Assembly (NCBI RefSeq): GCF_000012985.1
Contig: NC_007645.1
Coordinates: 4,920,581-4,984,580, forward strand
Length of the DNA: 64,000 nt
Source: Hahella chejuensis KCTC 2396
GTDB taxonomy: Bacteria > Pseudomonadota > Gammaproteobacteria > Pseudomonadales > Oleiphilaceae
Direction: 5' to 3'
Below, piece after piece: positions 1 through 64,000 of this stretch. Made by a program: the position numbers and the translations under genes. Position 1 is the first letter of the stretch. Each line of letters opens with the position of its first letter. The notes beneath the pieces were generated by a model. The model was not told the DNA's origin, made no database searches, and was given only the letters and a program-made list of their open reading frames with translations.

Positions 1-1
1 C

Positions 2-655
2 ACCGACTTTATTCAAGTTCGCCAGGGGGACCGCCTCGGGCTAATTCTGTTCGGCGCGCAACCCTACATTCAGGCGCCGCTGACATACGATCTGGTTACA
101 GTAGGCGAACTGCTGAATGAAGCCACCCTGGGCATCGCCGGCAACGCCACCGCCATCGGGGACGCCATTGGACTGGGGATTAAGCGCTTGCGGGAACGCC
201 CGGCCGACTCCCGGGTGCTGGTGCTGTTGACTGACGGCGCCAACACTGGCGGCGAAGTCTCCCCCGAACAAGCCGCCAAACTGGCCGCCGACGCCGGCAT
301 CAAAATCTATACTGTCGGCGTCGGCGCAGATGAAATTATCCGCCGCGGCATTTTCGGCTATCGCAAGGAAAACCCTTCCGCCGACCTGGACGAAACCTTA
401 TTGCAAAGCATCGCCGACGAGACAGACGGGCAATACTTCCGCGCCCGCAATACCGGTGAACTGGAGTTGATCTACGAATCCATCAACCAATTGGAGCCGA
501 TCAAACAGCAACAACGATTCTTCCGCCCTACAACGGAGTGGTATTGGGGGCCCCTATTGGTCGCTCTCATCTTGCTGGCATTCTGCTGGCTGGTCCCCGC
601 TCTCTCCGGGCTGTCTCGCCGAAGCGCGTCAACGCAGTTGGAGGAGGCGCCATGA
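2..655 (+). CDS. batA: BatA-like VWA protein, 3' part
   Basis: The reading frame is open from the first bases, so the gene begins before the window and only about the last 217 residues are seen. The visible part carries the second half of a von Willebrand factor A fold (VLVLLTDGANTGG, then IYTVGVGADE), followed near the C-terminus by one hydrophobic segment (around EWYWGPLLVALILLAF), which fits a membrane-anchored protein with its VWA domain outside the cytoplasm. The metal-binding DxSxS motif would lie upstream of the window. BatA proteins belong to the Bat aerotolerance/envelope-stress operons, usually beside a MoxR ATPase and a DUF58 protein. Its stop overlaps the next start (ATGA at 652-655), which suggests translational coupling with the BatB gene. 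Family assignment is firm; the physiological role of Bat proteins is only loosely known. Confidence 0.9.
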   Translation, partial: TDFIQVRQGDRLGLILFGAQPYIQAPLTYDLVTVGELLNEATLGIAGNATAIGDAIGLGIKRLRERPADSRVLVLLTDGANTGGEVSPEQAAKLAADAGIKIYTVGVGADEIIRRGIFGYRKENPSADLDETLLQSIADETDGQYFRARNTGELELIYESINQLEPIKQQQRFFRPTTEWYWGPLLVALILLAFCWLVPALSGLSRRSASTQLEEAP

Positions 656-2631
656 TGGAGTTTCTGACTCAATTTCACTTCCTGCGCCCTACTTTATTAT
701 TGCTGGCGCCGGCGTTGTTGGCGCTACTGTTTCTTATGCGCCATCGCAGAAACGGGCAAAACTCCTGGCGCACCTTATTGCCGCCGGAGTTCCTCGCCGC
801 GCTGAGCGAAACGCCGCCACAGACCGTTAAGCGCAGCAGTTTCTGGCTATGGCCGCTGATTCTGGTTTTGTCCGTCGTCGCATTGGCTGGCCCCACTTGG
901 TCAAAACAGGAAACGCCTGTCACCTTGAAGCAGGAAGCCCTGGTGGTCACGTTGGATTTGTCTCTTTCCATGCTGGCGACCGACTTAACGCCAAACCGCC
1001 TGACCCGCGCCAGGCAAAAAGTGTACGACCTGCTGGACGCTCGTAAGGAAGGACAAACCGCACTGGTGGCGTTTTCCGGCAGCGGCCATGTCGTCGCGCC
1101 GCTGACGGAAGACAGCAATACGCTGCGCGCTATGTTGCCTGCGCTGGACCCGTTCATCATGCCTGAAATGGGCAGCAACGCCGCCGCCGGAATTGAAAGC
1201 GCCCTGAATGTCATCAAGCAGGCCGGCGCCGTCAACGCCCGTATTTTGTTGATCACGGACGGCGTCGAAGAAGTGGACGTACAGCCGATCAATGATCTGC
1301 TCAGCAAAGCTGGCGTATCCATTTCCGTGTTAGGGGTCGGCGCCGATGACGGCGGCCCGATCCCCATCCCCAATCGGGGCTTTATCAAGCAGGGCGATCA
1401 GGTCGTCATCGCCAAGCCAAACTTCGCACTAATGCGCGAGATCGCTGGACGCCCCGGCGACCGTTTCAGCAAAATGACGCTGGACGGTTCAGATTTGCGT
1501 CGCTTGCTGCCCAACGCCAACTCCAAAAACTTTCAAGACGCTAACGAGGATAATAGGCTGCAGGGCGAACAATGGCATGACGCAGGCTATCTCCTGCTGT
1601 TGATCGTGATACCGCTATTGCTCTGGCAACATCGTCAAGCCGGCGTCGCGTTGTGTCTGTTGGTCTTACTGGCGCAACCGCAAGTCTCTCACGCCATTGA
1701 ATGGGATAACCTTTGGTCAACCCCGGATCAACGAGGCTGGGAGTTCTATCAGGATAATAAATACGAGGACGCCGCGAACGCCTACAACAGCGCCCTGGGT
1801 AAAGGCGCGGCGTATTACCGCGCAGGCGACTACGCCAAGGCGGAAGCAGAGTTCAGCAAGCTGGATTCGGCGCAGGCCCATTACAATCGCGGTAATAGTC
1901 TCGCCCTTCAGCAGCGCTATCAAGAAGCGATCAAAGCATACGACGAGGCCCTGCAGCGAAACCCGGATATGGCGGAAGCGGCGGAAAACAAGCGTCGCCT
2001 GGAAGAACAGCTGGAAAAGCAAAAACAGCGACAGGACAGCAAGGACTCGCAAAAAGACCAGCAACAGTCGGATCAGAACAACGCCGATCAACAACAGAAT
2101 CAGCAGCAAAATTCGTCCGACTCGCAACAGCAGAACAGCCAGTCCTCAGATCAGGACAGCCAGGGTCAGCCTGGCCAGCAGGGCGGAGATCCTTCGCAAC
2201 AACCACCTTCGCAACCGCAAGATCAAAGTACGGACAAACAGGACAACGCCTCCTCCCAAGATACGGATGAGCAGAAAAACGCCGAGCAGGCGCAAAACGC
2301 GGTTAAAGAAGACAAGGCTGATCCCAAGGACGCCCAATCTAAAGCCGCTGACGCAGAGCAGCAGGAGGCTGAAAAGAAGGACGGCGACAAAGAGGCTCAG
2401 ACAGCCGGACAGGCCGGCGAACCTGAAGACGCCCCGGACAAAGAGCCATCGGAAGATGCTTCCGCCGCCCTATCAGACAACATTTCATTGAAGGACCAGC
2501 AGACGGAGCAATGGCTGCGCAGGATACCTGACGATCCCGGCGGCCTGCTGCGCAGAAAGTTTCTGCAACAATATCAACAAGGCTCGCGTCCTTCTTCGTC
2601 CAAACAAGACAGCGGTAGACCCCTATGGTAA
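652..2631 (+). CDS. batB: BatB/BatC fusion: VWA domain plus TPR protein
   Basis: The start is ATG at 652 or 655, overlapping the batA stop, with GGAGGAGGCG just upstream. About 659 residues. Order of parts: N-terminal membrane segments (about 10-30 and 60-80); a VWA domain with an intact MIDAS sequence (DLSLS, about residue 100) and the late strand LLITDGVEE; another membrane segment near residue 320; a TPR stretch (AHYNRGNSLALQQRYQEAI); then about 150 residues very rich in Q, D, E, K and S; and a C-terminal WLRRIPDDPGGLLRRKF block, typical of this family. BatB and BatC are separate genes in some bacteria; here they are one polypeptide. The low-complexity linker is probably disordered. The gene overlaps the downstream batD start by 7 bases. 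Confidence 0.9.
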   Translation: MMEFLTQFHFLRPTLLLLAPALLALLFLMRHRRNGQNSWRTLLPPEFLAALSETPPQTVKRSSFWLWPLILVLSVVALAGPTWSKQETPVTLKQEALVVTLDLSLSMLATDLTPNRLTRARQKVYDLLDARKEGQTALVAFSGSGHVVAPLTEDSNTLRAMLPALDPFIMPEMGSNAAAGIESALNVIKQAGAVNARILLITDGVEEVDVQPINDLLSKAGVSISVLGVGADDGGPIPIPNRGFIKQGDQVVIAKPNFALMREIAGRPGDRFSKMTLDGSDLRRLLPNANSKNFQDANEDNRLQGEQWHDAGYLLLLIVIPLLLWQHRQAGVALCLLVLLAQPQVSHAIEWDNLWSTPDQRGWEFYQDNKYEDAANAYNSALGKGAAYYRAGDYAKAEAEFSKLDSAQAHYNRGNSLALQQRYQEAIKAYDEALQRNPDMAEAAENKRRLEEQLEKQKQRQDSKDSQKDQQQSDQNNADQQQNQQQNSSDSQQQNSQSSDQDSQGQPGQQGGDPSQQPPSQPQDQSTDKQDNASSQDTDEQKNAEQAQNAVKEDKADPKDAQSKAADAEQQEAEKKDGDKEAQTAGQAGEPEDAPDKEPSEDASAALSDNISLKDQQTEQWLRRIPDDPGGLLRRKFLQQYQQGSRPSSSKQDSGRPLW

Positions 2632-4361
2632 CTCCTGTAAACCGGATTTTATGTCTGTTCATGCTATGCGTTCTGAGCCTGGGAGCCTGGGCGGAGGACA
2701 GCCTGAACGTCAGCGTGGACCGCCAGGAAGTCAGACAGAATGAATCCCTGCAACTGACGATCACCAGCAAACTGGAAGTCGACTCCGCTCTGGACTTCTT
2801 TAACCTGAATACTCTGTCCGTACCACAGCCGGATGTCGGCGAGCTGGACAAAGACTTCGAGGTCATGGACCGCCAGCAAAGCTACCGGGTGCAAATAGAG
2901 AACAACAAGAATAGCTCCGTCATTACCTGGGTCTACACCCTGTTGCCCAAACGCAGCGGCGATCTTGAGATTCCAGCGGTCAAGTACAAAGACAATGAAT
3001 CTCAGCCGATCGCCATAAAAGTGGTCGACACCAGCCAGCAGGCGACGGCGAAAGAAGAAAAACCCGTCTTCCTGGAAGCGGAGGTGGACAACAAGTCCGT
3101 CTACGTGCAACAGCAACTGATCTACACTATCCGCCTGTTTTACAGCGACGATATGCTGCGGGGCGAGCTGACGCATCCCGACCATACGGACATTCTGGCC
3201 AAACAGCTTGGCAAGCAGAAAGAGTACACGCGTTACCTCGGCTCCCGCCGCTTCAGCGTGGTGGAGCGTCAATACGTCATCTTCCCGCAGAAGGCGGGCA
3301 AGATCGTCATACCTGAGCAGATTTTTACCGGCACGCTGATCCAGCGTCGCATTGGACGCCGCTTCTACAGTGAGGAGAAGTCCCCTGCGGTGGAAATTGA
3401 GGTAAAAGCGCCGCCAGCGTCCTTCTCAGGCAAGCAGTGGGTGCCGGCGCAAAGCCTTAGCATTCGCGATGTGTGGAGCGATCCAGCGCGGGAAATCAAA
3501 GTGGGCGACTCGCTGACCCGTACTATCAGCGTCCAGGCGCTGGGCATTGAAGGGGTGCAGATTCCACCGCTGAACACTGATAGCGCGGAAGGCATCAAAG
3601 TCTATCCAGAGCCTGAAAGTATTGACACGGAAGAGCATGCCGCAGGCGTTACCGGCCAGCGCAAGGAAACCCAGGCCCTGGTGGCGATCAAGCCGGGAAC
3701 CTACACCCTGCCCGCCGTCAGCATTCCCTGGTGGGATGTGACGAACGATGTAGAGCGGGTGGCGACGCTGCCGGAACGCACGATTACAGTACTCCCTGGC
3801 GCTCAATCCGCCATCGTCAATACGCCTACCGCGCCGTCGCAGACAACGCTGGCGGACGACAATACCGACTTAACCCTGGACTCAACGCCTGAACCGCTGT
3901 CGACGCCCACTGCCGCGCCCTCAGACGCTGGCGTATTCTGGCCCGCCCTGTCCGGGCTGTTGCTGATCGCCTGGCTGGCCACGTTATACGCCTGGTGGAA
4001 AAAGCCTACTATCGTCAAACCCGTCATGCGGGAGCACCCACGCCAGGGCGCGCAGCATATCGAGCTGAGCCAATTGAAGAAGCTGGCGAAAAACGATGTC
4101 GTCAAGTTCGTGGACCTGTATACGCGCTGGTTGCAACAAGCCGCCCTGGAGCAACGCTACGCTCATCATGTGCTCAATCAGCTGCGCGAACTCAGTCGAG
4201 AACCGCTCAACCAGCTGCAACGCGACCTGTATGGACCGAACGCCAGTACCGCCAACGCGGATTTAAGCGAGTTGGCGCTGAAATTAGTAGCGAGCAGCGA
4301 ACAGGCGATCAAAGCCGAATCCAATACCCAGGGCGAGCCTGCGCCCTTGTATCCCACTTAG
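2625..4361 (+). CDS. batD: BatD-family (oxygen tolerance) protein
   Basis: This 578-residue protein starts with a typical signal peptide (LFMLCVLSLGAWAED) and continues with repeated beta-rich segments, as in BatD proteins of the aerotolerance operon. A hydrophobic segment near residues 437-456 (WPALSGLLLIAWLATLYAWW) precedes an alpha-helical cytoplasmic tail of about 120 residues. It should therefore be a membrane protein with a large periplasmic part. The start overlaps the end of batB, so batA-batB/C-batD form one transcription unit. The biochemical function of BatD is not established; the operon is generally linked to envelope or oxidative stress tolerance. No catalytic motif is visible. 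Confidence 0.88.
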   Translation: MVTPVNRILCLFMLCVLSLGAWAEDSLNVSVDRQEVRQNESLQLTITSKLEVDSALDFFNLNTLSVPQPDVGELDKDFEVMDRQQSYRVQIENNKNSSVITWVYTLLPKRSGDLEIPAVKYKDNESQPIAIKVVDTSQQATAKEEKPVFLEAEVDNKSVYVQQQLIYTIRLFYSDDMLRGELTHPDHTDILAKQLGKQKEYTRYLGSRRFSVVERQYVIFPQKAGKIVIPEQIFTGTLIQRRIGRRFYSEEKSPAVEIEVKAPPASFSGKQWVPAQSLSIRDVWSDPAREIKVGDSLTRTISVQALGIEGVQIPPLNTDSAEGIKVYPEPESIDTEEHAAGVTGQRKETQALVAIKPGTYTLPAVSIPWWDVTNDVERVATLPERTITVLPGAQSAIVNTPTAPSQTTLADDNTDLTLDSTPEPLSTPTAAPSDAGVFWPALSGLLLIAWLATLYAWWKKPTIVKPVMREHPRQGAQHIELSQLKKLAKNDVVKFVDLYTRWLQQAALEQRYAHHVLNQLRELSREPLNQLQRDLYGPNASTANADLSELALKLVASSEQAIKAESNTQGEPAPLYPT

Positions 4362-4374
4362 GCCGATCATCGTC

Positions 4375-4977
4375 ATGGCGCCATTCAGCGTAGAAGAAAC
4401 CCGACTCGCGCATTATGACGGTCGTCGTTACGCCCTGTTTCATCAAGGCGCTCCGCTCAGCTACCTGGAAGCCTTGCGGCGCCTGGAGGAGAACGCAACG
4501 TTCCGGGCCTTCTTCAACTCAATTTTCGCCTCCGCCGATAGTCCGGGCTATTTCTGGGAGTCGCCGCCATTGTCCGTCGCCAATGCGAACCAGGCATGTG
4601 AGTTCGTATTGATCAATAGTGGTCCGCTCACGCGTTTGCAGCCTGATTGGCGACCTTTCGCCAAACCGTTTCGCGCCTCTCGTCAATCCGATCTGGTGAC
4701 GGCGTTCAACAATCTGGGCGGGGACGCTCGACTGGTGTCGCCCCGTCCGCAGACGAAACAGTGCGACTACGCTCACTTGGCTCGCTTTATCCACAACGCG
4801 CCGCCGCAACAAGTTGAAGCCTTCTGGATATACCTGGCCCGGGAGACGCTGGCGCGCATTGGCGAGCATCCCGTCTGGCTCAGCACCGCCGGCCTTGGCG
4901 TGTCCTGGCTGCACGCGCGCATCTGCGTCACCCCCAAGTACTATCGATACGCGCCCTACGCAGCGCACCCAGCTTGA
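4375..4977 (+). CDS. DUF6940-like hypothetical protein
   Basis: A 200-residue soluble protein with no signal peptide and no membrane segment. It has conserved-looking aromatic patches (YFWESPPLS, then FEFVLINSGPL-type strand, then FWIYLARETL) and a C-terminal VWLSTAGLGVSWLHARI segment. The pattern matches what I remember of DUF6940, a family of unknown function, but I cannot confirm this without a profile search. It starts 13 bases after the batD stop on the same strand, so it may be read from the Bat operon, although nothing in its sequence connects it to Bat function. It is followed after 36 bases by a copy of the 150-bp intergenic element. Confidence 0.6.
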   Translation: MAPFSVEETRLAHYDGRRYALFHQGAPLSYLEALRRLEENATFRAFFNSIFASADSPGYFWESPPLSVANANQACEFVLINSGPLTRLQPDWRPFAKPFRASRQSDLVTAFNNLGGDARLVSPRPQTKQCDYAHLARFIHNAPPQQVEAFWIYLARETLARIGEHPVWLSTAGLGVSWLHARICVTPKYYRYAPYAAHPA

Positions 4978-5013
4978 TTCGCCGCCCGGAAATATTCCCA
5001 TCGCCTGCTAAAC

Positions 5014-5163
5014 TTATTAATCAGGCGGACAAATAGCTTCCTTCTATTTACCTGAAACGACAAGGCTGGCGCATGTCAGGCCCGGTCTCCCGCGGCTTGT
5101 CGCCGCGCAGGCGCGTCCATGCGCCTGGTGATTAACATGGCAATATCATTGCCATGTTAATAA
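5014..5163 (+). repeat. 150-bp intergenic element, copy A (full length)
   Basis: Bounded by TTATTAA (5014-5020) and its reverse complement TTAATAA (5157-5163). Ungapped hand alignment with the minus-strand sequence of 19161-19310 gives about 130 identical positions of 150. Inside are several hairpins, including a perfect 14-bp inverted repeat with a 3-base loop at 5131-5161 (arms ATTAACATGGCAAT and ATTGCCATGTTAAT) and CAGGCGCG/TGCGCCTG at 5108-5126. It begins 36 bases after the stop of the DUF6940-like gene and ends 132 bases before the next start. It holds no plausible ORF. Size, terminal inverted repeats and copy spread resemble a MITE or a large REP-type element. Confidence 0.85.
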
Positions 5164-5295
5164 TAATCGATGCGCAGTATTCTCTGTGTCCATCAGTGAA
5201 TAATGCTTTGAGGGAATCATCAGCCCCTGATCCAGCCGCCAACAAGGGATGTTGTCAAAGGAGGGTCCCGGTATTGACGCGTAGAGGCATATTAA

Positions 5296-6147
5296 TTGAG
5301 CCACATACTTTTTCTAATACAGCGCTTCCTGACCGGCCTGTTGTGCCTGTTGGCCGTCATCACATCCCTACCGGCCTGGGCGCAAAACGAGACGGTTAAA
5401 CTAAAAGTCGCGCACTTCGCCGAAGCCGGAAAAGACGGCGCTTATTACAGAGAGTTGATCGAAAGCGCTCTGTCGCAGGCGGGGTACGACTACGAAATCA
5501 TCACCTCCCCGCCATATCCCCAAAAGCGAGTGATCCAGATGCTGGAAAAGGGCGACGTCACTATCGCCTGGATGCTGCCTACGGCGGAGCGCGATGCCGA
5601 TTACACCCGCGTCCCGGTCCCCATTACCAATGGATTGATCAGCAAACGCGTGCTTCTGATCCCCGAAGGCCGTCAGGCTGTTTATGATCAAGTCCGCGAC
5701 CTGGACAGTTTTCGCGCCCTCGATAAAGTAGCAGCCATCGGCAAAACCTGGTACGACCGACAGGTCTGGGAACACAATCGCCTGCCAGTGATGGTTTTCG
5801 ACGGCGACTGGACCGCCGCCTTCCGCCCGCTGGCGCAGGGAAATCGCGGCATCGACTATTTCCCCCGGGGGGCCAACGAAATTATCCGCGAGTCACATAA
5901 ATATCCCGGCCTGGATATTGAGAAAAACCTGTTGCTGCAATATCAAAGCGACTTCTATTTCTATCTTTCCCATGACGCCAAAGCCCATGTGGACGCCATG
6001 ACAAACAGCATGGAACGCGCACGCAGCAGCGGTTTGATAGACCGTTTAATCGAGAAATACTGGGGAGAAGACCTTGCTGAACTGAACTTGTCGCAGCGCA
6101 GGGTCATCCCTCTGGATTCGCCTCCTGATGAAGTCGTTTCGCCTTGA
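5296..6147 (+). CDS. Periplasmic solute-binding protein (SBP_bac_3-like)
   Basis: About 283 residues. An N-terminal signal peptide (LTGLLCLLAVITSLPAWAQ) is followed by a type-2 periplasmic binding fold: a short first strand (VKLKVAHFAEAG), a segment of the kind LEKGDVTIAWMLPTAERD, and a hinge region around GNRGIDYFPRGANEI. It resembles the amino-acid-binding protein family 3 in layout, but no ABC permease or ATPase gene is adjacent, so it may act as an orphan sensor-type binding protein. The start is taken as TTG at 5296 because the frame is closed by a TGA at 5275 and no ATG lies near; AGAGG at 5284-5288 serves as ribosome binding site. Ligand unknown. Confidence 0.75.
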   Translation: MSHILFLIQRFLTGLLCLLAVITSLPAWAQNETVKLKVAHFAEAGKDGAYYRELIESALSQAGYDYEIITSPPYPQKRVIQMLEKGDVTIAWMLPTAERDADYTRVPVPITNGLISKRVLLIPEGRQAVYDQVRDLDSFRALDKVAAIGKTWYDRQVWEHNRLPVMVFDGDWTAAFRPLAQGNRGIDYFPRGANEIIRESHKYPGLDIEKNLLLQYQSDFYFYLSHDAKAHVDAMTNSMERARSSGLIDRLIEKYWGEDLAELNLSQRRVIPLDSPPDEVVSP

Positions 6148-6260
6148 GCAATGCGTTTTCCGCATCCCTTTCTCACCTCCCTCTCCACCAAGATCAAGCC
6201 TTCAAACCAAAACGCTTAGGGTTTATCCTTGCAGCCCACAACATCAAAGGGTTCAGAATT

Positions 6261-6563
6261 ATGAGCAACGTTAAATACAAAGTGGACGGCGTGGAAGTCA
6301 GTGTGGAAGAGTTTCGCCAGGATGAAGACAGAAGCGCAGCGGAAGACTTTCTGGTCAACGCCTACCAGGAAACCCTGGGCGACATGGTCTGCTCCGAGCA
6401 TGGCGAAAAAACCGGCTATGAGCTGAATTACGAATCTGCGAGCGGACAATGCAAAATCCGCACGGAAGCCTGCTGCGAGAACTTCGACCGCGACCTAAAC
6501 ATGGCGCTGATGATGAAGATGTCCGAACAGGCGGAAGCAAGCCGTTCCGACGAAGACATTTAA
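6261..6563 (+). CDS. Hypothetical protein, 100 aa
   Basis: The start is ATG 6261, with a weak AAAGGG site 8-13 bases upstream; a longer reading to 6144 would run into the preceding gene's stop region and is unlikely. The product is acidic and soluble, with four cysteines (MVCSEHG, GQCKI, ACCENF) and no signal peptide. I do not recognise the family. The next gene, dodecin, begins 63 bases downstream on the same strand, so they may be co-transcribed. Confidence 0.6.
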   Translation: MSNVKYKVDGVEVSVEEFRQDEDRSAAEDFLVNAYQETLGDMVCSEHGEKTGYELNYESASGQCKIRTEACCENFDRDLNMALMMKMSEQAEASRSDEDI

Positions 6564-6626
6564 GCCAGGGCATTTCTTGCTACACTGACGAGGGAGCGTC
6601 CGTCAAAGAAACAAAGGAGAGTTCAC

Positions 6627-6842
6627 ATGTCAGATCATCATACCTACAAGAAAGTGGAAGTTGTCGGTTCATCCAAGAACAGCATCGATGAAGCCATTCA
6701 AAACGCCATACGAGAGTGCTCCCGCACCATTAATCATCTTGAATGGTTTGAAGTCACGGAAACCCGCGGCCATATCGTCAACGGCGAAGTCGGCCATTTT
6801 CAGGTCTGCCTGAAAGTCGGCTTCCGGGTCGAGAACAGCTAG
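6627..6842 (+). CDS. Dodecin family flavin-binding protein
   Basis: 71 residues, the normal length for dodecins, which are small dodecameric flavin-storage/buffer proteins. The sequence follows the family pattern: KKVEVVGSSKNSIDEAIQNA, then the tryptophan that stacks on the isoalloxazine ring (HLEWFEVTETRG), then GEVGHFQVCLKVGFRVE with the glutamine of the ligand site. AAGGAGAG lies 8 bases before the ATG. The assignment rests on length and these motifs and is confident. Confidence 0.93.
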   Translation: MSDHHTYKKVEVVGSSKNSIDEAIQNAIRECSRTINHLEWFEVTETRGHIVNGEVGHFQVCLKVGFRVENS

Positions 6843-6937
6843 TACTTTGCGCTACCCACTTTATTGATCAGGGCCCTCAGGGGCCCGTCAGCGCCGAAAT
6901 CCATCGCGCAGGAGTTCCGGCGAACCAGCAGAGCGAA

Positions 6938-7411
6938 TCAGCTTTGGCTTTCCATAAATTTCTTCGCCCGTTCCATCAGCTCTTGCTCACTGAAGTCTTC
7001 AACATGGGTGGCGATATGCCAGACATGACCAAAAGGGTCTTCCAGGCTACCGCTGCGGTCGCCGTAAAATTTATCCTCTATCTGAGTACGCACTTTGGCG
7101 CCGGCGGCTAATGCCTTGGCGAAGGTGGCGTCGACATCGGGAACGTACAACATCAGACTGACCGGGCTGCCTCCAAGTGTCTGAGGGCTGAGGCACTGCA
7201 TGTCGGGGAATTCATCGGCCAGCATGATGCGGGAGTCGCCGATCTGTATTTCCGCGTGTCCGATGGAGCCGTTGGGACCATTGATGCGGAGAGTTTCTTC
7301 CGCGCCGAAAGCGCGTTTGTAAAACGCCAGAGCGTCGGCCGCTCCTTTGATAATGAGATAGGGTGTGACGGAATGAAAACCGTCTGGAATGGGTTTCACT
7401 TGCTTGCTCAT
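6938..7411 (-). CDS. VOC superfamily (PhnB/glyoxalase-like) protein
   Basis: 157 residues beginning PDGFHSVTPYLIIKGAADAL, a standard opening of PhnB-like members of the vicinal oxygen chelate superfamily. Other marks are IGHAEIQIGDSRIMLADEFP and EDPFGHVWHIATHVED, the second beta-alpha-beta module ending with the histidine-containing FGHVW segment. GGAGGTCC precedes the ATG. The family includes metal-dependent and metal-free enzymes as well as resistance proteins, so the reaction cannot be stated. Monocistronic, convergent with dodecin. Confidence 0.85.
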   Translation of the reverse strand: MSKQVKPIPDGFHSVTPYLIIKGAADALAFYKRAFGAEETLRINGPNGSIGHAEIQIGDSRIMLADEFPDMQCLSPQTLGGSPVSLMLYVPDVDATFAKALAAGAKVRTQIEDKFYGDRSGSLEDPFGHVWHIATHVEDFSEQELMERAKKFMESQS

Positions 7412-7531
7412 AGGACCTCCGTGGCAGGGTTGTTTCTTATCCGAATACCGCGCCCTATTCGTACGCCTACTGCAGCCTGTTATTGATCCGGAACAGACAT
7501 TGTCCGCCTGAATAAAAGCCCGCGCAAGTGA

Positions 7532-7573
7532 GAAAAAGACACCCCGGAGTTCCCAGCAAAAACTCCGGAGTGT
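7532..7573 (-). terminator. Rho-independent terminator of the GH20 gene
   Basis: A 13-bp stem (acaccccggagtt at 7539-7551 with aactccggagtgt at 7561-7573, one mismatch) with a 9-base loop, followed on the minus strand by a run of T (7534-7538). It lies 25 bases beyond the hexosaminidase stop. Confidence 0.88.
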
Positions 7574-7597
7574 AGGTCAAGAGTTACCAATCCGCGG

Positions 7598-10246
7598 CTA
7601 GTTCAGTTCAACTGTGCGGCTGGCGCGACCCGAAGGGGTAAAAGTTTTGAGTTTAACGCCGCCGCTGACGGCCACAGGTCCGTCATACAGTGGCGATTCG
7701 GTAGTCGGCTCGGAACCGTCCAGGGTGTAACGGATCTCCAGACCGGGGAAGGACAGGTTCGCTTCCAGCATGCCGTCAGCCACCCTGGCGCCAGGAGGCG
7801 GCACGCGGAAGTCATAGCCGCCGTTCCAGCTGTCCAGACGCTTCAGATCATAGGCGCCCACGCGCGCGGCGAATCCGCTCCAGGCCTGGTTAAGACCACT
7901 CAGACGCTGCGCCTGATCCGCCTCATTCGCCCAATCCGGTTGCGGCGACCAGGCTCTCTCCGCCAGGCCCAGCAATTTAGGCAGCGCCAGATAGAACAGG
8001 TCCGATTCCGTCTTCACGTTCTCGCTCCACAGTTCGCCCTGTACGCCGAGAATCATGTCCTGCTTATCCGCCGCCAGACGGGTGCGGTCATTCCACATAT
8101 CATCCGTCAGCGGGTTGCCCATACGGTCCACCCACGCGGCTTTGAATACATCCATCGGCGTAAATTCATACACGCGACGGGTGTCCACAAAGCCAGCCCA
8201 GTAATAGCCGGGTTCTTCCGGGGCTTTTTGATAGGCCAGATCGAAATACAGGTTGGTGGCGTTGGCCAGCACAACAGGATAACCGGCGTTAGCCAGTTTG
8301 TAGGCGTTGTCCTCCGTGCCCCAGCCCCACACGTTGTTCCAGACGTATGGAATCATGATGCCGCCGACAAAGTGCGGATTGACGACTTTGCCGCCGTCTT
8401 CGTGCATAAACGCCAACTCTTCCCAGCCGGCGATCTTGGTCCCATGCGCAGCGACGATGCCGGTCACCGTAGCGTTAAAGAAGCGATTCAGCGTTTCCAC
8501 TTCGTCCGCACTCAGCTCCTCAGAACCGAACATGCGGGTACAGGCAGGAGATTTCTTCCAGACTCCGGCTGGAACTTCATCCGCCCCCACGTGGAAAGCA
8601 GGCATGCGCAAACCGGCCTGACGATACATCCGCGACACTTCGCCGACCACTTTGTCAATGAAGAAATAGGTGGTTGGCATACAGGGGTTGATCACGTTGT
8701 CTTTCCAGCCCTGCACGGACTTGTATTCCGATTTATCCTCCGGATCGCTCAACAGAAAGTTGCGTCCCTGATAGGGTTTGCCCGCCTCAGCGAAGTGCTT
8801 GGCGCGAGCCTCCATGGACTTGATCGCCGCCCTGGCGTGTCCGGGCAGATCGAATTCCGGCACTACTTCGATATGGCGCTCGGCGGCGTAGCGCAGCAGC
8901 TCAATATACTGCCGACGAGAGAAATAGCCGGAGCCATTATTGCTGTCAGCAAAAGGCCCTGAGCCAAATGACGGAACCAGATTATCCAGTTCGTTCTCAG
9001 AATGTCCCCGCTTACCCCCGACGGAAGTCAGTTCAGGCAGGCCGGGAATTTCCAGACGCCAGCCTTCATCATCGGAAAGGTGCAGATGCAGCTTGTTCAG
9101 CTTATACAGCGCCATCACGTCGATGAGCTTTTTGACGCTTTCAGGCTGACTGAAATGTCGCGCCACATCCAAATGCATGCCCCGGTAGGAAAAACGCGGC
9201 GCATCAGAAATCTCCACTACCGGTAAACGCACCGGCAGCCCGCCCCCCTGATAGGTATCCAATGGAATCAGGCCCAGCAGCGATTGCACGCCATAAAACA
9301 TACCCGTGGGAGAATCCGCGGCGATGCGAACACCGGAAGCGGCGCTGGTGCTCAACTGATAGCTCTCATCGGAACCCGCGCGCCCTGAGTTTTGGGCGCC
9401 TTGCAAACAAATAGCGTTAGCCGCGTCTGCGCAACGGCGCACCACTTCCACCGGTACGCCCAGCGCCTGCAGTTGGCTTTGCAGATAGCGACCTTCGCGC
9501 ATGAAGCGACGATCGAAATAAAGTTTGAACGGCTCCGCCACCGTCAGGCTTTCCGCCTCATTCACGGTCATGGAGGCCGGCGTAGGCAGCAGAGCCGGGC
9601 CGGTCTGCGCCGCAGCCAGATATTGACGGTTGCGTTCAAAGCGCACTTCCGCAGTGTCCAGCGGCATATTGTCGCCATCAAAGCGTTGCGTTTGCTCCGG
9701 CGTGGTTTGCGCGCCCAGCGTCACGTCAGTGATCGCCTCCACGCTTTGGCCGCCGGCGCCGTCGTTCTTAACGATATAGAAGCCAGCTGGGGCGTCGGAT
9801 TTACTGATCGCCCAGAAGCTGGCCTTAAGTTGAATCTTGAGGGACTCTCCCGCTTTCAGGCCAGTGAAGCCCGCCGCCGGAGTAAGCTTGAAAAAGTCGC
9901 CGTTGATGTGCTCGACATTGAATTGATCCGAAGGCGTCACCGCCAATACGTCGCGTACAAAGTTGAAATAGATGGTCCACCCGGACGCTTCCAGGTCCGC
10001 GGCGCCGCGGTTATGAATGGTCAAGTCCGCCAGAAAGCTGTTATAGCTGTCCTGCAGATTGTCCGTCACTTGCCAGGTCACCCCCAATTCGGACACCGTC
10101 TGCGCCGACTGTCGCGCATCGAAGCCAGTGGGCGCCGCAGCGGCATGCAGAGTTTCCGCCATGGCGTTTTGCGCCTGCATTGCGGCCAGCATGGCCACAC
10201 ACAGAGATAAACGCTTCAGGCGGGTTTGATTTCCTCGGTATGTCAT
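7598..10246 (-). CDS. Secreted beta-N-acetylhexosaminidase, GH20
   Basis: 882 residues with a signal peptide ending near QAQNAMA. Domains in order: an N-terminal carbohydrate-binding CHB_HEX-type domain (about 45-190), a GH20b alpha/beta domain (about 210-340), the GH20 TIM barrel (about 345-770) and a C-terminal CHB_HEX_C beta domain. The catalytic Asp-Glu pair is clear at 556-557 in HVGADEVP. Tryptophans lining the -1 site (VQGELWSENV, PEEPGYYWAGFVDTRR) are also present. It should release terminal GlcNAc from chitin oligosaccharides in the periplasm or medium, completing the work of the GH18 chitinase 2.4 kb upstream. AAGGAG precedes the ATG. The gene lies 211 bases after the GH16 gene on the same strand and has its own terminator. 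Confidence 0.95.
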   Translation of the reverse strand: MTYRGNQTRLKRLSLCVAMLAAMQAQNAMAETLHAAAAPTGFDARQSAQTVSELGVTWQVTDNLQDSYNSFLADLTIHNRGAADLEASGWTIYFNFVRDVLAVTPSDQFNVEHINGDFFKLTPAAGFTGLKAGESLKIQLKASFWAISKSDAPAGFYIVKNDGAGGQSVEAITDVTLGAQTTPEQTQRFDGDNMPLDTAEVRFERNRQYLAAAQTGPALLPTPASMTVNEAESLTVAEPFKLYFDRRFMREGRYLQSQLQALGVPVEVVRRCADAANAICLQGAQNSGRAGSDESYQLSTSAASGVRIAADSPTGMFYGVQSLLGLIPLDTYQGGGLPVRLPVVEISDAPRFSYRGMHLDVARHFSQPESVKKLIDVMALYKLNKLHLHLSDDEGWRLEIPGLPELTSVGGKRGHSENELDNLVPSFGSGPFADSNNGSGYFSRRQYIELLRYAAERHIEVVPEFDLPGHARAAIKSMEARAKHFAEAGKPYQGRNFLLSDPEDKSEYKSVQGWKDNVINPCMPTTYFFIDKVVGEVSRMYRQAGLRMPAFHVGADEVPAGVWKKSPACTRMFGSEELSADEVETLNRFFNATVTGIVAAHGTKIAGWEELAFMHEDGGKVVNPHFVGGIMIPYVWNNVWGWGTEDNAYKLANAGYPVVLANATNLYFDLAYQKAPEEPGYYWAGFVDTRRVYEFTPMDVFKAAWVDRMGNPLTDDMWNDRTRLAADKQDMILGVQGELWSENVKTESDLFYLALPKLLGLAERAWSPQPDWANEADQAQRLSGLNQAWSGFAARVGAYDLKRLDSWNGGYDFRVPPPGARVADGMLEANLSFPGLEIRYTLDGSEPTTESPLYDGPVAVSGGVKLKTFTPSGRASRTVELN

Positions 10247-10457
10247 AAGAACGTTCTCCTTTATATGCCCTGGGAGGCGTTGCGTTGTTACACATTGTTG
10301 TTATCTATTCAGTGCCGAACGCTGTGCCGACCAACCCTAACTGCAAACAGGCGGGCCGCGGTTTTAGCCCCGCCGGCGACCGAAGCCGCGGCGGAGGCTT
10401 TCTTGTTGTTAACGAGATACTGTCTTAATCGGTCCATACTGAGGAAAGTCGTTTTCC

Positions 10458-12185
10458 TCAGTTTTTGCGGTACACCCTCACGTAATCCACTTCCATCGAC
10501 TGGGGGAACACGGTTGATCCATCCGGATTGCCCGGCCAGTTACCGCCCACGGCAAGGTTCAGAATCATATGGAAGCGTTGGTTATAGGGCGCGGGATAAG
10601 GCGCCGCCGTGGAGTACCAGCTGTTTTGCGTCTGATAATGGACGCCGTCGATATACCAGCGAATTTCATTTTCCTCCCACTCCAGCGCGTAGGTGTGGAA
10701 CTGATCCACCACGCTGGAGGAAGGCGCCATGTGATCGCCGGTGTGGGTATTGTTGGGCCACTCGCCGCCATAATGCAGCGTGCCGTAGATATTATTGCCG
10801 CCGGCCCCTTTCAGGTTGACCGCCTCCATGATGTCGATCTCGCCGCTGGCCGCCCAGCCGCCATAGACCCAGTCCGTCGGCAACATCCAGATGGCCGGCC
10901 ACATGCCTTGTCCCCATGGCAGCTTGGCGCGGATTTCAAAACGGCCGTATTTCCAGTCGCCTTTGTTGAGCGTGCGTAGACGGGCGGAGGTGTAATCACG
11001 GGTCCCTTCGGGTCCGGTGTAGCGCTCTTTCAGCGCCTGAATGTGCAACTTGCCGCCAGACACCCAAGAGTTTTGCTGACGCGCCGTGTAGTACTGCAGC
11101 TCGTTATTGCCGCCGCCATTGCCGTTAACTTCATGTTCCCACTTGCCCGTGTCGATGCTGTCGCCATTGAACTCATCCCGCCATACCAGCGTCCAGCCTG
11201 GCGGATCGGTAGGGTCTGTGGGACCATCGCCTTTGGCGAAGTTGATGTAATTCAGGTTAACGCCATCAGTCAGGAAAGCGACTTCCAACTGATGCGCGCC
11301 CGCCGACAGGTTTGCATTGAAGCCGATGTCCGCCCAGTTTTGCCAGCCGCCCGTGTTGGGCACGGCAAGCGCGCCGCTCACGTCAGCCCCATCCAGTTTC
11401 ACCGCCAACTGCTTGCCGGCATAAATGGAAGCGACCCTTAAGGTGACTTTATAGTCGCCGGATTCGGCGGCGTTCAGGTTATAGCGCAGGTATTCGCCAG
11501 GGGCCGTCCAGCCGACATTGAAGCCGCCGTCCTGATCCGCCGTCGCTTCGATATCCACATCATCCTGACGGTAGCCGCCGCCAGTATTGCCTGCCGTGGT
11601 GTCGGAGAATGCACTGTAATCTTCGGCTTCTATCTTGCCTGGAATGGACGCTCCAGGAGGTGTGGGTCCGCCATCGGTCAAAAGATAAAAGCGCTGATGA
11701 TCGCCGCTGTTCCAGTCCCATTGCTGCAACCTGACCCCCGGCTCAACGCTGGCTTCTTCAATATCCAGGGATTTGCCGCTGCCGCTGTTGATGATGCGAA
11801 ATTCATTATTGCCGAGATCTTCAAATTTGAAGCGCTGCGCCCCGGAGCCGTTATCCGGCCACTGCTGTAGCCCTGCCCCGTTTGCAGTGGAGGCGGATTC
11901 CACATCCATCGCCAGACCACTGTGCATGGCCAGCAAACGGTAATTACCGCCGCCTGCAGGCGTAATTTTCCAGCGCTGATTATTGCCGTCGTGGCACTGC
12001 CATTGGACGATGCGCGCCGCCTGCTCGGGGGACCCGCTCCATACATCCAGGCATAAACCGCTTTTTTTGGATTTAATCTGATAGACCCCTTCCGGGACCT
12101 CCGCATTGGCGACGAAACTGCCGCAACCCGCGACGACGATGGACGCCGTCATTAGCGCGGAAACCGGCCAGTGTTTCTTGTTCAT
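10458..12185 (-). CDS. Secreted laminarinase: ricin-type lectin, CBM6-like, GH16
   Basis: 575 residues from ATG 12185, chosen because AAGGAG lies 8 bases upstream; a 42-residue longer frame has no such site and would include the operator. The N-terminus ends in IVVAGC, which could be a lipobox, so it may be a surface lipoprotein. Domains: ricin-type beta-trefoil (about 35-175, with repeated QQWDWNSGDHQRF-like QxW motifs), a CBM6-like domain (about 185-315, IEAEDYSAFSDT and INFAKG), and GH16 (about 325-575) with the catalytic E-x-D-x-x-E sequence at E449, D451 and E454 (GEIDIMEA). GH16 enzymes with this motif cut beta-1,3-glucans. It lies between the chitinase and hexosaminidase genes on the same strand. 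A LacI-type palindrome is 112-125 bases upstream. Confidence 0.93.
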   Translation of the reverse strand: MNKKHWPVSALMTASIVVAGCGSFVANAEVPEGVYQIKSKKSGLCLDVWSGSPEQAARIVQWQCHDGNNQRWKITPAGGGNYRLLAMHSGLAMDVESASTANGAGLQQWPDNGSGAQRFKFEDLGNNEFRIINSGSGKSLDIEEASVEPGVRLQQWDWNSGDHQRFYLLTDGGPTPPGASIPGKIEAEDYSAFSDTTAGNTGGGYRQDDVDIEATADQDGGFNVGWTAPGEYLRYNLNAAESGDYKVTLRVASIYAGKQLAVKLDGADVSGALAVPNTGGWQNWADIGFNANLSAGAHQLEVAFLTDGVNLNYINFAKGDGPTDPTDPPGWTLVWRDEFNGDSIDTGKWEHEVNGNGGGNNELQYYTARQQNSWVSGGKLHIQALKERYTGPEGTRDYTSARLRTLNKGDWKYGRFEIRAKLPWGQGMWPAIWMLPTDWVYGGWAASGEIDIMEAVNLKGAGGNNIYGTLHYGGEWPNNTHTGDHMAPSSSVVDQFHTYALEWEENEIRWYIDGVHYQTQNSWYSTAAPYPAPYNQRFHMILNLAVGGNWPGNPDGSTVFPQSMEVDYVRVYRKN

Positions 12186-12296
12186 CGAGTTCTCCTTATT
12201 TATTGGTTTTTTGAATGGAGAAACCAGAGCACTTTTTCGGATAGACGCTTCAGCTCTTCCAAAAGGAAAAATGCGCTGACTTACCACTCTTTTGCA

Positions 12297-12310
12297 TGAA
12301 AGCGTTTTCA
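12297..12310. promoter_or_regulatory. LacI-family-type operator upstream of laminarinase
   Basis: TGAAAGCGTTTTCA, a near-perfect palindrome with the central CG step typical of LacI/GalR operators, located 112-125 bases before the laminarinase start. A related perfect palindrome lies before the chitinase (14829-14840), and a LacI-family gene lies at 16568. Binding is inferred. Confidence 0.6.
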
Positions 12311-12404
12311 TTTTTCACTCGATGGACAAAGGCAGTCAATGCCGGGTTAGCGTTTATCCGAAAAAATGTTGATTACCGCACGCGATCTCATCGCTGTCCT
12401 TTGG

Positions 12405-12435
12405 AAACCGGATGGGGGCTTAGCCCATCCGGTTT
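12405..12435. repeat. 12-bp perfect inverted repeat
   Basis: AAACCGGATGGG at 12405-12416 pairs with CCCATCCGGTTT at 12424-12435 across a 7-base loop. It lies between the chitinase terminator and the laminarinase promoter region. There is no T run beyond the stem, so it is not a standard terminator. Confidence 0.7.
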
Positions 12436-12493
12436 AGCGTTACGGCTACTACTTGATCTAAGTCAGTGATGATTTAGCTACAACCTTCACTGC

Positions 12494-12589
12494 TTGTTAA
12501 AACCATCCGTGGTTAAAACTGTCTCTAGTTAAAATCGTCACTAGTCAAAACAGTCATTAGTAGAAACCGTCGTTAGTAAAAACCGTCAT
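12494..12589. repeat. 16-bp tandem repeat, six imperfect units
   Basis: Six consecutive 16-base units with the approximate consensus TAGTTAAAACCGTCAT, starting at 12494, 12510, 12526, 12542, 12558 and 12574. Successive units differ at one to four positions. A seventh, degenerating unit runs into the chitinase terminator T tract. The array is non-coding and sits directly downstream of the chitinase gene. Confidence 0.85.
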
Positions 12590-12593
12590 TGGT

Positions 12594-12624
12594 AAAAAAA
12601 GGGGGTAGTGCCGATTCTACCCCC
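12594..12624 (-). terminator. Rho-independent terminator of the chitinase gene
   Basis: Stem gggggtag (12601-12608) with ctaccccc (12617-12624), loop of 8, followed on the minus strand by seven T (12594-12600). It begins 9 bases after the chitinase stop. Confidence 0.9.
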
Positions 12625-12632
12625 AACAAGGG

Positions 12633-14657
12633 CTACTGTTGCGGATGTCCCAAACCTTCATGAACGGCGTTGAGGATATTTCCGTTATCCGCATCGACTT
12701 CCCAGGTGAATATGCCGGCGAGACCTTTGTCGCGCACATATTCGCCTTTGGCTTTGACCGAGCGGGCGTTATCGTAGGTGATCAACGAGCCATTAGAGAA
12801 GTTCCACAAGAATGGCGCTTGCGCCTTTTCATCGTAGAAATACTTGTAGCCGTCGATGCCCTGACCGTTGGCGCCGCCCAGGAACTTCTGCTCAATGGCG
12901 CGGTAATCCAATACGCCGTCTTCCCAGGTGCCAGCATGCTTACCGCCGCCGGTTCCCGCGAATGGGTCGGTTTCCGTTCCACCCGTGACGCCTTTCCAGC
13001 CGCGGCCGTACATGGCTGCGCCCAACACCAGTTTGTTGGCGGGCACGCCAGCGCTCATCAGGTTATTGATAGTGGCGTCGGAGCTGAAGCCTTCGTGGAT
13101 CTCATGATCGCCTGCATACAGGCCAGTCTGATGACCCAGTTGATCGTTCCAGCCGCCGTAGTAGTCGTACGTCATAGCGAAGACGTAATCCATGTACTGC
13201 ACCGCAGTGGAGTAGTTCACGGAGTCAATCTTGCTTGGCGCGGCCCCTACCGCCGAAGTTAACTGGTATTCTCTGCCGGTTTCCGCTTCCAGCGTATCCA
13301 GCGCTGCGCGCAGGTCACGCATCAGCTCCGCGTAGCCGTCGCGGTCCTGAGGCGAGCCCAGCCCCGTGTTGGCTCCACCACCGCCAGGGTATTCCCAGTC
13401 GATATCAACGCCGTCAAAGAACTTGTAGGTCTTCAGGAAGTCGACCACCGAGTCGACGAACACCGCGCGCTTCTGCGCGTCGTTGGCGAAGTAGAAGAAT
13501 GGATCAGACAAAGTCCAGCCGCCAATAGAGGGCAGGATTGTGATGTCAGGGTTGGTTTTCTTCAGACGTCTCAACTGACCGAAGTTACCGCGCATGGGGT
13601 CATCCCACTTGTCGCCGGGATAGCTCTTCTCGAGCGCCGCGAAACGGTCGTGGATGGTGACTGTGTAGTCAGCCTGGTCGCTACACTCGTTCATCAAAAC
13701 GGAGTGGCCTTGCGGGTTGGCCTGACGCAAAGATTCATTCGGTCCGCACACGGCGATAAACGCGTAAAGCAAATGAGTCAGGTTCTGCGCGGGTATTTTC
13801 TCGACCGGGAAGTTGCGGCCGTAGACGCCCCACTCTACAAAGTATGTGCCGACGACACTGCCTGTAGTGTTCTGATAGGGCTTGTTGTTCTCCATCAATG
13901 GCTTCGGCCAGCCAGTGGTGTCGATCGGATCATCGGAGCCATTGTCGCCGCCGTCTCCATTATCTCCGCCATCGCCATTGTCACCGCCGTCGTCGCCTCC
14001 GTTATCCCCGCCATCGCCAGGGCAGCCGGACGCATCCACCAATTCCCATGGCCCCCATTCGCTGGCGCCGGGCTCATCGCCTTGCGTCCACCATTTAGCC
14101 TTGTAAACAGCGCCTTTGTGGAAGACTTCCTTACCTTGGGTATAAACGGTGGCGGAGTTCCAGGCGGGCGCACTGGCGTCGCAATCATCGCCGCCGTTGT
14201 TGTTGCCGCCGCCGGTGTCATCGCCTCCAGTGTCTCCACCGCTATCACCACCAGTGTCGCCTCCGTTATCACCGCCAGAGTCACCGCCAGTATCTCCGCC
14301 GCTATCGCCACCATTGTCACCGCCGGTGTCGCCCCCATTATCGCCGCCAGAGTCACCGCCGTTATCTCCACCGGTGTCGCCACCGCCATCACAATGATCC
14401 GGCTCTTCGTAACGCCACAATGAACCGACCGCCGGCGTCCAGCCAGCGCCCAGATGAGCAGTGTGGTTTACTAAAGCGGAGTAAATGCCGGAGTTATAAG
14501 TGACATACTGACCGGCGGAGTAATTTCCGCCATCCCGCCAGGCGCCGGACACCTGGGTGCATTCAACGCCCCAGGAGGCCTGGGATGCGGCGATGAGGCC
14601 CGCACAGAGCGCGGTCTTCATAAAGCCGGATTTGCTGTGTTTTTTGTCCATATACAT
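12633..14657 (-). CDS. Secreted modular chitinase, two CBM5/12-like domains and GH18
   Basis: 674 residues. A signal peptide (TALCAGLIAASQASWG) is followed by a first chitin-binding CBM5/12-like module (GAWRDGGNYSAGQYVTYNSG), a long linker built from GGD-N/T/S units (about residues 93-160), a second CBM5/12-like module (PAWNSATVYTQGKEVFHKG), another GGDNGD-type linker and the GH18 barrel from about residue 265. The catalytic motif is FDGVDIDWEYPG, with the proton donor at E422; the substrate-assisting YDYYGGWN segment follows. It should cut chitin outside the cell. Start taken at ATG 14657 with AGGA 8-11 bases upstream; the in-frame ATG at 14651 is possible. A LacI-type palindrome lies 172 bases upstream. 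Confidence 0.95.
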   Translation of the reverse strand: MYMDKKHSKSGFMKTALCAGLIAASQASWGVECTQVSGAWRDGGNYSAGQYVTYNSGIYSALVNHTAHLGAGWTPAVGSLWRYEEPDHCDGGGDTGGDNGGDSGGDNGGDTGGDNGGDSGGDTGGDSGGDNGGDTGGDSGGDTGGDDTGGGNNNGGDDCDASAPAWNSATVYTQGKEVFHKGAVYKAKWWTQGDEPGASEWGPWELVDASGCPGDGGDNGGDDGGDNGDGGDNGDGGDNGSDDPIDTTGWPKPLMENNKPYQNTTGSVVGTYFVEWGVYGRNFPVEKIPAQNLTHLLYAFIAVCGPNESLRQANPQGHSVLMNECSDQADYTVTIHDRFAALEKSYPGDKWDDPMRGNFGQLRRLKKTNPDITILPSIGGWTLSDPFFYFANDAQKRAVFVDSVVDFLKTYKFFDGVDIDWEYPGGGGANTGLGSPQDRDGYAELMRDLRAALDTLEAETGREYQLTSAVGAAPSKIDSVNYSTAVQYMDYVFAMTYDYYGGWNDQLGHQTGLYAGDHEIHEGFSSDATINNLMSAGVPANKLVLGAAMYGRGWKGVTGGTETDPFAGTGGGKHAGTWEDGVLDYRAIEQKFLGGANGQGIDGYKYFYDEKAQAPFLWNFSNGSLITYDNARSVKAKGEYVRDKGLAGIFTWEVDADNGNILNAVHEGLGHPQQ

Positions 14658-14828
14658 AGGATCGTCCTAAGGTTATCGATTCGTTATTAGAAGTAGGAAA
14701 AGTCCGTTCGCCATCTTAACGATCACAATCGGCGCAACTCCGGCGCAGGCTTCATCTATGAAGCCTCATCAACCAGAGCTTTTCTCCCGTTCGCCCATCA
14801 GCCGACGCTACACAATCCATCACTGAAC

Positions 14829-14840
14829 GAAAGCGCTTTC
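14829..14840. promoter_or_regulatory. LacI-family-type operator upstream of chitinase
   Basis: GAAAGCGCTTTC, a perfect 12-base palindrome, 172-183 bases before the chitinase start. It shares the GAAAGCG/TTTC core with the site before the laminarinase. A weaker relative (GAAATGCTTTC, one base short) lies at 14986-14996. Confidence 0.6.
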
Positions 14841-15030
14841 ATAACGCAATCCAACCCGGACTTATACAGTCGCCCCTTTTTCGGAACCTCTTTTAAATTT
14901 TCCTTTTTCTCTCCGAAAATCAGGTCGCATTGCCCTATGTATTCCTCACAATATCCGTAAGCGGCAAATCACAAAAAAGCGCAAGGAAATGCTTTCATAT
15001 ACCAGATAATACCTATTTGAGACTTTCAGT

Positions 15031-15114
15031 CAATTTAAAAATACCATTTAGATACCATAAAAATGATAACTAGTTCCTATCTTCTCGTATGGTAGTTTTT
15101 TGGTATTTAAATTG
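15031..15114. repeat. AT-rich imperfect inverted repeat
   Basis: The left arm at 15031-15058 (CAATTTAAAAATACCA...TACCAT) and the right arm at 15089-15114 (ATGGTAG...TGGTATTTAAATTG) are reverse complements except for a two-base indel and a few mismatches in the middle. The spacer is about 30 bases. It is much more AT-rich than its surroundings. Its function is unknown. Confidence 0.65.
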
Positions 15115-15420
15115 CTTAACTGTTGTCTTCTGTTTTTTCTAACAGGTATGCATGCGACGTACTAAGGCGCATACCAGTGTAGGGATTCCCCCTGGCAAGA
15201 CAATCCGCCCAAGAGCCTAGTCAATTTGTGTGAACAATTGCATAGCGTGACAATGCTTTAGATTTCAATCATTCGGCGTTAGTGTCCCTATCACGCCGAA
15301 AGTTGCAGGCTGAAGATCACCAAGTCTATCTGGGAGAAAAAGTGGTCTTATTGGTCAACAAAAATGGTATTGAAGAACCAAGACCAGCCTTGAATTGGAC
15401 TTATAGTCGAGTTGAGGCAG

Positions 15421-15445
15421 GAGAAGAGAAGAGAAGAGAAGAGAA
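15421..15445. repeat. GAGAA pentamer repeat, five units
   Basis: Five exact consecutive GAGAA units in non-coding DNA. Such runs can vary in length by slippage; no gene start is placed so that it would be phase-varied. Confidence 0.8.
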
Positions 15446-15475
15446 AAATATAAACACTGGCGGACAGCCCCTATA

Positions 15476-15511
15476 TAAAAGAAAAGCCTCCGGCCTTGCG
15501 GCGGGAGGCTT
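15476..15511 (-). terminator. Rho-independent terminator of the OM protein gene
   Basis: Stem aagcctcc (15484-15491) with ggaggctt (15504-15511), extended inwards by GGCC/GGC pairing, followed on the minus strand by TTTTCTTTTAT. It lies 29 bases beyond the stop of the outer-membrane protein gene. Confidence 0.85.
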
Positions 15512-15539
15512 ACTCACACGAGAACTGGCTTGCAGCTAA

Positions 15540-16172
15540 TTAGAACAGTGCGACCACGTTAAAGCCAATGTGGTTACCGCTGAACTCTTTCTTGGCGCCC
15601 TCGATAGAATCAAAGCGATAGCCATTCACATTCACAGAGTCGACCTCATACTTTTCCGCCACGCCACGCACGTTCAGTATGACATTGGATGAAATGAAGT
15701 ATCCGGCTTCAACAACAAAACCAATGCTGGGGTCCAACTCAGCCGTCAACTTGCTCCCACCACCCTCTATCTCGACTTCCGGGCTGGCAATGTAGCGTAC
15801 GCCAGCGCCAAAGCGCCATTTATCCACGCCAGTGTAATAAACAACGGCTTCGATAGGCATACGGTCAAAGGTAGCATCAGCATTCTTAGCGTCAGCATAG
15901 TCAAATTGATAGTTTAGGGTAACTTGCGCTGCAACCGGCTGGGAAGCTGATTGCCAGTATGCGCCCAGCCCCATATTAAACAGGCCGCCAGCACGGATAT
16001 CGTCGAGACCGCCTACATCATCAACCTGAACCAACTCGTCGCCGCCAAAAGTCATACCGCCAGTCAAAGCAAAATACAGGCTGCGGGAGTCTTGAATTTC
16101 TTCCGCTTGAACAGACATACAGGAAACTGACAGGGCTGCGACAGCCAGCGCATTAACAACAAAAGACTTCAT
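15540..16172 (-). CDS. Small outer-membrane beta-barrel protein
   Basis: 210 residues: signal peptide (AALSVSCMSVQAEE), then alternating polar/hydrophobic strands rich in G, Y and F, ending NHIGFNVVALF with the terminal phenylalanine recognised by the Bam machinery. An eight-stranded OmpW/OmpA-like barrel would fit the length; I do not recognise a specific family. It is divergent from the LacI-family gene and lies next to the polysaccharide-degradation block, so it might serve uptake, but nothing in the sequence shows this. AAGGTAA precedes the ATG. It has its own terminator. Confidence 0.8.
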   Translation of the reverse strand: MKSFVVNALAVAALSVSCMSVQAEEIQDSRSLYFALTGGMTFGGDELVQVDDVGGLDDIRAGGLFNMGLGAYWQSASQPVAAQVTLNYQFDYADAKNADATFDRMPIEAVVYYTGVDKWRFGAGVRYIASPEVEIEGGGSKLTAELDPSIGFVVEAGYFISSNVILNVRGVAEKYEVDSVNVNGYRFDSIEGAKKEFSGNHIGFNVVALF

Positions 16173-16567
16173 GAAAATATTACCTTGATGGGATCAACCC
16201 AAAACTACAAAGGAACCTCCCCGAAAATAGGGAGAACAACAAAAGGGAGGCGCATTATATTCAGCCTTATAAAAAAGTGAACACTCGTTAACAATTTTCC
16301 CACAATACAAGTCTATCTGCATAAATCGACCCACCTATTCTCCTTTTACGTAAAAATACCTAATTTTTACCGCAAAATTAGTAGACATAAATTTCCAGCC
16401 AATTAGACTCCCTATGCCACCATGTCGCGCTGCACCCCTTGCGCGGCAGGACCCTCTGTTTATCCGTATGCCCTCACGAGGGGCCGAACCGGACTCATCA
16501 ACATACAAGGAAGTGGAATGTTTATTAAAACCTGCCGGACGACGGCGACGAATAACAAGGAGCAACA
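16173..16567. other. Divergent intergenic region, OM protein / LacI
   Basis: About 395 bases containing the promoters of both divergent genes. I see a small AT-rich inverted repeat around 16350-16380 (AAAAATACCTAATTTTTA) and no GAAAGCG-type palindrome, so there is no visible sign of autoregulation by the LacI-family protein. Confidence 0.55.
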
Positions 16568-17602
16568 GTGAAGAAATTGACCTTGAAAGATGTGGCGTCG
16601 GAGCTGGGTGTATCAACCGCGACCATATCCAACGCTTATAATCGGCCGGACCAACTATCGGCCAAGCTGAGGAGCCATATCCTCAAAGAATGTTTGCGAC
16701 TGGGCTATAACGGCCCTAACGCCACAGCCGCCAGCCTGCGTCGCGGCACCAGCGGCATTATTGGCGTCATGGTGGCGGATCGGCTGCATTTTAACTTTAC
16801 TGATCCAGTCGCCAGTCAGTTTCTACAAGGCGTCGCCGAGGTATTCGACAGCAATGGCGTCAACATGTTCCTGCTGCCTACCCGCGCGGATTATTACAAG
16901 CACCGCTCCATTGAGTCCGTACCCGACGCATTTATTATGTACGGCCGCCCCAATGACGAAAGCATCGTAGAGCGCATTCTCCAGCAACAGAAAACGCTGA
17001 TTACCGTCGACTTTGACCTCGGCGAGAGCCATGCCTCCATCAATGTGGATAATTTCAGCGGCGCTCGCGAAAGCGCGGAGCACGCCTTCAGGCGTTCAGA
17101 CGGCGAAGCGGCCATAATCGGTTTGCGACTGCTTAACATAAATGAAGTGCGGCGTGTTAAAGACGCCGAAATGTTTAGCGATGAGATATCGATTTCAAGG
17201 CGCCGCCTCAACGGCTATCTGGCGGCGGCCGAAGCCATGGACCGGAGTATCCGGCCGGATATGATCTGGCACACTCCCGACAGCAATTTCCAGAACGGCT
17301 ATCAGGCTGCCCGCGAAGCCTTGTCCGCCAGCCCGCGTCCCCGCATTCTGCTGTGTATGAGCGACCGCCTCGCTCTGGCTGCGATTCAGGCCAGCCTGGA
17401 CCTGGGCTTCAAAGTCCCGGACGACGTTAAAATCGTTGGGTTCGACGATATCCCGGACGCCGCTCACTGGCGCCCCAGCCTGACCACCGTCCACCAGCCC
17501 AGCGTCGCCAAAGGCCGTTTGGCCGCACAGGCGGTTCTGAAAGGCGACACCAGCAACAACCGATTGCTGACAGCGCAACTGGTGGTGCGCGAGTCCTGCT
17601 GA
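16568..17602 (+). CDS. LacI/GalR-family transcriptional regulator
   Basis: 344 residues from a GTG start with AAGGAG 6 bases upstream. The N-terminal helix-turn-helix is classical (LTLKDVASELGVSTATISNA), followed by the hinge-helix region (TAASLRRGTSGIIGVMVADR) and a periplasmic-binding-protein-like effector domain (SINVDNFSGARESAEHAF; ILLCMSDRLALAAIQ; VKIVGFDDIPDAAHW). It should bind a sugar ligand and a palindromic operator. The palindromes in front of the chitinase and laminarinase genes, 2-4 kb away, make it a candidate regulator of that block. It is divergent from the OM protein and followed by a strong bidirectional terminator. Confidence 0.93.
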   Translation: MKKLTLKDVASELGVSTATISNAYNRPDQLSAKLRSHILKECLRLGYNGPNATAASLRRGTSGIIGVMVADRLHFNFTDPVASQFLQGVAEVFDSNGVNMFLLPTRADYYKHRSIESVPDAFIMYGRPNDESIVERILQQQKTLITVDFDLGESHASINVDNFSGARESAEHAFRRSDGEAAIIGLRLLNINEVRRVKDAEMFSDEISISRRRLNGYLAAAEAMDRSIRPDMIWHTPDSNFQNGYQAAREALSASPRPRILLCMSDRLALAAIQASLDLGFKVPDDVKIVGFDDIPDAAHWRPSLTTVHQPSVAKGRLAAQAVLKGDTSNNRLLTAQLVVRESC

Positions 17603-17651
17603 CCCATCCCGCTTGCGCTATCCTCTCTTTCAGACAGATTATCAGGCCATT

Positions 17652-17689
17652 AAAAAAGCCGCCGCGGATCTCTCCGGGGCGGCTTTTTT
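17652..17689. terminator. Bidirectional rho-independent terminator
   Basis: AAAAAAGCCGCC (17652-17663) pairs with GGCGGCTTTTTT (17678-17689). A and T tracts on both sides make it active in both directions, between the convergent LacI-family and DUF2788 genes. Confidence 0.93.
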
Positions 17690-17705
17690 GAAAATGTCAG
17701 CCTGA

Positions 17706-17906
17706 CTATACGTTCAACACTTCAACCAGAACGGTTTTGATTACAAAACCCAGTACACCCAGTCCCAAAGCAGTGAACAAGATAAAAGTGCCGAATTTGC
17801 CTGCTTTGGAGCGCTTGGCCAAATCATAAATGATGAAGGCCATAAAGCCGACCAACACCGAAATTAAAATCACCAGGCTCAGGTTTTCAAACTGCTCAAC
17901 GGACAT
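17706..17906 (-). CDS. DUF2788-like small membrane protein
   Basis: 66 residues with two hydrophobic helices (LSLVILISVLVGFMAFIIY and FGTFILFTALGLGVLGFVI) separated by a basic LAKRSKAGK loop. Length and the KRSKAGKFGTF pattern match DUF2788, a family of small inner-membrane proteins of unknown function in gammaproteobacteria. GGAGGAG precedes the ATG. It stands alone between terminators and the SGNH remnant. Confidence 0.75.
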   Translation of the reverse strand: MSVEQFENLSLVILISVLVGFMAFIIYDLAKRSKAGKFGTFILFTALGLGVLGFVIKTVLVEVLNV

Positions 17907-18018
17907 AAGTTTCTCCTCCCAAATTCGGGGCCCATTATACGCAGCAAGGTTAATAAGTAAACAGACAAAGAACCGGGCCGCCTAAAGCTTAATGTTATAT
18001 AGCCCACCACCTAATTTG

Positions 18019-19151
18019 TTATTGCAACCGCCCCTGCAGGCTCTTCCAAAGGAGATCCGCAACCACTTTATGGCCGGCGGGTGTGAAGTGTCCTTCATTT
18101 GGATGATACCAATCCCCCCCACCCTGCTGCGCCTGCGCACTCAGCTCCGCCGCCACGTCCAGAACCGGTACGCCCATCGCTTCAAACCTCTGCTTCAGAG
18201 CCCCGCGAACAAACTCCTGATAGTAAGCCGGCAATGAACGGGTCTGAGCGATATAAGAGCGCCCCGGCAGCAAGGCGACCATGAATGCGTCATCGCCTTC
18301 GCCGACGTTTTCCGCTTCTTTGCGCATGGCGCTGACCAACGCCTGCATGAGCTGTAAATCCGGTTCAAACTTTTCAGCGAAATGGGAGCGGTATTGCTCA
18401 GGATCATCCACCAAGGCCAATATCCGCTGGCCTATATGCAAGGCGCGTAAACTGCTTTTCCAGCCGGCTTCAGGTAGGCCTCGGGTCATCTCGCTGGTGA
18501 AGGTGTAAGGATAGGCCGCAGGCTTCGGGGCTTGCGGTACCGGCGTATTATTCAGCTCAAGCTCACCGTTGTTCAAAGAGTAAAATGGCTTACCGTATAT
18601 CGCCTGCAATGGGTACGCCAGACGGTTGTCCAACAGATCATTGCCAAGATACACCACCAATAATGTCTTGGTGGGTTTGAATTTGCTCACCAAGTCCCGG
18701 TACAGCAGCAATTGTTGGTCGGTACTATAGCCAGGCGTTCCAAAATTGGCGAAACGCCACTCCGGGCTGCGCTCGTTCACAGATCCGTAAAGGTCTCTCC
18801 GTCATTAACCCCCAGCCCGAAGGCAAAGCTATCGCCCACCACCGCCACTTTTTTATCCGCCGACAAAGTAGACACGGGCGTGCGCAGCCCCAGAGGGTTA
18901 GTCTGATACTGCACCTTGAAGTCCTGGTGCTCGTGAATTCCGCTCCAGCTTCGCGCCAGCCGCCAGCCTAGTTGAGCGTCGTATTGCAGGAGTCCCGGTT
19001 CCATTTTTTCACTGCCGGCGGCCTGTTTTGACAGGTAGCCCAGAGCGAACTCGACGCCAGTCAGCCCCACCGCGACGGCGATTATCACGGAGATCAGGGT
19101 AAAGAGTATTTCTCGTTTAGGTTTGCTGGTGTTTGCACTCACGTGGATCAA
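18019..19151 (-). pseudogene. SGNH/GDSL-type hydrolase split by a frameshift
   Basis: Two frames together make one protein of about 377 residues. The upstream frame (18777-19151) has an N-terminal membrane anchor (LFTLISVIIAVAVGLTGVEF) and the nucleophile motif VAVVGDSFAFGLGVND, then stops at FTDL. The downstream frame (18019-18780) continues directly with NERSPEWRFANFGTPGYSTD, block III GND (VVYLGNDLLDN) and the terminal Asp/His block (GDWYHPNEGHFTPAGH). The catalytic triad is thus divided between the two. A single missing T (CTGTGAAC instead of CTGTTGAAC) would restore the frame. The overlap GTGA could in theory allow coupled translation, so a split but expressed protein, or a sequencing error, cannot be excluded. 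Confidence 0.8.
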
Positions 19152-19160
19152 CCCATGTCA

Positions 19161-19310
19161 TTATTAATATGGCAATGATATTAGCATGTTAATACTCAGG
19201 CGCATGGATGCGCCTGCGCGGCGGCCAGCCGCGGGAGACAGGGCCTGACATGTGCGGGCCCTGTCGTTGCAGACAAATAGAAGGAAGCTATTTATCTGCC
19301 TGGTTAATAA
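19161..19310 (-). repeat. 150-bp intergenic element, copy B (full length)
   Basis: Same length and the same TTATTAA (19161-19167) / TTAATAA (19304-19310) ends as copy A, which it matches at about 130 of 150 positions on the minus strand. It begins 38 bases beyond the yaaA stop and ends 9 bases before the start of the SGNH gene, both minus strand. Its hairpins include CAGGCGCAT/ATGCGCCTG and CAGGGCC/GGGCCCTG. Confidence 0.87.
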
Positions 19311-19348
19311 GTATCGTTATTTCCCAGGCGACGCCCCGAACGCCTTGC

Positions 19349-20119
19349 TCAGTGATCCCGGGTAAACGCCCACTGCGCGCCGTCGGAGAGCGCCGGATTA
19401 TAGCTATAGCCGTCCGTATCAAAGTTTTTGATCTCTTCCGGGCGCTGTAATCGGTTTTGCAGTATGTAGCGGGTCATCATTCCCCGCGCCTTTTTCGCCC
19501 AGAAACTGACGACTTTATACTTACCGCCTTTCATATCCAGGAACATCGGCGTAATTACCGGCACGGCCAGTTTCTTCTCATTCACCGCCTTGTAGTATTC
19601 GTTAGAGGCGAGGTTAATCAGCACATCCGCCCCCGTCTCCCGCACTTCTTCGTTGAGCGACTGCGTCAGGGTATCGCCCCAGAAACGATACAGGTTTGCG
19701 CCTTTAGCATTTTGCAGACGGGTTCCCATCTCCAAGCGATAAGGCTGCATCAGATCCAAGGGACGCAAAACGCCATACAGGCCGGACAGTATGCGCAGCT
19801 GTCGCTGGGCAGCGCTTATGGCGTCCTGCTCCAGGCTGTAGGCGTCGAGCCCGGTGTACACATCCCCCTTGAAAGCGAACAGCGCTTGTCTGGCGTTGTC
19901 TTCATTGAACGGCAGCGACCAGGATTGATAGCGGTTGGCGTTCAGCGTCGCCAATTCATCGCTGACGCCCATCAGTTCGCTCAGACGCCAGGGCTCTTTT
20001 TGCTTGAGGATATCCACCAGCTCGGCGCTCTGCGGAAGAAATCTCGGCTGTGTATTCTCAGTAGTGGGTACGGGGGTTTCGTAATCCAGCGTTTTGGCTG
20101 GAGACACAACAATCAGCAT
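19349..20119 (-). CDS. yaaA: Peroxide stress protein YaaA
   Basis: 256 residues, the usual length, beginning MLIVVSPAKTLDYETPVP, the diagnostic opening of YaaA (DUF328). Other family blocks are LSGLYGVLRPLDLMQPYRLEMG and INLASNEYYKAVN. In E. coli YaaA is an OxyR-regulated cytoplasmic protein that limits intracellular iron and oxidative DNA damage. TGAGGT precedes the ATG. The glutaredoxin-like gene ends 2 bases upstream on the same strand, so the two are co-transcribed. Confidence 0.95.
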   Translation of the reverse strand: MLIVVSPAKTLDYETPVPTTENTQPRFLPQSAELVDILKQKEPWRLSELMGVSDELATLNANRYQSWSLPFNEDNARQALFAFKGDVYTGLDAYSLEQDAISAAQRQLRILSGLYGVLRPLDLMQPYRLEMGTRLQNAKGANLYRFWGDTLTQSLNEEVRETGADVLINLASNEYYKAVNEKKLAVPVITPMFLDMKGGKYKVVSFWAKKARGMMTRYILQNRLQRPEEIKNFDTDGYSYNPALSDGAQWAFTRDH

Positions 20120-20121
20120 CT

Positions 20122-20385
20122 TTACCTCAGGTTCTGATTCAGAAAATTCACAAACGCCTGATGATCAAACGGCCAGGCCAATTCGGCCTGGGTCTCCGCG
20201 CAGGCGAGCACCGGAATACGTTCAGCGTAGGCCGTCATCAGATCATCGCTATCGCTGATATCGACCTTTGCAAGGGTAATAAAGTTCAATGCGTCAGGAT
20301 TGGCTTCCAGCACATCGTTGATCACTTCTTCCGCCAGATCGCATAAATGGCAGCCCAGAGTTCCGTACAGCTTGAAAGTGCGCAT
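20122..20385 (-). CDS. Glutaredoxin-like (DUF836) thiol protein
   Basis: 87 residues from ATG 20385; a TTG 30 bases further upstream is possible, but neither has a clear ribosome binding site. The N-terminus FKLYGTLGCHLCDLAEEVI carries a CxxC redox site on a thioredoxin-fold strand, followed by VDISDSDDLMTAYAERIPVL with the cis-proline. This is the short glutaredoxin-like family known as DUF836. The close link to yaaA suggests a redox or oxidative-stress role. Confidence 0.85.
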   Translation of the reverse strand: MRTFKLYGTLGCHLCDLAEEVINDVLEANPDALNFITLAKVDISDSDDLMTAYAERIPVLACAETQAELAWPFDHQAFVNFLNQNLR

Positions 20386-20453
20386 AGGCGATTGTTCCGG
20401 TGGACAGTTCAACAAAAACAGGCGGCTATTCTAGCCCGGATTATCCGGCGGTA

Positions 20454-20491
20454 ACAAAAAAAGCCCCTCGCGCCTGACGGCGGAGGGGCTG
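20454..20491 (-). terminator. Rho-independent terminator of acs
   Basis: Stem agcccctc (20462-20469) with gaggggct (20483-20490) with further GCGCC/GGCG pairing inside, followed on the minus strand by seven T. It lies 24 bases beyond the acs stop. Confidence 0.93.
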
Positions 20492-20514
20492 TGTTGTCAT
20501 ATCAGACGCCAGGA

Positions 20515-22467
20515 TCAGGCTCTGACGCGATTACTGATCAGATCGTCCACAACCGAGGGGTCCGCCAGTGTGGAGGTATCCCCCAGGGAATCCGTCTCGT
20601 CCGCAGCAATCTTACGCAGAATGCGACGCATGATTTTACCGGAGCGGGTCTTCGGCAGGCCTGGCGAGAACTGAATCACGTCCGGCGTCGCAATGGGACC
20701 AATTTCCTTGCGCACCATCTGCTTCAACTCATCCAGCAAGGTATCGGAAGGCTCGAAGCCTACGCCCAGGGTGACATAGGCGTATATGCCCTGCCCTTTG
20801 ACGTCGTGAGGGAAGCCCACTACGGCGGCTTCGGAGACCGCATCATGTTCCACCAGCGCACTTTCCACTTCAGCGGTGCCTAGTCGGTGACCGGAAACGT
20901 TCAGTACGTCGTCCACCCGCCCCGTGATCCAGTAGTAACCGTCTTCGTCGCGACGGGCGCCGTCTCCGGTGAAATACATACCGGGATAGCTGGAGAAATA
21001 GGTCTGCACAAAGCGCTGATGATCGCCGTACACCGTGCGCATCTGTCCTGGCCAGCTGTCCAGCAGCACCAGGTTGCCGGACACGGCGCCGTCCAATAGC
21101 GCGCCTTCGTTATCCACCAGCGCAGGCTTGACGCCAAAGAACGGCAGCGTGGCGGAGCCCGGTTTCAACGCGGTGGCGCCCGGCAGCGGCGTGATCAGAA
21201 TGCCGCCGGTCTCGGTTTGCCACCAGGTATCGACGATGGGGCAACGTTTTTCTCCGACCACATCGTAATACCAATCCCAGGCTTCTGGATTGATCGGCTC
21301 GCCGACAGTACCGAGCAGTTTCAGTGTTTTACGGGAACTTTTGACGACAGGGTCGTCCCCCAGACGCATGAGCGCGCGAATCGCGGTTGGCGCAGTATAG
21401 AAAATATTAACGTTGTGCTTATCCACCACTTGCCAGCAGCGTGAGGCGTCAGGATAGTTCGGCACGCCTTCAAACATCAGCGTGACGGCGCCATTCGCCA
21501 ACGGTCCGTACACGATGTAGCTGTGACCGGTGATCCAGCCCACGTCCGCGGTGCACCAGTAGATATCGCCGTCTTTATAGTCAAACACGTACTGGTGCGT
21601 CATGGAGGCGTAAACCATGTAGCCGCCGGTGGTGTGCAGCACGCCTTTAGGCTTGCCGGTGGAGCCGGAGGTATAAAGGATGAACAGCGGATCTTCCGCC
21701 GACATTTCTTCCGGCGGGCAGTCCGTTGACGCATTGGCGACGGCGTCGTGATACCAGACGTCGCGACCTTCGCTCCAGTTCACCGCATTGCCGGTGCGTT
21801 TGACCACCAGCACTTTATCCACTTCCGCGCCTTTGCCGGCGGTGATTTCCGCGGCGGCGTCGACATTCTTCTTCAATGGCACAATGCGTCCGCCGCGCAC
21901 GCCCTCATCCGCCGTGATGACAAAGCGCGACTTGCAGTCCTCAATGCGTCCGGCCAGCGCTTCCGGCGAAAAACCGCCGAACACCACTGAGTGCGGCGCG
22001 CCAATCCGGGCGCAGGCCAGCATCGCCATGGCGGCTTCAGGAATCATCGGCATGTAGATGGTGACTACGTCGCCTTTTTTGACTCCCATGTCCTTGAGTG
22101 CGTTGGACAGTTTGCAAACCTTGTCGTAGAGCTCTTGATAAGTGATTTTGGCGTCATCGGCGGGGTCATCGCCTTCCCAGATGATGGCGGTCTGCTGCGC
22201 GCGTTGCGGCAGGTGGCGATCAAGACAGTTATAACAGGCGTTCAATGTACCGTCGTGGAACCAGCGGATGTGCAGGTTCTGCTGTGAGTAGTCGACGTCT
22301 TTAACTTGGCTGTAAGGCTTGATCCAGTCGATTCGCGTTCCATGCTGCCTCCAGAAACCTTCCGGGTCCTCGATGGACTCCTGATACATGCGCAAGTAGG
22401 TCTCTTTGTCGGCCCATGCGTTTTTTGCAATATCGGCCGGCGCAGGATGGGTTTCGTGTGTACTCAT
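20515..22467 (-). CDS. acs: Acetyl-CoA synthetase (AMP-forming)
   Basis: 650 residues, the standard length. It makes acetyl-CoA from acetate, ATP and CoA through acetyl-AMP. Visible marks are the P-loop of adenylate-forming enzymes ([19 protein letters not shown]), the motif [10 protein letters not shown], the hinge region [20 protein letters not shown] and the C-terminal [15 protein letters not shown], whose lysine is the residue acetylated by Pat-type enzymes. Such an acetyltransferase is encoded at 32917-35649. GAGGGAG precedes the ATG. Monocistronic. Confidence 0.97.
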
Positions 22468-22618
22468 AAACTCCCTCTATCTTGGTTTGCGATCTTTGTT
22501 ATCTAATTGTGTGATCCTGGTTAACAGTTATTTTTTTCGGCATTTTTTATTCAAGTCGTCACATAGATAAAACTACGTACGACCATTGTATAAGCAAAGT
22601 TCGCCCTTGAACGGGCAT

Positions 22619-23527
22619 TCATACTAAGGGAGGAGTCGGTGGATTGGTACCGAAATAAACTTTCGCCTCCTCCACGAACAATCTCACCCGCGCGGACAGG
22701 TGTCTGCGATGGGGATAAACCGCATAAACGGCGGACGCCTCCGGCCAGTATTCCTGCAGCACCGGGCGCAACTCCCCGGACGCCAGCTCATCGCCGATGA
22801 CGAACGCAGGCAGTCGCGCCAGTCCCATACCGGCAAGCGCGAGTTCCTTCGCCGCCCTCGCGCTGTTGACGCTGACGCGCTTGCGCATAGGCTGGCGGGT
22901 AACGCCGCCCTCCCGGGGAACAGGCCAATAGTCGCCGCCGCTGTAATTACTGTCGAATATCACACAATGCTCCGCGAGATCGTCAGGAGACTGCGGTGCT
23001 TTCCGGCGCTCCAGATAGGCCGCGCCAGCGCACCAGACGATGGGGATATCGGCCAGCTTCTGCGCCACCAGACTGCTGTCTTGCAGATAACCAATACGCA
23101 CAGCGAGATCCACCTGCTCTTCCAATAAATCCACGTAGCGATCCGCCAGACGCACATCAAGAGTGAGGCCGGGATATTTTTCCAACATGAGCGCCACCAG
23201 CGGCATGAGATGGATTTCCGCAAACGATGCCGGCGCGGCGATCCGTAGCAGTCCTTCCGGCTCGCCATGCTCATCCCGCACCCTCGCTTCGATATCGTCC
23301 AATTCACGTAATAAGGGCGAGACTCGCAAATAGTAGGCCTCACCAGTGGGCGTCAGCCTGACTTTACGGGTGGTGCGATGAAACAGTCTCGCGCCGAGCC
23401 GGTCTTCCAATTGCCCAACATACTTACTCACCAACACCTTGGAAAGGTTCAACTTTCTGCCAGCGGCGGAAAATCCGCCTTCCTGCACCACCGCGCAAAA
23501 AGCCCTCATGGAAGTCACGGTATCCAT
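22619..23527 (-). CDS. LysR-family transcriptional regulator
   Basis: 302 residues with the N-terminal winged helix (MRAFCAVVQEGGFSAAGRKL, then LGARLFHRTTRKVRLTPTG) and the LysR substrate-binding fold with two subdomains. The subtype is the large CrgA/DsdC-like group (DTVTSMRAFCAVV opening). It is transcribed divergently from the doxX gene across 127 bases that include a GTTAA-N7-TTAAC palindrome, so regulation of doxX and the following dioxygenase gene is the natural guess. Confidence 0.92.
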   Translation of the reverse strand: MDTVTSMRAFCAVVQEGGFSAAGRKLNLSKVLVSKYVGQLEDRLGARLFHRTTRKVRLTPTGEAYYLRVSPLLRELDDIEARVRDEHGEPEGLLRIAAPASFAEIHLMPLVALMLEKYPGLTLDVRLADRYVDLLEEQVDLAVRIGYLQDSSLVAQKLADIPIVWCAGAAYLERRKAPQSPDDLAEHCVIFDSNYSGGDYWPVPREGGVTRQPMRKRVSVNSARAAKELALAGMGLARLPAFVIGDELASGELRPVLQEYWPEASAVYAVYPHRRHLSARVRLFVEEAKVYFGTNPPTPPLV

Positions 23528-23545
23528 ATCAGAAACTCGACCATT

Positions 23546-23562
23546 GTTAATATATCGTTAAC
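23546..23562. promoter_or_regulatory. Candidate LysR-type operator
   Basis: GTTAATATATCGTTAAC, a palindrome with GTTAA/TTAAC arms and a 7-base spacer, in the LysR/doxX divergent region 19 bases before the LysR start. Another AATTGTTAACCATT element follows at about 23583. The T-N11-A spacing of LysR sites is met. Confidence 0.45.
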
Positions 23563-23654
23563 AGTGTTACCACAATACGATCAATTGTTAACCATTAAAA
23601 GAAGAATCATACTGTTCACAACTTAACCCAATAAACATTTTCGGAGTAACAGTC

Positions 23655-24092
23655 ATGATTATTACCTCTACCGCCCCCTACGCTGCTTTGTTGTTGCGCC
23701 TGTCTCTAGGTGTGATGTTCCTCGCTCACGGTCTGTTGAAACTACTGGTGTTCACTCCCGCCGGGACCGCCGGATTTTTCGGCTCACTGGGCCTTCCCGG
23801 CTGGTTCGCCTACCTCGCCATCATGGCCGAGCTGGGCGGCGGAGCCTTACTCATCGCAGGCTATCGCACGCAATGGGTGGCGCTGGCGTTGACGCCGATT
23901 CTGCTGGGGTCCATCGTTTTCGTGCACGGAGCCAATGGCTGGGCCTTCAGCGCCGAGGGCGGCGGTTGGGAATATCCCGCTTTTCTGCTGGCTGCGTCCC
24001 TGGCGCAGGCGCTTTTGGGCGACGGCGCTTTCGCCATCCGTGATCTGGTTAAGGGCAAATCCGGGCCTCGCGCCGCGTTGAGCCAGTCTTGA
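23655..24092 (+). CDS. DoxX-family membrane protein
   Basis: 145 residues with four hydrophobic helices, starting with the family pattern AALLLRLSLGVMFLAHGLLKL, then FGSLGLPGWFAYLAIMAELGGGALLI. DoxX-like proteins (YphA group) are inner-membrane proteins often placed beside redox or aromatic-degradation genes; their function is poorly defined. GGAGTAACAGTC precedes the ATG. The dodA-like gene follows on the same strand after 127 bases that contain a short copy of the intergenic element. Confidence 0.88.
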   Translation: MIITSTAPYAALLLRLSLGVMFLAHGLLKLLVFTPAGTAGFFGSLGLPGWFAYLAIMAELGGGALLIAGYRTQWVALALTPILLGSIVFVHGANGWAFSAEGGGWEYPAFLLAASLAQALLGDGAFAIRDLVKGKSGPRAALSQS

Positions 24093-24117
24093 TCGCAAAA
24101 AAGTCCATTCATACGGT

Positions 24118-24196
24118 TTATTAATCAGGCTCTCCGCCGAGCAGGCGCATCCATGCGCCAGATATCAACATGTCAATATCATTGCCACATTAATAA
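24118..24196 (+). repeat. Intergenic element, copy D (internally deleted, 79 bp)
   Basis: Keeps both ends (TTATTAATCAGGC at the left; AATATCATTGCCACATTAATAA at the right, whose last seven bases are the terminal repeat) and the CAGGCGCATCCATGCGCC hairpin, but lacks about 70 central bases of the full-length copies. Same orientation as copy A relative to the preceding gene, starting 25 bases after the doxX stop. Confidence 0.8.
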
Positions 24197-24219
24197 TACA
24201 ACTCACTCAGGAGATCACG

Positions 24220-24987
24220 ATGCAAGCGCCATCCTGGTTTATTTCTCACGGTTCGCCGGACCTGGTCACTCACGCCAAAGCGCCCGCCCACCAGTTTCTG
24301 CGCGGGCTGGGTTCAAGCATGGCGGGACTGCGCGGCGTCGTGGCGATCTCGCCCCACTGGCGCACGGAAGCGCTGACGGTGAACGTCACTGCGCCGGCGC
24401 GCATTCAATATGATTTTTATGGATTTCCCGAGGCGCTTTACGCCTATCAGTGGACGCCTGCCAGCAGCGATAAACTGAACGATCAGGTTTTAGCGACATT
24501 GGCCCCGCTGTCGCCCCAAGCCGCAGCAACACTGCCGCTGGATCATGGCGTTTGGGCGCCACTGAGCCTGATGGACCCACAAGGGAGCATTCCCGTTGTC
24601 GCCCTTAGTCTGCCGCGACGCTTCTCGCCGCGACAGCTGTTCGAACTCGGCGCCGCGCTGGCGCCCTTAAGGGAAAACGGAATCGCCGTAATGGGGTCCG
24701 GTTCCGTCACTCATAATCTGCGTGAAATCGGACCCAATGAAGCGGAAGAACCCAAGTGGGCTCGCGAGTTTGTCGCCTGGATGGAGGAAAAGCTGGCGCA
24801 GAACGACTGGGAGGCGCTATTCGAATACCGACGCTCAGCGCCGCACGCCCTGCGGGCCCACCCCACCGACGAGCATCTGGCGCCGCTTTTCATCGCCGCC
24901 GGAGCAGGCCAGGGGAAGTTTGCGCACAGGCTGCACGCGTCCTACACCTATCAGTCTCTGCATATGGGAAGCTATGAATTCGTTTGA
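24220..24987 (+). CDS. DODA-type extradiol ring-cleavage dioxygenase
   Basis: 255 residues of the LigB/DODA family (E. coli YgiD group). Metal-binding histidines are recognisable in FISHGSPDL, AISPHW, DHGVWAPL and HPTDEHLAPL. The segment GSGSVTHNLREIG is characteristic. The family opens catecholic rings (4,5-DOPA extradiol cleavage in YgiD); the natural substrate here is unknown. CAGGAG precedes the ATG. With doxX and the LysR gene it forms a plausible regulated unit for a quinone-forming or catecholic compound, by inference. Confidence 0.92.
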   Translation: MQAPSWFISHGSPDLVTHAKAPAHQFLRGLGSSMAGLRGVVAISPHWRTEALTVNVTAPARIQYDFYGFPEALYAYQWTPASSDKLNDQVLATLAPLSPQAAATLPLDHGVWAPLSLMDPQGSIPVVALSLPRRFSPRQLFELGAALAPLRENGIAVMGSGSVTHNLREIGPNEAEEPKWAREFVAWMEEKLAQNDWEALFEYRRSAPHALRAHPTDEHLAPLFIAAGAGQGKFAHRLHASYTYQSLHMGSYEFV

Positions 24988-25001
24988 CGCGGTTTGAAGC
25001 G

Positions 25002-25035
25002 AAAGTATGGCGCAGCCCCGGCTGCGCCATACTTT
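25002..25035. terminator. Bidirectional terminator between dodA-like and trhA
   Basis: Near-perfect inverted repeat: AAAGTATGGCGCAGCC (25002-25017) and GGCTGCGCCATACTTT (25020-25035) separated by two bases, between convergent genes. T tracts are short, so termination is likely but not certain. Confidence 0.75.
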
Positions 25036-25678
25036 ACAGTACGCCGTTATAGACGGCTATGTAGTGACAGGTGCTGCCGCCAAGGACAAACAGATGCCAG
25101 ATCGAATGGGCATAGGGAAAACGATCCCACACGTAAAAGAACACCCCGATGGTGTACGCCAGCCCGCCAGCGATGATCATGGCGAATGCGTTACTGGACA
25201 AACTCTCCATCAACTCTGGCGTCGCCACAATACCGACCCAGCCCATGACCAGATAATTAAACAGGTGAATGGTCTTGAAGCGTCCGTGGAAGCAAAGCTT
25301 GCAGACAATGCCCACCAACGCCAGTCCCCACACCACGCCAAACATGCTCCAGCCCAGCGCACCGCGCAGATTAACCAGCAAAAATGGCGTATAGGTGCCG
25401 GCGATGAGCAAATAAATAGCGCAATGATCAAACAGATTTAAAAAGAATTTGGCCCGTGGATGCTGTACGCCGTGGTACAGCGTGGACGCCAGCAGCAACA
25501 GAAACAGCGCGCCGCCATATATGGACACGCCCACGATCTTCCAGGGATCTTCCTGCAGACTGGCGAAGACGATCAACAGCGTCACTGCTGAAACGCTTAC
25601 CACGGCTCCAATGCCATGAGTCAACGCGTTTACGATCTCTTCGCCCAGGGTTTGCTGCCGCCTATTTTTCGTTGACAT
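25034..25678 (-). CDS. trhA: TrhA/hemolysin III family membrane protein
   Basis: 214 residues, seven hydrophobic helices of the PAQR type. Diagnostic segments are GEEIVNALTHGIGAVVS near the N-terminus, LLASTLYHGVQHP with the conserved S and H residues, FDHCAIYLLIAGTYTPF and HSIWHLFVLGGSTCHYIAV with the C-terminal HxxxH. The family (YqfA in E. coli) is linked to membrane homeostasis; the name hemolysin III is historical. GGGGAGACG precedes the ATG. Confidence 0.93.
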   Translation of the reverse strand: MSTKNRRQQTLGEEIVNALTHGIGAVVSVSAVTLLIVFASLQEDPWKIVGVSIYGGALFLLLLASTLYHGVQHPRAKFFLNLFDHCAIYLLIAGTYTPFLLVNLRGALGWSMFGVVWGLALVGIVCKLCFHGRFKTIHLFNYLVMGWVGIVATPELMESLSSNAFAMIIAGGLAYTIGVFFYVWDRFPYAHSIWHLFVLGGSTCHYIAVYNGVL

Positions 25679-25871
25679 GTTCGTCTCCCCTAGTTGACGT
25701 CACATATTGGCATGGAGCGGCGGGGAATAAAACTTAACTTTCGGATGACCGGCTTCACGCGCGAGCTGATACCTATCGTCGCATCGTATTATGGCGCCAG
25801 CCTGCCATAACCAAATGAACGGCGTTTGATATTTTTATGACCGTTTACCGACTTGCGCTCTTGCGTTTGCT

Positions 25872-27503
25872 TCAGGCGACATTTTTATAAAATTCACAGC
25901 ATTCTTTCACATAGCGCGCGGAGGATTGACTCAGGTCGATGAAGTGCACGCCGTAGCGGTAGCGCCCCTGGCTTTCCGTTTTCCGCCACACCACCTTGGC
26001 GTTAACAGCCACCGGCTGCTGCTGATCGTAACGGTTCTGATCCCGACTCGGCAGACGGATCGACAACACCAGCCTGTCTCCCACGTCATAGTATTCTTTC
26101 ACCACCAGATTCATTCCGGTCTCGCTGACGTCCTGACTCAGCCCTTCACTGCCGCCGCCGTCTGATTCAATACGCACCAGCAGCGTTCCTTCCACTCGCG
26201 GCGCCGCTCTTCTTTCCGAGTCCTTGGTTTTAACATCTGCGACTTTCTGCCGCCGGAAGTCCAGCCCGGACAATTCGTGGTCAAGCCGCTGGGTCAATCC
26301 AAACAACGAATCGCTGATATTGGCGGTATTGCCGATCTTGGCGCTGTTTTCCCGCAAGGTTTCAAATAGACAGGCCAAGGTCGTCTCCAGCGCGGAAAAC
26401 TGATTCAGCTGGGTCTCCACATTGCTGAATATTTCTTCCGAACTGCCGACAAAGCCTTTCACATGCACTTCCAGATCGCTGATGATGCCCCGGGTGCGCT
26501 CCGCCTTGCCACGATTGGACTGCACTTCATCCACCAATCGCGACATGGTGTTGCAACTGGTCGTCACGTTCTGATCCAGTTCGTTAATAATGCGAGAGAC
26601 CTCTTCCGCTGACTCGGCGGTTCTGTGGGACAACGCCCGTACTTCATCCGCCACCACCGCGAAGCCGCGCCCCTGTTCTCCCGCCCGCGCCGCCTCAATA
26701 GCCGCATTGAGCGCCAGCAGGTTGGTCTGATCGGCGATCTCCAGAATATCTTTCAAGGCGGTAACGATTGTGCCCACTGAGGACTGCAGGCTGGACACCT
26801 GGCTGGCGGCGTTGCGAATCTCTCCCGCCAAGCGCACCAGCAAGTCCAATACTTCCTGCACCAGAGCGATGCCTTCCGTGCTGCTTTGCTCGGATTTGAC
26901 CGCCTCATGCCGATTGGTCTGAGCGATTTCCATCACCTTCTCGGATATCCGATGCAGACTTTCCGTGGCGTCATTCACCTCTTCCGAGCGCGTCGCCTCC
27001 GCGTGGCTGATACGCTCGATCTCCCGGGCGACGGCGGCGATCTGATAAGCAGACTGTCCCATGTGCACAGAACAGTCATTGACGCTGGCGATAACCCGGT
27101 TCAACGTCGCCAGCATCTGGTTGCACTGACGGCCTAACTGACCGATTTCGTCTTCACTGGTGATTTCCACTTCAATGGTGAAGTCGCCTTTTTCTACAGA
27201 CTTCAGCGACTTTGTCAGCGACAGGATCGGGCGCACGAAATAGTTGCCCAGAACAAAAATGACGGCGAACTGAACCAAAAACTGCAGACCGGACTCCCAG
27301 ATCGCATTGACCATGAACGAGCGATACTCTTCCTGCATGGCGGCGATGGTTTCCGCCGCTACCTGGCGACTTTCCGCCAGATCGATCAGCGCCTGCAACT
27401 CCACGGCGGCGAGAGTGCGGTTGTAAATAATCGTCACCACCGCCACCGCAAAAAAAGCAATTTGAATCTTCCAGCGAATACTCAGGTTTGACACCTTAGT
27501 CAC
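25872..27503 (-). CDS. Methyl-accepting chemotaxis protein with C-terminal PilZ domain
   Basis: 543 residues. Two membrane segments (about 12-26 and 70-90) enclose a very small periplasmic loop of about 45 residues. A HAMP domain (about 93-145) is followed by the MCP signalling domain with the hairpin tip [20 protein letters not shown] (about 255-285). A PilZ domain (about 425-540) begins [18 protein letters not shown], carrying the RxxxR-type c-di-GMP motif, and [15 protein letters not shown], matching D/NxSxxG. This layout would couple chemotaxis-type signalling to c-di-GMP. GTG start at 27503; the GTG at 27494 with AAAGGG at good distance is an alternative. Confidence 0.9.
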
Positions 27504-27797
27504 CCTTTTCCCGTCTTCAATGAAGCAATAGTTCTATACAAGTGAAGACGAAAAACGCCCAACGGGCAAAAAAACGTGGCGGTTAAACGTCGTCGCAATC
27601 GCTTATTCTCGGGCTTACTCGGCTGGAGCGATGTCGGAAAAGCCTAGTGTTCAGCCGTCACAATAGTTGAAAGTCTGCGAGTCATCTGACTAGCCGCCGC
27701 ACCATTTTCTCCGCCATTACCTTCATCCATCTGGATTAACCCTGTTTGAAAAACACTCAACGCTGATCTATATCTTCTAATAAACCGCCTCCAGCAT

Positions 27798-28601
27798 ATG
27801 GGCAATATGAAAGCACTCAGCATCATCGCCTTTCTTCTCCTGCTGGCCGGGTATACGAGGGCTGACGCACAAAGCATAGTCCTGCTAATGGACGAGTCGT
27901 ATCCGCCATACAGCTATTCCGAAAACCGTGAAGCCAAGGGCATCTATGTCGACTTCATTAGAGAAGCGATGCGGTCAATTCCTGACTATAAAGTCAGCTT
28001 TAAGCCGCTTCCCTGGAAAAGGGCGCTTAATCTGGTGGAAACCGGACGGGCGTTCGCCGTATTCCCCCCCTACTACCGCCCCGTCAGTCGCAGCTGGATG
28101 GATTATTCCGTGCCGCTATTTAAGGAAACAGTGGTTCTCTTCACTCCCCCTGAACTGCTGGAGCGCCTTAAACCTACACGCTGGCCGGAGGACTATAAAG
28201 GACTGCGCATTGGTTTGCAGTTGGGATTCGCCACGCTGTCGCCGCAACAGAAGGAACTATTCGTCATTTCCGAGTCGCCCAACATTCTGACTAACCTGAA
28301 GCAAATTGCGCTGAACCGTATAGACGGCCACCCCAATGACTATTTATCAGTAGTGTGGACGCTGGAGCACAACCGTAAAGACCCGGCTCTGGTCAACCTG
28401 GAAATCACCCCCGCAGCGATTATCAATGAGGAGGTCGCCTACCTCGCCTTTTCCAATATCCATCCAGAACAGTGGACGTATCGGGAGGACTTCATCGCCA
28501 AAATGAATCAGTCCCTGGCGCGTATGAGGGATAAGAACCGGCTGCAGCAGATCGTCGACAAATGGACCCGGGACGTGAACGCGCCAGCCGCCGGTTATTG
28601 A
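27798..28601 (+). CDS. Periplasmic solute-binding protein, first of tandem pair
   Basis: 267 residues with a signal peptide (LSIIAFLLLLAGYTRADA). The mature part follows the family 3 solute-binding pattern: LLMDESYPPYSYSENREAKG, FKPLPWKRALNLVETG, FPPYYRPVSRSWMDYSVPLF. It lacks adjacent transporter genes. It is a close paralogue of the next gene (same blocks, including RIDGHPNDYLSVVWTLEHN). ATG 27798 or 27807; neither has a strong ribosome binding site. Such proteins without permeases are often encoded in marine gammaproteobacteria; the ligand is unknown. Confidence 0.83.
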   Translation: MGNMKALSIIAFLLLLAGYTRADAQSIVLLMDESYPPYSYSENREAKGIYVDFIREAMRSIPDYKVSFKPLPWKRALNLVETGRAFAVFPPYYRPVSRSWMDYSVPLFKETVVLFTPPELLERLKPTRWPEDYKGLRIGLQLGFATLSPQQKELFVISESPNILTNLKQIALNRIDGHPNDYLSVVWTLEHNRKDPALVNLEITPAAIINEEVAYLAFSNIHPEQWTYREDFIAKMNQSLARMRDKNRLQQIVDKWTRDVNAPAAGY

Positions 28602-28653
28602 GGTTTCCCGATGCTCGCTTTTCACTCATGACAACCACTGAAGAGGAGTCCGT

Positions 28654-29418
28654 ATGAAAAGAATCATTCTATTCGCCGCCCTGATGTTAGGATTCGTGGG
28701 GTTCGCCGCCGCACAGTCCGTCACTCTGCTGATGGATGAAGCCTATCCGCCTTATAGCTACGCGGAAGGCGGCAAGCCCAAAGGAATATATGCGGACATC
28801 ATCATGGAGGCGGCCAAGCTGACTCCGGACTACACAATCACGCTCAAACCCCTCCCCTGGAAACGCGCGCTGGCGCAAATGGAAAGCGGCGAAGAGTTTG
28901 CGCTGTTTCCTCCCTACTACCGCCCGGAAGACCGCCCCTGGATGGATTACTCCATCCCTTTGCTGACAGAGACCGTGGCGATGTTCGTCACTCAGGACAT
29001 GGCCAGTAAAAAGCAGTTGAGCAAGTGGCCGGATGACTTCAAAGGCATACGGGTTGGATTGCAAAGCGGCTTCGCCACCTTATCCGATGAAGAGAAAGCC
29101 ATGTTTAATATGAGTCAGGCGTCCGACATTCTCGCCAACCTGAAAAAAATGGCGGCGGGGCGCATAGACGGCCACCCCAATGACAAGCTGTCGGTGATGT
29201 GGACATTGGAAAACAATCGCTCCGACCCCACCCTCAAAGACCTCAAAATTGAAGCCGCCGCCGTAATCAGTGAAGAGGTCGCTTACCTGGCGTTCTCGAA
29301 CACCAGGAACCAGAGCTTTCCTTATCGAGAAGACTTCATTTCCAAAATGAAAGCAGCGGTTGAGCAATTAAAGCAAAGCGGTAAACTGCAGGAAATCGTC
29401 GACGGCTGGACCAAGTAG
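28654..29418 (+). CDS. Periplasmic solute-binding protein, second of tandem pair
   Basis: 254 residues, signal peptide ending GFVGFAAA-QS, and the same ligand-binding blocks as its upstream neighbour: LLMDEAYPPYSYAEGGKPKG, LKPLPWKRALAQMESG, FPPYYRPEDRPWMDYSIPLL, RIDGHPNDKLSVMWTLENN. It starts 52 bases after the first gene, with GAGGAGTCCGT before the ATG. The pair arose by tandem duplication. The position of differences near the cleft suggests related but not identical ligands, by inference. Confidence 0.85.
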   Translation: MKRIILFAALMLGFVGFAAAQSVTLLMDEAYPPYSYAEGGKPKGIYADIIMEAAKLTPDYTITLKPLPWKRALAQMESGEEFALFPPYYRPEDRPWMDYSIPLLTETVAMFVTQDMASKKQLSKWPDDFKGIRVGLQSGFATLSDEEKAMFNMSQASDILANLKKMAAGRIDGHPNDKLSVMWTLENNRSDPTLKDLKIEAAAVISEEVAYLAFSNTRNQSFPYREDFISKMKAAVEQLKQSGKLQEIVDGWTK

Positions 29419-29442
29419 CGATTTAGTCCGCCGCCCGCCGCT

Positions 29443-29814
29443 TTATGCCTCCGACGCCAGTTGCGCCAACGCCAGACGGCGTTTTTTCGGCAATCCCGCG
29501 GCGGCTTTATCGTAGGACCAGTCGATCAGCTCACGCAAATAGTCTTCGTTAAACGCGGTTGCGTCAACGATGGACACCCAGTGAAACCGGTGCATGTAGC
29601 GCGCCGGTTTCACGCCATCCTGGTCCGTCAATTCCAAAAACCGCTCAGGCGTGGTTCTCACACTGAAGCGCCAGCGTTCCGGCTCGCTGGTTTTGAAATA
29701 GGCGAACTTTCGTCCCAGCACGTAAAACACCAGCACATTGGAAGGCGCTCCATATTCGGTCCGGTCCACGCCGGGCAGTGCGAGGCAATAGTGTTGGATT
29801 TGTTCAATATTCAT
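29443..29814 (-). CDS. MmcQ/YjbR family protein
   Basis: 123 residues from ATG 29814. It has the family blocks IEQIQHYCLALPGVDRTEYG, VFYVLGRKFAYFKTSEPERW and YMHRFHWVSIVD, and ends with an alpha-helical WSYDKAAAGLPKKRR. The fold resembles a double-wing DNA-binding motif (CyaY-like), but a function has not been shown for the family. Convergent with the second solute-binding gene, separated by 24 bases. Confidence 0.85.
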   Translation of the reverse strand: MNIEQIQHYCLALPGVDRTEYGAPSNVLVFYVLGRKFAYFKTSEPERWRFSVRTTPERFLELTDQDGVKPARYMHRFHWVSIVDATAFNEDYLRELIDWSYDKAAAGLPKKRRLALAQLASEA

Positions 29815-30056
29815 TGCAGTAAAACTCTGAGGCTGAAAGCATTGGCTGGCCAACCCTTATAACGGACAGCAGGCTGGATTTCTATTGAAAACTGTCATTC
29901 GCGACATCGGATACAAATACAAGCCTCAGAAAGACTCTACGCCATACTCCGCAACGGGATTTCTAACACCCTGACTATAAAAGACTTTTAAATTACACGG
30001 GAAAAATATAACAAATGGACTATAGCAAGCAGGGCGCAAACCGCCCATAAATCAAC

Positions 30057-30184
30057 GCCATGTTAATACGCAGGCGCATGGATGCGCCTGCGCGGCGTCC
30101 AGCCGCGGGAGACAGGGCCTGACCTGTGCAGGCCCTGTCGTTGCAGACAAATAGAAGGACGCTATTTGTCTGCCTGGTCAATAG
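30057..30184 (-). repeat. Intergenic element, copy C (one end missing, 128 bp)
   Basis: Matches copies A and B from the CATGTTAAT segment to the TTAATAA end (here TCAATAG), but lacks the outer TTATTAA and the GGCAATATC hairpin on its left side. Its internal hairpins are the most perfect of all copies: CAGGGCCTG/CAGGCCCTG (30114-30138) and the 11-bp CAGACAAATAG/CTATTTGTCTG (30144-30172). It ends 15 bases before the carboxylesterase-like gene start. Confidence 0.82.
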
Positions 30185-30199
30185 TTCAAGGGTTTTAGA

Positions 30200-31777
30200 A
30201 TGCACTCAGGAAACACCGGATACAAAGTCTTAACAACCTTGGCCAAAGCGATGCTGCTGTCCGGGTTATTACTGTCCGGCGCTCAAGCGGAAGACCTTAA
30301 CGGCCCGTTGGCCCAGGTCAAATCAGGGCTGATCAGGGGCGTAAACGAACTTGGCGTACGCGCTTTCAAGGGCATTCCCTACGCCGCGCCGCCCATCAAG
30401 GAAAATCGCTGGCGGCGGCCGCAGCCGGTTCAACCCTGGAGCGGCGTCCGCGTCACCTCCCAGTTCGGCCCGGCCTGCGCCCAATCCGCGCAAGAAGATC
30501 CCAACACCAAGCTGCCGGCGCCATCGGTCAGTGAAGACTGTTTAACGCTCAATGTCTGGACGCCCTCTTCACCAGTCGGCGCGCCCGACGCGCCCAAACC
30601 CGTGATGGTGTGGCTGCATGGCGGCGACTTCCGTAGCGGCGTCGTCAGCTATCCCCTGAGTAATGGCGCCCAGCTGGCGAACCAGGGCGTTGTAGTGGTC
30701 ACGATCAATTACCGTCTGGGATATTTCGGTTTCTTTGATCATCCCGCTCTGGTTCGCGAGGACGTCACCACTCCCGCCAACTTCGGGCTGCTGGACCAGA
30801 TTGAAGCTTTGAAATGGGTGCAGGAAAACATCAGCGCCTTTGGCGGCGATCCCGGCAACGTCACTCTGGCGGGAGACGACGCCGGCGCAGTCAGCGCTTA
30901 CTACCTCATGGCCTCCCCCAAAGCGCTGGGATTGTTTCATAAAGTCATCGCCCAAAGCGGCGATCCCTGGCTCAAACTGGAAGACCGTAATCAGGCGAAA
31001 AAGTCAGGCATGAAAGCCGCTACGCAAGCAGGCGTCGCCGCCGATGCGGACGCGGCTCAGCTACGCGCCATTCCCGCCGGAACCTTAATAAAGTTGAATA
31101 GCGAGTTGCCGCCGGACGCGGCGTTCGGACCGATCATCGGCGATGAAGCGGCGCCCTACGCCTTGCTGGATGCAGTGGACCGCAAGTTGATGGCGCCGGT
31201 ACCCCTGCTGACTGGCGTCAACAGCTATGAAGTCAGCATTGCGCCGCAATTGAGTCTGACTCAGGAAACCATTCTCGCGCCACTGGGCGATCAGAAGGAC
31301 GCCGCGCGCGCCCTGTATCCAGAGGACTGGAGCGACACGCAGTTTGCGGAAAAAGTATTTTCCGACATGCGCTACAACGCCCCCAACCGCTGGCTGGCGC
31401 TGGAGCAATCCCATCGCGCCAGCGCCTGGTTCTACTATTTCAACTACGCGCCACAGTATCTGCGCGAGCAATTTGCTGGAACGCCCCACGGCTGGCATCT
31501 GCCGTTCACTTTCGGAACCTACAGCCTGATTCCTGAGATGTACGCCAATTTCCGACCTCAGGACATCACCATGGCGCGGCGTTTTCAACGTTACCTGGTC
31601 AACTTTATGCGCAGCGCCTCGCCCAGTGATCCCACATTGCCCAACTGGCCTGCCTACAATGCCCAGAATCAGATCATGATGGTGTTGGGCGACGCCACCG
31701 AACCCATGGCGGGACTGTTCCGCCAGAGAATTGAATTTTTCACGACGCTTTACCGTAACAGCAATAAAAAATATTGA
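30200..31777 (+). CDS. Secreted carboxylesterase-type B homologue lacking the catalytic serine
   Basis: 525 residues with a signal peptide (LLSGLLLSGAQAED). The type B carboxylesterase/cholinesterase fold is plain: VRAFKGIPYAAPPIKENRWR, SEDCLTLNVWTP, KPVMVWLHGGDF and the oxyanion region, FGGDPGNVTLAGDDAGAVSA, and HGWHLPFTFG with the triad histidine. The nucleophile elbow, normally GESAG, reads GDDAG: the serine position (residue 227, codon 30878-30880) is GAC, aspartate. With no nucleophile, normal esterase chemistry is not expected. It could be a non-catalytic relative, as neuroligins are in animals, or have an altered reaction. The frame is intact, so it is not a simple pseudogene. Confidence 0.9.
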   Translation: MHSGNTGYKVLTTLAKAMLLSGLLLSGAQAEDLNGPLAQVKSGLIRGVNELGVRAFKGIPYAAPPIKENRWRRPQPVQPWSGVRVTSQFGPACAQSAQEDPNTKLPAPSVSEDCLTLNVWTPSSPVGAPDAPKPVMVWLHGGDFRSGVVSYPLSNGAQLANQGVVVVTINYRLGYFGFFDHPALVREDVTTPANFGLLDQIEALKWVQENISAFGGDPGNVTLAGDDAGAVSAYYLMASPKALGLFHKVIAQSGDPWLKLEDRNQAKKSGMKAATQAGVAADADAAQLRAIPAGTLIKLNSELPPDAAFGPIIGDEAAPYALLDAVDRKLMAPVPLLTGVNSYEVSIAPQLSLTQETILAPLGDQKDAARALYPEDWSDTQFAEKVFSDMRYNAPNRWLALEQSHRASAWFYYFNYAPQYLREQFAGTPHGWHLPFTFGTYSLIPEMYANFRPQDITMARRFQRYLVNFMRSASPSDPTLPNWPAYNAQNQIMMVLGDATEPMAGLFRQRIEFFTTLYRNSNKKY

Positions 31778-31926
31778 TACGCGATCAGGGCCGGCGCCGA
31801 TGCGCGCCTTCGCCCCGCCGTCGTCCGTGGGGGGGCGGGAATTACGAAACCTCAACTAGCCAAATTCCTCCTGGTCCACCATAATTCCCGGCCCGATTTC
31901 CTTCTTCACTAAGAATATAGAGACCT

Positions 31927-32850
31927 ATGCTTTTCAAAAACGCACTGATTTACCGTTTCACCAAACCCGTGCCCTGGCCTTTGGAAGACCTGGAAACCGG
32001 TTTGAGCGAACATGCTTTCACCCCTTGTCAGGCTAATGACACGTATCGCCTGGGTTGGGTTCCCGCAGCGCCCCTGGTCAGCGATGCGCTGGTCTATCAA
32101 CAAGGCCGCTATCTGTTGCTGACTCTCAAGCGGGAAGAAAAAATTCTACCCGCCAGCGTCATTAAGGAAGAAGTGGAAGAACGCGCTCAGGAAATCGAAG
32201 AGCGCGAGCAGCGCAAATTGCGCAAGAAGGAAAAGAATGAATTGAAGGAACAGGTCATCACGGTTCTGCTGCCACAGGCGTTCAAGCGTTCGCGCCTGAT
32301 GTCCGCCTACATTGACCTGGACAAGGGTCTGCTGGTGGTGGATACCTCCTCAGGAACCCGTGCGGACGAGTTCACCTCCTTCCTGCGTCAGTCCATGGGC
32401 ACGCTGCCGATTCGCTTTGTGGCGCTGAATGAGGCCCCTGCGGTGCATTTTTCCGACTGGGTGCAAAAAGACAGCACGCCGACGCCTTTTGTTTCCGGCG
32501 ACAACTGTGAACTGCGTTCCGGCGACGGCTCCGATACCGTTATCCGCTGCAAGGGCACCGAATCGCTGACTGACGCCATCTCCACGCATATCGAGAACGG
32601 CATGCAAGTCACGCAACTGTCCCTGGAGTGGGACGAGAAGCTGAGTTTCGCCGTGGGCGACGATCTGAAGATCAAGCGCATCAAGTTTATGGACACCCTG
32701 CAGGAGCAGTTAAAGGACGGCGATACGGGCGAAGCCGCCGAGCGTTTCGCCGCCGATTTCAGCTTGATGACGCTGGAGTTCTCCCGCATGACGGACGACC
32801 TGATCAAGGTCCTGGGCGGGGAAGACCTGTCTGCGGTGATTCAAGAGTAA
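31927..32850 (+). CDS. rdgC: Recombination-associated protein RdgC
   Basis: 307 residues, the normal length. It starts MLFKNALIYRFTKP, the usual RdgC opening, and contains YLLLTLKREEKILPASVI and LEWDEKLSFAVGDDLKIKRI, all typical. RdgC is a nucleoid-associated, ring-shaped dimer that binds DNA and restrains RecA. A short helical charged segment (EEVEERAQEIEEREQRK) lies near residue 85. Monocistronic; convergent with the Pat-type acetyltransferase gene. Confidence 0.96.
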   Translation: MLFKNALIYRFTKPVPWPLEDLETGLSEHAFTPCQANDTYRLGWVPAAPLVSDALVYQQGRYLLLTLKREEKILPASVIKEEVEERAQEIEEREQRKLRKKEKNELKEQVITVLLPQAFKRSRLMSAYIDLDKGLLVVDTSSGTRADEFTSFLRQSMGTLPIRFVALNEAPAVHFSDWVQKDSTPTPFVSGDNCELRSGDGSDTVIRCKGTESLTDAISTHIENGMQVTQLSLEWDEKLSFAVGDDLKIKRIKFMDTLQEQLKDGDTGEAAERFAADFSLMTLEFSRMTDDLIKVLGGEDLSAVIQE

Positions 32851-32864
32851 ATCAAACTCTCAAC

Positions 32865-32898
32865 GCGGGCCGAATCCAAACCTGACGGAGCGGCCCGC
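32865..32898. terminator. Possible terminator between rdgC and the Pat-type gene
   Basis: GCGGGCCG (32865-32872) pairs with CGGCCCGC (32891-32898) over an 18-base loop, between convergent genes. There is no T run, so this is weak. Confidence 0.4.
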
Positions 32899-32916
32899 GC
32901 TGTTTCGCGCCTCAAC

Positions 32917-35649
32917 TTATTTGGACTTCAAGCGTTCCGCCTGCCACTCGTCCGGCGCATTTAACGGCAGCCGCAGGGCCATGACCCCTTCTTCATCATC
33001 GTAGCGAATACTGAATCCCAACTTCTCCGCCAGACGCAGCATCGGCTTATTATCCGGCAGCACTGAGCCCACCATTTCCACCGTTCCTTTTTCCCGGCAG
33101 TACTCAATGATCTTGCGCATCAACACCCATCCCAGGTTTTCGCCACGCAGGTCGTCGCGCACGATGATGGCGAACTCGCATTGCAGGTTATCCGCATCAG
33201 TCCAGGCCCGCACCGTTCCCAGGGTATCCTCGCCGTAGCCGCTTTCTTTCGGAGACATGGCGATAAAGGCCATTTCCCGGTCATAGTCGATTTGCAGCAT
33301 CTGCACCATTTCGTCATGGGTGAAGGATTTCCGATAATGGAAAAAGCGATAGCGAATCGACTCCGGCGACAGGCCGGAATAGAACTCGATGTGACTGGGC
33401 TCATCCTCTCCCCGGACGGGACGGATTTCCGCCTTGCGCTTGGATTTGGGCAACATGATCCACTCCCGCAACTCTTGCGGATAGGGTTGGATCGCCAGCT
33501 TCGCCGGCTTGTCGAGATCAATCATGGCGTTGACCGCCACCGCGCCGTGCTTGTCGAAGTACAGCGGCATGACTTCAAGGCCTTTGATCTCAGGAATATC
33601 GATAATGATCTGCGACAGAATCACCAGGGTTTCGCAGATTTTGGCGATATCCTGCTCCCGGTTATAGCTATAGTCTTTCAACAGGCGAAACATGTGCGTC
33701 TGTTGCAACAAATCCCGGGCCAGCACCATGTTCAAGGGCGGCAGGGCCAGCTTGCGATCCGTCGACACATTCACCGCCGCGCCGCTGGCGCCGCATACCA
33801 TCAAAGGCCCAAACACCGGGTCGCGGGTCACCCCCAGACTGAACCCCACCCCACCGACGGTCTGAAAACTCGGCTGCACCGCAAACCCGAGGAAACCGCT
33901 GTCTGGGTAATGTTCTCTGTAATGCGTCAACAGATAACGGCAGGAATCGCGAATAGACGCTTCCTCCACCAGCCCCTTCACCCTGCCCTTGTAGCGGCCG
34001 CGGCCGGTCTTCTCGTCTTTGAAAGGGATACAACTGTGCTCGTGCAGAATGCGGATATCCACCGGCGCGCCAAACTCCCGCGCCACCTCCACGACTTGCT
34101 CTTCCGTTTCGCAATAACGCGTATCCAGCATATTGATGCCGTAGTCGGTGAGAATCTGCCGCGACTCCGCATTGGTCAACACACGTCGCCCTGATGCGTA
34201 TATCTTCTGTATGGTCTTGCGCGCACGGGAACGGTCCACTATCGGATCAGTGTAGGATTCCGGTGTTTCCCGCAGCACCCGCTGGCTGCGCTGGTGATTA
34301 ACCATGTGCATGAAGGCCTTCACCGCCTTGTCCGGCGTGGAGAACGTAGGCACGCCACTATGGAAAAACGCTTCCCTGGCGTCATACACCGTGCTGTGGC
34401 CCAACCAGCAGGTGAAAATATTCAGGTGAGAGCGTTTGCCTGCTTCTATCACTGCATCCGCCACCTGCAGGCTGTCTTCGGTCAGAGACGGTGCGTACAG
34501 CACCAGCACATTGGATACATGCGGGTCGCGCCCGAGAATCTCCAACGTACGCCGGTACAGTTCCGGATTGGCGTCATAGTTGAGATCAATGGGGTTGCGG
34601 CGCGTCCAATACGGGGGTAGATGCTTGCCCAGTTCACTCACCGTTTCCGGCGACAACGAACCCAGCTCGCCATTTAAAGAAGCCAGCCGATCCACCGCCA
34701 GCACCCCTGGCCCCAAACCGTTGCTGATAATGTGCAAGGGTTCGCCCCGCACGGGCTTCATCCGGGTCAGGGTCTCCAGGGCGTCGAACATTTCATCGGC
34801 GCCGTTCACCCGCAACACCCCGGCGCGTCGGAATACCGCATCGAAGATTTTATCTCCGTCCACCACGCCCAAGGGCAGCTCCGCAGGCCGCCATTGCGAT
34901 GCGGGAGTGCGGCCGCTTTTCACGGCGATCACCAACTTGCCCCGTGACACCGCCCGCACGGCGGAAATAAAACGCCGGGGCGAATGAATATTCTCCATAT
35001 GCAGCAAAATCGCTTTGGTGCTGCGATCCTGGGCCAGGTAATCAATCAGGTCGTCCAGCCCGACATCAATACCGTCCCCCAGGGTGGTAAGGTGCGAAAA
35101 GCCGATGCCCCGGGTGAACGCCCAGTCGATCACCGCGCTGGCGAGAGACCCGGACTGGCCGATATAGGCGATCTTGCCCGGCAGCACTCCCATATGCATG
35201 TAGGTCGCGTTCAGATTGCTGGCCGGGGACAACATGCCAATGGTTTCCGGCCCCAAAATACGGATGCCGTACTCAGACGCGATTTCCTGTACGGAATACA
35301 TCAGCGGCCGACCGCTGCGGCTATGAGTGCGCGACAGACCGCCAGTGAGGATCATCGCGGTCTTAACCTTGACGTTTCCCAGCACCCGGACAATGCGCGG
35401 CACGCTCTCCGGCGGCGTACAGATAATCGCCAGATCCGGACGAAACGGCATCTGTTGCGGGCGCTTCACGCAGGGAACGCCATGTACGTCGTGGTAGCCC
35501 TTGTCGTTCACCACCACCAACCGGCCTGAATAATCCGTGGACATCAGATTGCGCAACACCATACCGCCCAGGTTATTGGAGCGTTCTGAGGCGCCGATCA
35601 CGGCGATGGACTTAGGGTTGAACAACGCTTCTAAATGTCGGGTTCCCAA
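32917..35649 (-). CDS. Pat/PatZ-type protein lysine acetyltransferase
   Basis: 910 residues. Domains: CoA-binding Rossmann domain (about 8-130, LFNPKSIAVIGASERSNNLG), succinyl-CoA-ligase-like domain (about 140-300), ATP-grasp domain (about 480-710) and a C-terminal GNAT domain (about 745-890, with EFAIIVRDDLRGENLGWVLM, the acetyl-CoA-binding segment). This is the layout of Salmonella Pat and E. coli PatZ (YfiQ), which acetylate and inactivate acetyl-CoA synthetase; acs is 11 kb away. The start is TTG with GGAGA 8-12 bases upstream. The family is also called fused ADP-forming acetate-CoA ligase/GNAT, so ligase activity cannot be excluded. Confidence 0.9.
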   Translation of the reverse strand: MGTRHLEALFNPKSIAVIGASERSNNLGGMVLRNLMSTDYSGRLVVVNDKGYHDVHGVPCVKRPQQMPFRPDLAIICTPPESVPRIVRVLGNVKVKTAMILTGGLSRTHSRSGRPLMYSVQEIASEYGIRILGPETIGMLSPASNLNATYMHMGVLPGKIAYIGQSGSLASAVIDWAFTRGIGFSHLTTLGDGIDVGLDDLIDYLAQDRSTKAILLHMENIHSPRRFISAVRAVSRGKLVIAVKSGRTPASQWRPAELPLGVVDGDKIFDAVFRRAGVLRVNGADEMFDALETLTRMKPVRGEPLHIISNGLGPGVLAVDRLASLNGELGSLSPETVSELGKHLPPYWTRRNPIDLNYDANPELYRRTLEILGRDPHVSNVLVLYAPSLTEDSLQVADAVIEAGKRSHLNIFTCWLGHSTVYDAREAFFHSGVPTFSTPDKAVKAFMHMVNHQRSQRVLRETPESYTDPIVDRSRARKTIQKIYASGRRVLTNAESRQILTDYGINMLDTRYCETEEQVVEVAREFGAPVDIRILHEHSCIPFKDEKTGRGRYKGRVKGLVEEASIRDSCRYLLTHYREHYPDSGFLGFAVQPSFQTVGGVGFSLGVTRDPVFGPLMVCGASGAAVNVSTDRKLALPPLNMVLARDLLQQTHMFRLLKDYSYNREQDIAKICETLVILSQIIIDIPEIKGLEVMPLYFDKHGAVAVNAMIDLDKPAKLAIQPYPQELREWIMLPKSKRKAEIRPVRGEDEPSHIEFYSGLSPESIRYRFFHYRKSFTHDEMVQMLQIDYDREMAFIAMSPKESGYGEDTLGTVRAWTDADNLQCEFAIIVRDDLRGENLGWVLMRKIIEYCREKGTVEMVGSVLPDNKPMLRLAEKLGFSIRYDDEEGVMALRLPLNAPDEWQAERLKSK

Positions 35650-35895
35650 TCTGTATTCTCCATTTGCGTTGACAGGCTCCGGACCCGGCGACTGCGGAAA
35701 CGCCGCCGATATCTAAGATACATAGACCAATACCGGCCACTTTGACAGATATCAAGATCCCCCGCTTTGACTGACTTGGCGTAATTCGACGCGCCCGCCT
35801 CAATCGAGGGCGCGGACTATAACATTCGCCCCATCACCGGTTTCAAGCGGTTATGGCTTTGCAGTAGACTAAAAGCCTCTAAAAGGAAAACAAAG

Positions 35896-36819
35896 ATGAA
35901 AACCGCCCTTTTCTATCATAAAGACTGTACATTGCACGACATGGGCGAGGGGCATCCCGAAAGCCCCATGCGATTGCAGGCGATTATGGACCGGCTGGAA
36001 CATGCCGGCATACTGCAGGAAGTGGACTTGGTCGAGCCGCAGGAAACCGACCGCGACAAGATTATCCGGGTGCATCCCTCCCGCTACGTTGAACAACTGG
36101 AAAATCTGAATCCGGACAAAGGCCGCATTATGGTCGATCCGGACACCGCCCTGATGCGTCACAGCCTGCGCGCCGCCTATCTGGCGGCGGGCTCTGCGGT
36201 AGAAGCGGCGAATATGGTGCTCAGCGGTCAGGCGAACACTGCGTTTTGCGCCGTGCGTCCACCCGGCCACCATGCGGAGCGCAGCAAGTCCATGGGCTTC
36301 TGCTTTTTCAACAATATCGCTATCGCCGCCCGTCACGCCATGGACTTTCACGGCCTGGAGCGCATCGCCATCGTGGATTTCGACGTGCATCAGGGCAACG
36401 GCACGGTAGACATCTTTCAGGACGACCCCCGGGTGCTGTTCTGCTCCAGTTTTGAATATCCACTGTACCCTTTCAGCCATCACGCGGTGGACCGCCCCAA
36501 TATCATCAACACGCCGTTGGACGCCCATACCCGTGGGTTACAGTTCCGCCGCAGCGTCGAGCGGGACTGGCTCGCCCGCCTGCAGGATCACCGCCCGCAG
36601 TTGATATTGATCTCAGCGGGTTTCGACGCCCATAAAAAAGATCCGTTGGCGCATCTGGAACTGGAAGAAAGAGACTACCGCTGGATCACCCGCCTGCTGA
36701 TGGATGTAGCGCGGGTTTACAGTAATGGGCGCATTGTCTCTATTCTGGAAGGGGGATATAACTTGAACGCCTTGTCCGCCAGTGTAGAAGCGCATATGGA
36801 AGGCTTGATGGGGAACTAA
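35896..36819 (+). CDS. Histone deacetylase-like amidohydrolase
   Basis: 307 residues of the HDAC/AcuC/AphA superfamily. The zinc and charge-relay residues are visible in RPPGHHAERSKSMGFCFFNN (His-His pair), IAIVDFDVHQGNGTVD (Asp and His ligands) and LISAGFDAHKKDPL (second Asp). Such bacterial enzymes deacetylate polyamines, acetoin-related or protein substrates. The nearby Pat-type acetyltransferase makes a protein-deacetylase role conceivable, but this is inference only. AAAAGGAAAAC precedes the ATG. Confidence 0.92.
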   Translation: MKTALFYHKDCTLHDMGEGHPESPMRLQAIMDRLEHAGILQEVDLVEPQETDRDKIIRVHPSRYVEQLENLNPDKGRIMVDPDTALMRHSLRAAYLAAGSAVEAANMVLSGQANTAFCAVRPPGHHAERSKSMGFCFFNNIAIAARHAMDFHGLERIAIVDFDVHQGNGTVDIFQDDPRVLFCSSFEYPLYPFSHHAVDRPNIINTPLDAHTRGLQFRRSVERDWLARLQDHRPQLILISAGFDAHKKDPLAHLELEERDYRWITRLLMDVARVYSNGRIVSILEGGYNLNALSASVEAHMEGLMGN

Positions 36820-36858
36820 GCATGCTTTACGAAGGGCGACTCAACATTTGATCAGGAA

Positions 36859-36883
36859 CTCCGTCCGATTTCGGCGGACGGAG
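36859..36883. terminator. Hairpin between HDAC-like gene and fliS
   Basis: CTCCGTCCG (36859-36867) pairs with CGGACGGAG (36875-36883), loop of 7, between convergent genes. No T run follows in either direction, so termination is only possible. Confidence 0.45.
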
Positions 36884-36921
36884 ATCCCATAAGGTTGCGG
36901 GAAGCGGTTATTCAGACCTGA

Positions 36922-37317
36922 CTAGACCAGCCCTTTTTCCAAGGCTTCCTGACGGATGCCGTCCCAGCCGTTCTTGACCTGTTTCAGCAAACCCGCCACT
37001 TCATCCAGAATCATCGCATCATTTTGCAGGTTGGCTTCGAACAAACGACGTTCCATGTATTCGTACAATGCATCCAGACGCTCAGCGATATCGCCGCCTT
37101 TGTCTTTATCCAGAAATTCGCGCAGTCCGCCGATAATCTCGACCGCCTTGCCGATCAACCGATTCTTGCCTTCAAAATTCTTGGCCAGGATCTGCCCTTT
37201 CGCCATGGTGATGCGCTCCAGCGCCCCATCGAACAACAGTTGGATCAACTTGTGTCCATCCGCATCGACGATGCTGGTCTGACGATTCACGCTCTGATAC
37301 TGATGTAACGCGTTCAT
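36922..37317 (-). CDS. fliS: Flagellar export chaperone FliS
   Basis: 131 residues, usual length, with the marks YQSVNRQTSIVDADGHKLIQ (family: LI..LY/F.GA), LFDGALERITMAKGQI and LDALYEYMERRLFEANLQND. FliS binds the C-terminal helix of flagellin in the cytoplasm and prevents its polymerisation before export. It lies 61 bases after fliD in the flaG-fliD-fliS order usual for polar flagella. GAGG lies 11 bases before the ATG. Confidence 0.95.
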   Translation of the reverse strand: MNALHQYQSVNRQTSIVDADGHKLIQLLFDGALERITMAKGQILAKNFEGKNRLIGKAVEIIGGLREFLDKDKGGDIAERLDALYEYMERRLFEANLQNDAMILDEVAGLLKQVKNGWDGIRQEALEKGLV

Positions 37318-37378
37318 TGTAATAGCAACCTCATAATTACTCGTCTGTGATCTTAAGCGCCTGAATCAGGCCCGCCGC

Positions 37379-39349
37379 TTAACTCTTGCTTCCGGTGCTG
37401 CTGGCCAGCAACGCTTCCAACTGCGTGGACAGAAAATTTTCAGTGTTCTTAAGCTGGGAAATTATCAAATCCGCTGCAGTGAACTGACGCGCCAGTCTGT
37501 CGGTAAGGGCGGTGATTCTGTCATCCAGCTCCGTACGGTCTTCGGAGATTTTTTCCAGCTGTGAATTAAAGCCATTGATGGCGACCGTAATCAAACCTTC
37601 GGAGGACAGATAACTATTCACCAGGTCGACCATCTGGTCTCCCACCCCTTCAATATAAGTCGCCTCGCCTCGCGCACCGGTAGCGCCACCGGTAATTTGC
37701 AGTTTGAGTCCTTTGGAGTCTCCTTCTGAGGAGGTCAGGTACTGGCCATTGCCGGTAGCGGCTTTACCATTGATTGTGCCGGCGACATCCAGGCCATCTA
37801 CGCCGGTGGCGACAGTCAAACCCAGCTGCGCTGCGGTATTGGTGTCGATAGCAGTGATCTCAACCGTGGATGAACTGCCATATTGTCCAGAGGTAAACAC
37901 CAGCTGATTACTGCCGTCCAACGACACTGTCACCCCAGAGCCAGCGATATTCGCATCCGCATCCAGTTGTGTCTGAATTTCCGCCAGCAGCTCACTATCA
38001 GTGTAGGTGGCGGCGGTCAGGGTAATAGTGTTGGACTCTACCCCATTGACTTTGATCTTGAAGGTGTCGTTGTCCGCGTCAATAACCGTGGAGCCGCCCA
38101 ACGCCACATTACCAGTAAAAGCCCCCTGGGTCGCAACCTGAGTGATATCTACGGCGTAGGAGCCAATCTTCGTGTTTATCCCGGCGCTGACATACTTAAC
38201 TTGGGCGTCCGTGGTGCGGCCTTGATCGGCGAACAAGGCCGCCACGTCATTCGGGTAGCTTTGCAGCTTGGACTGAAATGTAAGGCTGTTGAACTCCAAC
38301 TGTCCCGATTCTGAGTTGGTCGTAATTCCCAGCTCAGAAAGGCTACGCACGTTCGAGCTTTCCAGTCCGGGAACAATGGAACTCAGCGTAGAGCGCAATT
38401 GCGTGGAGATAGTGCGCACCGTGGAGCTGCCCAGCAAAGTGCCTTTTTCTCCGGTATCACTGTCAAAAGCAGTGACTTCATTAATGATTTCCTGCAAAGC
38501 ATTATATTTATCCACCAAATCCTGGACCCTTTCGGTCACAGCATTCAGATCTTTGCTAACGGTAACGTTGACTGCGCTTGCGGTTTCTGCGTTTAAAGTC
38601 AGAGTCAGGCCGTCCACCACGTCATCGACAGTGTTCAACGAGCGGGTGATCGCCACGCCATTCAAAGTAAAGGCGGCGTCTTCCGCTGCGACGTCCTGAG
38701 TTAAATTCTGGTTGGTGGCGTTATAAATAAACTGGGAAATTCCAGAAGCGTCCGTACTGTTGCCGTCGTTATCCGTCGCCGAAATGGAAATAGCGTTCGC
38801 CAGGCCGGTTTTTGAGGCGGATAACACAAGCTGATAGGAGGAGCCGTTGTAGATAACGGAGGAGTTAACATCCAACCCCATATCGTTAATAGCGTCGGAC
38901 AACCCCTGCAACGTGTTGTTGCTGCTATCTACGGTCAGGTTTTCGGTAACGCCGCCAACAGTGAAAGACAGTGTTCCAGTTCCTACCGTCGTGGTGTCTT
39001 TATCAGCGAAAGTCCCGGAACTCAATGATTGCGCGACAGCCAGGTTGCTGACGGTAAGCGCATATGAACCGGTTTTGGCGGAGGTGTTGGCGGTGACGCC
39101 AATAGAAGAGCCGCTGGAGGTCGCCGTATTGCTGGACATCGACTCCGGCGTACTCAATGTTCGGGCGGACAAACGCAGGTCGGTGATTGCGCTTTTCAGA
39201 CGACTCAGATCGCTGAGTTTGGCCGTCACTTCATCTTCTTTAAGATCCAGCCTTTTTTCCGTCGGCTCACGCTCAGCACTGGCCAGCTGCTCGATCAAAT
39301 CGCTGGTCAATACTCCCGAGCCGATGCCTATTGAAGAAACGCTTGCCAT
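37379..39349 (-). CDS. fliD: Flagellar filament cap protein FliD
   Basis: 656 residues. The N-terminus (SIGIGSGVLTSDLIEQLASAEREPTEKRL) and C-terminus (coiled-coil region ending LKNTENFLSTQLEALLAS) are typical of FliD, which forms the cap under which flagellin polymerises. The central part contains flagellin IN-type repeats (for example TLSFTVGGVTENLTVDSSN and FKIKVNGVESNTITL), related to those in the two flagellins of this window. It is preceded by a strong sigma-28-like promoter (39393-39419). Longer than the E. coli protein (468 aa), in line with the long flagellins here. Confidence 0.95.
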   Translation of the reverse strand: MASVSSIGIGSGVLTSDLIEQLASAEREPTEKRLDLKEDEVTAKLSDLSRLKSAITDLRLSARTLSTPESMSSNTATSSGSSIGVTANTSAKTGSYALTVSNLAVAQSLSSGTFADKDTTTVGTGTLSFTVGGVTENLTVDSSNNTLQGLSDAINDMGLDVNSSVIYNGSSYQLVLSASKTGLANAISISATDNDGNSTDASGISQFIYNATNQNLTQDVAAEDAAFTLNGVAITRSLNTVDDVVDGLTLTLNAETASAVNVTVSKDLNAVTERVQDLVDKYNALQEIINEVTAFDSDTGEKGTLLGSSTVRTISTQLRSTLSSIVPGLESSNVRSLSELGITTNSESGQLEFNSLTFQSKLQSYPNDVAALFADQGRTTDAQVKYVSAGINTKIGSYAVDITQVATQGAFTGNVALGGSTVIDADNDTFKIKVNGVESNTITLTAATYTDSELLAEIQTQLDADANIAGSGVTVSLDGSNQLVFTSGQYGSSSTVEITAIDTNTAAQLGLTVATGVDGLDVAGTINGKAATGNGQYLTSSEGDSKGLKLQITGGATGARGEATYIEGVGDQMVDLVNSYLSSEGLITVAINGFNSQLEKISEDRTELDDRITALTDRLARQFTAADLIISQLKNTENFLSTQLEALLASSTGSKS

Positions 39350-39392
39350 GTGACGCCAACCTCACGGGTTATGTGTACGATCATATCTCTAT

Positions 39393-39419
39393 TTATCGGC
39401 AAAAAGGGGCAAATCTTTG
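39393..39419 (-). promoter_or_regulatory. Sigma-28-like promoter of fliD
   Basis: On the minus strand CAAAGATT-N11-GCCGATAA. The -10 part equals the enterobacterial FliA consensus GCCGATAA exactly and the -35 part matches TAAAGTTT at 6 of 8 positions with the standard 11-base spacing. It lies 44 bases before the fliD start and overlaps the flaG terminator. Confidence 0.8.
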
Positions 39420-39428
39420 CCCCTTTTT
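39401..39428. terminator. Terminator between flaG and fliD
   Basis: AAAAAGGGGCAAA (39401-39413) pairs perfectly with TTTGCCCCTTTTT (39416-39428). The 2-base centre means the loop is made by opening inner pairs. T tracts exist in both directions. It lies 50 bases past the flaG stop. Confidence 0.8.
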
Positions 39429-39478
39429 TTGTTACGGATCGTAAATCCCTGCCGAACCCTGTCTGATTCCGTCAAGCC

Positions 39479-39925
39479 TCACGCCTTGGCGGAAAACAGA
39501 TTCACTGGTTCATCCTGCTGCAAGTTGCGCGCCAGCTTGAGCGCCAAGTCATCAGGAATCTGCCTCACTACTTCTTTTGTGGTTCTGTCCAAAACAGTAA
39601 TGACCGTTCTTCCCGAATCCTCATCCAGTTCGAACTGCAGGTCGCGTTGCACAGATTGAACGTACTCGTTCAACTTCGTCACCGCTTCCCTCAGCTCCTG
39701 GCTCTGCTCCCTTACCAACTGTTGCTTCTGCTTGTCAGCGATATCGTTGCTGGGTTGGGCTGCGGCGCTCTGCTTCGCAGCCTGCGTATCAGGCGTAGAC
39801 GTGGCTACCCCGGACTTAACCTTAGGTTCAATCGGAGGTGACGACGTCGCGGACTGAGCAGCCGGCAAACTCACGGGCTTCGTGACCGCCGACATACTCA
39901 GTTCATTAGTCTTAACGTCATTCAT
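39479..39925 (-). CDS. flaG: FlaG-family protein
   Basis: 148 residues. The C-terminal half has the FlaG pattern (VTKLNEYVQSVQRDLQFELD, then SGRTVITVLDRTTKEVVRQI and the final P-D-D segment); the N-terminal half is a low-complexity S/A/T/P/Q region. FlaG affects filament length in polar flagella, but its exact role is not clear. It lies between the flagellin and fliD in the common order. GAGGTGAG precedes the ATG. Confidence 0.9.
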   Translation of the reverse strand: MNDVKTNELSMSAVTKPVSLPAAQSATSSPPIEPKVKSGVATSTPDTQAAKQSAAAQPSNDIADKQKQQLVREQSQELREAVTKLNEYVQSVQRDLQFELDEDSGRTVITVLDRTTKEVVRQIPDDLALKLARNLQQDEPVNLFSAKA

Positions 39926-39956
39926 ATCTCACCTCTTAGCATGTCTTAACGCTTAA

Positions 39957-39984
39957 ACCGGCCGGAAGAGATCATCCGGCCGGT
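39957..39984 (-). terminator. Hairpin after the first flagellin gene
   Basis: ACCGGCCGGA (39957-39966) pairs with TCCGGCCGGT (39975-39984) over 8 bases, 22 bases past the flagellin stop. Only TTT follows the stem on the minus strand, so it may be partly read through into flaG. Confidence 0.65.
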
Positions 39985-40005
39985 ATGTCACGTTAGTTCA
40001 CTCCG

Positions 40006-42066
40006 TTACTGCAGGAGCGACAAGACTTGCTGGGGTCTTGCATTTGCCTGCGCCAATATTGAGATACCGGCCTGTTGCAGTACCTGCGCCCTTGACAACG
40101 CCGCAGTCTCGGATGCGAAGTCTGCGTCCCTGATCCGGCTGTTGGCGGAGTTCAGGTTCTCGTTGTTCACTTCCAGGTTCGCAATCGTGTTCTGGAAGCG
40201 GTTCTGGATGGCGCCCAGTTCCGCCTGTTTGGACGTTACAGTCTGCAATGCGTTATCCACCGCTTTCAGGGCTGACTCAGCGCCAGCTACCGTCGAGATG
40301 TCCACATCTTGCAGCAGAGAGCCGCTTTCGGCGCCGCCGAATGTGCCGATTCTCAAACCTGCTTTCGCCAGACCGGCGGAGTTGGTGTTGGATTCAACAT
40401 CTATTTGACCGCCAGACAACAGAGTCACAGAGCTGACAAAGGTCGTGGTGGTGATGCTGGCCATCGCTGTGGCGCCGCTGATGTCGATGTTACGACCGTC
40501 CGCAGCCACCAGAGTGAAGGAGTCAGAGTCCAGTACTTCCGCAGTCACGCCAGTCTGGCCGGATTTCTGATTGATCGCGTCAATGATCGCCGCCTGCTTC
40601 ACAGCAACATCGTCAGTGGTGCTGAAGCTCGCGGTGATGGACACGCCGTTAACCGTGATTGTGGCGGAGGCTGTCGTGGTCGTCAGGTTGCCTGAGTTCA
40701 CGCGGTTTTCGTTAGCCAGCGCAGTGACGCCAGTCTGATCAGAGGCGCGGTTGATCGCAGCCGCTTTCGCGATGGCGCTACCGTCCGCATTCGCAGTGGA
40801 GGCCGTGTCGTCAGTGGTCAAGCTGGGTCCGATAGCCACGTTGTTGATGACGATGTCGCCAGTCACCAGAGCAGTGGTAGAACCGTTATCGCTCACAATA
40901 CCCGCGTTATTTCCGCTGAATGAGCCCACTTCAAAACCGGCGTTATCGATGTTGCCTGTAGTCGTAGTCAGTGCAATGTCGCTGCCGTCGTCGCTTGAAA
41001 GCGAGTAGGTGCCGACATAGGCGTTACCCAGGGAGCTTGCAGCGGCCAGACCAAAGGTGGCCAAGGTGTTGCTCGTAGTTTCAGTCAATACGATGTTACG
41101 ACCGTCGTCGGCCACCAGAGAGATACCCTTGGCGGTGTCGCCGTCGAAGACCGCACGCACGCCAGTGGCGCCGGATTTCTCGTTAATAGCGTCTGCTGTC
41201 GCTTGCAGGTTCTGCTCGACAGTCAAGGTGGTGCCTTTACTCAGACTGATGCTGACCCCGTTCAGGTTCAAGGACACGTTCGCCGCAGTTGCGTCGGCGG
41301 TCGTGGTGCCGGCGACATAGTTTGCATCGACAGAAGCGGTGACGCCGGTCTGATCGGCGACGTCATTAATGGCCGCCGCCTTGGCAATGGCGCTGGAAGC
41401 GGCATGGCTGGTGGAAGCCGTGTCGTCAGTACCCACAGAAGCGCCCACAGAGATACCGTTGATAACGATGTCCCCTGCAACCATTTCGTTGCCGGTGCTG
41501 CCTACAACCAGAGCGGTTGTAGTCGTTCTGCTGGAAATACCGCTGGTGTCCGCCGTTCCCAAAGTGCTGGTATCCAGCTTGGAAATGGACACGTTAATAG
41601 TGTTCCCCAAATTGGCGCCGGTTTGGAAAACGGAGTTCTGGAAAGAACCGTCAAGCAGTTTCTTACCGTTGAAGTTGGTCGTCTCAGCGATGTTTTCAAT
41701 CTCGCTGATCAGCTGATCAACCTCTTCCTGCAAGGCTTCACGGTCGATAGTTGAGTTAGTGTCGTTCGCAGATTGCAGTGACAGTTCACGAATACGCTGT
41801 AAGCTGTCTTTCATTGAACTCAAGGCGCCTTCTGCTGTCTGCGCCAACGAGATCGCGTCCCCCGCATTACGAACCGCGACGTTGGTGCCGCGAATCTGAG
41901 CGTCGAAACGTGTTGAAATCGCCAGACCTGCCGCGTCATCTTTTGCGCTGTTGATGCGGAGACCCGAGGAAAGCCGCTGCAGCGCCGTATCCCCTGACCG
42001 CTGTGAAGCGTTCAGGTTACGCTGCGCATTCAACGACGCAATGTTGGTATTAATTATTTGAGGCAT
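40006..42066 (-). CDS. Flagellin, long form (686 aa)
   Basis: The start is ATG 42066, giving MPQIINTNIASLNAQRNLNA with AGGAG upstream; nine further codons would be an extension without support. The N-terminal D0/D1 (to about 170) and C-terminal D1/D0 (last 90 residues, ending RPQQVLSLLQ) are conserved flagellin. The middle, about 400 residues, has two tandem copies of a roughly 200-residue unit, each beginning near GDIVIN and containing SAIAKAAAIN-x4-DQTGVTA and ADGRNI, plus flagellin IN-type motifs (SLNLNGVSISL; TITVNGVSIT). It is exported by the flagellar type III system and is likely the major filament protein, transcribed by a sigma-28-like promoter (42159-42185). Confidence 0.95.
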   Translation of the reverse strand: MPQIINTNIASLNAQRNLNASQRSGDTALQRLSSGLRINSAKDDAAGLAISTRFDAQIRGTNVAVRNAGDAISLAQTAEGALSSMKDSLQRIRELSLQSANDTNSTIDREALQEEVDQLISEIENIAETTNFNGKKLLDGSFQNSVFQTGANLGNTINVSISKLDTSTLGTADTSGISSRTTTTALVVGSTGNEMVAGDIVINGISVGASVGTDDTASTSHAASSAIAKAAAINDVADQTGVTASVDANYVAGTTTADATAANVSLNLNGVSISLSKGTTLTVEQNLQATADAINEKSGATGVRAVFDGDTAKGISLVADDGRNIVLTETTSNTLATFGLAAASSLGNAYVGTYSLSSDDGSDIALTTTTGNIDNAGFEVGSFSGNNAGIVSDNGSTTALVTGDIVINNVAIGPSLTTDDTASTANADGSAIAKAAAINRASDQTGVTALANENRVNSGNLTTTTASATITVNGVSITASFSTTDDVAVKQAAIIDAINQKSGQTGVTAEVLDSDSFTLVAADGRNIDISGATAMASITTTTFVSSVTLLSGGQIDVESNTNSAGLAKAGLRIGTFGGAESGSLLQDVDISTVAGAESALKAVDNALQTVTSKQAELGAIQNRFQNTIANLEVNNENLNSANSRIRDADFASETAALSRAQVLQQAGISILAQANARPQQVLSLLQ

Positions 42067-42158
42067 ATTTGCTTCTCCTGTAACCCTTCTCACTCGGTTA
42101 AGAGGTTCTCGCTTCTACACAGCAGGGCCGGTCGAACTGCGCTAACCCGTTGTCCTTA

Positions 42159-42185
42159 GTAACGGCTTCAGGAGAAGATTCTTTA
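42159..42185 (-). promoter_or_regulatory. Sigma-28-like promoter of the first flagellin
   Basis: On the minus strand TAAAGAAT-N11-GCCGTTAC, compared with TAAAGTTT-N11-GCCGATAA: 6 of 8 in each half with exact spacing. It lies 93 bases before the flagellin start. Confidence 0.72.
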
Positions 42186-42243
42186 GTTAATTTTCGCCTG
42201 CTCTTTGTAATGAAATGTAAGCCTTAAGCCCATGACATCACGC

Positions 42244-44307
42244 TCACGAAAAGTCATCGGGATCGTTGATCGAGCGACGCACCCAGGGGTCCGTTGCAAG
42301 GTCGAATTTTTTGTACATAACCTGAAGAAAATGTTTATGCACATCAAGAAGAAAGCGCAGCATTGTATGTCTCCATTCCTCCATGAAGGTCAACCTCTCT
42401 GCATCATTCTGAATAGCCAGCGCATGCGCGAAACCGATATAAAGAAAATGTCTGATAGAGCCCCGTAACAGAAAATAAAATTCTTTCGCTTTGGTTTGCA
42501 CCCGATCTTCCATGTATGTGTTGATGCGGTTACAGACTCTGTTCATTTCATCCTTGCTGGTAATAGGCGCCTGCAGAAATGTGGAAACATCGTCGCTGAA
42601 CTGCCCGAATAAGACATTTAAGCGGTCTCGCTTCTTCTCCAGCACGTCTACTGGTATTTTTTCGTGCTGCGACGCGTAGAGGTAATCCACCACCTTCTGC
42701 TTCTTGTCGCTGCTCGCGCTGAGCGCCGTCAGGGAGAGCGGCAAAGGTCCAGGCGCCACCCACTCAGCGCCCTCAATCTTGGCCCCATGAGAGAAGTTGT
42801 AGACTTTTCCGCGCTCTGGGTAGTCGCGCAGGCTGTTTTCCGCTTTGCGTTTGGCGGCGAAATATTGCGGGGACGTCAAAACGGAGCCGCCGTCAACGCC
42901 CTCCACCTGAAACACATGCTGGCCGTCGTAATCCACGCTGCGCTTGAACGCTTCATGGGCGTCGTCGTCATAATAGATCGAGCTTTGCGCATGGTGATGG
43001 CGTCTGTCCGTGAAGCCAAAGTCCATTCCAAACAATAATATGTTCTTGAATCCGTAGTGCAGCGCCCAAGCCAGTCCGAGGTTCGTGCAAGTGGGCGTCC
43101 CGCCGCGAATGATCTGTCCGTGTTCGGAAAACATGGTCGCCAGCCCGCACTCTTCCTTGATGTAGGCGCGCCGCTCGCCAAACAACTGATAAACGACCGG
43201 GCTGATGTGAATAGGCGCGATAACCTTTATCGAGTTCAGGTACTCAGGGTCTTTCAGGCGCTCCAACTGCCCCACGACATACTGATAGTCAGACTCAAGC
43301 TCTACATGTATATCCGGTCTGATTCCCATGGGGTGCAACGCAGTAATGGATGATCCGCATGAAATGATCAGCGCGCCGCGTTGCTGCATCTCCCGCAACT
43401 GGTCGATGCGAAGATCCAAAGAAGGGCCCGCCCCGACGATACACACAGGCACGTCGGTAATGTCATTGACGGGCGGCGGCAATAGTTCAACACCGCTATA
43501 AATGTTGTGCGCCGCCTGATTGAGCTGATTGACTTCATCGTCGTAATTGCCCCAGGAAACCAGGAACACATACAGGTCATCGCACACCTTCTCAGATAAA
43601 TTATCGTGGGACTTCAAGCCGCGATGGTTATAAAACAGCGTCGCAAGAGGGAAAGCCGGCGGCGTCGTAACCAGATTGTTCCAAAGCAGCGCCCATTGTG
43701 AGTATTCGTCTTCCTGTCCGCCTAACAGAAAGTGGATAGTGCGTCCCTCTTCGCCATTATATCTTTTACAGATTTCCGCCCAGTCTACGGCATACAGGCT
43801 TGCAGCGAAGTGATCCAGGTTTGGCTCGAAAATCACCGCGTAATTCACTTTGTGCTGTTCCAGAAAGGCTTCGATGTGATAACCCACGCCGCACCCAAGG
43901 AAGACAATACAAGGATAGGAATCGCCCAACCAGAAGTGATTGAAGTTCTTCTTATTAATAGGAGACTTGCGAATGAGGGCGTCAGCGGTTTTGAAGAAAA
44001 ATCTCGGAAAGCAATAATCGCCCGGAAATGGCGGATCTATGGAAACCACCTTGCCGCCTTCACTATAAACTTTGGTGAACTCCTTGATTTCGTTCAGCGC
44101 ATAGGCCTTGGCTTTACCGCCATAAACGGAACGGCCTTCATCATGGATATCCACTTCACCGATATCAGGGATGATATTAAGCTTGGCTTTTTTCATCTGA
44201 TAGTTCAGGAAGTGCTTGTAGATACCGGGAAAATGGTCTTTAAAGTAGGCCAGATTCTTTTCTCTGCGTTCGATGAAAGGCTTGAGTATTTCCGCTTGAT
44301 CGGTCAT
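42244..44307 (-). CDS. Maf/DUF115 motility-associated glycosyltransferase
   Basis: 687 residues without a signal peptide. The middle holds the DUF115 (MAF_flag10) signature: VCIVGAGPSLDLRIDQLREM, ALIISCGSSITALHPMGIRP, FGFTDRRHHHAQSSIYYDDD and GGTPTCTNLGLAWALHYGF. Maf proteins transfer nonulosonic acids (pseudaminic or legionaminic acid) to flagellin in the cytoplasm before export; this is known for Campylobacter, Helicobacter and Aeromonas. Its place between two flagellins and 5 kb from a legionaminic-acid pathway fits this role closely. A flagellin-proximal operon partner is absent: it is a single gene on the minus strand. Confidence 0.92.
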   Translation of the reverse strand: MTDQAEILKPFIERREKNLAYFKDHFPGIYKHFLNYQMKKAKLNIIPDIGEVDIHDEGRSVYGGKAKAYALNEIKEFTKVYSEGGKVVSIDPPFPGDYCFPRFFFKTADALIRKSPINKKNFNHFWLGDSYPCIVFLGCGVGYHIEAFLEQHKVNYAVIFEPNLDHFAASLYAVDWAEICKRYNGEEGRTIHFLLGGQEDEYSQWALLWNNLVTTPPAFPLATLFYNHRGLKSHDNLSEKVCDDLYVFLVSWGNYDDEVNQLNQAAHNIYSGVELLPPPVNDITDVPVCIVGAGPSLDLRIDQLREMQQRGALIISCGSSITALHPMGIRPDIHVELESDYQYVVGQLERLKDPEYLNSIKVIAPIHISPVVYQLFGERRAYIKEECGLATMFSEHGQIIRGGTPTCTNLGLAWALHYGFKNILLFGMDFGFTDRRHHHAQSSIYYDDDAHEAFKRSVDYDGQHVFQVEGVDGGSVLTSPQYFAAKRKAENSLRDYPERGKVYNFSHGAKIEGAEWVAPGPLPLSLTALSASSDKKQKVVDYLYASQHEKIPVDVLEKKRDRLNVLFGQFSDDVSTFLQAPITSKDEMNRVCNRINTYMEDRVQTKAKEFYFLLRGSIRHFLYIGFAHALAIQNDAERLTFMEEWRHTMLRFLLDVHKHFLQVMYKKFDLATDPWVRRSINDPDDFS

Positions 44308-44719
44308 TGCTTCTATCTCTTTTTAGTTTTCCGAACGAGAAAATTGGTGCGGCAATTTTCCGTCACTCGAAAAATTTTTAGTGAACAGACAAAGTTAGCG
44401 TAGCAGTGATCTGCCCATTACTCCTGTTTCCGCCACTTTTAACTCCTCTATCATTCAGGCTCGGCAATTATCATGCCGTCATATCCGCAGCCGCTTCAAA
44501 AAGGGAGGCGTCAGGTTACGCGCCTTTCTTTGCAAGGCCGCGTTATCTATATGAAGGGGCGAACAATCGTCATCTCCATTTACCTCATGGCGGCAAGCGG
44601 CAACTTTTTGACCGCCCCTTGGCAAACTCCTGCCAAAATCCATGGACCTCCCTTTCCTGGAAAACTATCTGCGTTTTTTTGCGGTTAAAAATCAAACACA
44701 TAAAATTTCGCAACAGTTC
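44308..44719. other. Intergenic region between Maf gene and second flagellin
   Basis: Only a TTGGCA-N6-TGCCAA inverted repeat at 44619-44636 stands out. No convincing gene is seen; frames here lack ribosome binding sites and family resemblance. Confidence 0.5.
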
Positions 44720-44735
44720 TGGCAATGCTTTTGCA
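44720..44735 (+). promoter_or_regulatory. Sigma-54-like promoter of the second flagellin
   Basis: TGGCAATGCTTTTGCA has the invariant GG and GC elements at the sigma-54 spacing (consensus TGGCAC-N5-TTGCA; only the sixth base differs). It lies 140 bases before the flagellin start. Confidence 0.7.
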
Positions 44736-44875
44736 TAGGCAGTGGAAACGCTCCTTACTGCGCAATTTTTATTCGTATAGAGGAGCAGGCAAAGTCAGGT
44801 AGCCGGTTGCTACGCATCCGAGCGGCTCTTACGAAGGAAACGGCCCGGCTGGTATAGACGCAATAGGGGGAAGTT

Positions 44876-46927
44876 ATGCCTCAGATAATTAATACCAACA
44901 TCGCCTCGATCAACGCGCAGCGAAACCTTAATAATTCGCAGTCAGCCAACCAGACCGCTCTGGCGCGCCTGTCATCGGGTCTTCGTATCAACAGCGCGCG
45001 GGACGACGCCGCCGGCCTGGCGATCTCCACCCGCTTTACATCGCAGGTGCGAGGATTAAGCGTGGCTATCCGCAACGCTGGCGACGCCGTGTCGCTATCG
45101 CAAACAGCGGAAGGCGCGCTTGGAGCGATGAGCGAAAACCTCCTGCGTATTCGCGACCTGGCGCTGCAGTCCGCTAACGCCACCAACAGCGGTTTGGATC
45201 GCAAGGCGCTGAACGAAGAGGTTCGCCAGCTGCTGCAGGAAATCAAACGGGTTTCGGACCAGACCAACTTCAACGGCACGAAACTGCTGGATGGCACCTT
45301 TACTGATGTGACCTTCCAAATCGGCGCCAACGAGGGAGAGTCGGTCACTTTCGGCATTGAAGGGGCGACCGTGGATAAACTGGGGGCGGCGGAAACCGAC
45401 GGCATTTCCTCGGAGCCGGAAGCCGCAGCCCTCGCCGCAGGCGACCTGGTGATCAACGGCATCGCCATCGGCGCCTCCACCGGCGTTGACGACGCGTTCT
45501 CCAGCGCCAATCAGGATCAGAGCGCCATCGCCAAAGTGGCGGCCATTAATAAACTGACGGAATCCACCGGCGTAGAAGCCGTGATTAACGGCACATACGT
45601 CAGCGGCTCCACCACATTTATCGCCACCACTCAGTCGGCCTCCGTAACAATCAACGGCGTGGCGATCGCTGTGACCATCTCCTCTAACTTGTCATCACAG
45701 GTCAACCTTGAGAACGTCGCGGCGGCGATCAATGAAAAATCCGGACAAACCGGCGTCACCGCCTCGTTTGACGGCAACCCGACGGTCGGCATCAGGCTGA
45801 CGGCGGAGGATGGCCGCAACATTGTCATCCAAAGCACCGCTCTCAATTCCACCGCATTCGGTTTACCCCCGTCTGATACCACGGCCTCCGCCGCCATCAC
45901 CTATACGGGGACCTTTACGCTCATATCCCGCGACGGCAGCGCCATCGGGCTCGACACCACAACCGGCAACATTGGTAACGCAGGCTTGTCGGTAGGCTCG
46001 TTCAGCGGTAATAACAGCGGGGCCATCAGCGACCAAGTGGACGCTAATCCCTTCGCCGCCGGCGACCTGGTTATCAACGGCGTCCCCATCGGTCCGACGC
46101 AAACCAACTTTGACACATCCTCCAGCACGCAGACTGACTCCAGCGCCATCGCCAAAGCCGTGGCCATCAATAAGGTCAGCGATCAGACTGGCGTTGTAGC
46201 GGAAGTAAACGACACGATCCAAAACGCCACAGCGTTGGTCACCGGCAGCGCGCAAAACTTCAACTTCCAGATTAACGGCGTACAGATCAATATCTCCTAC
46301 GGCTCCAACGACACCGTGGCGGATGTGCAGAGAACAGTCATCACTGCGATTAATAACAAGTCCGGACAGACCGGGGTGCAAGCAGAAGCCTTCGGCAGCA
46401 GCTACAGAATGATCGCCGACGATGGCAGGAACATTCAGATATCCAACGCGTCCACAACCACCTCCTTGATTGGACTCGGCACTGTGGACACCGTCACCGC
46501 CAGCACCATCACCCTGCTCTCGGCCGGCGCCATCGAGTTGGATACGCTGACCGGTCAGATAGAAAAGAGCGGGTTCGAAGTCGGCACTTACGGCTCCAAC
46601 TCCACGGGACAATTGGTGCAAAACATCGACATCTCCTCGGTGGACGGCGCCATCCTGGCCCTCAGTGCGGTGGACAACGCGTTGAACACCATCAACTTCC
46701 AGCGTGCGAATCTCGGCGCCATACAGAACCGCTTCGAGTCGACCATATCCAACCAGGCGATCGCCTCAGAAAACCTGACCGCCGCCAACTCGCGAATCCG
46801 CGATGCGGACTTCGCGGCGGAGACCGCAGAGCTGTCCCGAACCCAGGTATTGCAGTCAGCCGGATTGTCGATTCTGGCCCAGGCCAATGCGCAGCCGCAG
46901 CAGGTGCTGCAGCTGCTGCAAGGCTAA
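44876..46927 (+). CDS. Second long flagellin (683 aa)
   Basis: Starts MPQIINTNIASINAQRNLNN with AGGGGGA upstream, and ends AQPQQVLQLLQG; terminal domains are nearly the same as in the first flagellin. The variable centre again has two tandem units of about 200 residues (GDLVINGIAIGAS..., GDLVINGVPIGPT...), each with SAIAK-x-AAIN, KSGQTGV and DGRNI blocks and flagellin IN motifs. Transcribed in the opposite direction to the first, from a sigma-54-like promoter rather than sigma-28. It is followed after 35 bases by a TPR gene on the same strand. Confidence 0.95.
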   Translation: MPQIINTNIASINAQRNLNNSQSANQTALARLSSGLRINSARDDAAGLAISTRFTSQVRGLSVAIRNAGDAVSLSQTAEGALGAMSENLLRIRDLALQSANATNSGLDRKALNEEVRQLLQEIKRVSDQTNFNGTKLLDGTFTDVTFQIGANEGESVTFGIEGATVDKLGAAETDGISSEPEAAALAAGDLVINGIAIGASTGVDDAFSSANQDQSAIAKVAAINKLTESTGVEAVINGTYVSGSTTFIATTQSASVTINGVAIAVTISSNLSSQVNLENVAAAINEKSGQTGVTASFDGNPTVGIRLTAEDGRNIVIQSTALNSTAFGLPPSDTTASAAITYTGTFTLISRDGSAIGLDTTTGNIGNAGLSVGSFSGNNSGAISDQVDANPFAAGDLVINGVPIGPTQTNFDTSSSTQTDSSAIAKAVAINKVSDQTGVVAEVNDTIQNATALVTGSAQNFNFQINGVQINISYGSNDTVADVQRTVITAINNKSGQTGVQAEAFGSSYRMIADDGRNIQISNASTTTSLIGLGTVDTVTASTITLLSAGAIELDTLTGQIEKSGFEVGTYGSNSTGQLVQNIDISSVDGAILALSAVDNALNTINFQRANLGAIQNRFESTISNQAIASENLTAANSRIRDADFAAETAELSRTQVLQSAGLSILAQANAQPQQVLQLLQG

Positions 46928-46962
46928 ACAGAGATTGAATTGAGCTAGCAGAGGTAAGCACC

Positions 46963-48963
46963 ATGCAGGCAACAGCGCAAGCAAACGAAAAACTTCAATC
47001 CACCCGTGTTGAAGCCGCCCGTCTACTGATAGAGGCGAACGAGATATACCGCGCTTCCAACCGTCCAGGGGCGTCGCATCAACAGCGCAGTGAGGACAGA
47101 GGCGTCGCCAAAGCGTTGATAGAGCAAGCGCTGGCGCTGGACCCAGCGCACGCCTCGGCGTTGGGTCTGTTAGGTCGAATAGAGCTGGATGAAGGACAGC
47201 TTAATGAAGCGCGCCGGTTCTTCAATCAGGCGCTGGCCCAAGAGCGCAATGCGCCGCAACTGATCGCCAACCTCGGCTATCTGAACCTGATGGAGAATCA
47301 GCCCGCTCAGGCGCAGCAATATTTCCAGCAGGCGCTGCAGCAGGATAAAAGCTACGCCGCGGCCTTTCTGGGAATCGCGCACTGCCAGGCTGCGATGGGC
47401 AATTACGACATTGCCTATATGCACTATCGACGCTTACTGGAATACGGTCTGGAGTGGCCCACTCTGTACGCCGGTATGATCAAATGCTGCGCTCATCTGC
47501 AGGTTGGGCGGCGCTCCGAAACTATCGAGCGCGACTTGACCGATCTGTTGCAGCAAGAAGATCTGCCTCATCAGAATCTGGCTCGCCTTACCGCACAAGC
47601 GCTGGCGTTAAAGTACGACTTGCGCAACCCCGACGTGTGCATCGATATCAACGACGCCGCGCAGGACCCATTACTGCTATTAGCGCTGACCAGGACCGTC
47701 ATGCCGAATGCAGACGTGGAGCAGTTCATCACCTTGATACGCAAAGCCATCCTTGAAGAGACGACGGCCTCCGGCGAATTACGCGAAGGGCTGCAGGAAC
47801 TGGCCATCGCCGTTGGCGTCTATAATGTCGCTACCGGCGGAGCCCTCTACGCCGCCGAAGACGAAACCGCTCAAATCAGCGACTTGAACAGAAAAATTCT
47901 GCTGTCCTGCACAACGGAAAACAGCGTGACCGACATCGCAGGCGCTGTTATCGTCGCCGCCATGTACGTCACCCTCTTCCCGCAAGCCTATTCGCGCTAC
48001 TTGTCGGCTTTCTCTCTTGGCGACTGGCCGGACGCAATGCAAACCCTGATGGAGGCCAGTTTCTACCTGCCAATGGAAGACGAAGGTTACAAGCAAGGGT
48101 TTCAGGAAAAACAACTTGAGCTGCTGGAAGACGCAGCGGAAGTCGCCATGGCCTGCCCGGTATGGCGTAACATTGAGTTCTTCAGCGAGCAGTCGTTGCG
48201 CAAACAATTGGAAAGCGTACTGGGTGCGAAGGCGCAACAGTTGCCTGAACGCTTGTGCGCGATGATTCTCGGCGCCGAGTCGTCACAAAGAGCGGTGGAA
48301 TTCGCCCGCTACTTTGACGACGTGGATGTGATCGCCGTCGACGAAAACCTGGCGAACCTCGCTTTTGGCGCTCGCAAAGCGGAACAGTATGATCTGGAAA
48401 ATATCGTATTCTGGCCCTACTCCATCGCTCAGCGCTTTATTGAGGACGGCGCCAGGATTCACTTCCTGAAAATCGAAAAGTTTCCTTCACTCAGCGTCGC
48501 GGAATTTAACTTAATTGAAAGTATCCAAAAAATGGTGTGCAAAGGAGGCGTCGTGCAGGTTTCGACCGGCGACAGCGAACTGACCCAGGTTACCGATAAA
48601 GCTCAGACAATCATTGAGCACTACCGACTGACGCGTCGCTCCAATGATATCCGCTTGCTGCGCCGGGCCATCATCGAAAATGCAGACGATCCCGCCTGGG
48701 CGCCATTGCTCAGTCATCCGCACTTTTACAACCTGACAGGGTGTCGCAGCACCTGGTTCGCTGGTGAAGACCGCGCGCAGATTCAATCGGTGCTGACGTA
48801 CCTCAGCAATGAGGTGGACTGGAAGCTGGCGCAGGTCAAAGACCGGGACGACAAGGTGCAACCCTCAGGTCCAATATTGAAACAACTGCAGACCGAAGTC
48901 TTCGGGGCCGATATCGGCAAAGTGATCGGCCATGATCTCAAGCTGTATTTTGTGAAAAGGTAA
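46963..48963 (+). CDS. TPR protein with methyltransferase-like C-terminal half
   Basis: 666 residues. The first 170 residues are TPR repeats (ALDPAHASALGLLGRIELDE; NLGYLNLMENQPAQAQQYFQ; AAFLGIAHCQAAMGNYDIAY). From about residue 415 a Rossmann-like region resembles SAM-methyltransferase strands (LCAMILGAESSQRAVEFARY, VDVIAVDENLANLAFGARKA), although the first glycine-rich loop is poor, so it may not bind SAM. The C-terminal part (FYNLTGCRSTWFAGE; VIGHDLKLYFVKR) is not recognised. It is most likely co-transcribed with the second flagellin and has a clear terminator. A role in filament modification or assembly is inferred from position only. Confidence 0.75.
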   Translation: MQATAQANEKLQSTRVEAARLLIEANEIYRASNRPGASHQQRSEDRGVAKALIEQALALDPAHASALGLLGRIELDEGQLNEARRFFNQALAQERNAPQLIANLGYLNLMENQPAQAQQYFQQALQQDKSYAAAFLGIAHCQAAMGNYDIAYMHYRRLLEYGLEWPTLYAGMIKCCAHLQVGRRSETIERDLTDLLQQEDLPHQNLARLTAQALALKYDLRNPDVCIDINDAAQDPLLLLALTRTVMPNADVEQFITLIRKAILEETTASGELREGLQELAIAVGVYNVATGGALYAAEDETAQISDLNRKILLSCTTENSVTDIAGAVIVAAMYVTLFPQAYSRYLSAFSLGDWPDAMQTLMEASFYLPMEDEGYKQGFQEKQLELLEDAAEVAMACPVWRNIEFFSEQSLRKQLESVLGAKAQQLPERLCAMILGAESSQRAVEFARYFDDVDVIAVDENLANLAFGARKAEQYDLENIVFWPYSIAQRFIEDGARIHFLKIEKFPSLSVAEFNLIESIQKMVCKGGVVQVSTGDSELTQVTDKAQTIIEHYRLTRRSNDIRLLRRAIIENADDPAWAPLLSHPHFYNLTGCRSTWFAGEDRAQIQSVLTYLSNEVDWKLAQVKDRDDKVQPSGPILKQLQTEVFGADIGKVIGHDLKLYFVKR

Positions 48964-48973
48964 AAGCCACTAT

Positions 48974-49002
48974 CGGCGGGCTGCAAGGCCCGCCGTTTTT
49001 TT
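48974..49002 (+). terminator. Rho-independent terminator of the TPR gene
   Basis: GGCGGGC pairs with GCCCGCC over a 6-base loop, followed by GTTTTTTT. It starts 11 bases after the stop. Confidence 0.93.
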
Positions 49003-49053
49003 GCCCTGCGTCATCTCCCTTCCCTCTTGAGCCGCTATCCGCTCACGCCGTTC

Positions 49054-49707
49054 TCAGCCAAACTTGACCCGTCGATTATCCAGTTTATTGGGCGATATCC
49101 GGCAGTCAGGAAACTTTCCCACGACCAGGCTGTTATCCGGCGTATCGATACCTTGCACGAACGCCTCGGCGGCAAAAGTGACGTTAGCGCCAACGCGACA
49201 GTTACCGATCAGCTTGGCGCCGGCACAAAACACGGCGCCCTCGCCAATCGTTGGATAGTCGCCGCGATAGGTAGAGCCAATGGTCACGCCCTGGTACACC
49301 GTCAGATAATCGCTGTAAGAGGCTGAGCCCAGCACCGTTCCAAGCGGGTGCACCAGCAGGAAGATACGCGGCAGCTCCACGCCATAGAAGGCGTCTATCC
49401 CGTGCAAAGCTTTATTAAGAAGAAACGCCTTTTCCGCAAGCGTCGCCTGACTGTCACGGTAGGCCTGATTAGCGAGAAAATACAAGAAGGTAGCGTAATG
49501 GTCGCCATGAAGATGGTTAAACACGGCCTCGTCATTTTCGACGTAGTATTTCAGACGAATATGGGAGAAACAGAACTCCAGTCGTTTTAGCGCTTCAGGT
49601 AGAGATTGAGACACCGCGGTTTCTACGCTGCGGCCGTCCGGGAAAAAATGATCCAGCTGCTTACAGACATAATGAGCCAGATGCTCAGGGGCTAAAGATA
49701 GCTGCAT
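49054..49707 (-). CDS. Hexapeptide-repeat acyltransferase, CysE-like
   Basis: 217 residues from ATG 49707. An alpha-helical N-terminal half resembles serine acetyltransferase (KALHGIDAFYGVELPRIFLL), followed by a left-handed beta-helix region (VHPLGTVLGSASYSDYLTVY, TIGEGAVFCAGAKLIGNCRVG). True CysE enzymes have an Asp before the catalytic His (DIHP) and a DHATG segment; here LVHP and SASYSDY replace these. It more likely acetylates another amino or hydroxyl group, such as a sugar. It is the last gene of the amidotransferase run, 2 bases after hisF. Confidence 0.75.
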   Translation of the reverse strand: MQLSLAPEHLAHYVCKQLDHFFPDGRSVETAVSQSLPEALKRLEFCFSHIRLKYYVENDEAVFNHLHGDHYATFLYFLANQAYRDSQATLAEKAFLLNKALHGIDAFYGVELPRIFLLVHPLGTVLGSASYSDYLTVYQGVTIGSTYRGDYPTIGEGAVFCAGAKLIGNCRVGANVTFAAEAFVQGIDTPDNSLVVGKFPDCRISPNKLDNRRVKFG

Positions 49708-49709
49708 GG

Positions 49710-50477
49710 TTATTTGATAAGTTTCATGGGGATGCCGGCGTTCAATAAATGTGATCTGGCGCGAATGGGGTTGTTGTCGCCAAAGTGGAAAATGCTCGCG
49801 CACACCACAGCGTCTGCATTCGCTTCCTGAAAGGCCGCAGTAAGATGCGCGAAAGTACCTGCGCCGCCGGCGGCAAGCACAGGTCGATCGGTAACCGCCT
49901 TGGCGCACTTAATCATCTCCAGGTCATATCCCTGCATCATGCCGTCGCGATCGACAGCGTTGACGATAAACTCGCCGGCGCCGCGCTGGGTCATGTCGCG
50001 AATAAACTCTTCCAGTTCCCGCTCTGTTTTGTGACGCCCACAATGAGAGTACAAGCGATATGCGCCATCTTCCCGTTTCACATCCAGGCCGACGACAATG
50101 CATTGGCGGCCAAAGATAGCCGAAGCGTCGTTAATCAAGCCTGGATTTTCTAACGCGGCAGTGGTGATAACAACCTTATCGGCGCCGGACTGCACCAGGC
50201 GACGCACTTGCTCCACTGAGTTCACGCCGCCGCCGACGCTCAGCGGCATAAAACATTCGGAAGACACCTTATCAATGAGATTCAACAATTGCTCAAAGTC
50301 GCTTCCCTGGCGATTGGCGTCCACATCCAGAAACACCAGTTCATCCGCAAACTGAGCGTTGTATATGCGAGCGGCGGAAACCGGATCGCCAGTGTCCCGA
50401 AAAGCGGAAAATTGTTTCCCCTTCACCATGCGCCCCTGACTCAACAGCAGCATGGGAATAATGCGCTTTTTCAGCAT
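49710..50477 (-). CDS. HisF-like cyclase paralogue for sugar amidination
   Basis: 255 residues of the HisF family, overlapping the hisH-like gene by 7 bases. Start taken as ATG 50477 (MLKKRIIP, the family opening) rather than 50489. The typical second-half motif is kept (NAVDRDGMMQGYDLEMI, with the Asp equivalent to D130 of HisF), but the first catalytic aspartate is lost: the HisF opening RIIxCLDVKDG reads RIIPMLLLSQG here, leucine in place of D11. That suggests it no longer closes the imidazole ring and serves as an ammonia-channel partner for the PseA/WbpG-like enzyme, as proposed for WbpF-type paralogues in O-antigen clusters. Confidence 0.87.
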   Translation of the reverse strand: MLKKRIIPMLLLSQGRMVKGKQFSAFRDTGDPVSAARIYNAQFADELVFLDVDANRQGSDFEQLLNLIDKVSSECFMPLSVGGGVNSVEQVRRLVQSGADKVVITTAALENPGLINDASAIFGRQCIVVGLDVKREDGAYRLYSHCGRHKTERELEEFIRDMTQRGAGEFIVNAVDRDGMMQGYDLEMIKCAKAVTDRPVLAAGGAGTFAHLTAAFQEANADAVVCASIFHFGDNNPIRARSHLLNAGIPMKLIK

Positions 50478-51085
50478 CGCCCGTCCCATTCACAAAAGTT
50501 TTCTAGAATTTTCAAGCCGTTATCCTGGCTTTTTTCAGGATGAAACTGCACCCCGACGATATTATCCCGGCCGACCACGACGGGGAACGAAGCGCCGTAT
50601 TCCGTTTCCGCGATCACGTGGCGGCGATCTTGCGCTGCAAAGTAGTAGGAATGCACAAAATAGAAATCCACATGCTTTTTCACCCCCTGAAAAATCGGGT
50701 GTTCCTGATGATGAATCAACGCATTCCATCCAACATGCGGAACCGGAGCATCGACCTCCAGATGGCGCACTACACCGGGTATCAGATCAAGACCGGCGTT
50801 CACGCCGCCCTCTTCGCCCTGCGTCGCCAGCAATTGCATGCCCAGACAGACGCCCATCAACGGCCGCCCTTGCTGAACGTGGTCATGGATCGCCTCTAGT
50901 AAGGCTGCCGACGCCAGATTGGCCATGGCGTTACCGAAAGCGCCGACACCGGGAATGATCAGGTGCGTCAGTTCGGCGAGCTGTTCCGCCGCAGCGACGA
51001 CATGCGCGTCGTAACCCACCGCGTCAATGGCGTTGAGCACCGACTTGATATTGCCCATGCCATAATTCAATACGCCAATATTCAT
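50471..51085 (-). CDS. HisH-like glutamine amidotransferase paralogue
   Basis: 204 residues of class I glutamine amidotransferase. The nucleophile is in GVCLGMQLLATQGEEGG and the His/Glu pair in GVQFHPEKSQDNG. It should release ammonia from glutamine and pass it to the HisF-like partner. It overlaps the preceding amidotransferase gene by 4 bases and the next by 7. Surrounding sugar genes, with no other his gene nearby, indicate a role in sugar modification rather than histidine synthesis. Confidence 0.9.
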   Translation of the reverse strand: MNIGVLNYGMGNIKSVLNAIDAVGYDAHVVAAAEQLAELTHLIIPGVGAFGNAMANLASAALLEAIHDHVQQGRPLMGVCLGMQLLATQGEEGGVNAGLDLIPGVVRHLEVDAPVPHVGWNALIHHQEHPIFQGVKKHVDFYFVHSYYFAAQDRRHVIAETEYGASFPVVVGRDNIVGVQFHPEKSQDNGLKILENFCEWDGRC

Positions 51086-52263
51086 CCAGGCTCATCCTCG
51101 CGATACCATTTGATGGCGTCCCAAAGCGGTTCGCCGCGGACAGGATGATCAAAATCAGGATCGAAAGGCGGTATGACCATTCCTGACACGATTTCATTGA
51201 ACTCCTGCTCAGTCAGCCCCACATACCCGAGAAAAATATCCAGAGATTCCGGTCGACGTCCATCCAGTTCATTCAATCGCTCAGCTTCTTCCAGAGAAAT
51301 ACGGCCGCGACGCAGCTTCATGGCGTTTATTTGCGTAATACGACTATAACCACGCTTTAAATACTTGATGTAGTCGCGGGTCCCCTGCATAAAACATTCA
51401 ATTTTCTCGCAAGTGGTGTTCACCGCTATCGGCGCGCTTTCCACCTCGTCCGTCCGCCAGCCCAGCTCTTCCTTGATCACCTTAACGTGCTTCTCATAAT
51501 CCCAGGGGATAAAGCTTCCCAGGCAAACGGAAGCGTAGCCGATCCGCTTGAGATCTTTCAGGGCAGGATAGGTAAACGGGGCCAGGTCGCGGCGGTCGAT
51601 GGGGTCTTCCGGCGAGTTGATCATGCCGTACATGTCGTCCGCGGAGATGCCAAGATTGCGGATCATATTGAACTTCTTCTCATCCTCGTACTCGATCTCG
51701 TCATTCAGATAATCGTAATACGCGGTGATCTCCGCCTGCGGCTCGCCCCAGATGATCAACGGCACATTGAACTTAACCGCAATCTGCATGGGGTATGAAT
51801 AAATGCCTGTGTGACAATGCCAGCAAAAGTCGGTCTTGCGGCGAAAAGACTCCAGCATCAAACGTTTGACGATCTTCCAGTTGGGCGTGAATTCAATAAC
51901 GTCCACTCCCAGCTTTTTGAACGTGCGCGTACAGTTTTCTTCAATAGTCGGGCGCATAAAGCCATGATTGAAGCGGACGACCAGCGGCTTGACGCCATAC
52001 TCCTTGACCAGATAGTAAAGTTGATAGGTGCTGTCCTTGCCTCCGCTGAACGGCACAATGCAGTCGTAATCGTATTTCCCCCGGTATTTTTCAATCAGCT
52101 GATCCAGCAACGTCTTGCGCGCGCCCCAATCAATCTGATCCGCCTTGATCTCCCAGGACCGACAGATATTGCACACCCCATTCGCATCAAATTCGATGGT
52201 TTCATATGTCTCGGGCAGCAGGCACCGGGTGCATCTCTTCAGCTTTTTCATAGCAGTATTCAT
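51082..52263 (-). CDS. PseA/WbpG-like N-acetyl sugar amidotransferase
   Basis: 393 residues. A zinc-type cysteine cluster (RCTRCLLPETYETIEFD, GVCNICRSW) precedes the PP-loop ATPase motif VPFSGGKDSTYQL; further cysteines occur in DFCWHCHTGI. Members (PseA of Campylobacter, WbpG of Pseudomonas) convert an N-acetyl group on a nonulosonic acid or aminosugar to an acetamidino group using ATP and ammonia. Ammonia would come from the HisH/HisF paralogues encoded next to it. The counterpart in the Campylobacter legionaminic-acid locus is, as I recall, PtmG. Start ATG 52263 or 52251; no clear ribosome binding site for either. Confidence 0.9.
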   Translation of the reverse strand: MNTAMKKLKRCTRCLLPETYETIEFDANGVCNICRSWEIKADQIDWGARKTLLDQLIEKYRGKYDYDCIVPFSGGKDSTYQLYYLVKEYGVKPLVVRFNHGFMRPTIEENCTRTFKKLGVDVIEFTPNWKIVKRLMLESFRRKTDFCWHCHTGIYSYPMQIAVKFNVPLIIWGEPQAEITAYYDYLNDEIEYEDEKKFNMIRNLGISADDMYGMINSPEDPIDRRDLAPFTYPALKDLKRIGYASVCLGSFIPWDYEKHVKVIKEELGWRTDEVESAPIAVNTTCEKIECFMQGTRDYIKYLKRGYSRITQINAMKLRRGRISLEEAERLNELDGRRPESLDIFLGYVGLTEQEFNEIVSGMVIPPFDPDFDHPVRGEPLWDAIKWYREDEPG

Positions 52264-52304
52264 AGCAATATTATTCAGTTTAATACTTTCAAGAAGCGAC
52301 GGTT

Positions 52305-53081
52305 CTAAAGGCAGAAACCATCGTCCACGATCAGGTTGCCGCCATTGATGTAACGTGAAGCGTCGGACAATAAAAACACCAGCGCGCCGCAGATATCGTC
52401 AGGGTCCAGCATGCCTTTTTCGCTGCAATATTCCGCATAGGCCTGCAAAAAAGCTTCCGGTTGGCCGTCTGCAATGCCGCCAGGACTGATGGCGTTGACC
52501 TTTACGCCTGTGCCGCGCAGGTACTTCGCCATATAACGTGTGAGGTGGATGAGCGCGGATTTAATCGCCGCATACTCCACCGGCATTGTCATCGTCGTCC
52601 CCTGATAAATATCGAAGCGGGGAGCCGTCACGCCATAGATGGAAGCGATATTCACAATGGCGCCGCCGCCCTGTGCGACAAAGTGCCTGGCGAACTGCTG
52701 CGACGCCAAAAAGTATCCCCCCAGATGCAAAGACAGGTTGCCGCAAAAGTCTTCATATTCCACGTCGAAAAAGTGGCGGCCGTAATGCTTGTTGCGGGGA
52801 TAGGCGCTGTTGACCAGGGCGTTGATCGCGCCCATTGCGCGTTCGGTTTCAGCGATGGCGTTCAGGATGCTTTCTTTATCAGTGATGTCGCATTGGACAG
52901 CGCACGCCGCCTCTCGGCCAAATTCGCTTTGCAGGCTCTCTGCAAAAGACTCAGCCTGGGATAAATCTATATCCGCCACCGCCACCCTGCCGCCGGCCTG
53001 CAGCACTGCGTGACAAAACTTCCCGCCAAGCAGTCCGCACCCGCCAGTGATAACGACGACTTTCCCTTCCAGTTGCTTCAT
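52305..53081 (-). CDS. ptmA: Short-chain dehydrogenase, PtmA-like
   Basis: 258 residues from ATG 53081; a TTG 12 bases upstream is possible. It is a classical SDR: TGGCGLLGGKFCHAV (a GxxxGxG variant), VNSAYPRNKHYG in place of the usual NNAG, catalytic Ser in IVNIASIYG, and YAAIKSALIHLTRYMAKYL with Tyr and Lys. The NSAYPR segment and final VDDGFCL fit the PtmA group linked to flagellin modification in Campylobacter. PtmA takes part in the legionaminic-acid route there, though its exact step is not settled to my knowledge. Confidence 0.83.
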   Translation of the reverse strand: MKQLEGKVVVITGGCGLLGGKFCHAVLQAGGRVAVADIDLSQAESFAESLQSEFGREAACAVQCDITDKESILNAIAETERAMGAINALVNSAYPRNKHYGRHFFDVEYEDFCGNLSLHLGGYFLASQQFARHFVAQGGGAIVNIASIYGVTAPRFDIYQGTTMTMPVEYAAIKSALIHLTRYMAKYLRGTGVKVNAISPGGIADGQPEAFLQAYAEYCSEKGMLDPDDICGALVFLLSDASRYINGGNLIVDDGFCL

Positions 53082-53134
53082 ACATTCGTTCAACTTCTAT
53101 AACGCCCTATCTGTGTGACTGACTCTGACTGACC

Positions 53135-54016
53135 TCAAGGCACCATCACCTTGGCCTGCCCTTTCAGGACTGGGCCGTGCTGCATATCAATGGATTTTCC
53201 TGCGAAACGTTGTTGCGCATATAACGGCCATAACTCATGGGCCTGAGTCCAATGCACCGGACTGGGCAGCAACAGCATCGTCGCGACATATCTGGGAGAT
53301 TGAGGGTCCCGAGAAAACACGCCGCGATGCAGGACGTCCCGCGGTCTGAAAACCAGCGCCTCTCCCGCTTGCGTGCAGTGATCATAGGGCTTGTAAACAA
53401 TATTGGCGCGGTCGAAATACACGCCCAAATCAGAGCGGCGTTCGTTGAGCGGTGGAAATGAATACCCCTGCTCCGCCAGTTCATAGGTGACATTGACGTC
53501 CAGCGCTTCCGTTCCAGCGCCGCTGATTTCTCCGCCAGTGAAATAAATAATGATTTTTATATGACCGGTAGGCCCTGCGTCCCGATGCCAGCGGTAGGAC
53601 ACATCATCCTCCACTTGCGTGGGGAAGGTGCGATGAAAGCACAGCGAGTGAACCATGTACTCGGACTGGAAGAAGTTCACCAGGATACGGTCCATTTCCA
53701 CGTTCAGCACCGCCCCGTACATCTCTCTGATCCAGTCCGCGTCATTCCGGTAATCAAACCTGACGGTCTCCACATGAGGGTCCAACCAGGCGCTGCGATC
53801 ATCATTTTGCAGGCGCTGCAGTTGTCGCATGACGCGCTCTACATGCGCCGCATCCAAAACCTGCAGGCGATCAAAGCCGTTGTTGTAGAAAGATGAATAT
53901 CCCGGCATGGTCAGATACCGGGTGAAAGCCTGCTGGCACTCCAGATGATACTGGCGACAACCGGTTCGCAGGTCATAGTGTTCCGACACTTGCCTCATGA
54001 TTTCAGATGCGGACAT
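53135..54016 (-). CDS. Probable Fe(II)/2-oxoglutarate dioxygenase
   Basis: 293 residues. The metal-binding HxD is likely in YRWHRDAGPTGHIKII, and the distal His in RDVLHRGVFSRDPQSPRYVA with a following Arg that could bind 2-oxoglutarate. The barrel strands between them (GEALVFRPRDVLH) follow the phytanoyl-CoA hydroxylase style. It has no signal peptide. GGGGAGG precedes the ATG. It lies in the middle of the sugar run, 38 bases after the methyltransferase gene. The substrate may be the sugar, a sugar substituent or a precursor amino acid; this cannot be told from sequence. Confidence 0.65.
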   Translation of the reverse strand: MSASEIMRQVSEHYDLRTGCRQYHLECQQAFTRYLTMPGYSSFYNNGFDRLQVLDAAHVERVMRQLQRLQNDDRSAWLDPHVETVRFDYRNDADWIREMYGAVLNVEMDRILVNFFQSEYMVHSLCFHRTFPTQVEDDVSYRWHRDAGPTGHIKIIIYFTGGEISGAGTEALDVNVTYELAEQGYSFPPLNERRSDLGVYFDRANIVYKPYDHCTQAGEALVFRPRDVLHRGVFSRDPQSPRYVATMLLLPSPVHWTQAHELWPLYAQQRFAGKSIDMQHGPVLKGQAKVMVP

Positions 54017-54054
54017 AAAGCCTCCCCTGATATGCGTCAGTCCCAGAATTCGCT

Positions 54055-54915
54055 CTACTTCAGCCGGAAGATCGTCATAATGTCGTAGGTTTTGCCCTCA
54101 AACTCTGGGTGGGCGTCCTCCTGAAAAATAACCCGGTCAATGGAGGTTCCGAACAACGCCAGCAATTCGTTGGTATGTTTGAACTTGGTTCCGGCAGTGA
54201 CATGCGGCTTATTGTTGGCCTTCGACCATTGCTCCCAGTACGCCTCGTCCACAATTTCCTGCACCTGACAGCCAATGGCGATGTGAGCGCCAGGCTTGGC
54301 CACCCGCAAAACTTCCTGCGCCGCTTTCTTGTTGTCTTTGCTGTAGGCCAGCACCCAGCCAAGGATAATGATGTCGAAAGAGTGGTCCGGATAAGGCATG
54401 GCGTGCATGTCGCCGGCATCGATATAGGGAGAAAAGCTGAACAGATCCAGACCACGGATATTGTTTTCATTAAAGCCCGAGGATATCAGGCAAAGCAGCT
54501 CCGACTCTGAACGCGGTCCCACCGTCAGCACTCGCATTTTCGGCATGTTTCGCGCAATGTAGCCAATCTGGCACAAAGGGGCGATCAGTCGCTCCGGGCG
54601 GTTATGAGTCACGTCATCCGCCAGACAGGACATGTTGTATTCAATACAATTATCAATGACGGCGGAGTCGACGTTCGCCGCCCGCTCGATACTCTCGCGA
54701 TTCACCTGGGCCATACGGTTACGGGTCAGTATCATTCGCACTGCCGGCACTTTCAGCAGGTCTACCGGGCTTTGATTGAGGTGGGCGTTAATGTCCGCCA
54801 GATCCTGTTGCGACAGCGTCACCGGCGGCAGCTTGGCGGGTTTGGGCGCAGATTGCGGGGTCTGCGTAATAGGTTGAATCTCTACAAAGTCATCGTGTGG
54901 ATTGTGAGTCGTCAT
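54055..54915 (-). CDS. SAM-dependent methyltransferase
   Basis: 286 residues with a Rossmann methyltransferase core: MRVLTVGPRSESELLCLISS (motif I variant), IRGLDLFSFSPYIDAGDMHA (motif II acidic loop), FDIIILGWVLAYSKDNKKAA and VLRVAKPGAHIAIGCQVQE (motif IV-VI). GAGGAAGCC precedes the ATG. Placed between an aminotransferase and a dioxygenase in the sugar run. In Campylobacter coli an N-methylacetimidoyl legionaminic acid is known, and a methyltransferase next to the amidotransferase is thought to form it; this gene is a candidate for such a step, by inference. Confidence 0.8.
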   Translation of the reverse strand: MTTHNPHDDFVEIQPITQTPQSAPKPAKLPPVTLSQQDLADINAHLNQSPVDLLKVPAVRMILTRNRMAQVNRESIERAANVDSAVIDNCIEYNMSCLADDVTHNRPERLIAPLCQIGYIARNMPKMRVLTVGPRSESELLCLISSGFNENNIRGLDLFSFSPYIDAGDMHAMPYPDHSFDIIILGWVLAYSKDNKKAAQEVLRVAKPGAHIAIGCQVQEIVDEAYWEQWSKANNKPHVTAGTKFKHTNELLALFGTSIDRVIFQEDAHPEFEGKTYDIMTIFRLK

Positions 54916-55079
54916 GGCTTCCTCTCTCGCACAGGCTGCTGTTCTTTGCCGGGGTGACGGAAATCTGTCTCGCCCGCCAGTTCTTTTAGTGACTGCAATT
55001 AGTACGCCATTGTATTTTCGAGCGCCAGCCGTCCGCCTGCGTCGAAAAACGCCGTATATACAATGTTATATAGCTGAGA

Positions 55080-56396
55080 TCAGTTATATTTGCGAAAAAC
55101 AGGTTTGATGACGGGCCCTTCCAGAAAGTTCTCCCATCCGGACTCCAGCGCTTGCGCGTATACCCTCAATGCGCTTTTAACCGCACTTAAGGTTTGCTCC
55201 AGTTCTTCTTCGCCATGTTCCCGACACAAGGCGATCCATGGCATCAGTACACCCTGCCGGACCATTTCCTGGCTGAATAGCGTGCGCAGCGCCATCGAAG
55301 GATTTCCATCACGATCCAGCGTCAGATAACCCGGTGAACAGTCTATGCCTTCCACACGAAAGTAATCCGCCACTCCCGCTTCCGCCGCCAGGGCGTTCAT
55401 ACCGGACTTCAGTCTGGCCCCGTATGACCAGATATGATTAACGACATCGCGCTCCCGCAACATGGCCGCCGTTTTCACGAAAGCCCCCAGTCCGCACATT
55501 TCCGCGCCATGGGTCGTGGATAACAAAAACAAGCGCTCCGCCCCGCTCTTTTCAATAGAGCCCAGCTCCATGATATCTCTGCGTCCGGCCACCGCCGCCA
55601 CCGAAAAGCCGTTGGCCATGGCTTTGCCAAACGTGCACAGGTCCGGCTTAATGCGATATTTATGCTGCGCCCCACGCAGGTCCCAGCGAAACCCCGTAAT
55701 CATTTCATCAAGGACAAAGACGGCGCCATGACGCGCGCACAGGCGCTGCACATCATGCAGAAAGGTTTCTCCCTCGTGAGTAGCCGACGGCGCAGGATGC
55801 TCCGTTGTCGCGGGCTCCATGACGACACAGGCGATTTGTTGCGGATACGCGGCGAAAAGTTGCTCCAGTGACGCCAGATCGTTGTAGTTAAAGCACTTGG
55901 TCTGCTCCACCACATTCTGTGGAATACCTCGCGTCAAAGGAGTAGAGCCGATAAACCAGTCATCATAGGAAAAAAATGGATGCTGACCGCAGCGCGCAAT
56001 CAGATCACGCCCGGTATAGGCGCGCGCCAATTTCACCGCCGCCGACACAGCGGTGGAGCCATTTTTGGTGAACTTGACCATATCCACGGCGTCGATCATG
56101 TCCACCAGCAGTTCAGCCGCCTCCAGCTCTACGATTGACGCCCGTGTGAGATTATTGCCGGCCCAGATTTGCTCAATGGCGGCCAGACTCACCGCTTCAT
56201 CCGCATACCCCAGAATCACCGAACGCAACGCCATCCCGTAATCAAGATAACGCTTATTGTCCGGGTCAAATACATAAGCGCCTTTGCCGGAGGCAAGAAT
56301 CTGCGGCGCATTAGCGGGAAACTGGTCAAAACCTCGGGAGTAAGTGTGCGCCCCGCCGGGAATGACATTCAATAATCGGCTTTGATAATCAGACAT
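55080..56396 (-). CDS. Class III aminotransferase, GSA-aminomutase-like
   Basis: 438 residues of the PLP class III family closest to glutamate-1-semialdehyde 2,1-aminomutase: VIPGGAHTYSRGFDQFP, VKFTKNGSTAVSAAVKLARA, VFVLDEMITGFRW, and the PLP lysine in LCTFGKAMANGFSVAA. It is unlikely to be HemL, which is longer conserved and housekeeping; here it sits 19 bases after legF. It may be a transaminase or aminomutase for a sugar or for an amino-acid substituent. Such genes occur in several nonulosonic-acid and capsule loci. No further specificity can be given. Confidence 0.8.
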   Translation of the reverse strand: MSDYQSRLLNVIPGGAHTYSRGFDQFPANAPQILASGKGAYVFDPDNKRYLDYGMALRSVILGYADEAVSLAAIEQIWAGNNLTRASIVELEAAELLVDMIDAVDMVKFTKNGSTAVSAAVKLARAYTGRDLIARCGQHPFFSYDDWFIGSTPLTRGIPQNVVEQTKCFNYNDLASLEQLFAAYPQQIACVVMEPATTEHPAPSATHEGETFLHDVQRLCARHGAVFVLDEMITGFRWDLRGAQHKYRIKPDLCTFGKAMANGFSVAAVAGRRDIMELGSIEKSGAERLFLLSTTHGAEMCGLGAFVKTAAMLRERDVVNHIWSYGARLKSGMNALAAEAGVADYFRVEGIDCSPGYLTLDRDGNPSMALRTLFSQEMVRQGVLMPWIALCREHGEEELEQTLSAVKSALRVYAQALESGWENFLEGPVIKPVFRKYN

Positions 56397-56415
56397 AAGG
56401 CCACGCTTAATGGGT

Positions 56416-57141
56416 TCACAAAGACTTCAACTCTTCTCTGCGTTGCATAACCGCTTCCACGCAGATGAAATCCGTTAAAGTGTCCACGTCGAGGGCTTTC
56501 CACTTGGGCACTACGTAGGGCAGCGTTCGATCGTGATAGAAGCCGCCTTTCTCACGTAAAGCTTCGACTTTGGAGATGTAGAGGGTGCCGTCAAAGTAAT
56601 ATACGTCTGGAATATCCTGCCGGCGCGGCATGGCGGCGAAGTCTCCGCCTTGATAAGGCGCCAGCAATCCGCGTTCATTGATCACCGCGCAATACACGGG
56701 GTGGTGAACATCGACATCCGCCACGCCGACAATCGCTTGAGCCTCCTCCGATCCGAACAACATTTCCAACGCCTTATCCACGTCAGTAGCCTCAGTGAGT
56801 GGAGACGTCGGCTCAAGCAGCACCAAATAATCATAGGATTCGCCCTGTTGCCGACACCAATCCAGGGTATGCAGCAACACCGGCGCTGTCGGCGCGCAAT
56901 CGCCCGCCAGCTCATCGGGCCGCAGGAAAGGAACCTCTGCGCCCAGACTCTTCGCCACCTCAGCAATCTTCGGCGAGTCGGTAGACACCAGCACCCGGTC
57001 CACATAACGAGACTGAAGGGCCGCCCTGATTGGCCACCCCACCAGAGGGACGCCGCACAAGGGACGAATATTTTTACCGGGAAGGCCTTTGCTGCCGCCA
57101 CGGGCGGGAATAACCGCCAGTACACGCTTACCGTCGATCAT
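56416..57141 (-). CDS. legF: CMP-legionaminic acid synthetase
   Basis: 241 residues from ATG 57141 (AAAGG upstream); a longer frame to 57216 would overlap the previous gene. The signature VLAVIPARGGSKGLPGKNIR is the CTP-binding loop of NeuA/PseF/LegF enzymes, followed by VLVSTDSPKIAEVAKSLGAE and LLEPTSPLTEATDVD. It activates the nonulosonic acid as CMP-sugar, the donor used by Maf. Neighbours legI, legG and legH point to legionaminic acid; an N-acetylneuraminate substrate is less likely. Confidence 0.9.
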   Translation of the reverse strand: MIDGKRVLAVIPARGGSKGLPGKNIRPLCGVPLVGWPIRAALQSRYVDRVLVSTDSPKIAEVAKSLGAEVPFLRPDELAGDCAPTAPVLLHTLDWCRQQGESYDYLVLLEPTSPLTEATDVDKALEMLFGSEEAQAIVGVADVDVHHPVYCAVINERGLLAPYQGGDFAAMPRRQDIPDVYYFDGTLYISKVEALREKGGFYHDRTLPYVVPKWKALDVDTLTDFICVEAVMQRREELKSL

Positions 57142-57175
57142 GAAGACGCCTTTCTGCAAGCAAAAGTAAAAGGGG

Positions 57176-58231
57176 TCACACAAAATCCTCCATGTAATCT
57201 TTCTGCGCTTTTTCAAAATCGTTCATGCGACCGATATCCAGCCAGTATTCGTGAATAGGGAACATCGCCACGTCCTTACAGCTTTCCATCAACTGTTGCA
57301 GCAAAGTCGGCATATCCAGGTGCTGCTCTGGCTTAATATCCCGTATTACTTGCGGCTCCAGGACGTATATGCCTGCATTAACGAAATAAGAGTGGGTTGG
57401 CTTTTCCACAATACTGGTGATGCGCTGATCTTCCGCCTGTACAACGCCGTAGGGAACCTGGAATTCATACTCGCGCACACATAACGTGGCGGCTCCCCGT
57501 TGTTGCTGATGGAAACGCAGAAGATGTTCGAAATTCACACGGGTAAGAATATCGCCGTTCATCACCAACACGGGTAAATCAGGCATATCATTCGGCAGCA
57601 GGCCCAGCGCGCCTCCAGTGCCCAAAGGCGTATTCTCACGCACGTACTGAATATTCACTCCCCACTTGGAGCCGTCGCCAAAATACTCCATCACCATCTC
57701 CGGCTTGTAATACACCGAAATATAGAAATTGGTGAATCCAGAGGCGGCGAAGCTCTCCAGAATATTTTCCAGAATAGGCTTATTGCCGACCTTCAAGAGG
57801 GGCTTGGGGCAATTATTGGTCAACGGACGCAGTCGCGTACCCAGGCCGCCCGCCATCAGCATAACCGGATTGTCATAACGGGGTTGTTGGGCGATATTCA
57901 GCAGCGTTTCCAGCCCCACGACGCGACGCTGACTGTCAACAACGGGGATATGAAGCAGTTTCCGCCTTTCCATGATGGAGAGAATGCGCGCCCGCGAATC
58001 ATTGATTTCCGCGACTTTGGGCTCGCTTTCCATAATCCGTACGACTGAAGCGGATAAGGGGGTGTGATTGATCAACGCGCGTCGCACATCGCCGTCAGTC
58101 ACCGTGCCCAGCAACCGTTGCTGCTCATCGACTACCAGCGCAATGCGCAAAGTGGCTTTTTCTATGACCTCTATCGCCTGCTCAATGCTTGCTTGCGGCT
58201 GGATCAATACCTGACGCCAATCGGCACACAT
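57176..58231 (-). CDS. ptmE: PtmE-like nucleotidyltransferase with CBS pair
   Basis: 351 residues from ATG 58231 (GGAGGG upstream); a TTG 15 bases upstream is less likely. N-terminal CBS pair (about 10-115, with VIEKATLRIALVVDEQQRL and LHIPVVDSQRRVVGLE), then a sugar-phosphate nucleotidyltransferase domain (MLMAGGLGTRLRPLTNNCPK, VMNGDILTRVNFEHLL). This fusion is characteristic of PtmE/LegX, the glucosamine-1-phosphate guanylyltransferase that feeds the GDP-sugar route to legionaminic acid in Campylobacter. It lies 248 bases after legH and 34 bases before legF. Confidence 0.9.
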   Translation of the reverse strand: MCADWRQVLIQPQASIEQAIEVIEKATLRIALVVDEQQRLLGTVTDGDVRRALINHTPLSASVVRIMESEPKVAEINDSRARILSIMERRKLLHIPVVDSQRRVVGLETLLNIAQQPRYDNPVMLMAGGLGTRLRPLTNNCPKPLLKVGNKPILENILESFAASGFTNFYISVYYKPEMVMEYFGDGSKWGVNIQYVRENTPLGTGGALGLLPNDMPDLPVLVMNGDILTRVNFEHLLRFHQQQRGAATLCVREYEFQVPYGVVQAEDQRITSIVEKPTHSYFVNAGIYVLEPQVIRDIKPEQHLDMPTLLQQLMESCKDVAMFPIHEYWLDIGRMNDFEKAQKDYMEDFV

Positions 58232-58494
58232 ACTTCTACCCTCCAAACCAGTCGGATGAATCCCGCTGGACCAACCCGATTACATATATGGCAACACAGC
58301 AATCTTCGTTCCAGTCCTCCCGCCTTTGATGTGCGCCTCGTTCAACGCTTGGCGCGTACAGGCGAAGGAGAGTGAATTGGCGACGCGTTGCATAGTTGTT
58401 TATCGGCTTTTTCTCCTTATTCTTTAGTGGCGGTTACGCTTTCGCCACAGTCCGTTACAAAGGCGACACAAGGGAAAAGCCTGGATTTGCCGCA

Positions 58495-59130
58495 TCAGGA
58501 GAGCAAACTGCTTTTTGGCGGCGCCAGTTTGCCGTTTGGAGGTATATCTTTTGCCGCTACGGCGCCAGCGCCGACCAATGCATTAACGCCGATGCGAACC
58601 TGCGGCAGAACGGTCGCATGACTACCGATAAACACGCCATTCTCCGTTTGCACGCCGCCACATAAGACCGCTCCCGGCGCGATATGATTGTCTGAGCCTA
58701 CGATGCAATCATGCTCTATGACCGCGCGCGTATTAACGATGGTATTGGGGCCAATGACGCAGCCCGGTTGCAGGATCGCTCCCGCCATGACCTGACACCC
58801 TTCTCCCAAACTAATATCGTCAGAAAGAACGGCATGAGGATGGATCAATGTGGGAAAGCGGTATCCCTGAGAAGACAATTGGGCGAAAACCTGATTACGC
58901 GCCATCTTGCCGGGCAGGAATCCCAGCGCATTCACCAGATCCACCGTTGAGGGGCCATAATCGCTCAAGCGTTCATCGCCTCCCAGCACTTCCATTCCCC
59001 GCCACAATTGCGTTCCCTGTGCAAAGCCCGGGTCCAGCACGCCAATAACCTCCGCCCCGCTCAAGATGAGGATGTCCATCAGCACCCGAGCGTGCCCGCC
59101 TCCCCCGATCAGCAGTACGGGCTTATTCAC
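58495..59130 (-). CDS. legH: Sugar N-acetyltransferase, LegH/NeuD-like
   Basis: 211 residues from a GTG start, overlapping legI by 8 bases with GGGAG upstream. An N-terminal Rossmann-like PglD subdomain (VLLIGGGGHARVLMDILILS) is followed by left-handed beta-helix repeats (DISLGEGCQVMAGAILQPG, CVIGPNTIVNTRAVIEHDCI). The PglD/NeuD/LegH family acetylates the amino group of the 4-amino sugar; the position in the leg operon assigns it to this step. Confidence 0.88.
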   Translation of the reverse strand: MNKPVLLIGGGGHARVLMDILILSGAEVIGVLDPGFAQGTQLWRGMEVLGGDERLSDYGPSTVDLVNALGFLPGKMARNQVFAQLSSQGYRFPTLIHPHAVLSDDISLGEGCQVMAGAILQPGCVIGPNTIVNTRAVIEHDCIVGSDNHIAPGAVLCGGVQTENGVFIGSHATVLPQVRIGVNALVGAGAVAAKDIPPNGKLAPPKSSLLS

Positions 59131-60214
59131 AAATAAGCTCCCCGGCCTGATAGTCTCGGGTTGCAGAACCGTCCAGCAGCCGCCAGTACAGGAAGGGGGA
59201 CATGCCCCCGCCAGGCCGGCTGACAGCGACGTTCAACGTATCGAAACGCTCCCCTTTTTTGATAGCGCGCGCGGCGACCAGGCTTTTTCTGGCGACTTTC
59301 CGGTTCGCCATTTCCGCTTTGCTGGGAACTTTGACGGACTCTTGCAGCGCCTGCTCAATCGCACGGATGCCCACCACCATCTGCCGCAGTTCGTCCGGCT
59401 CCAGTGACGCCATGTGATCCGGACCCGGCAGGTTACGATCCAGGGTGAAATGCTTTTCCACGACGTCAGCGCCCAGCGCCGCCGCCGCCAGTGCAATAGC
59501 AACGCCTTGCGTGTGATCCGAATACCCCGCCCGGACTCCAAACGCCTGCCGATACGACTGCATGACCGGCAGCCGCACATCGTCAAACGGGGTCGGATAG
59601 TCTGTCGTACAGTGCAGCAAGGTCACTTTGGCGCGAACCGCCTCGCGTCCTTCACGGCATCCCCAGGCGGCTTCGAAGGCTTCAGAGGACGGCGGCTCTC
59701 CGCTTTCCGCCAACAGCCCAAAAGCCAGCGCGCTTAACGCAGACTCCACCTCTCCCAGCGTCGCCATGCCGGTAGACAGGATGAGGCGCCCTTTCTCCGA
59801 TTTTCGAACGGCGGCGGCATGTTCAAGGAGAAAAGGCGCGTTGGTGATTTCGCCTGAGGGAATCTTCAGTTGCTCCACGCCGAGCTCCTCCACCAGAAAC
59901 TTCAGACTGCGGCTCTCAAAAGCAGTAGACATAAACCCGATGCCACGTCGATCGCACTCATCCCGCAAACGCCGGAAAACGGCGTAGTCCAGCTCCAGCT
60001 GACGCAGCATTTGCAGTTGCGATTCCTCCGCCTGGGAACCTCTTTTCTGATAGGTGGCCTTGGGCGCCTCCGCCGTGGCCAAGAGGTCCGCTTTGAAGGT
60101 TTGAAACTTCACGACATCGGCGCCCGCGGCGCTCGCCACCTCAATCAGCTGATGCGCCATGGCCTCATCGCCGTTATGATTCACGCCGGCTTCCGCAATG
60201 ATCAGCGTCTTCAC
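59123..60214 (-). CDS. legI: Legionaminic acid synthase (NeuB family)
   Basis: 363 residues from a GTG start, overlapping legG by 4 bases. The NeuB barrel shows LIIAEAGVNHNGDEAMAHQL, VVKFQTFKADLLATAEAPK, LKIPSGEITNAPFLLEHAA, LHCTTDYPTPFDDVRL and AGYSDHTQGVAIALAAAALG; a SAF (antifreeze-like) domain ends the protein (LVAARAIKKGERFDTLNVAV). It condenses a 2,4-diamino-6-deoxymannose-type sugar with phosphoenolpyruvate to give the nonulosonic acid. Confidence 0.93.
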   Translation of the reverse strand: MKTLIIAEAGVNHNGDEAMAHQLIEVASAAGADVVKFQTFKADLLATAEAPKATYQKRGSQAEESQLQMLRQLELDYAVFRRLRDECDRRGIGFMSTAFESRSLKFLVEELGVEQLKIPSGEITNAPFLLEHAAAVRKSEKGRLILSTGMATLGEVESALSALAFGLLAESGEPPSSEAFEAAWGCREGREAVRAKVTLLHCTTDYPTPFDDVRLPVMQSYRQAFGVRAGYSDHTQGVAIALAAAALGADVVEKHFTLDRNLPGPDHMASLEPDELRQMVVGIRAIEQALQESVKVPSKAEMANRKVARKSLVAARAIKKGERFDTLNVAVSRPGGGMSPFLYWRLLDGSATRDYQAGELICE

Positions 60215-61395
60215 TCCTCATCTCCTTGCGGCAGGTCGTAAAATGGTTTGAGCAATAGCGCCTTTAGTGGAGCTTGCTTGAGAACCTCCGTAATTTGTCG
60301 GGCGGTGTCGCCACCGCCATATGGGGGCGTCATCCCGTTCAAGCTCGCCAGGAATTCAGGCTCCAGCGCGCGCGCGATCCCTTGGACAATGCTCGCGCGC
60401 TCTTCTTCGCATTGAATGACGGAAGCCGCCTGCAATCGTCCCCCTTGCCTGCCGCCGATATTAACTGTCGGCCGCCCCAGCGCTGGGGCTTCAATCAAAC
60501 CGCTGGATGAGTTGCCGACCACCGCGTCAGCGCAACGCATCACGCTCAGGTACAGCAACGGCCCAAGGGAAGAGGACACCACCACGTTGTCTCCGTGGCG
60601 CTCCTGATAACGGTGCAGACAATCAATGAGTTCACGACCATAAGCGTCGGCATTGGGATAGGTAAAGATCTTGACGGCGTCCGGGTACTCGTCCAGCGCC
60701 GACAGCAGCGTTCGCATCGACTCCACCGGCGCTGTCTCGCTAAGCGTCTCAGGGTGATAGGTGATCAATAATACCGGGCGGTCCATATGGACATTTAACC
60801 GGGCCGCGACCTCGTCTTTGCTCAACAGGGGCAGGCGTCGGATGTTCTCTACCCCCGGCGCGCCCACGTTGAACACTCTTTGTGGATTTTCACCGAGTTG
60901 AATGACCCGGCGGCGGTAGGCCTCCGCTGCGACAAAATGTAATTGCGACATCTTGGTGATAGCGTGACGGATTGAATCATCCACCGCCCCTTCCGTCAGC
61001 TCGCCCCCATGAATATGAGCGATGGGAATACGCGCCAGCATGGCCGCCTGCGCCGCCGCCAAGGCTTCAAAACGGTCGCCAAGCAACACCAGAAGATCCG
61101 GCTGCAGCCGTGCATAGGCGTCCGCCAACCCAATAACGCCCAAGCCAACGGATTTACTGATTGCCTGAGGCGAGTCCCCGGACAACAGCATCTCCACTTT
61201 TTCGGATAGATGGAATCCATCGGCTTCGATTTGCTTCCATGTGGAGCCGAACTCCGGCGAAAGGTGCATGCCTGTGGCCACCAGTTGCAAAGTCAGCGCG
61301 TCATCCGCCTCTATCTCTTTCAGCAACCAATACAGCAGGCCATAGTCGGCGCGCGCGCCGGTCACGACACAGATTTTTCTTCGGGCAGTCGTCAT
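60211..61395 (-). CDS. legG: Hydrolysing NDP-sugar 2-epimerase
   Basis: 394 residues of the UDP-GlcNAc 2-epimerase/NeuC fold: KICVVTGARADYGLLYWLL, VLLGDRFEALAAAQAAMLAR, IPIAHIHGGELTEGAVDDSI and VVGNSSSGLIEAPALG. The hydrolysing members release free ManNAc-type sugar with loss of the nucleotide. In the leg operon it yields the direct substrate of LegI. It overlaps legC and legI by 4 bases each, so the genes are translated together. Confidence 0.93.
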   Translation of the reverse strand: MTTARRKICVVTGARADYGLLYWLLKEIEADDALTLQLVATGMHLSPEFGSTWKQIEADGFHLSEKVEMLLSGDSPQAISKSVGLGVIGLADAYARLQPDLLVLLGDRFEALAAAQAAMLARIPIAHIHGGELTEGAVDDSIRHAITKMSQLHFVAAEAYRRRVIQLGENPQRVFNVGAPGVENIRRLPLLSKDEVAARLNVHMDRPVLLITYHPETLSETAPVESMRTLLSALDEYPDAVKIFTYPNADAYGRELIDCLHRYQERHGDNVVVSSSLGPLLYLSVMRCADAVVGNSSSGLIEAPALGRPTVNIGGRQGGRLQAASVIQCEEERASIVQGIARALEPEFLASLNGMTPPYGGGDTARQITEVLKQAPLKALLLKPFYDLPQGDEE

Positions 61396-62576
61396 CGCCG
61401 CCGGACCACGCTGCTGGGGAGGTTGATCAGTCTGCGGGATAACTCGATGGAAGCCGTCAGTCCATCATGGGCGCAGTCCTCAAACATGGGCAGCTCATGC
61501 AGTAAACGCCAAACCGGGCGCATCTGTACGGACTCTTCCAAGGCGGCTTCAAGTAACGCGGTTTTCTCCTGTTCACTCGACGTCAAAATTGCGTTCAGCC
61601 AGTAATTCGAGCGACACTCCAATGGCTCTTCCACAAAGGTCACGGACATTCCCGCCAGATTGAAGAAGTCACGGTAGGCGTGAGCCAACTCCCGCTTGGC
61701 CTCAATAAATTCTTCAAGCTGCTCTAGTTGAGCGCAGCCCAACGCCGCATTCAGGTTGGGAAGACGGTAGTTGTATCCCAGTTCCGGATGAAAAAACTCA
61801 TAGGGATGAGGCTGTTTTGCCGTCGTGGATAAAAATTTGGCGCGTTGAGCGAGGCGTTCATTATTGGTCACAATAACGCCTCCACCGCCGGTGGTGACCA
61901 CTTTATTGCCATTGAAGCTAAATACGCCCATATCGCCAAATGTCCCCGTGTGGTGACCTTTGTAAAAGCTTCCCAGAGATTCCGAGGCGTCCTCCACCAG
62001 CTTGATTCCCCATTCCTGGCAAATATCTCTAATCTGGTCAACCCGGCAAGGGTGGCCAAACACATGCACTGGAACGCAGGCTTTTATCACTGCTCCCGTA
62101 CTCTGGTTGATCGCCACCCCACCCTCCTTACGGGCGTTGTTCTCCAACCAGTTCCGTAATGCATCCGCACTCATGCCTAACGAATCTCTGTCGACATCCA
62201 CCATCACGGGGTTGGCGCGACAATACAGAATCGCCGCCCCGGTAGCCACGAAGGTCAGCGCCTGGGTGATGACTTCATCTCCCGGCTGCACATCGCACAG
62301 CACCAGAGCCAGATGCAGCGCAGCCGTACCGTTCACCGCAGCGACGGCGTAGCCCGCGCCGGTGTATTCAGCAATCTGGCGTTCGAATCTATCAACGAAA
62401 GCTCCCACGCTGGAGACAAAGGTTGAATCAATCGCTTCATTCACATACTGCTTATCCAGCGCGCTAAACCTCGGCTCATGCAAGGGAATCACACCCTCGT
62501 TAGGAAAGGCGTTGCGAATAAACTCAAACAGTAGTTTATATTCCTGGCGACGATCAGAGACTGAGGGGTCAGACAT
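61392..62576 (-). CDS. legC: NDP-4-keto-6-deoxy-sugar aminotransferase
   Basis: 394 residues of the DegT/DnrJ/EryC1 family (LegC/PseC type). Visible blocks are AVNGTAALHLALVLCDVQPG, LVEDASESLGSFYKGHHTG and the PLP lysine in GVFSFNGNKVVTTGGGGVI. The N-terminal extension (PSVSDRRQEYKLLFEFIRN) is common in LegC. It adds the 4-amino group with glutamate as donor. Overlaps legB by 8 bases. Confidence 0.92.
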   Translation of the reverse strand: MSDPSVSDRRQEYKLLFEFIRNAFPNEGVIPLHEPRFSALDKQYVNEAIDSTFVSSVGAFVDRFERQIAEYTGAGYAVAAVNGTAALHLALVLCDVQPGDEVITQALTFVATGAAILYCRANPVMVDVDRDSLGMSADALRNWLENNARKEGGVAINQSTGAVIKACVPVHVFGHPCRVDQIRDICQEWGIKLVEDASESLGSFYKGHHTGTFGDMGVFSFNGNKVVTTGGGGVIVTNNERLAQRAKFLSTTAKQPHPYEFFHPELGYNYRLPNLNAALGCAQLEQLEEFIEAKRELAHAYRDFFNLAGMSVTFVEEPLECRSNYWLNAILTSSEQEKTALLEAALEESVQMRPVWRLLHELPMFEDCAHDGLTASIELSRRLINLPSSVVRRR

Positions 62577-63549
62577 TGTAGATATCCGCCTTGTACCGTC
62601 TCAGGTTCTCAGGGCGCGTAAACCAGTCGATTGTTTTGCGCAGTCCCTGCTCAAGGCTGTATTTCGGTTCATACCCGGTGAGGCTTTTTATCAAAGCGTT
62701 ATCACATTTAAGTCGAAACACTTCCGAGTTTGCGGGTCTCGCGCGCTGTTGATCCGTCTCCATCACCACTTCCGCCTGCATCAGCCGACAAATCAATTCG
62801 AAGGTATCGCCAATGGAGATTTCCGTGTTGGAGCCGATGTTGACGACCTGACCAATCGCCTGCTCGCATTCCGCCAACTCAATAAAGCCCAGGCAAGTGT
62901 CTTCAACGAAATTGAAGTCCCGCGTAGGCGTTGGATCTCCTAACTTGATCGAGCTCTTACCCGCGGCGATTTGAGAGATGATGGTGGGAATTACTGCTCT
63001 GGCGGACTGTCTGGGTCCGTATGTATTGAAAGGTCTCGCCACCGTCACCGGCAACTGAAACGCATTATGAAAACTCAGCGCCATGGATTCGGCGCCAATT
63101 TTGGAGGCGCTGTAGGGAGATTGCGGCTGTAAGGGATGCTTTTCATCGATCGGCGCATATTTGGCGGTGCCGTAGACTTCCGAGGTTGACGCGTGCACAA
63201 GCCGGCCAACGCCATTGAGTCGGGCGCCCTGGCAAATATTCACCGTCCCGCGGATATTGACGTCGACGTAGGTATCCGGCGCCGTATAGGAGTAGGGAAT
63301 GCCAATCAGGGCAGCAAGGTTAAAAACCACATCCACGCCCTTGGTGAGCTCGATGCAATAATGCGGATCACGGATATCGCCGTTCCAAACATCCAGATCC
63401 TTCAGGCAGGCGGACTGTTCCAGCCATCCCCAATCATTAAATGAGTTGTAATAGCTGAGCGCGCGAACCTGGTAACCTCGCGCATGCAGCATCTCCACTA
63501 GATGCGAACCGATAAATCCATCCGCCCCTGTCACTAACGCTGTTTTCAT
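62569..63549 (-). CDS. legB: NDP-sugar 4,6-dehydratase
   Basis: 326 residues of the extended SDR family: VTGADGFIGSHLVEMLHARG (NAD-binding), VFNLAALIGIPYSYTAPDTY, HASTSEVYGTAKYAPIDEKH and catalytic SPYSASKIGAESMA. The ALIGIPYSY and STSEVYGT segments are typical of LegB. It would start the pathway on GDP- or UDP-GlcNAc; the PtmE-like protein supports GDP. First gene of the overlapping legB-C-G-I-H run; a 17-bp tandem repeat lies 112 bases upstream. Confidence 0.92.
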   Translation of the reverse strand: MKTALVTGADGFIGSHLVEMLHARGYQVRALSYYNSFNDWGWLEQSACLKDLDVWNGDIRDPHYCIELTKGVDVVFNLAALIGIPYSYTAPDTYVDVNIRGTVNICQGARLNGVGRLVHASTSEVYGTAKYAPIDEKHPLQPQSPYSASKIGAESMALSFHNAFQLPVTVARPFNTYGPRQSARAVIPTIISQIAAGKSSIKLGDPTPTRDFNFVEDTCLGFIELAECEQAIGQVVNIGSNTEISIGDTFELICRLMQAEVVMETDQQRARPANSEVFRLKCDNALIKSLTGYEPKYSLEQGLRKTIDWFTRPENLRRYKADIYNV

Positions 63550-63660
63550 TTTGAATAATCTTCAGGCCTGTCGCCAAACACTTTGCGCATCTTGCGCTGA
63601 TGCTTCGCGCCAACACGCATATATCTGCTACGTGAGCGCTTCCAGCTTCTCACTACCTGT

Positions 63661-63711
63661 ACATTCTCAGTACTGACACATTCTCAGTACTTATACATTC
63701 TCACTACTTAT
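63661..63711. repeat. 17-bp tandem repeat, three units
   Basis: ACATTCTCAGTACTGAC (63661), ACATTCTCAGTACTTAT (63678) and ACATTCTCACTACTTAT (63695) follow each other, with a partial fourth (ACAT) after and a related CTTCTCACTACCTGT just before. It lies upstream of legB. Confidence 0.85.
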
Positions 63712-63811
63712 ACATGAAATGTAGCTGTACGGGCCTTAAATTCAAGGAGGGATAGCAATTAGATTCTTTAATAATCAAGCAAGTAGCAGAGTAAAAGCTA
63801 TTCAGAACAGG

Positions 63812-64000
63812 TTAATCGACGCGGGAATGCGAGCGTTCCTCCTCTTGACGCCAGCGCAGGTAGTCAGAATAGTCATCAACATCCCAGGATACAGGTAAAA
63901 GCTGATGACTCAGGCCAGCATCGCCCGCTCGCGCAATGGTCGCCTGCAGAACCGTCTCAACGCCCCAGGCCATATCACTGAGAGACAGCGAAGTAATATT
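63812..64000 (-). CDS. C-terminal end of an unidentified protein
   Basis: An open frame on the minus strand enters from beyond the window end and stops at TAA (63812-63814); about 62 residues are seen, including MAWGVETVLQATIARAGDAG and LPVSWDVDDYSDYLRWR, with a charged hydrophilic tail. I do not recognise it. Its stop is 262 bases before legB, in the same direction, so it may be part of the same glycan locus. Confidence 0.6.
   Translation of the reverse strand, partial: NITSLSLSDMAWGVETVLQATIARAGDAGLSHQLLPVSWDVDDYSDYLRWRQEEERSHSRVD

Follow-up and report, generated by a model that had tools for sequence, protein, structure and literature searches.

The 150-bp intergenic repeat represented by copies A and B (Table 1) is in all likelihood a MITE that an IS630-type insertion sequence (IS) of the same genome probably mobilizes in trans; we give this joint claim a probability of roughly 93%. 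An initial annotation of the DNA had hesitated between a MITE and a large REP-like element. The first of these readings is supported by the existence of empty sites in related genomes and by the presence, in the same genomes, of a transposase gene bordered by matching ends. The starting point was a window of 64,000 nucleotides (the whole stretch of DNA analysed), spanning positions 4,920,581-4,984,580 of the one contig, which is 7,215,267 bp long. The genus set comprised seven genomes, G000 to G006; the window belongs to G000 and the six others were searched.

Copies A (5014-5163, plus strand) and B (19161-19310, minus strand) are 150 bp each and align without gaps, with 130 of 150 positions identical. 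Both begin with TTATTAA and finish with TTAATAA, and their interior is made nearly entirely of hairpins. All of this agrees with the earlier description. The hairpins number five and follow one another. When folding was compared with dinucleotide shuffles, z scores of -4.45 (copy A) and -6.33 (copy B) were obtained, and none of 200 shuffles equaled either copy. The two further window copies that had been counted to make a family of four do exist, but both are incomplete, and the family is far larger than four. Copy C stops right past the inner TATTAACATG of hairpin 5; its ortholog in G003 is the same incomplete copy at the same site. Copy D is a possible mini-version of the element, and the gap in which it lies contains other partial copies of the element in G003 and G006. 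Elsewhere in the window, a minus-strand ORF (12633-14657) contains 12-bp tandem repeats at positions 14196-14411.

Table 1. Copies of the element in the window and parts of copy A (window positions)
Feature	Position	Strand	Remarks
Copy A, full-length MITE	5015..5162	+	TA 5015-5016, 144-bp element 5017-5160 (TTAATC...GTTAA), TA 5161-5162
Copy B, full-length MITE between duplicated TAs	19162..19309	-	alignment, empty sites
Copy C, right terminus missing, ends inside hairpin 5	30059..30183	-	
Copy D, 77 bp, internally deleted, hairpins 1 and 2 lost, both TA...TA ends kept	24119..24195	+	
Copy A, left end and hairpin 1	5014..5055	+	stem 5025-5036 / 5044-5055
Copy A, hairpin 5 / right end	5130..5163	+	

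Alignment of 31 copies defined the borders of the repeat. The conserved block runs from TATTAA to TTAATA and covers 148 positions; conservation is lower at the single outermost base on either side of the 150 bp (0.76 and 1.54 bits). The ends are sharp, flanking columns carrying 0.00-0.32 bits and the inner end columns mostly 2.0. Terminal inverted repeats are present, perfect over TATTAAY and imperfect further inward. Thus, the 7-bp terminal inverted repeat proposed at the outset is real but forms merely the outer part of imperfect ends of about 26 bp that are related to those of an IS (see below). Since the empty sites indicate that the outer TAs are duplicated target, the element proper measures 144 bp, to which the 2-bp TA duplication is added.

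The repeat belongs to an abundant family. Full-length matches in G000 number at least 40, out of 264 candidates, and a search for the hairpin-1 pattern allowing up to 3 mismatches returned 202 sites (87 + 115) in the 7.2-Mb genome, against 0 for the reversed-pattern control. There are thus far more than the four copies initially noticed. Across several genomes, 127 distinct copies were collected, of which 88 are full-length. A covariance-model search gave at least 53 matches in each of G000, G003 and G006, 42 in G004 and 5 in G001; by DNA search the element is abundant in G003 and G006, matches 32 times in G004 and 3 times in G001, where all matches are divergent. At one G001 locus (L070) a relic of the element persists, in which hairpins 1 and 2 are separated by additional repeats of about 22 bp each. 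Neither the DNA nor the covariance-model search found copies of the element in G002 and G005. With stricter filters, the covariance-model search of 58 relatives found matches in five genomes of the genus only and none in the 51 genomes outside it. At the level of the order, a DNA search considering the best two candidates at most per genome gave matches in 5 of 390 genomes, one being G000; the matches in the other four, all outside the genus, extend over 21-37 bases only, in a search that could miss weak relatives. A plasmid collection searched with the element yielded no match, and no Rfam family matched anywhere in the window at the gathering score. A literature search on Hahella repeats and insertion sequences, covering titles and abstract openings and lying outside ISfinder and the original genome paper, returned nothing on the element.

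Mobility was assessed by comparing the sites of full-length copies with the orthologous sites of relatives. Segments of 800 kb each from G000, G003 and G006 (3 x 800 kb) contained 25 full-length copies, giving 50 comparisons. These yielded 37 sites joined flank to flank, 10 cases without orthologous flanks on both sides and 3 with a large gap, inside which a recheck found no element. One of the 37 flank-to-flank sites is occupied by a truncated copy, leaving 36 empty sites. The copy in question, G006:929536, is full-length, and the same site of G000 holds the truncated copy 4788934-4789016; not every copy is therefore young. A recheck with looser flank requirements found 39 of the 50 comparisons to be without the element and 8 without an ortholog; in the other 3, an element lay within the interval or close to it. 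One of these three is the G006:929536 case just described. In another, G003:2641278 represents an independent insertion next to a different G000 copy, and in the last the full-length copies G003:2672080 and G000:4809708 lie in the same gap with junctions that cannot be matched. At least one empty site in relatives was found for 19 of the 25 full-length copies. Neither copy A nor copy B is present at its orthologous site in any of the three genomes G003, G004 and G006. Sharing is commoner among partial copies (12 of 40 comparisons, both directions counted and copy C with G003 included), and matching flanks are seen for several divergent copies of G004 and G006. Copies common to several genomes are mostly truncated, as expected of older insertions. 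In short, relatives lack most full-length copies at the orthologous sites, and the conservation at such sites that had been named as the sign of an immobile element did not appear for most of them.

The empty sites also made it possible to score four models of the ancestral site: one TA kept, 0 bp, TATA, and an element-end model. Keeping one TA was the unique best model at 25 of the 36 empty sites, and in 20 of 28 high-scoring comparisons. The remaining 11 sites were divided between the 0-bp model (5), TATA (3), the element-end model (1) and ties (2). Two internally deleted copies of 137 bp account for four of the five 0-bp cases, and the fifth is copy A compared with G006. The length of the duplication at copy A is ambiguous (0 bp once, a tie between 0 bp and TA once) because of a small local indel. 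For copy B, the empty site in G003 is best explained with one TA, and at the G006 site TATA scores one point above TA. In a clear case, the occupied site of G003 reads ...TTATGT[TA TTAATC...GTTAA TA]GTCAGCG and the empty site of G000 reads ...TTATGTTAATCAGCG. Most empty sites agree with an element that inserts at TA and duplicates these 2 bp. As TA duplication is typical of the IS630/Tc1-mariner group, this group is indicated.

IS candidates were found through PF13358 matches in the genus. Among the 5 of 29 G000 candidates that were scored, one was intact (L173; G000:C1:3354618-3355719), 1102 bp long with both TAs and with an uninterrupted frame. Its transposase (344 amino acids, in a 348-aa open frame) belongs to the IS630 family (NF033545, E 1.2e-69; PF13358, E 1.2e-39). 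The ends of the 1102-bp IS are TATTAAYCMGGCATCGATATAGGCAT; the IS is bounded by TA, with ends TTAAYCMGGCATCGATATAGGCAT. Against the IS end, the right end of the MITE scores 21 of 26 identical positions in the family consensus and 20 of 26 in copy A, which reads TATTAACATGGCAATGATATTGCCAT on the other strand. The left end matches at 17-18 of 26, the left end of copy A, TATTAATCAGGC, resembling an IS630-type end. When 900 TATTAA sites in 2.4 Mb were scored against the IS end, all those reaching at least 19/26 proved to be full or partial MITE ends or an exact IS-type end. Thus, a full-size IS630-family IS with related ends does reside in the same genomes, as was anticipated for a MITE. The IS resembles the MITE in its ends and in the TA...TA that flanks them, and differs from it in being 1102 bp long and coding, with an interior devoid of extended similarity: when the element consensus was set against four copies of the IS, the matches beyond the ends were all short, the best being of 14 bases and in an orientation discordant with the end match. 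With the left end matching at 17-18 of 26 and nothing long shared beyond the ends, we can only infer that an IS of exactly the L173 type would be the one that mobilizes the MITE in trans.

The distribution of the two elements in the genus is consistent with their association. IS-type ends with at most 1 mismatch occur 4 times in G000, once in G001, 11 times in G003, 18 times in G004 and 9 times in G006, and not at all in G002 or G005; IS-type ends and MITE thus co-occur in five of the seven genomes and are both missing from the other two. Of 381 genomes of the order, 13 others contain relatives at 30-67% identity, and related ISs of other genera have ends starting TTAA[CT]C[CA]GG between TAs at 4 of 6 loci examined. 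A second IS630 group in G000, with 208-aa frames, was considered as a source and rejected, no element-like ends being found at those loci. Two side observations concern the IS group itself. A 66-bp interval, G003:C1:3276174-3276239, holds a facing pair of IS630-type ends and may be a second, even smaller MITE. In addition, the intact IS and its neighborhood are 98% identical over 2.8 kb between G000:C1:3354618-3355719 and G003:C1:3892221-3893322. Since identity between the two genomes is about 83-88% around the window, the segment with the intact IS appears to have been recently shared between them.

The same data bear on the possibility that the repeat is a REP/REPIN-like palindrome moved by a Y1 tyrosine transposase (RAYT/IS200-type) acting on single-stranded DNA hairpins. 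The hairpin interior would suit such an element, genes for Y1-type transposases exist in the genus, and the copies are mostly intergenic, at a median distance of 36 bp from gene 3' ends. Y1 transposition is not known to produce a target duplication, and the TA duplication at most empty sites argues strongly against this reading, yet five sites favored no duplication. Moreover, Y1_Tnp is found in all seven genomes and the repeat in five, so that presence of the repeat does not track Y1, and the ends of the element match those of an IS630 element. We thus consider the large REP-like alternative of the initial annotation very improbable.

A further question is whether the repeat could be immobile and held in place by selection, as a conserved RNA structure or a cis-regulatory sequence, such as a terminator-like or RNase-processed one. 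Genomic context was analyzed for 59 full-length G000 copies, using simple, crude ORF calls and 1500 random positions as background. ORFs contained 3 of the copies, 2 more could not be placed, and the others lay in tandem (27), convergent (14) or divergent (13) gaps; 1311 of the random positions fell inside ORFs and 3 could not be placed. Convergent gaps account for 14 of 54 intergenic copies against 25 of 186 intergenic background positions, which counts in favor of this reading. In tandem gene pairs, orientation is balanced (15 same, 12 opposite), which speaks against it, and overall the placement looks like gene avoidance rather than regulatory positioning. The sharing of some old copies by several genomes, the lower variability of stems and the two-sided changes in paired positions (see below) count in favor of selection in place. 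On the other side stand the predominance of comparisons without the element between orthologous flanks (39 of 50, against 3 with it), the lack of an Rfam match in the window at the gathering score and the plus-strand G.U data given below. Since orthologous conservation is lacking, an RNA or cis-regulatory role is largely refuted as the cause of spread; we hold this explanation to have only a slight chance of being correct. A secondary role of some copies is possible.

Two alignments were used to examine how the hairpins vary: one of 70 copies, namely the distinct 150-base copies among the 88 full-length ones (identical copies and those of other lengths were dropped), and one of 55 copies, combining 26 near-consensus copies with 29 mostly more divergent ones. 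Mean variability was lower at paired than at unpaired positions in both (0.025 vs 0.080 in the 70 copies; 0.065 vs 0.140 in the 55). In the 55-copy alignment, standard pairs made up 91.8% of cells vs 90.6 in shuffles, and two-sided changes occurred in 16 of 50 pairs, compared with 6.5 (sd 2.0) in shuffles and 5-11 in slid controls. The shuffles overstate significance, because the sequences are related and the structure derives from their own consensus; the slid controls are fairer. The two-sided changes are located in helices 1, 2, 4, 6 and 7 and not in helices 3 and 5. No plus-strand G.U bias was detected in these data (58 G.U vs 110 A.C cells; 32 vs 41 kinds of event). With G.U not favored over A.C, there is no sign of selection on a plus-strand RNA. 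A cause at the DNA level, a minus-strand RNA and templated correction of palindromes all fit the stem data.

The last of these possibilities would leave the MITE as such unaffected: its hairpins would be kept perfect by templated correction of imperfect palindromes and would have no function. Besides the absence of a plus-strand G.U excess, it draws support from L245 (G006:C1:4266916-4267364) and L079 (G004 contig 47), apparently the same locus as judged by flanks. Relative to the other, one of them has 2 bases inserted in each arm of hairpin 1, the two insertions matching; this suggests palindrome-templated mutation at that locus. Common variants of young copies lie mostly in loops and linkers, which goes against templated correction and which selection on source copies predicts likewise. 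We see templated correction as a serious contender whose chances fall somewhat short of even. It is doubtful, although conceivable, that the five-hairpin interior is a selected structure, the MITE lineages that go on spreading being those with paired stems, since the hairpins would have a role in single-stranded DNA or in RNA. If so, the hairpins would be functional structured cargo rather than filler, aiding, for example, transposition by a DDE enzyme during replication or protection of a transcript.

Combining these elements, the spread of the MITE can be pictured as follows. The IS transposase would bind the approximately 26-bp MITE ends in trans and cut the MITE at TTAA, and the MITE would then be inserted into TA dinucleotides, mostly between genes. 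The excess of stem pairing over the controls would come about either through selection of palindromic DNA or RNA in source copies or through templated mutation that keeps the palindromes perfect. A high-copy repeat is thus now bounded, with its insertion chemistry and a likely transposase. Being amplified in several genomes and having a recognizable source IS, it lends itself to studies of why strong hairpins are retained in bacterial MITEs.

Compared by description, the element appears to be a new family of a known kind, the IS630-type MITE, like RUP/IS630-Spn1 and MITEPlu5. The Correia/NEMIS repeats resemble it more broadly, as high-copy bacterial MITEs with terminal inverted repeats. Correia/NEMIS elements also target TA, and promoters and IHF sites have been described in Correia elements. 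In the portion of the source available, Correia/NEMIS of Neisseria is presented as a high-copy MITE with terminal inverted repeats and transcripts processed by RNase III (PMC10969869). RUP, associated with IS630-Spn1, is described in the accessible parts of its sources as a 107-bp element of about 110 copies with IS630-like ends, a TA target, a predicted secondary structure and enrichment between convergent genes (PMC3049150, PMC2229807); it is AT-rich, and the text available gives no clear evidence of its being more mobile than BOX (PMC3049150). By these descriptions RUP and the present element are alike in being short, high-copy and structured, with IS630-like ends, a TA target and a raised share of convergent gaps, and differ in host, length and composition. 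As for mobility, most full-length copies of the present element are absent from relatives, which are, however, different species-level genomes. MITEPlu5 of Photorhabdus, as far as the available part of its source goes, is 123 bp long, with 552 complete copies in TT01, a terminal TA duplication, ends like those of the CCC-type IS630 subgroup and an 'extremely strong secondary structure' (PMC6267812). On that description it shares with the present element the TA duplication, the IS630-like ends and the strong secondary structure, and differs from it in its CCC-type ends, as against TTAAYC here; the present element has five separate hairpins. RUP, MITEPlu5 and the present element would thus follow a common plan, about 100-150 bp in length and present in a hundred to several hundred copies.
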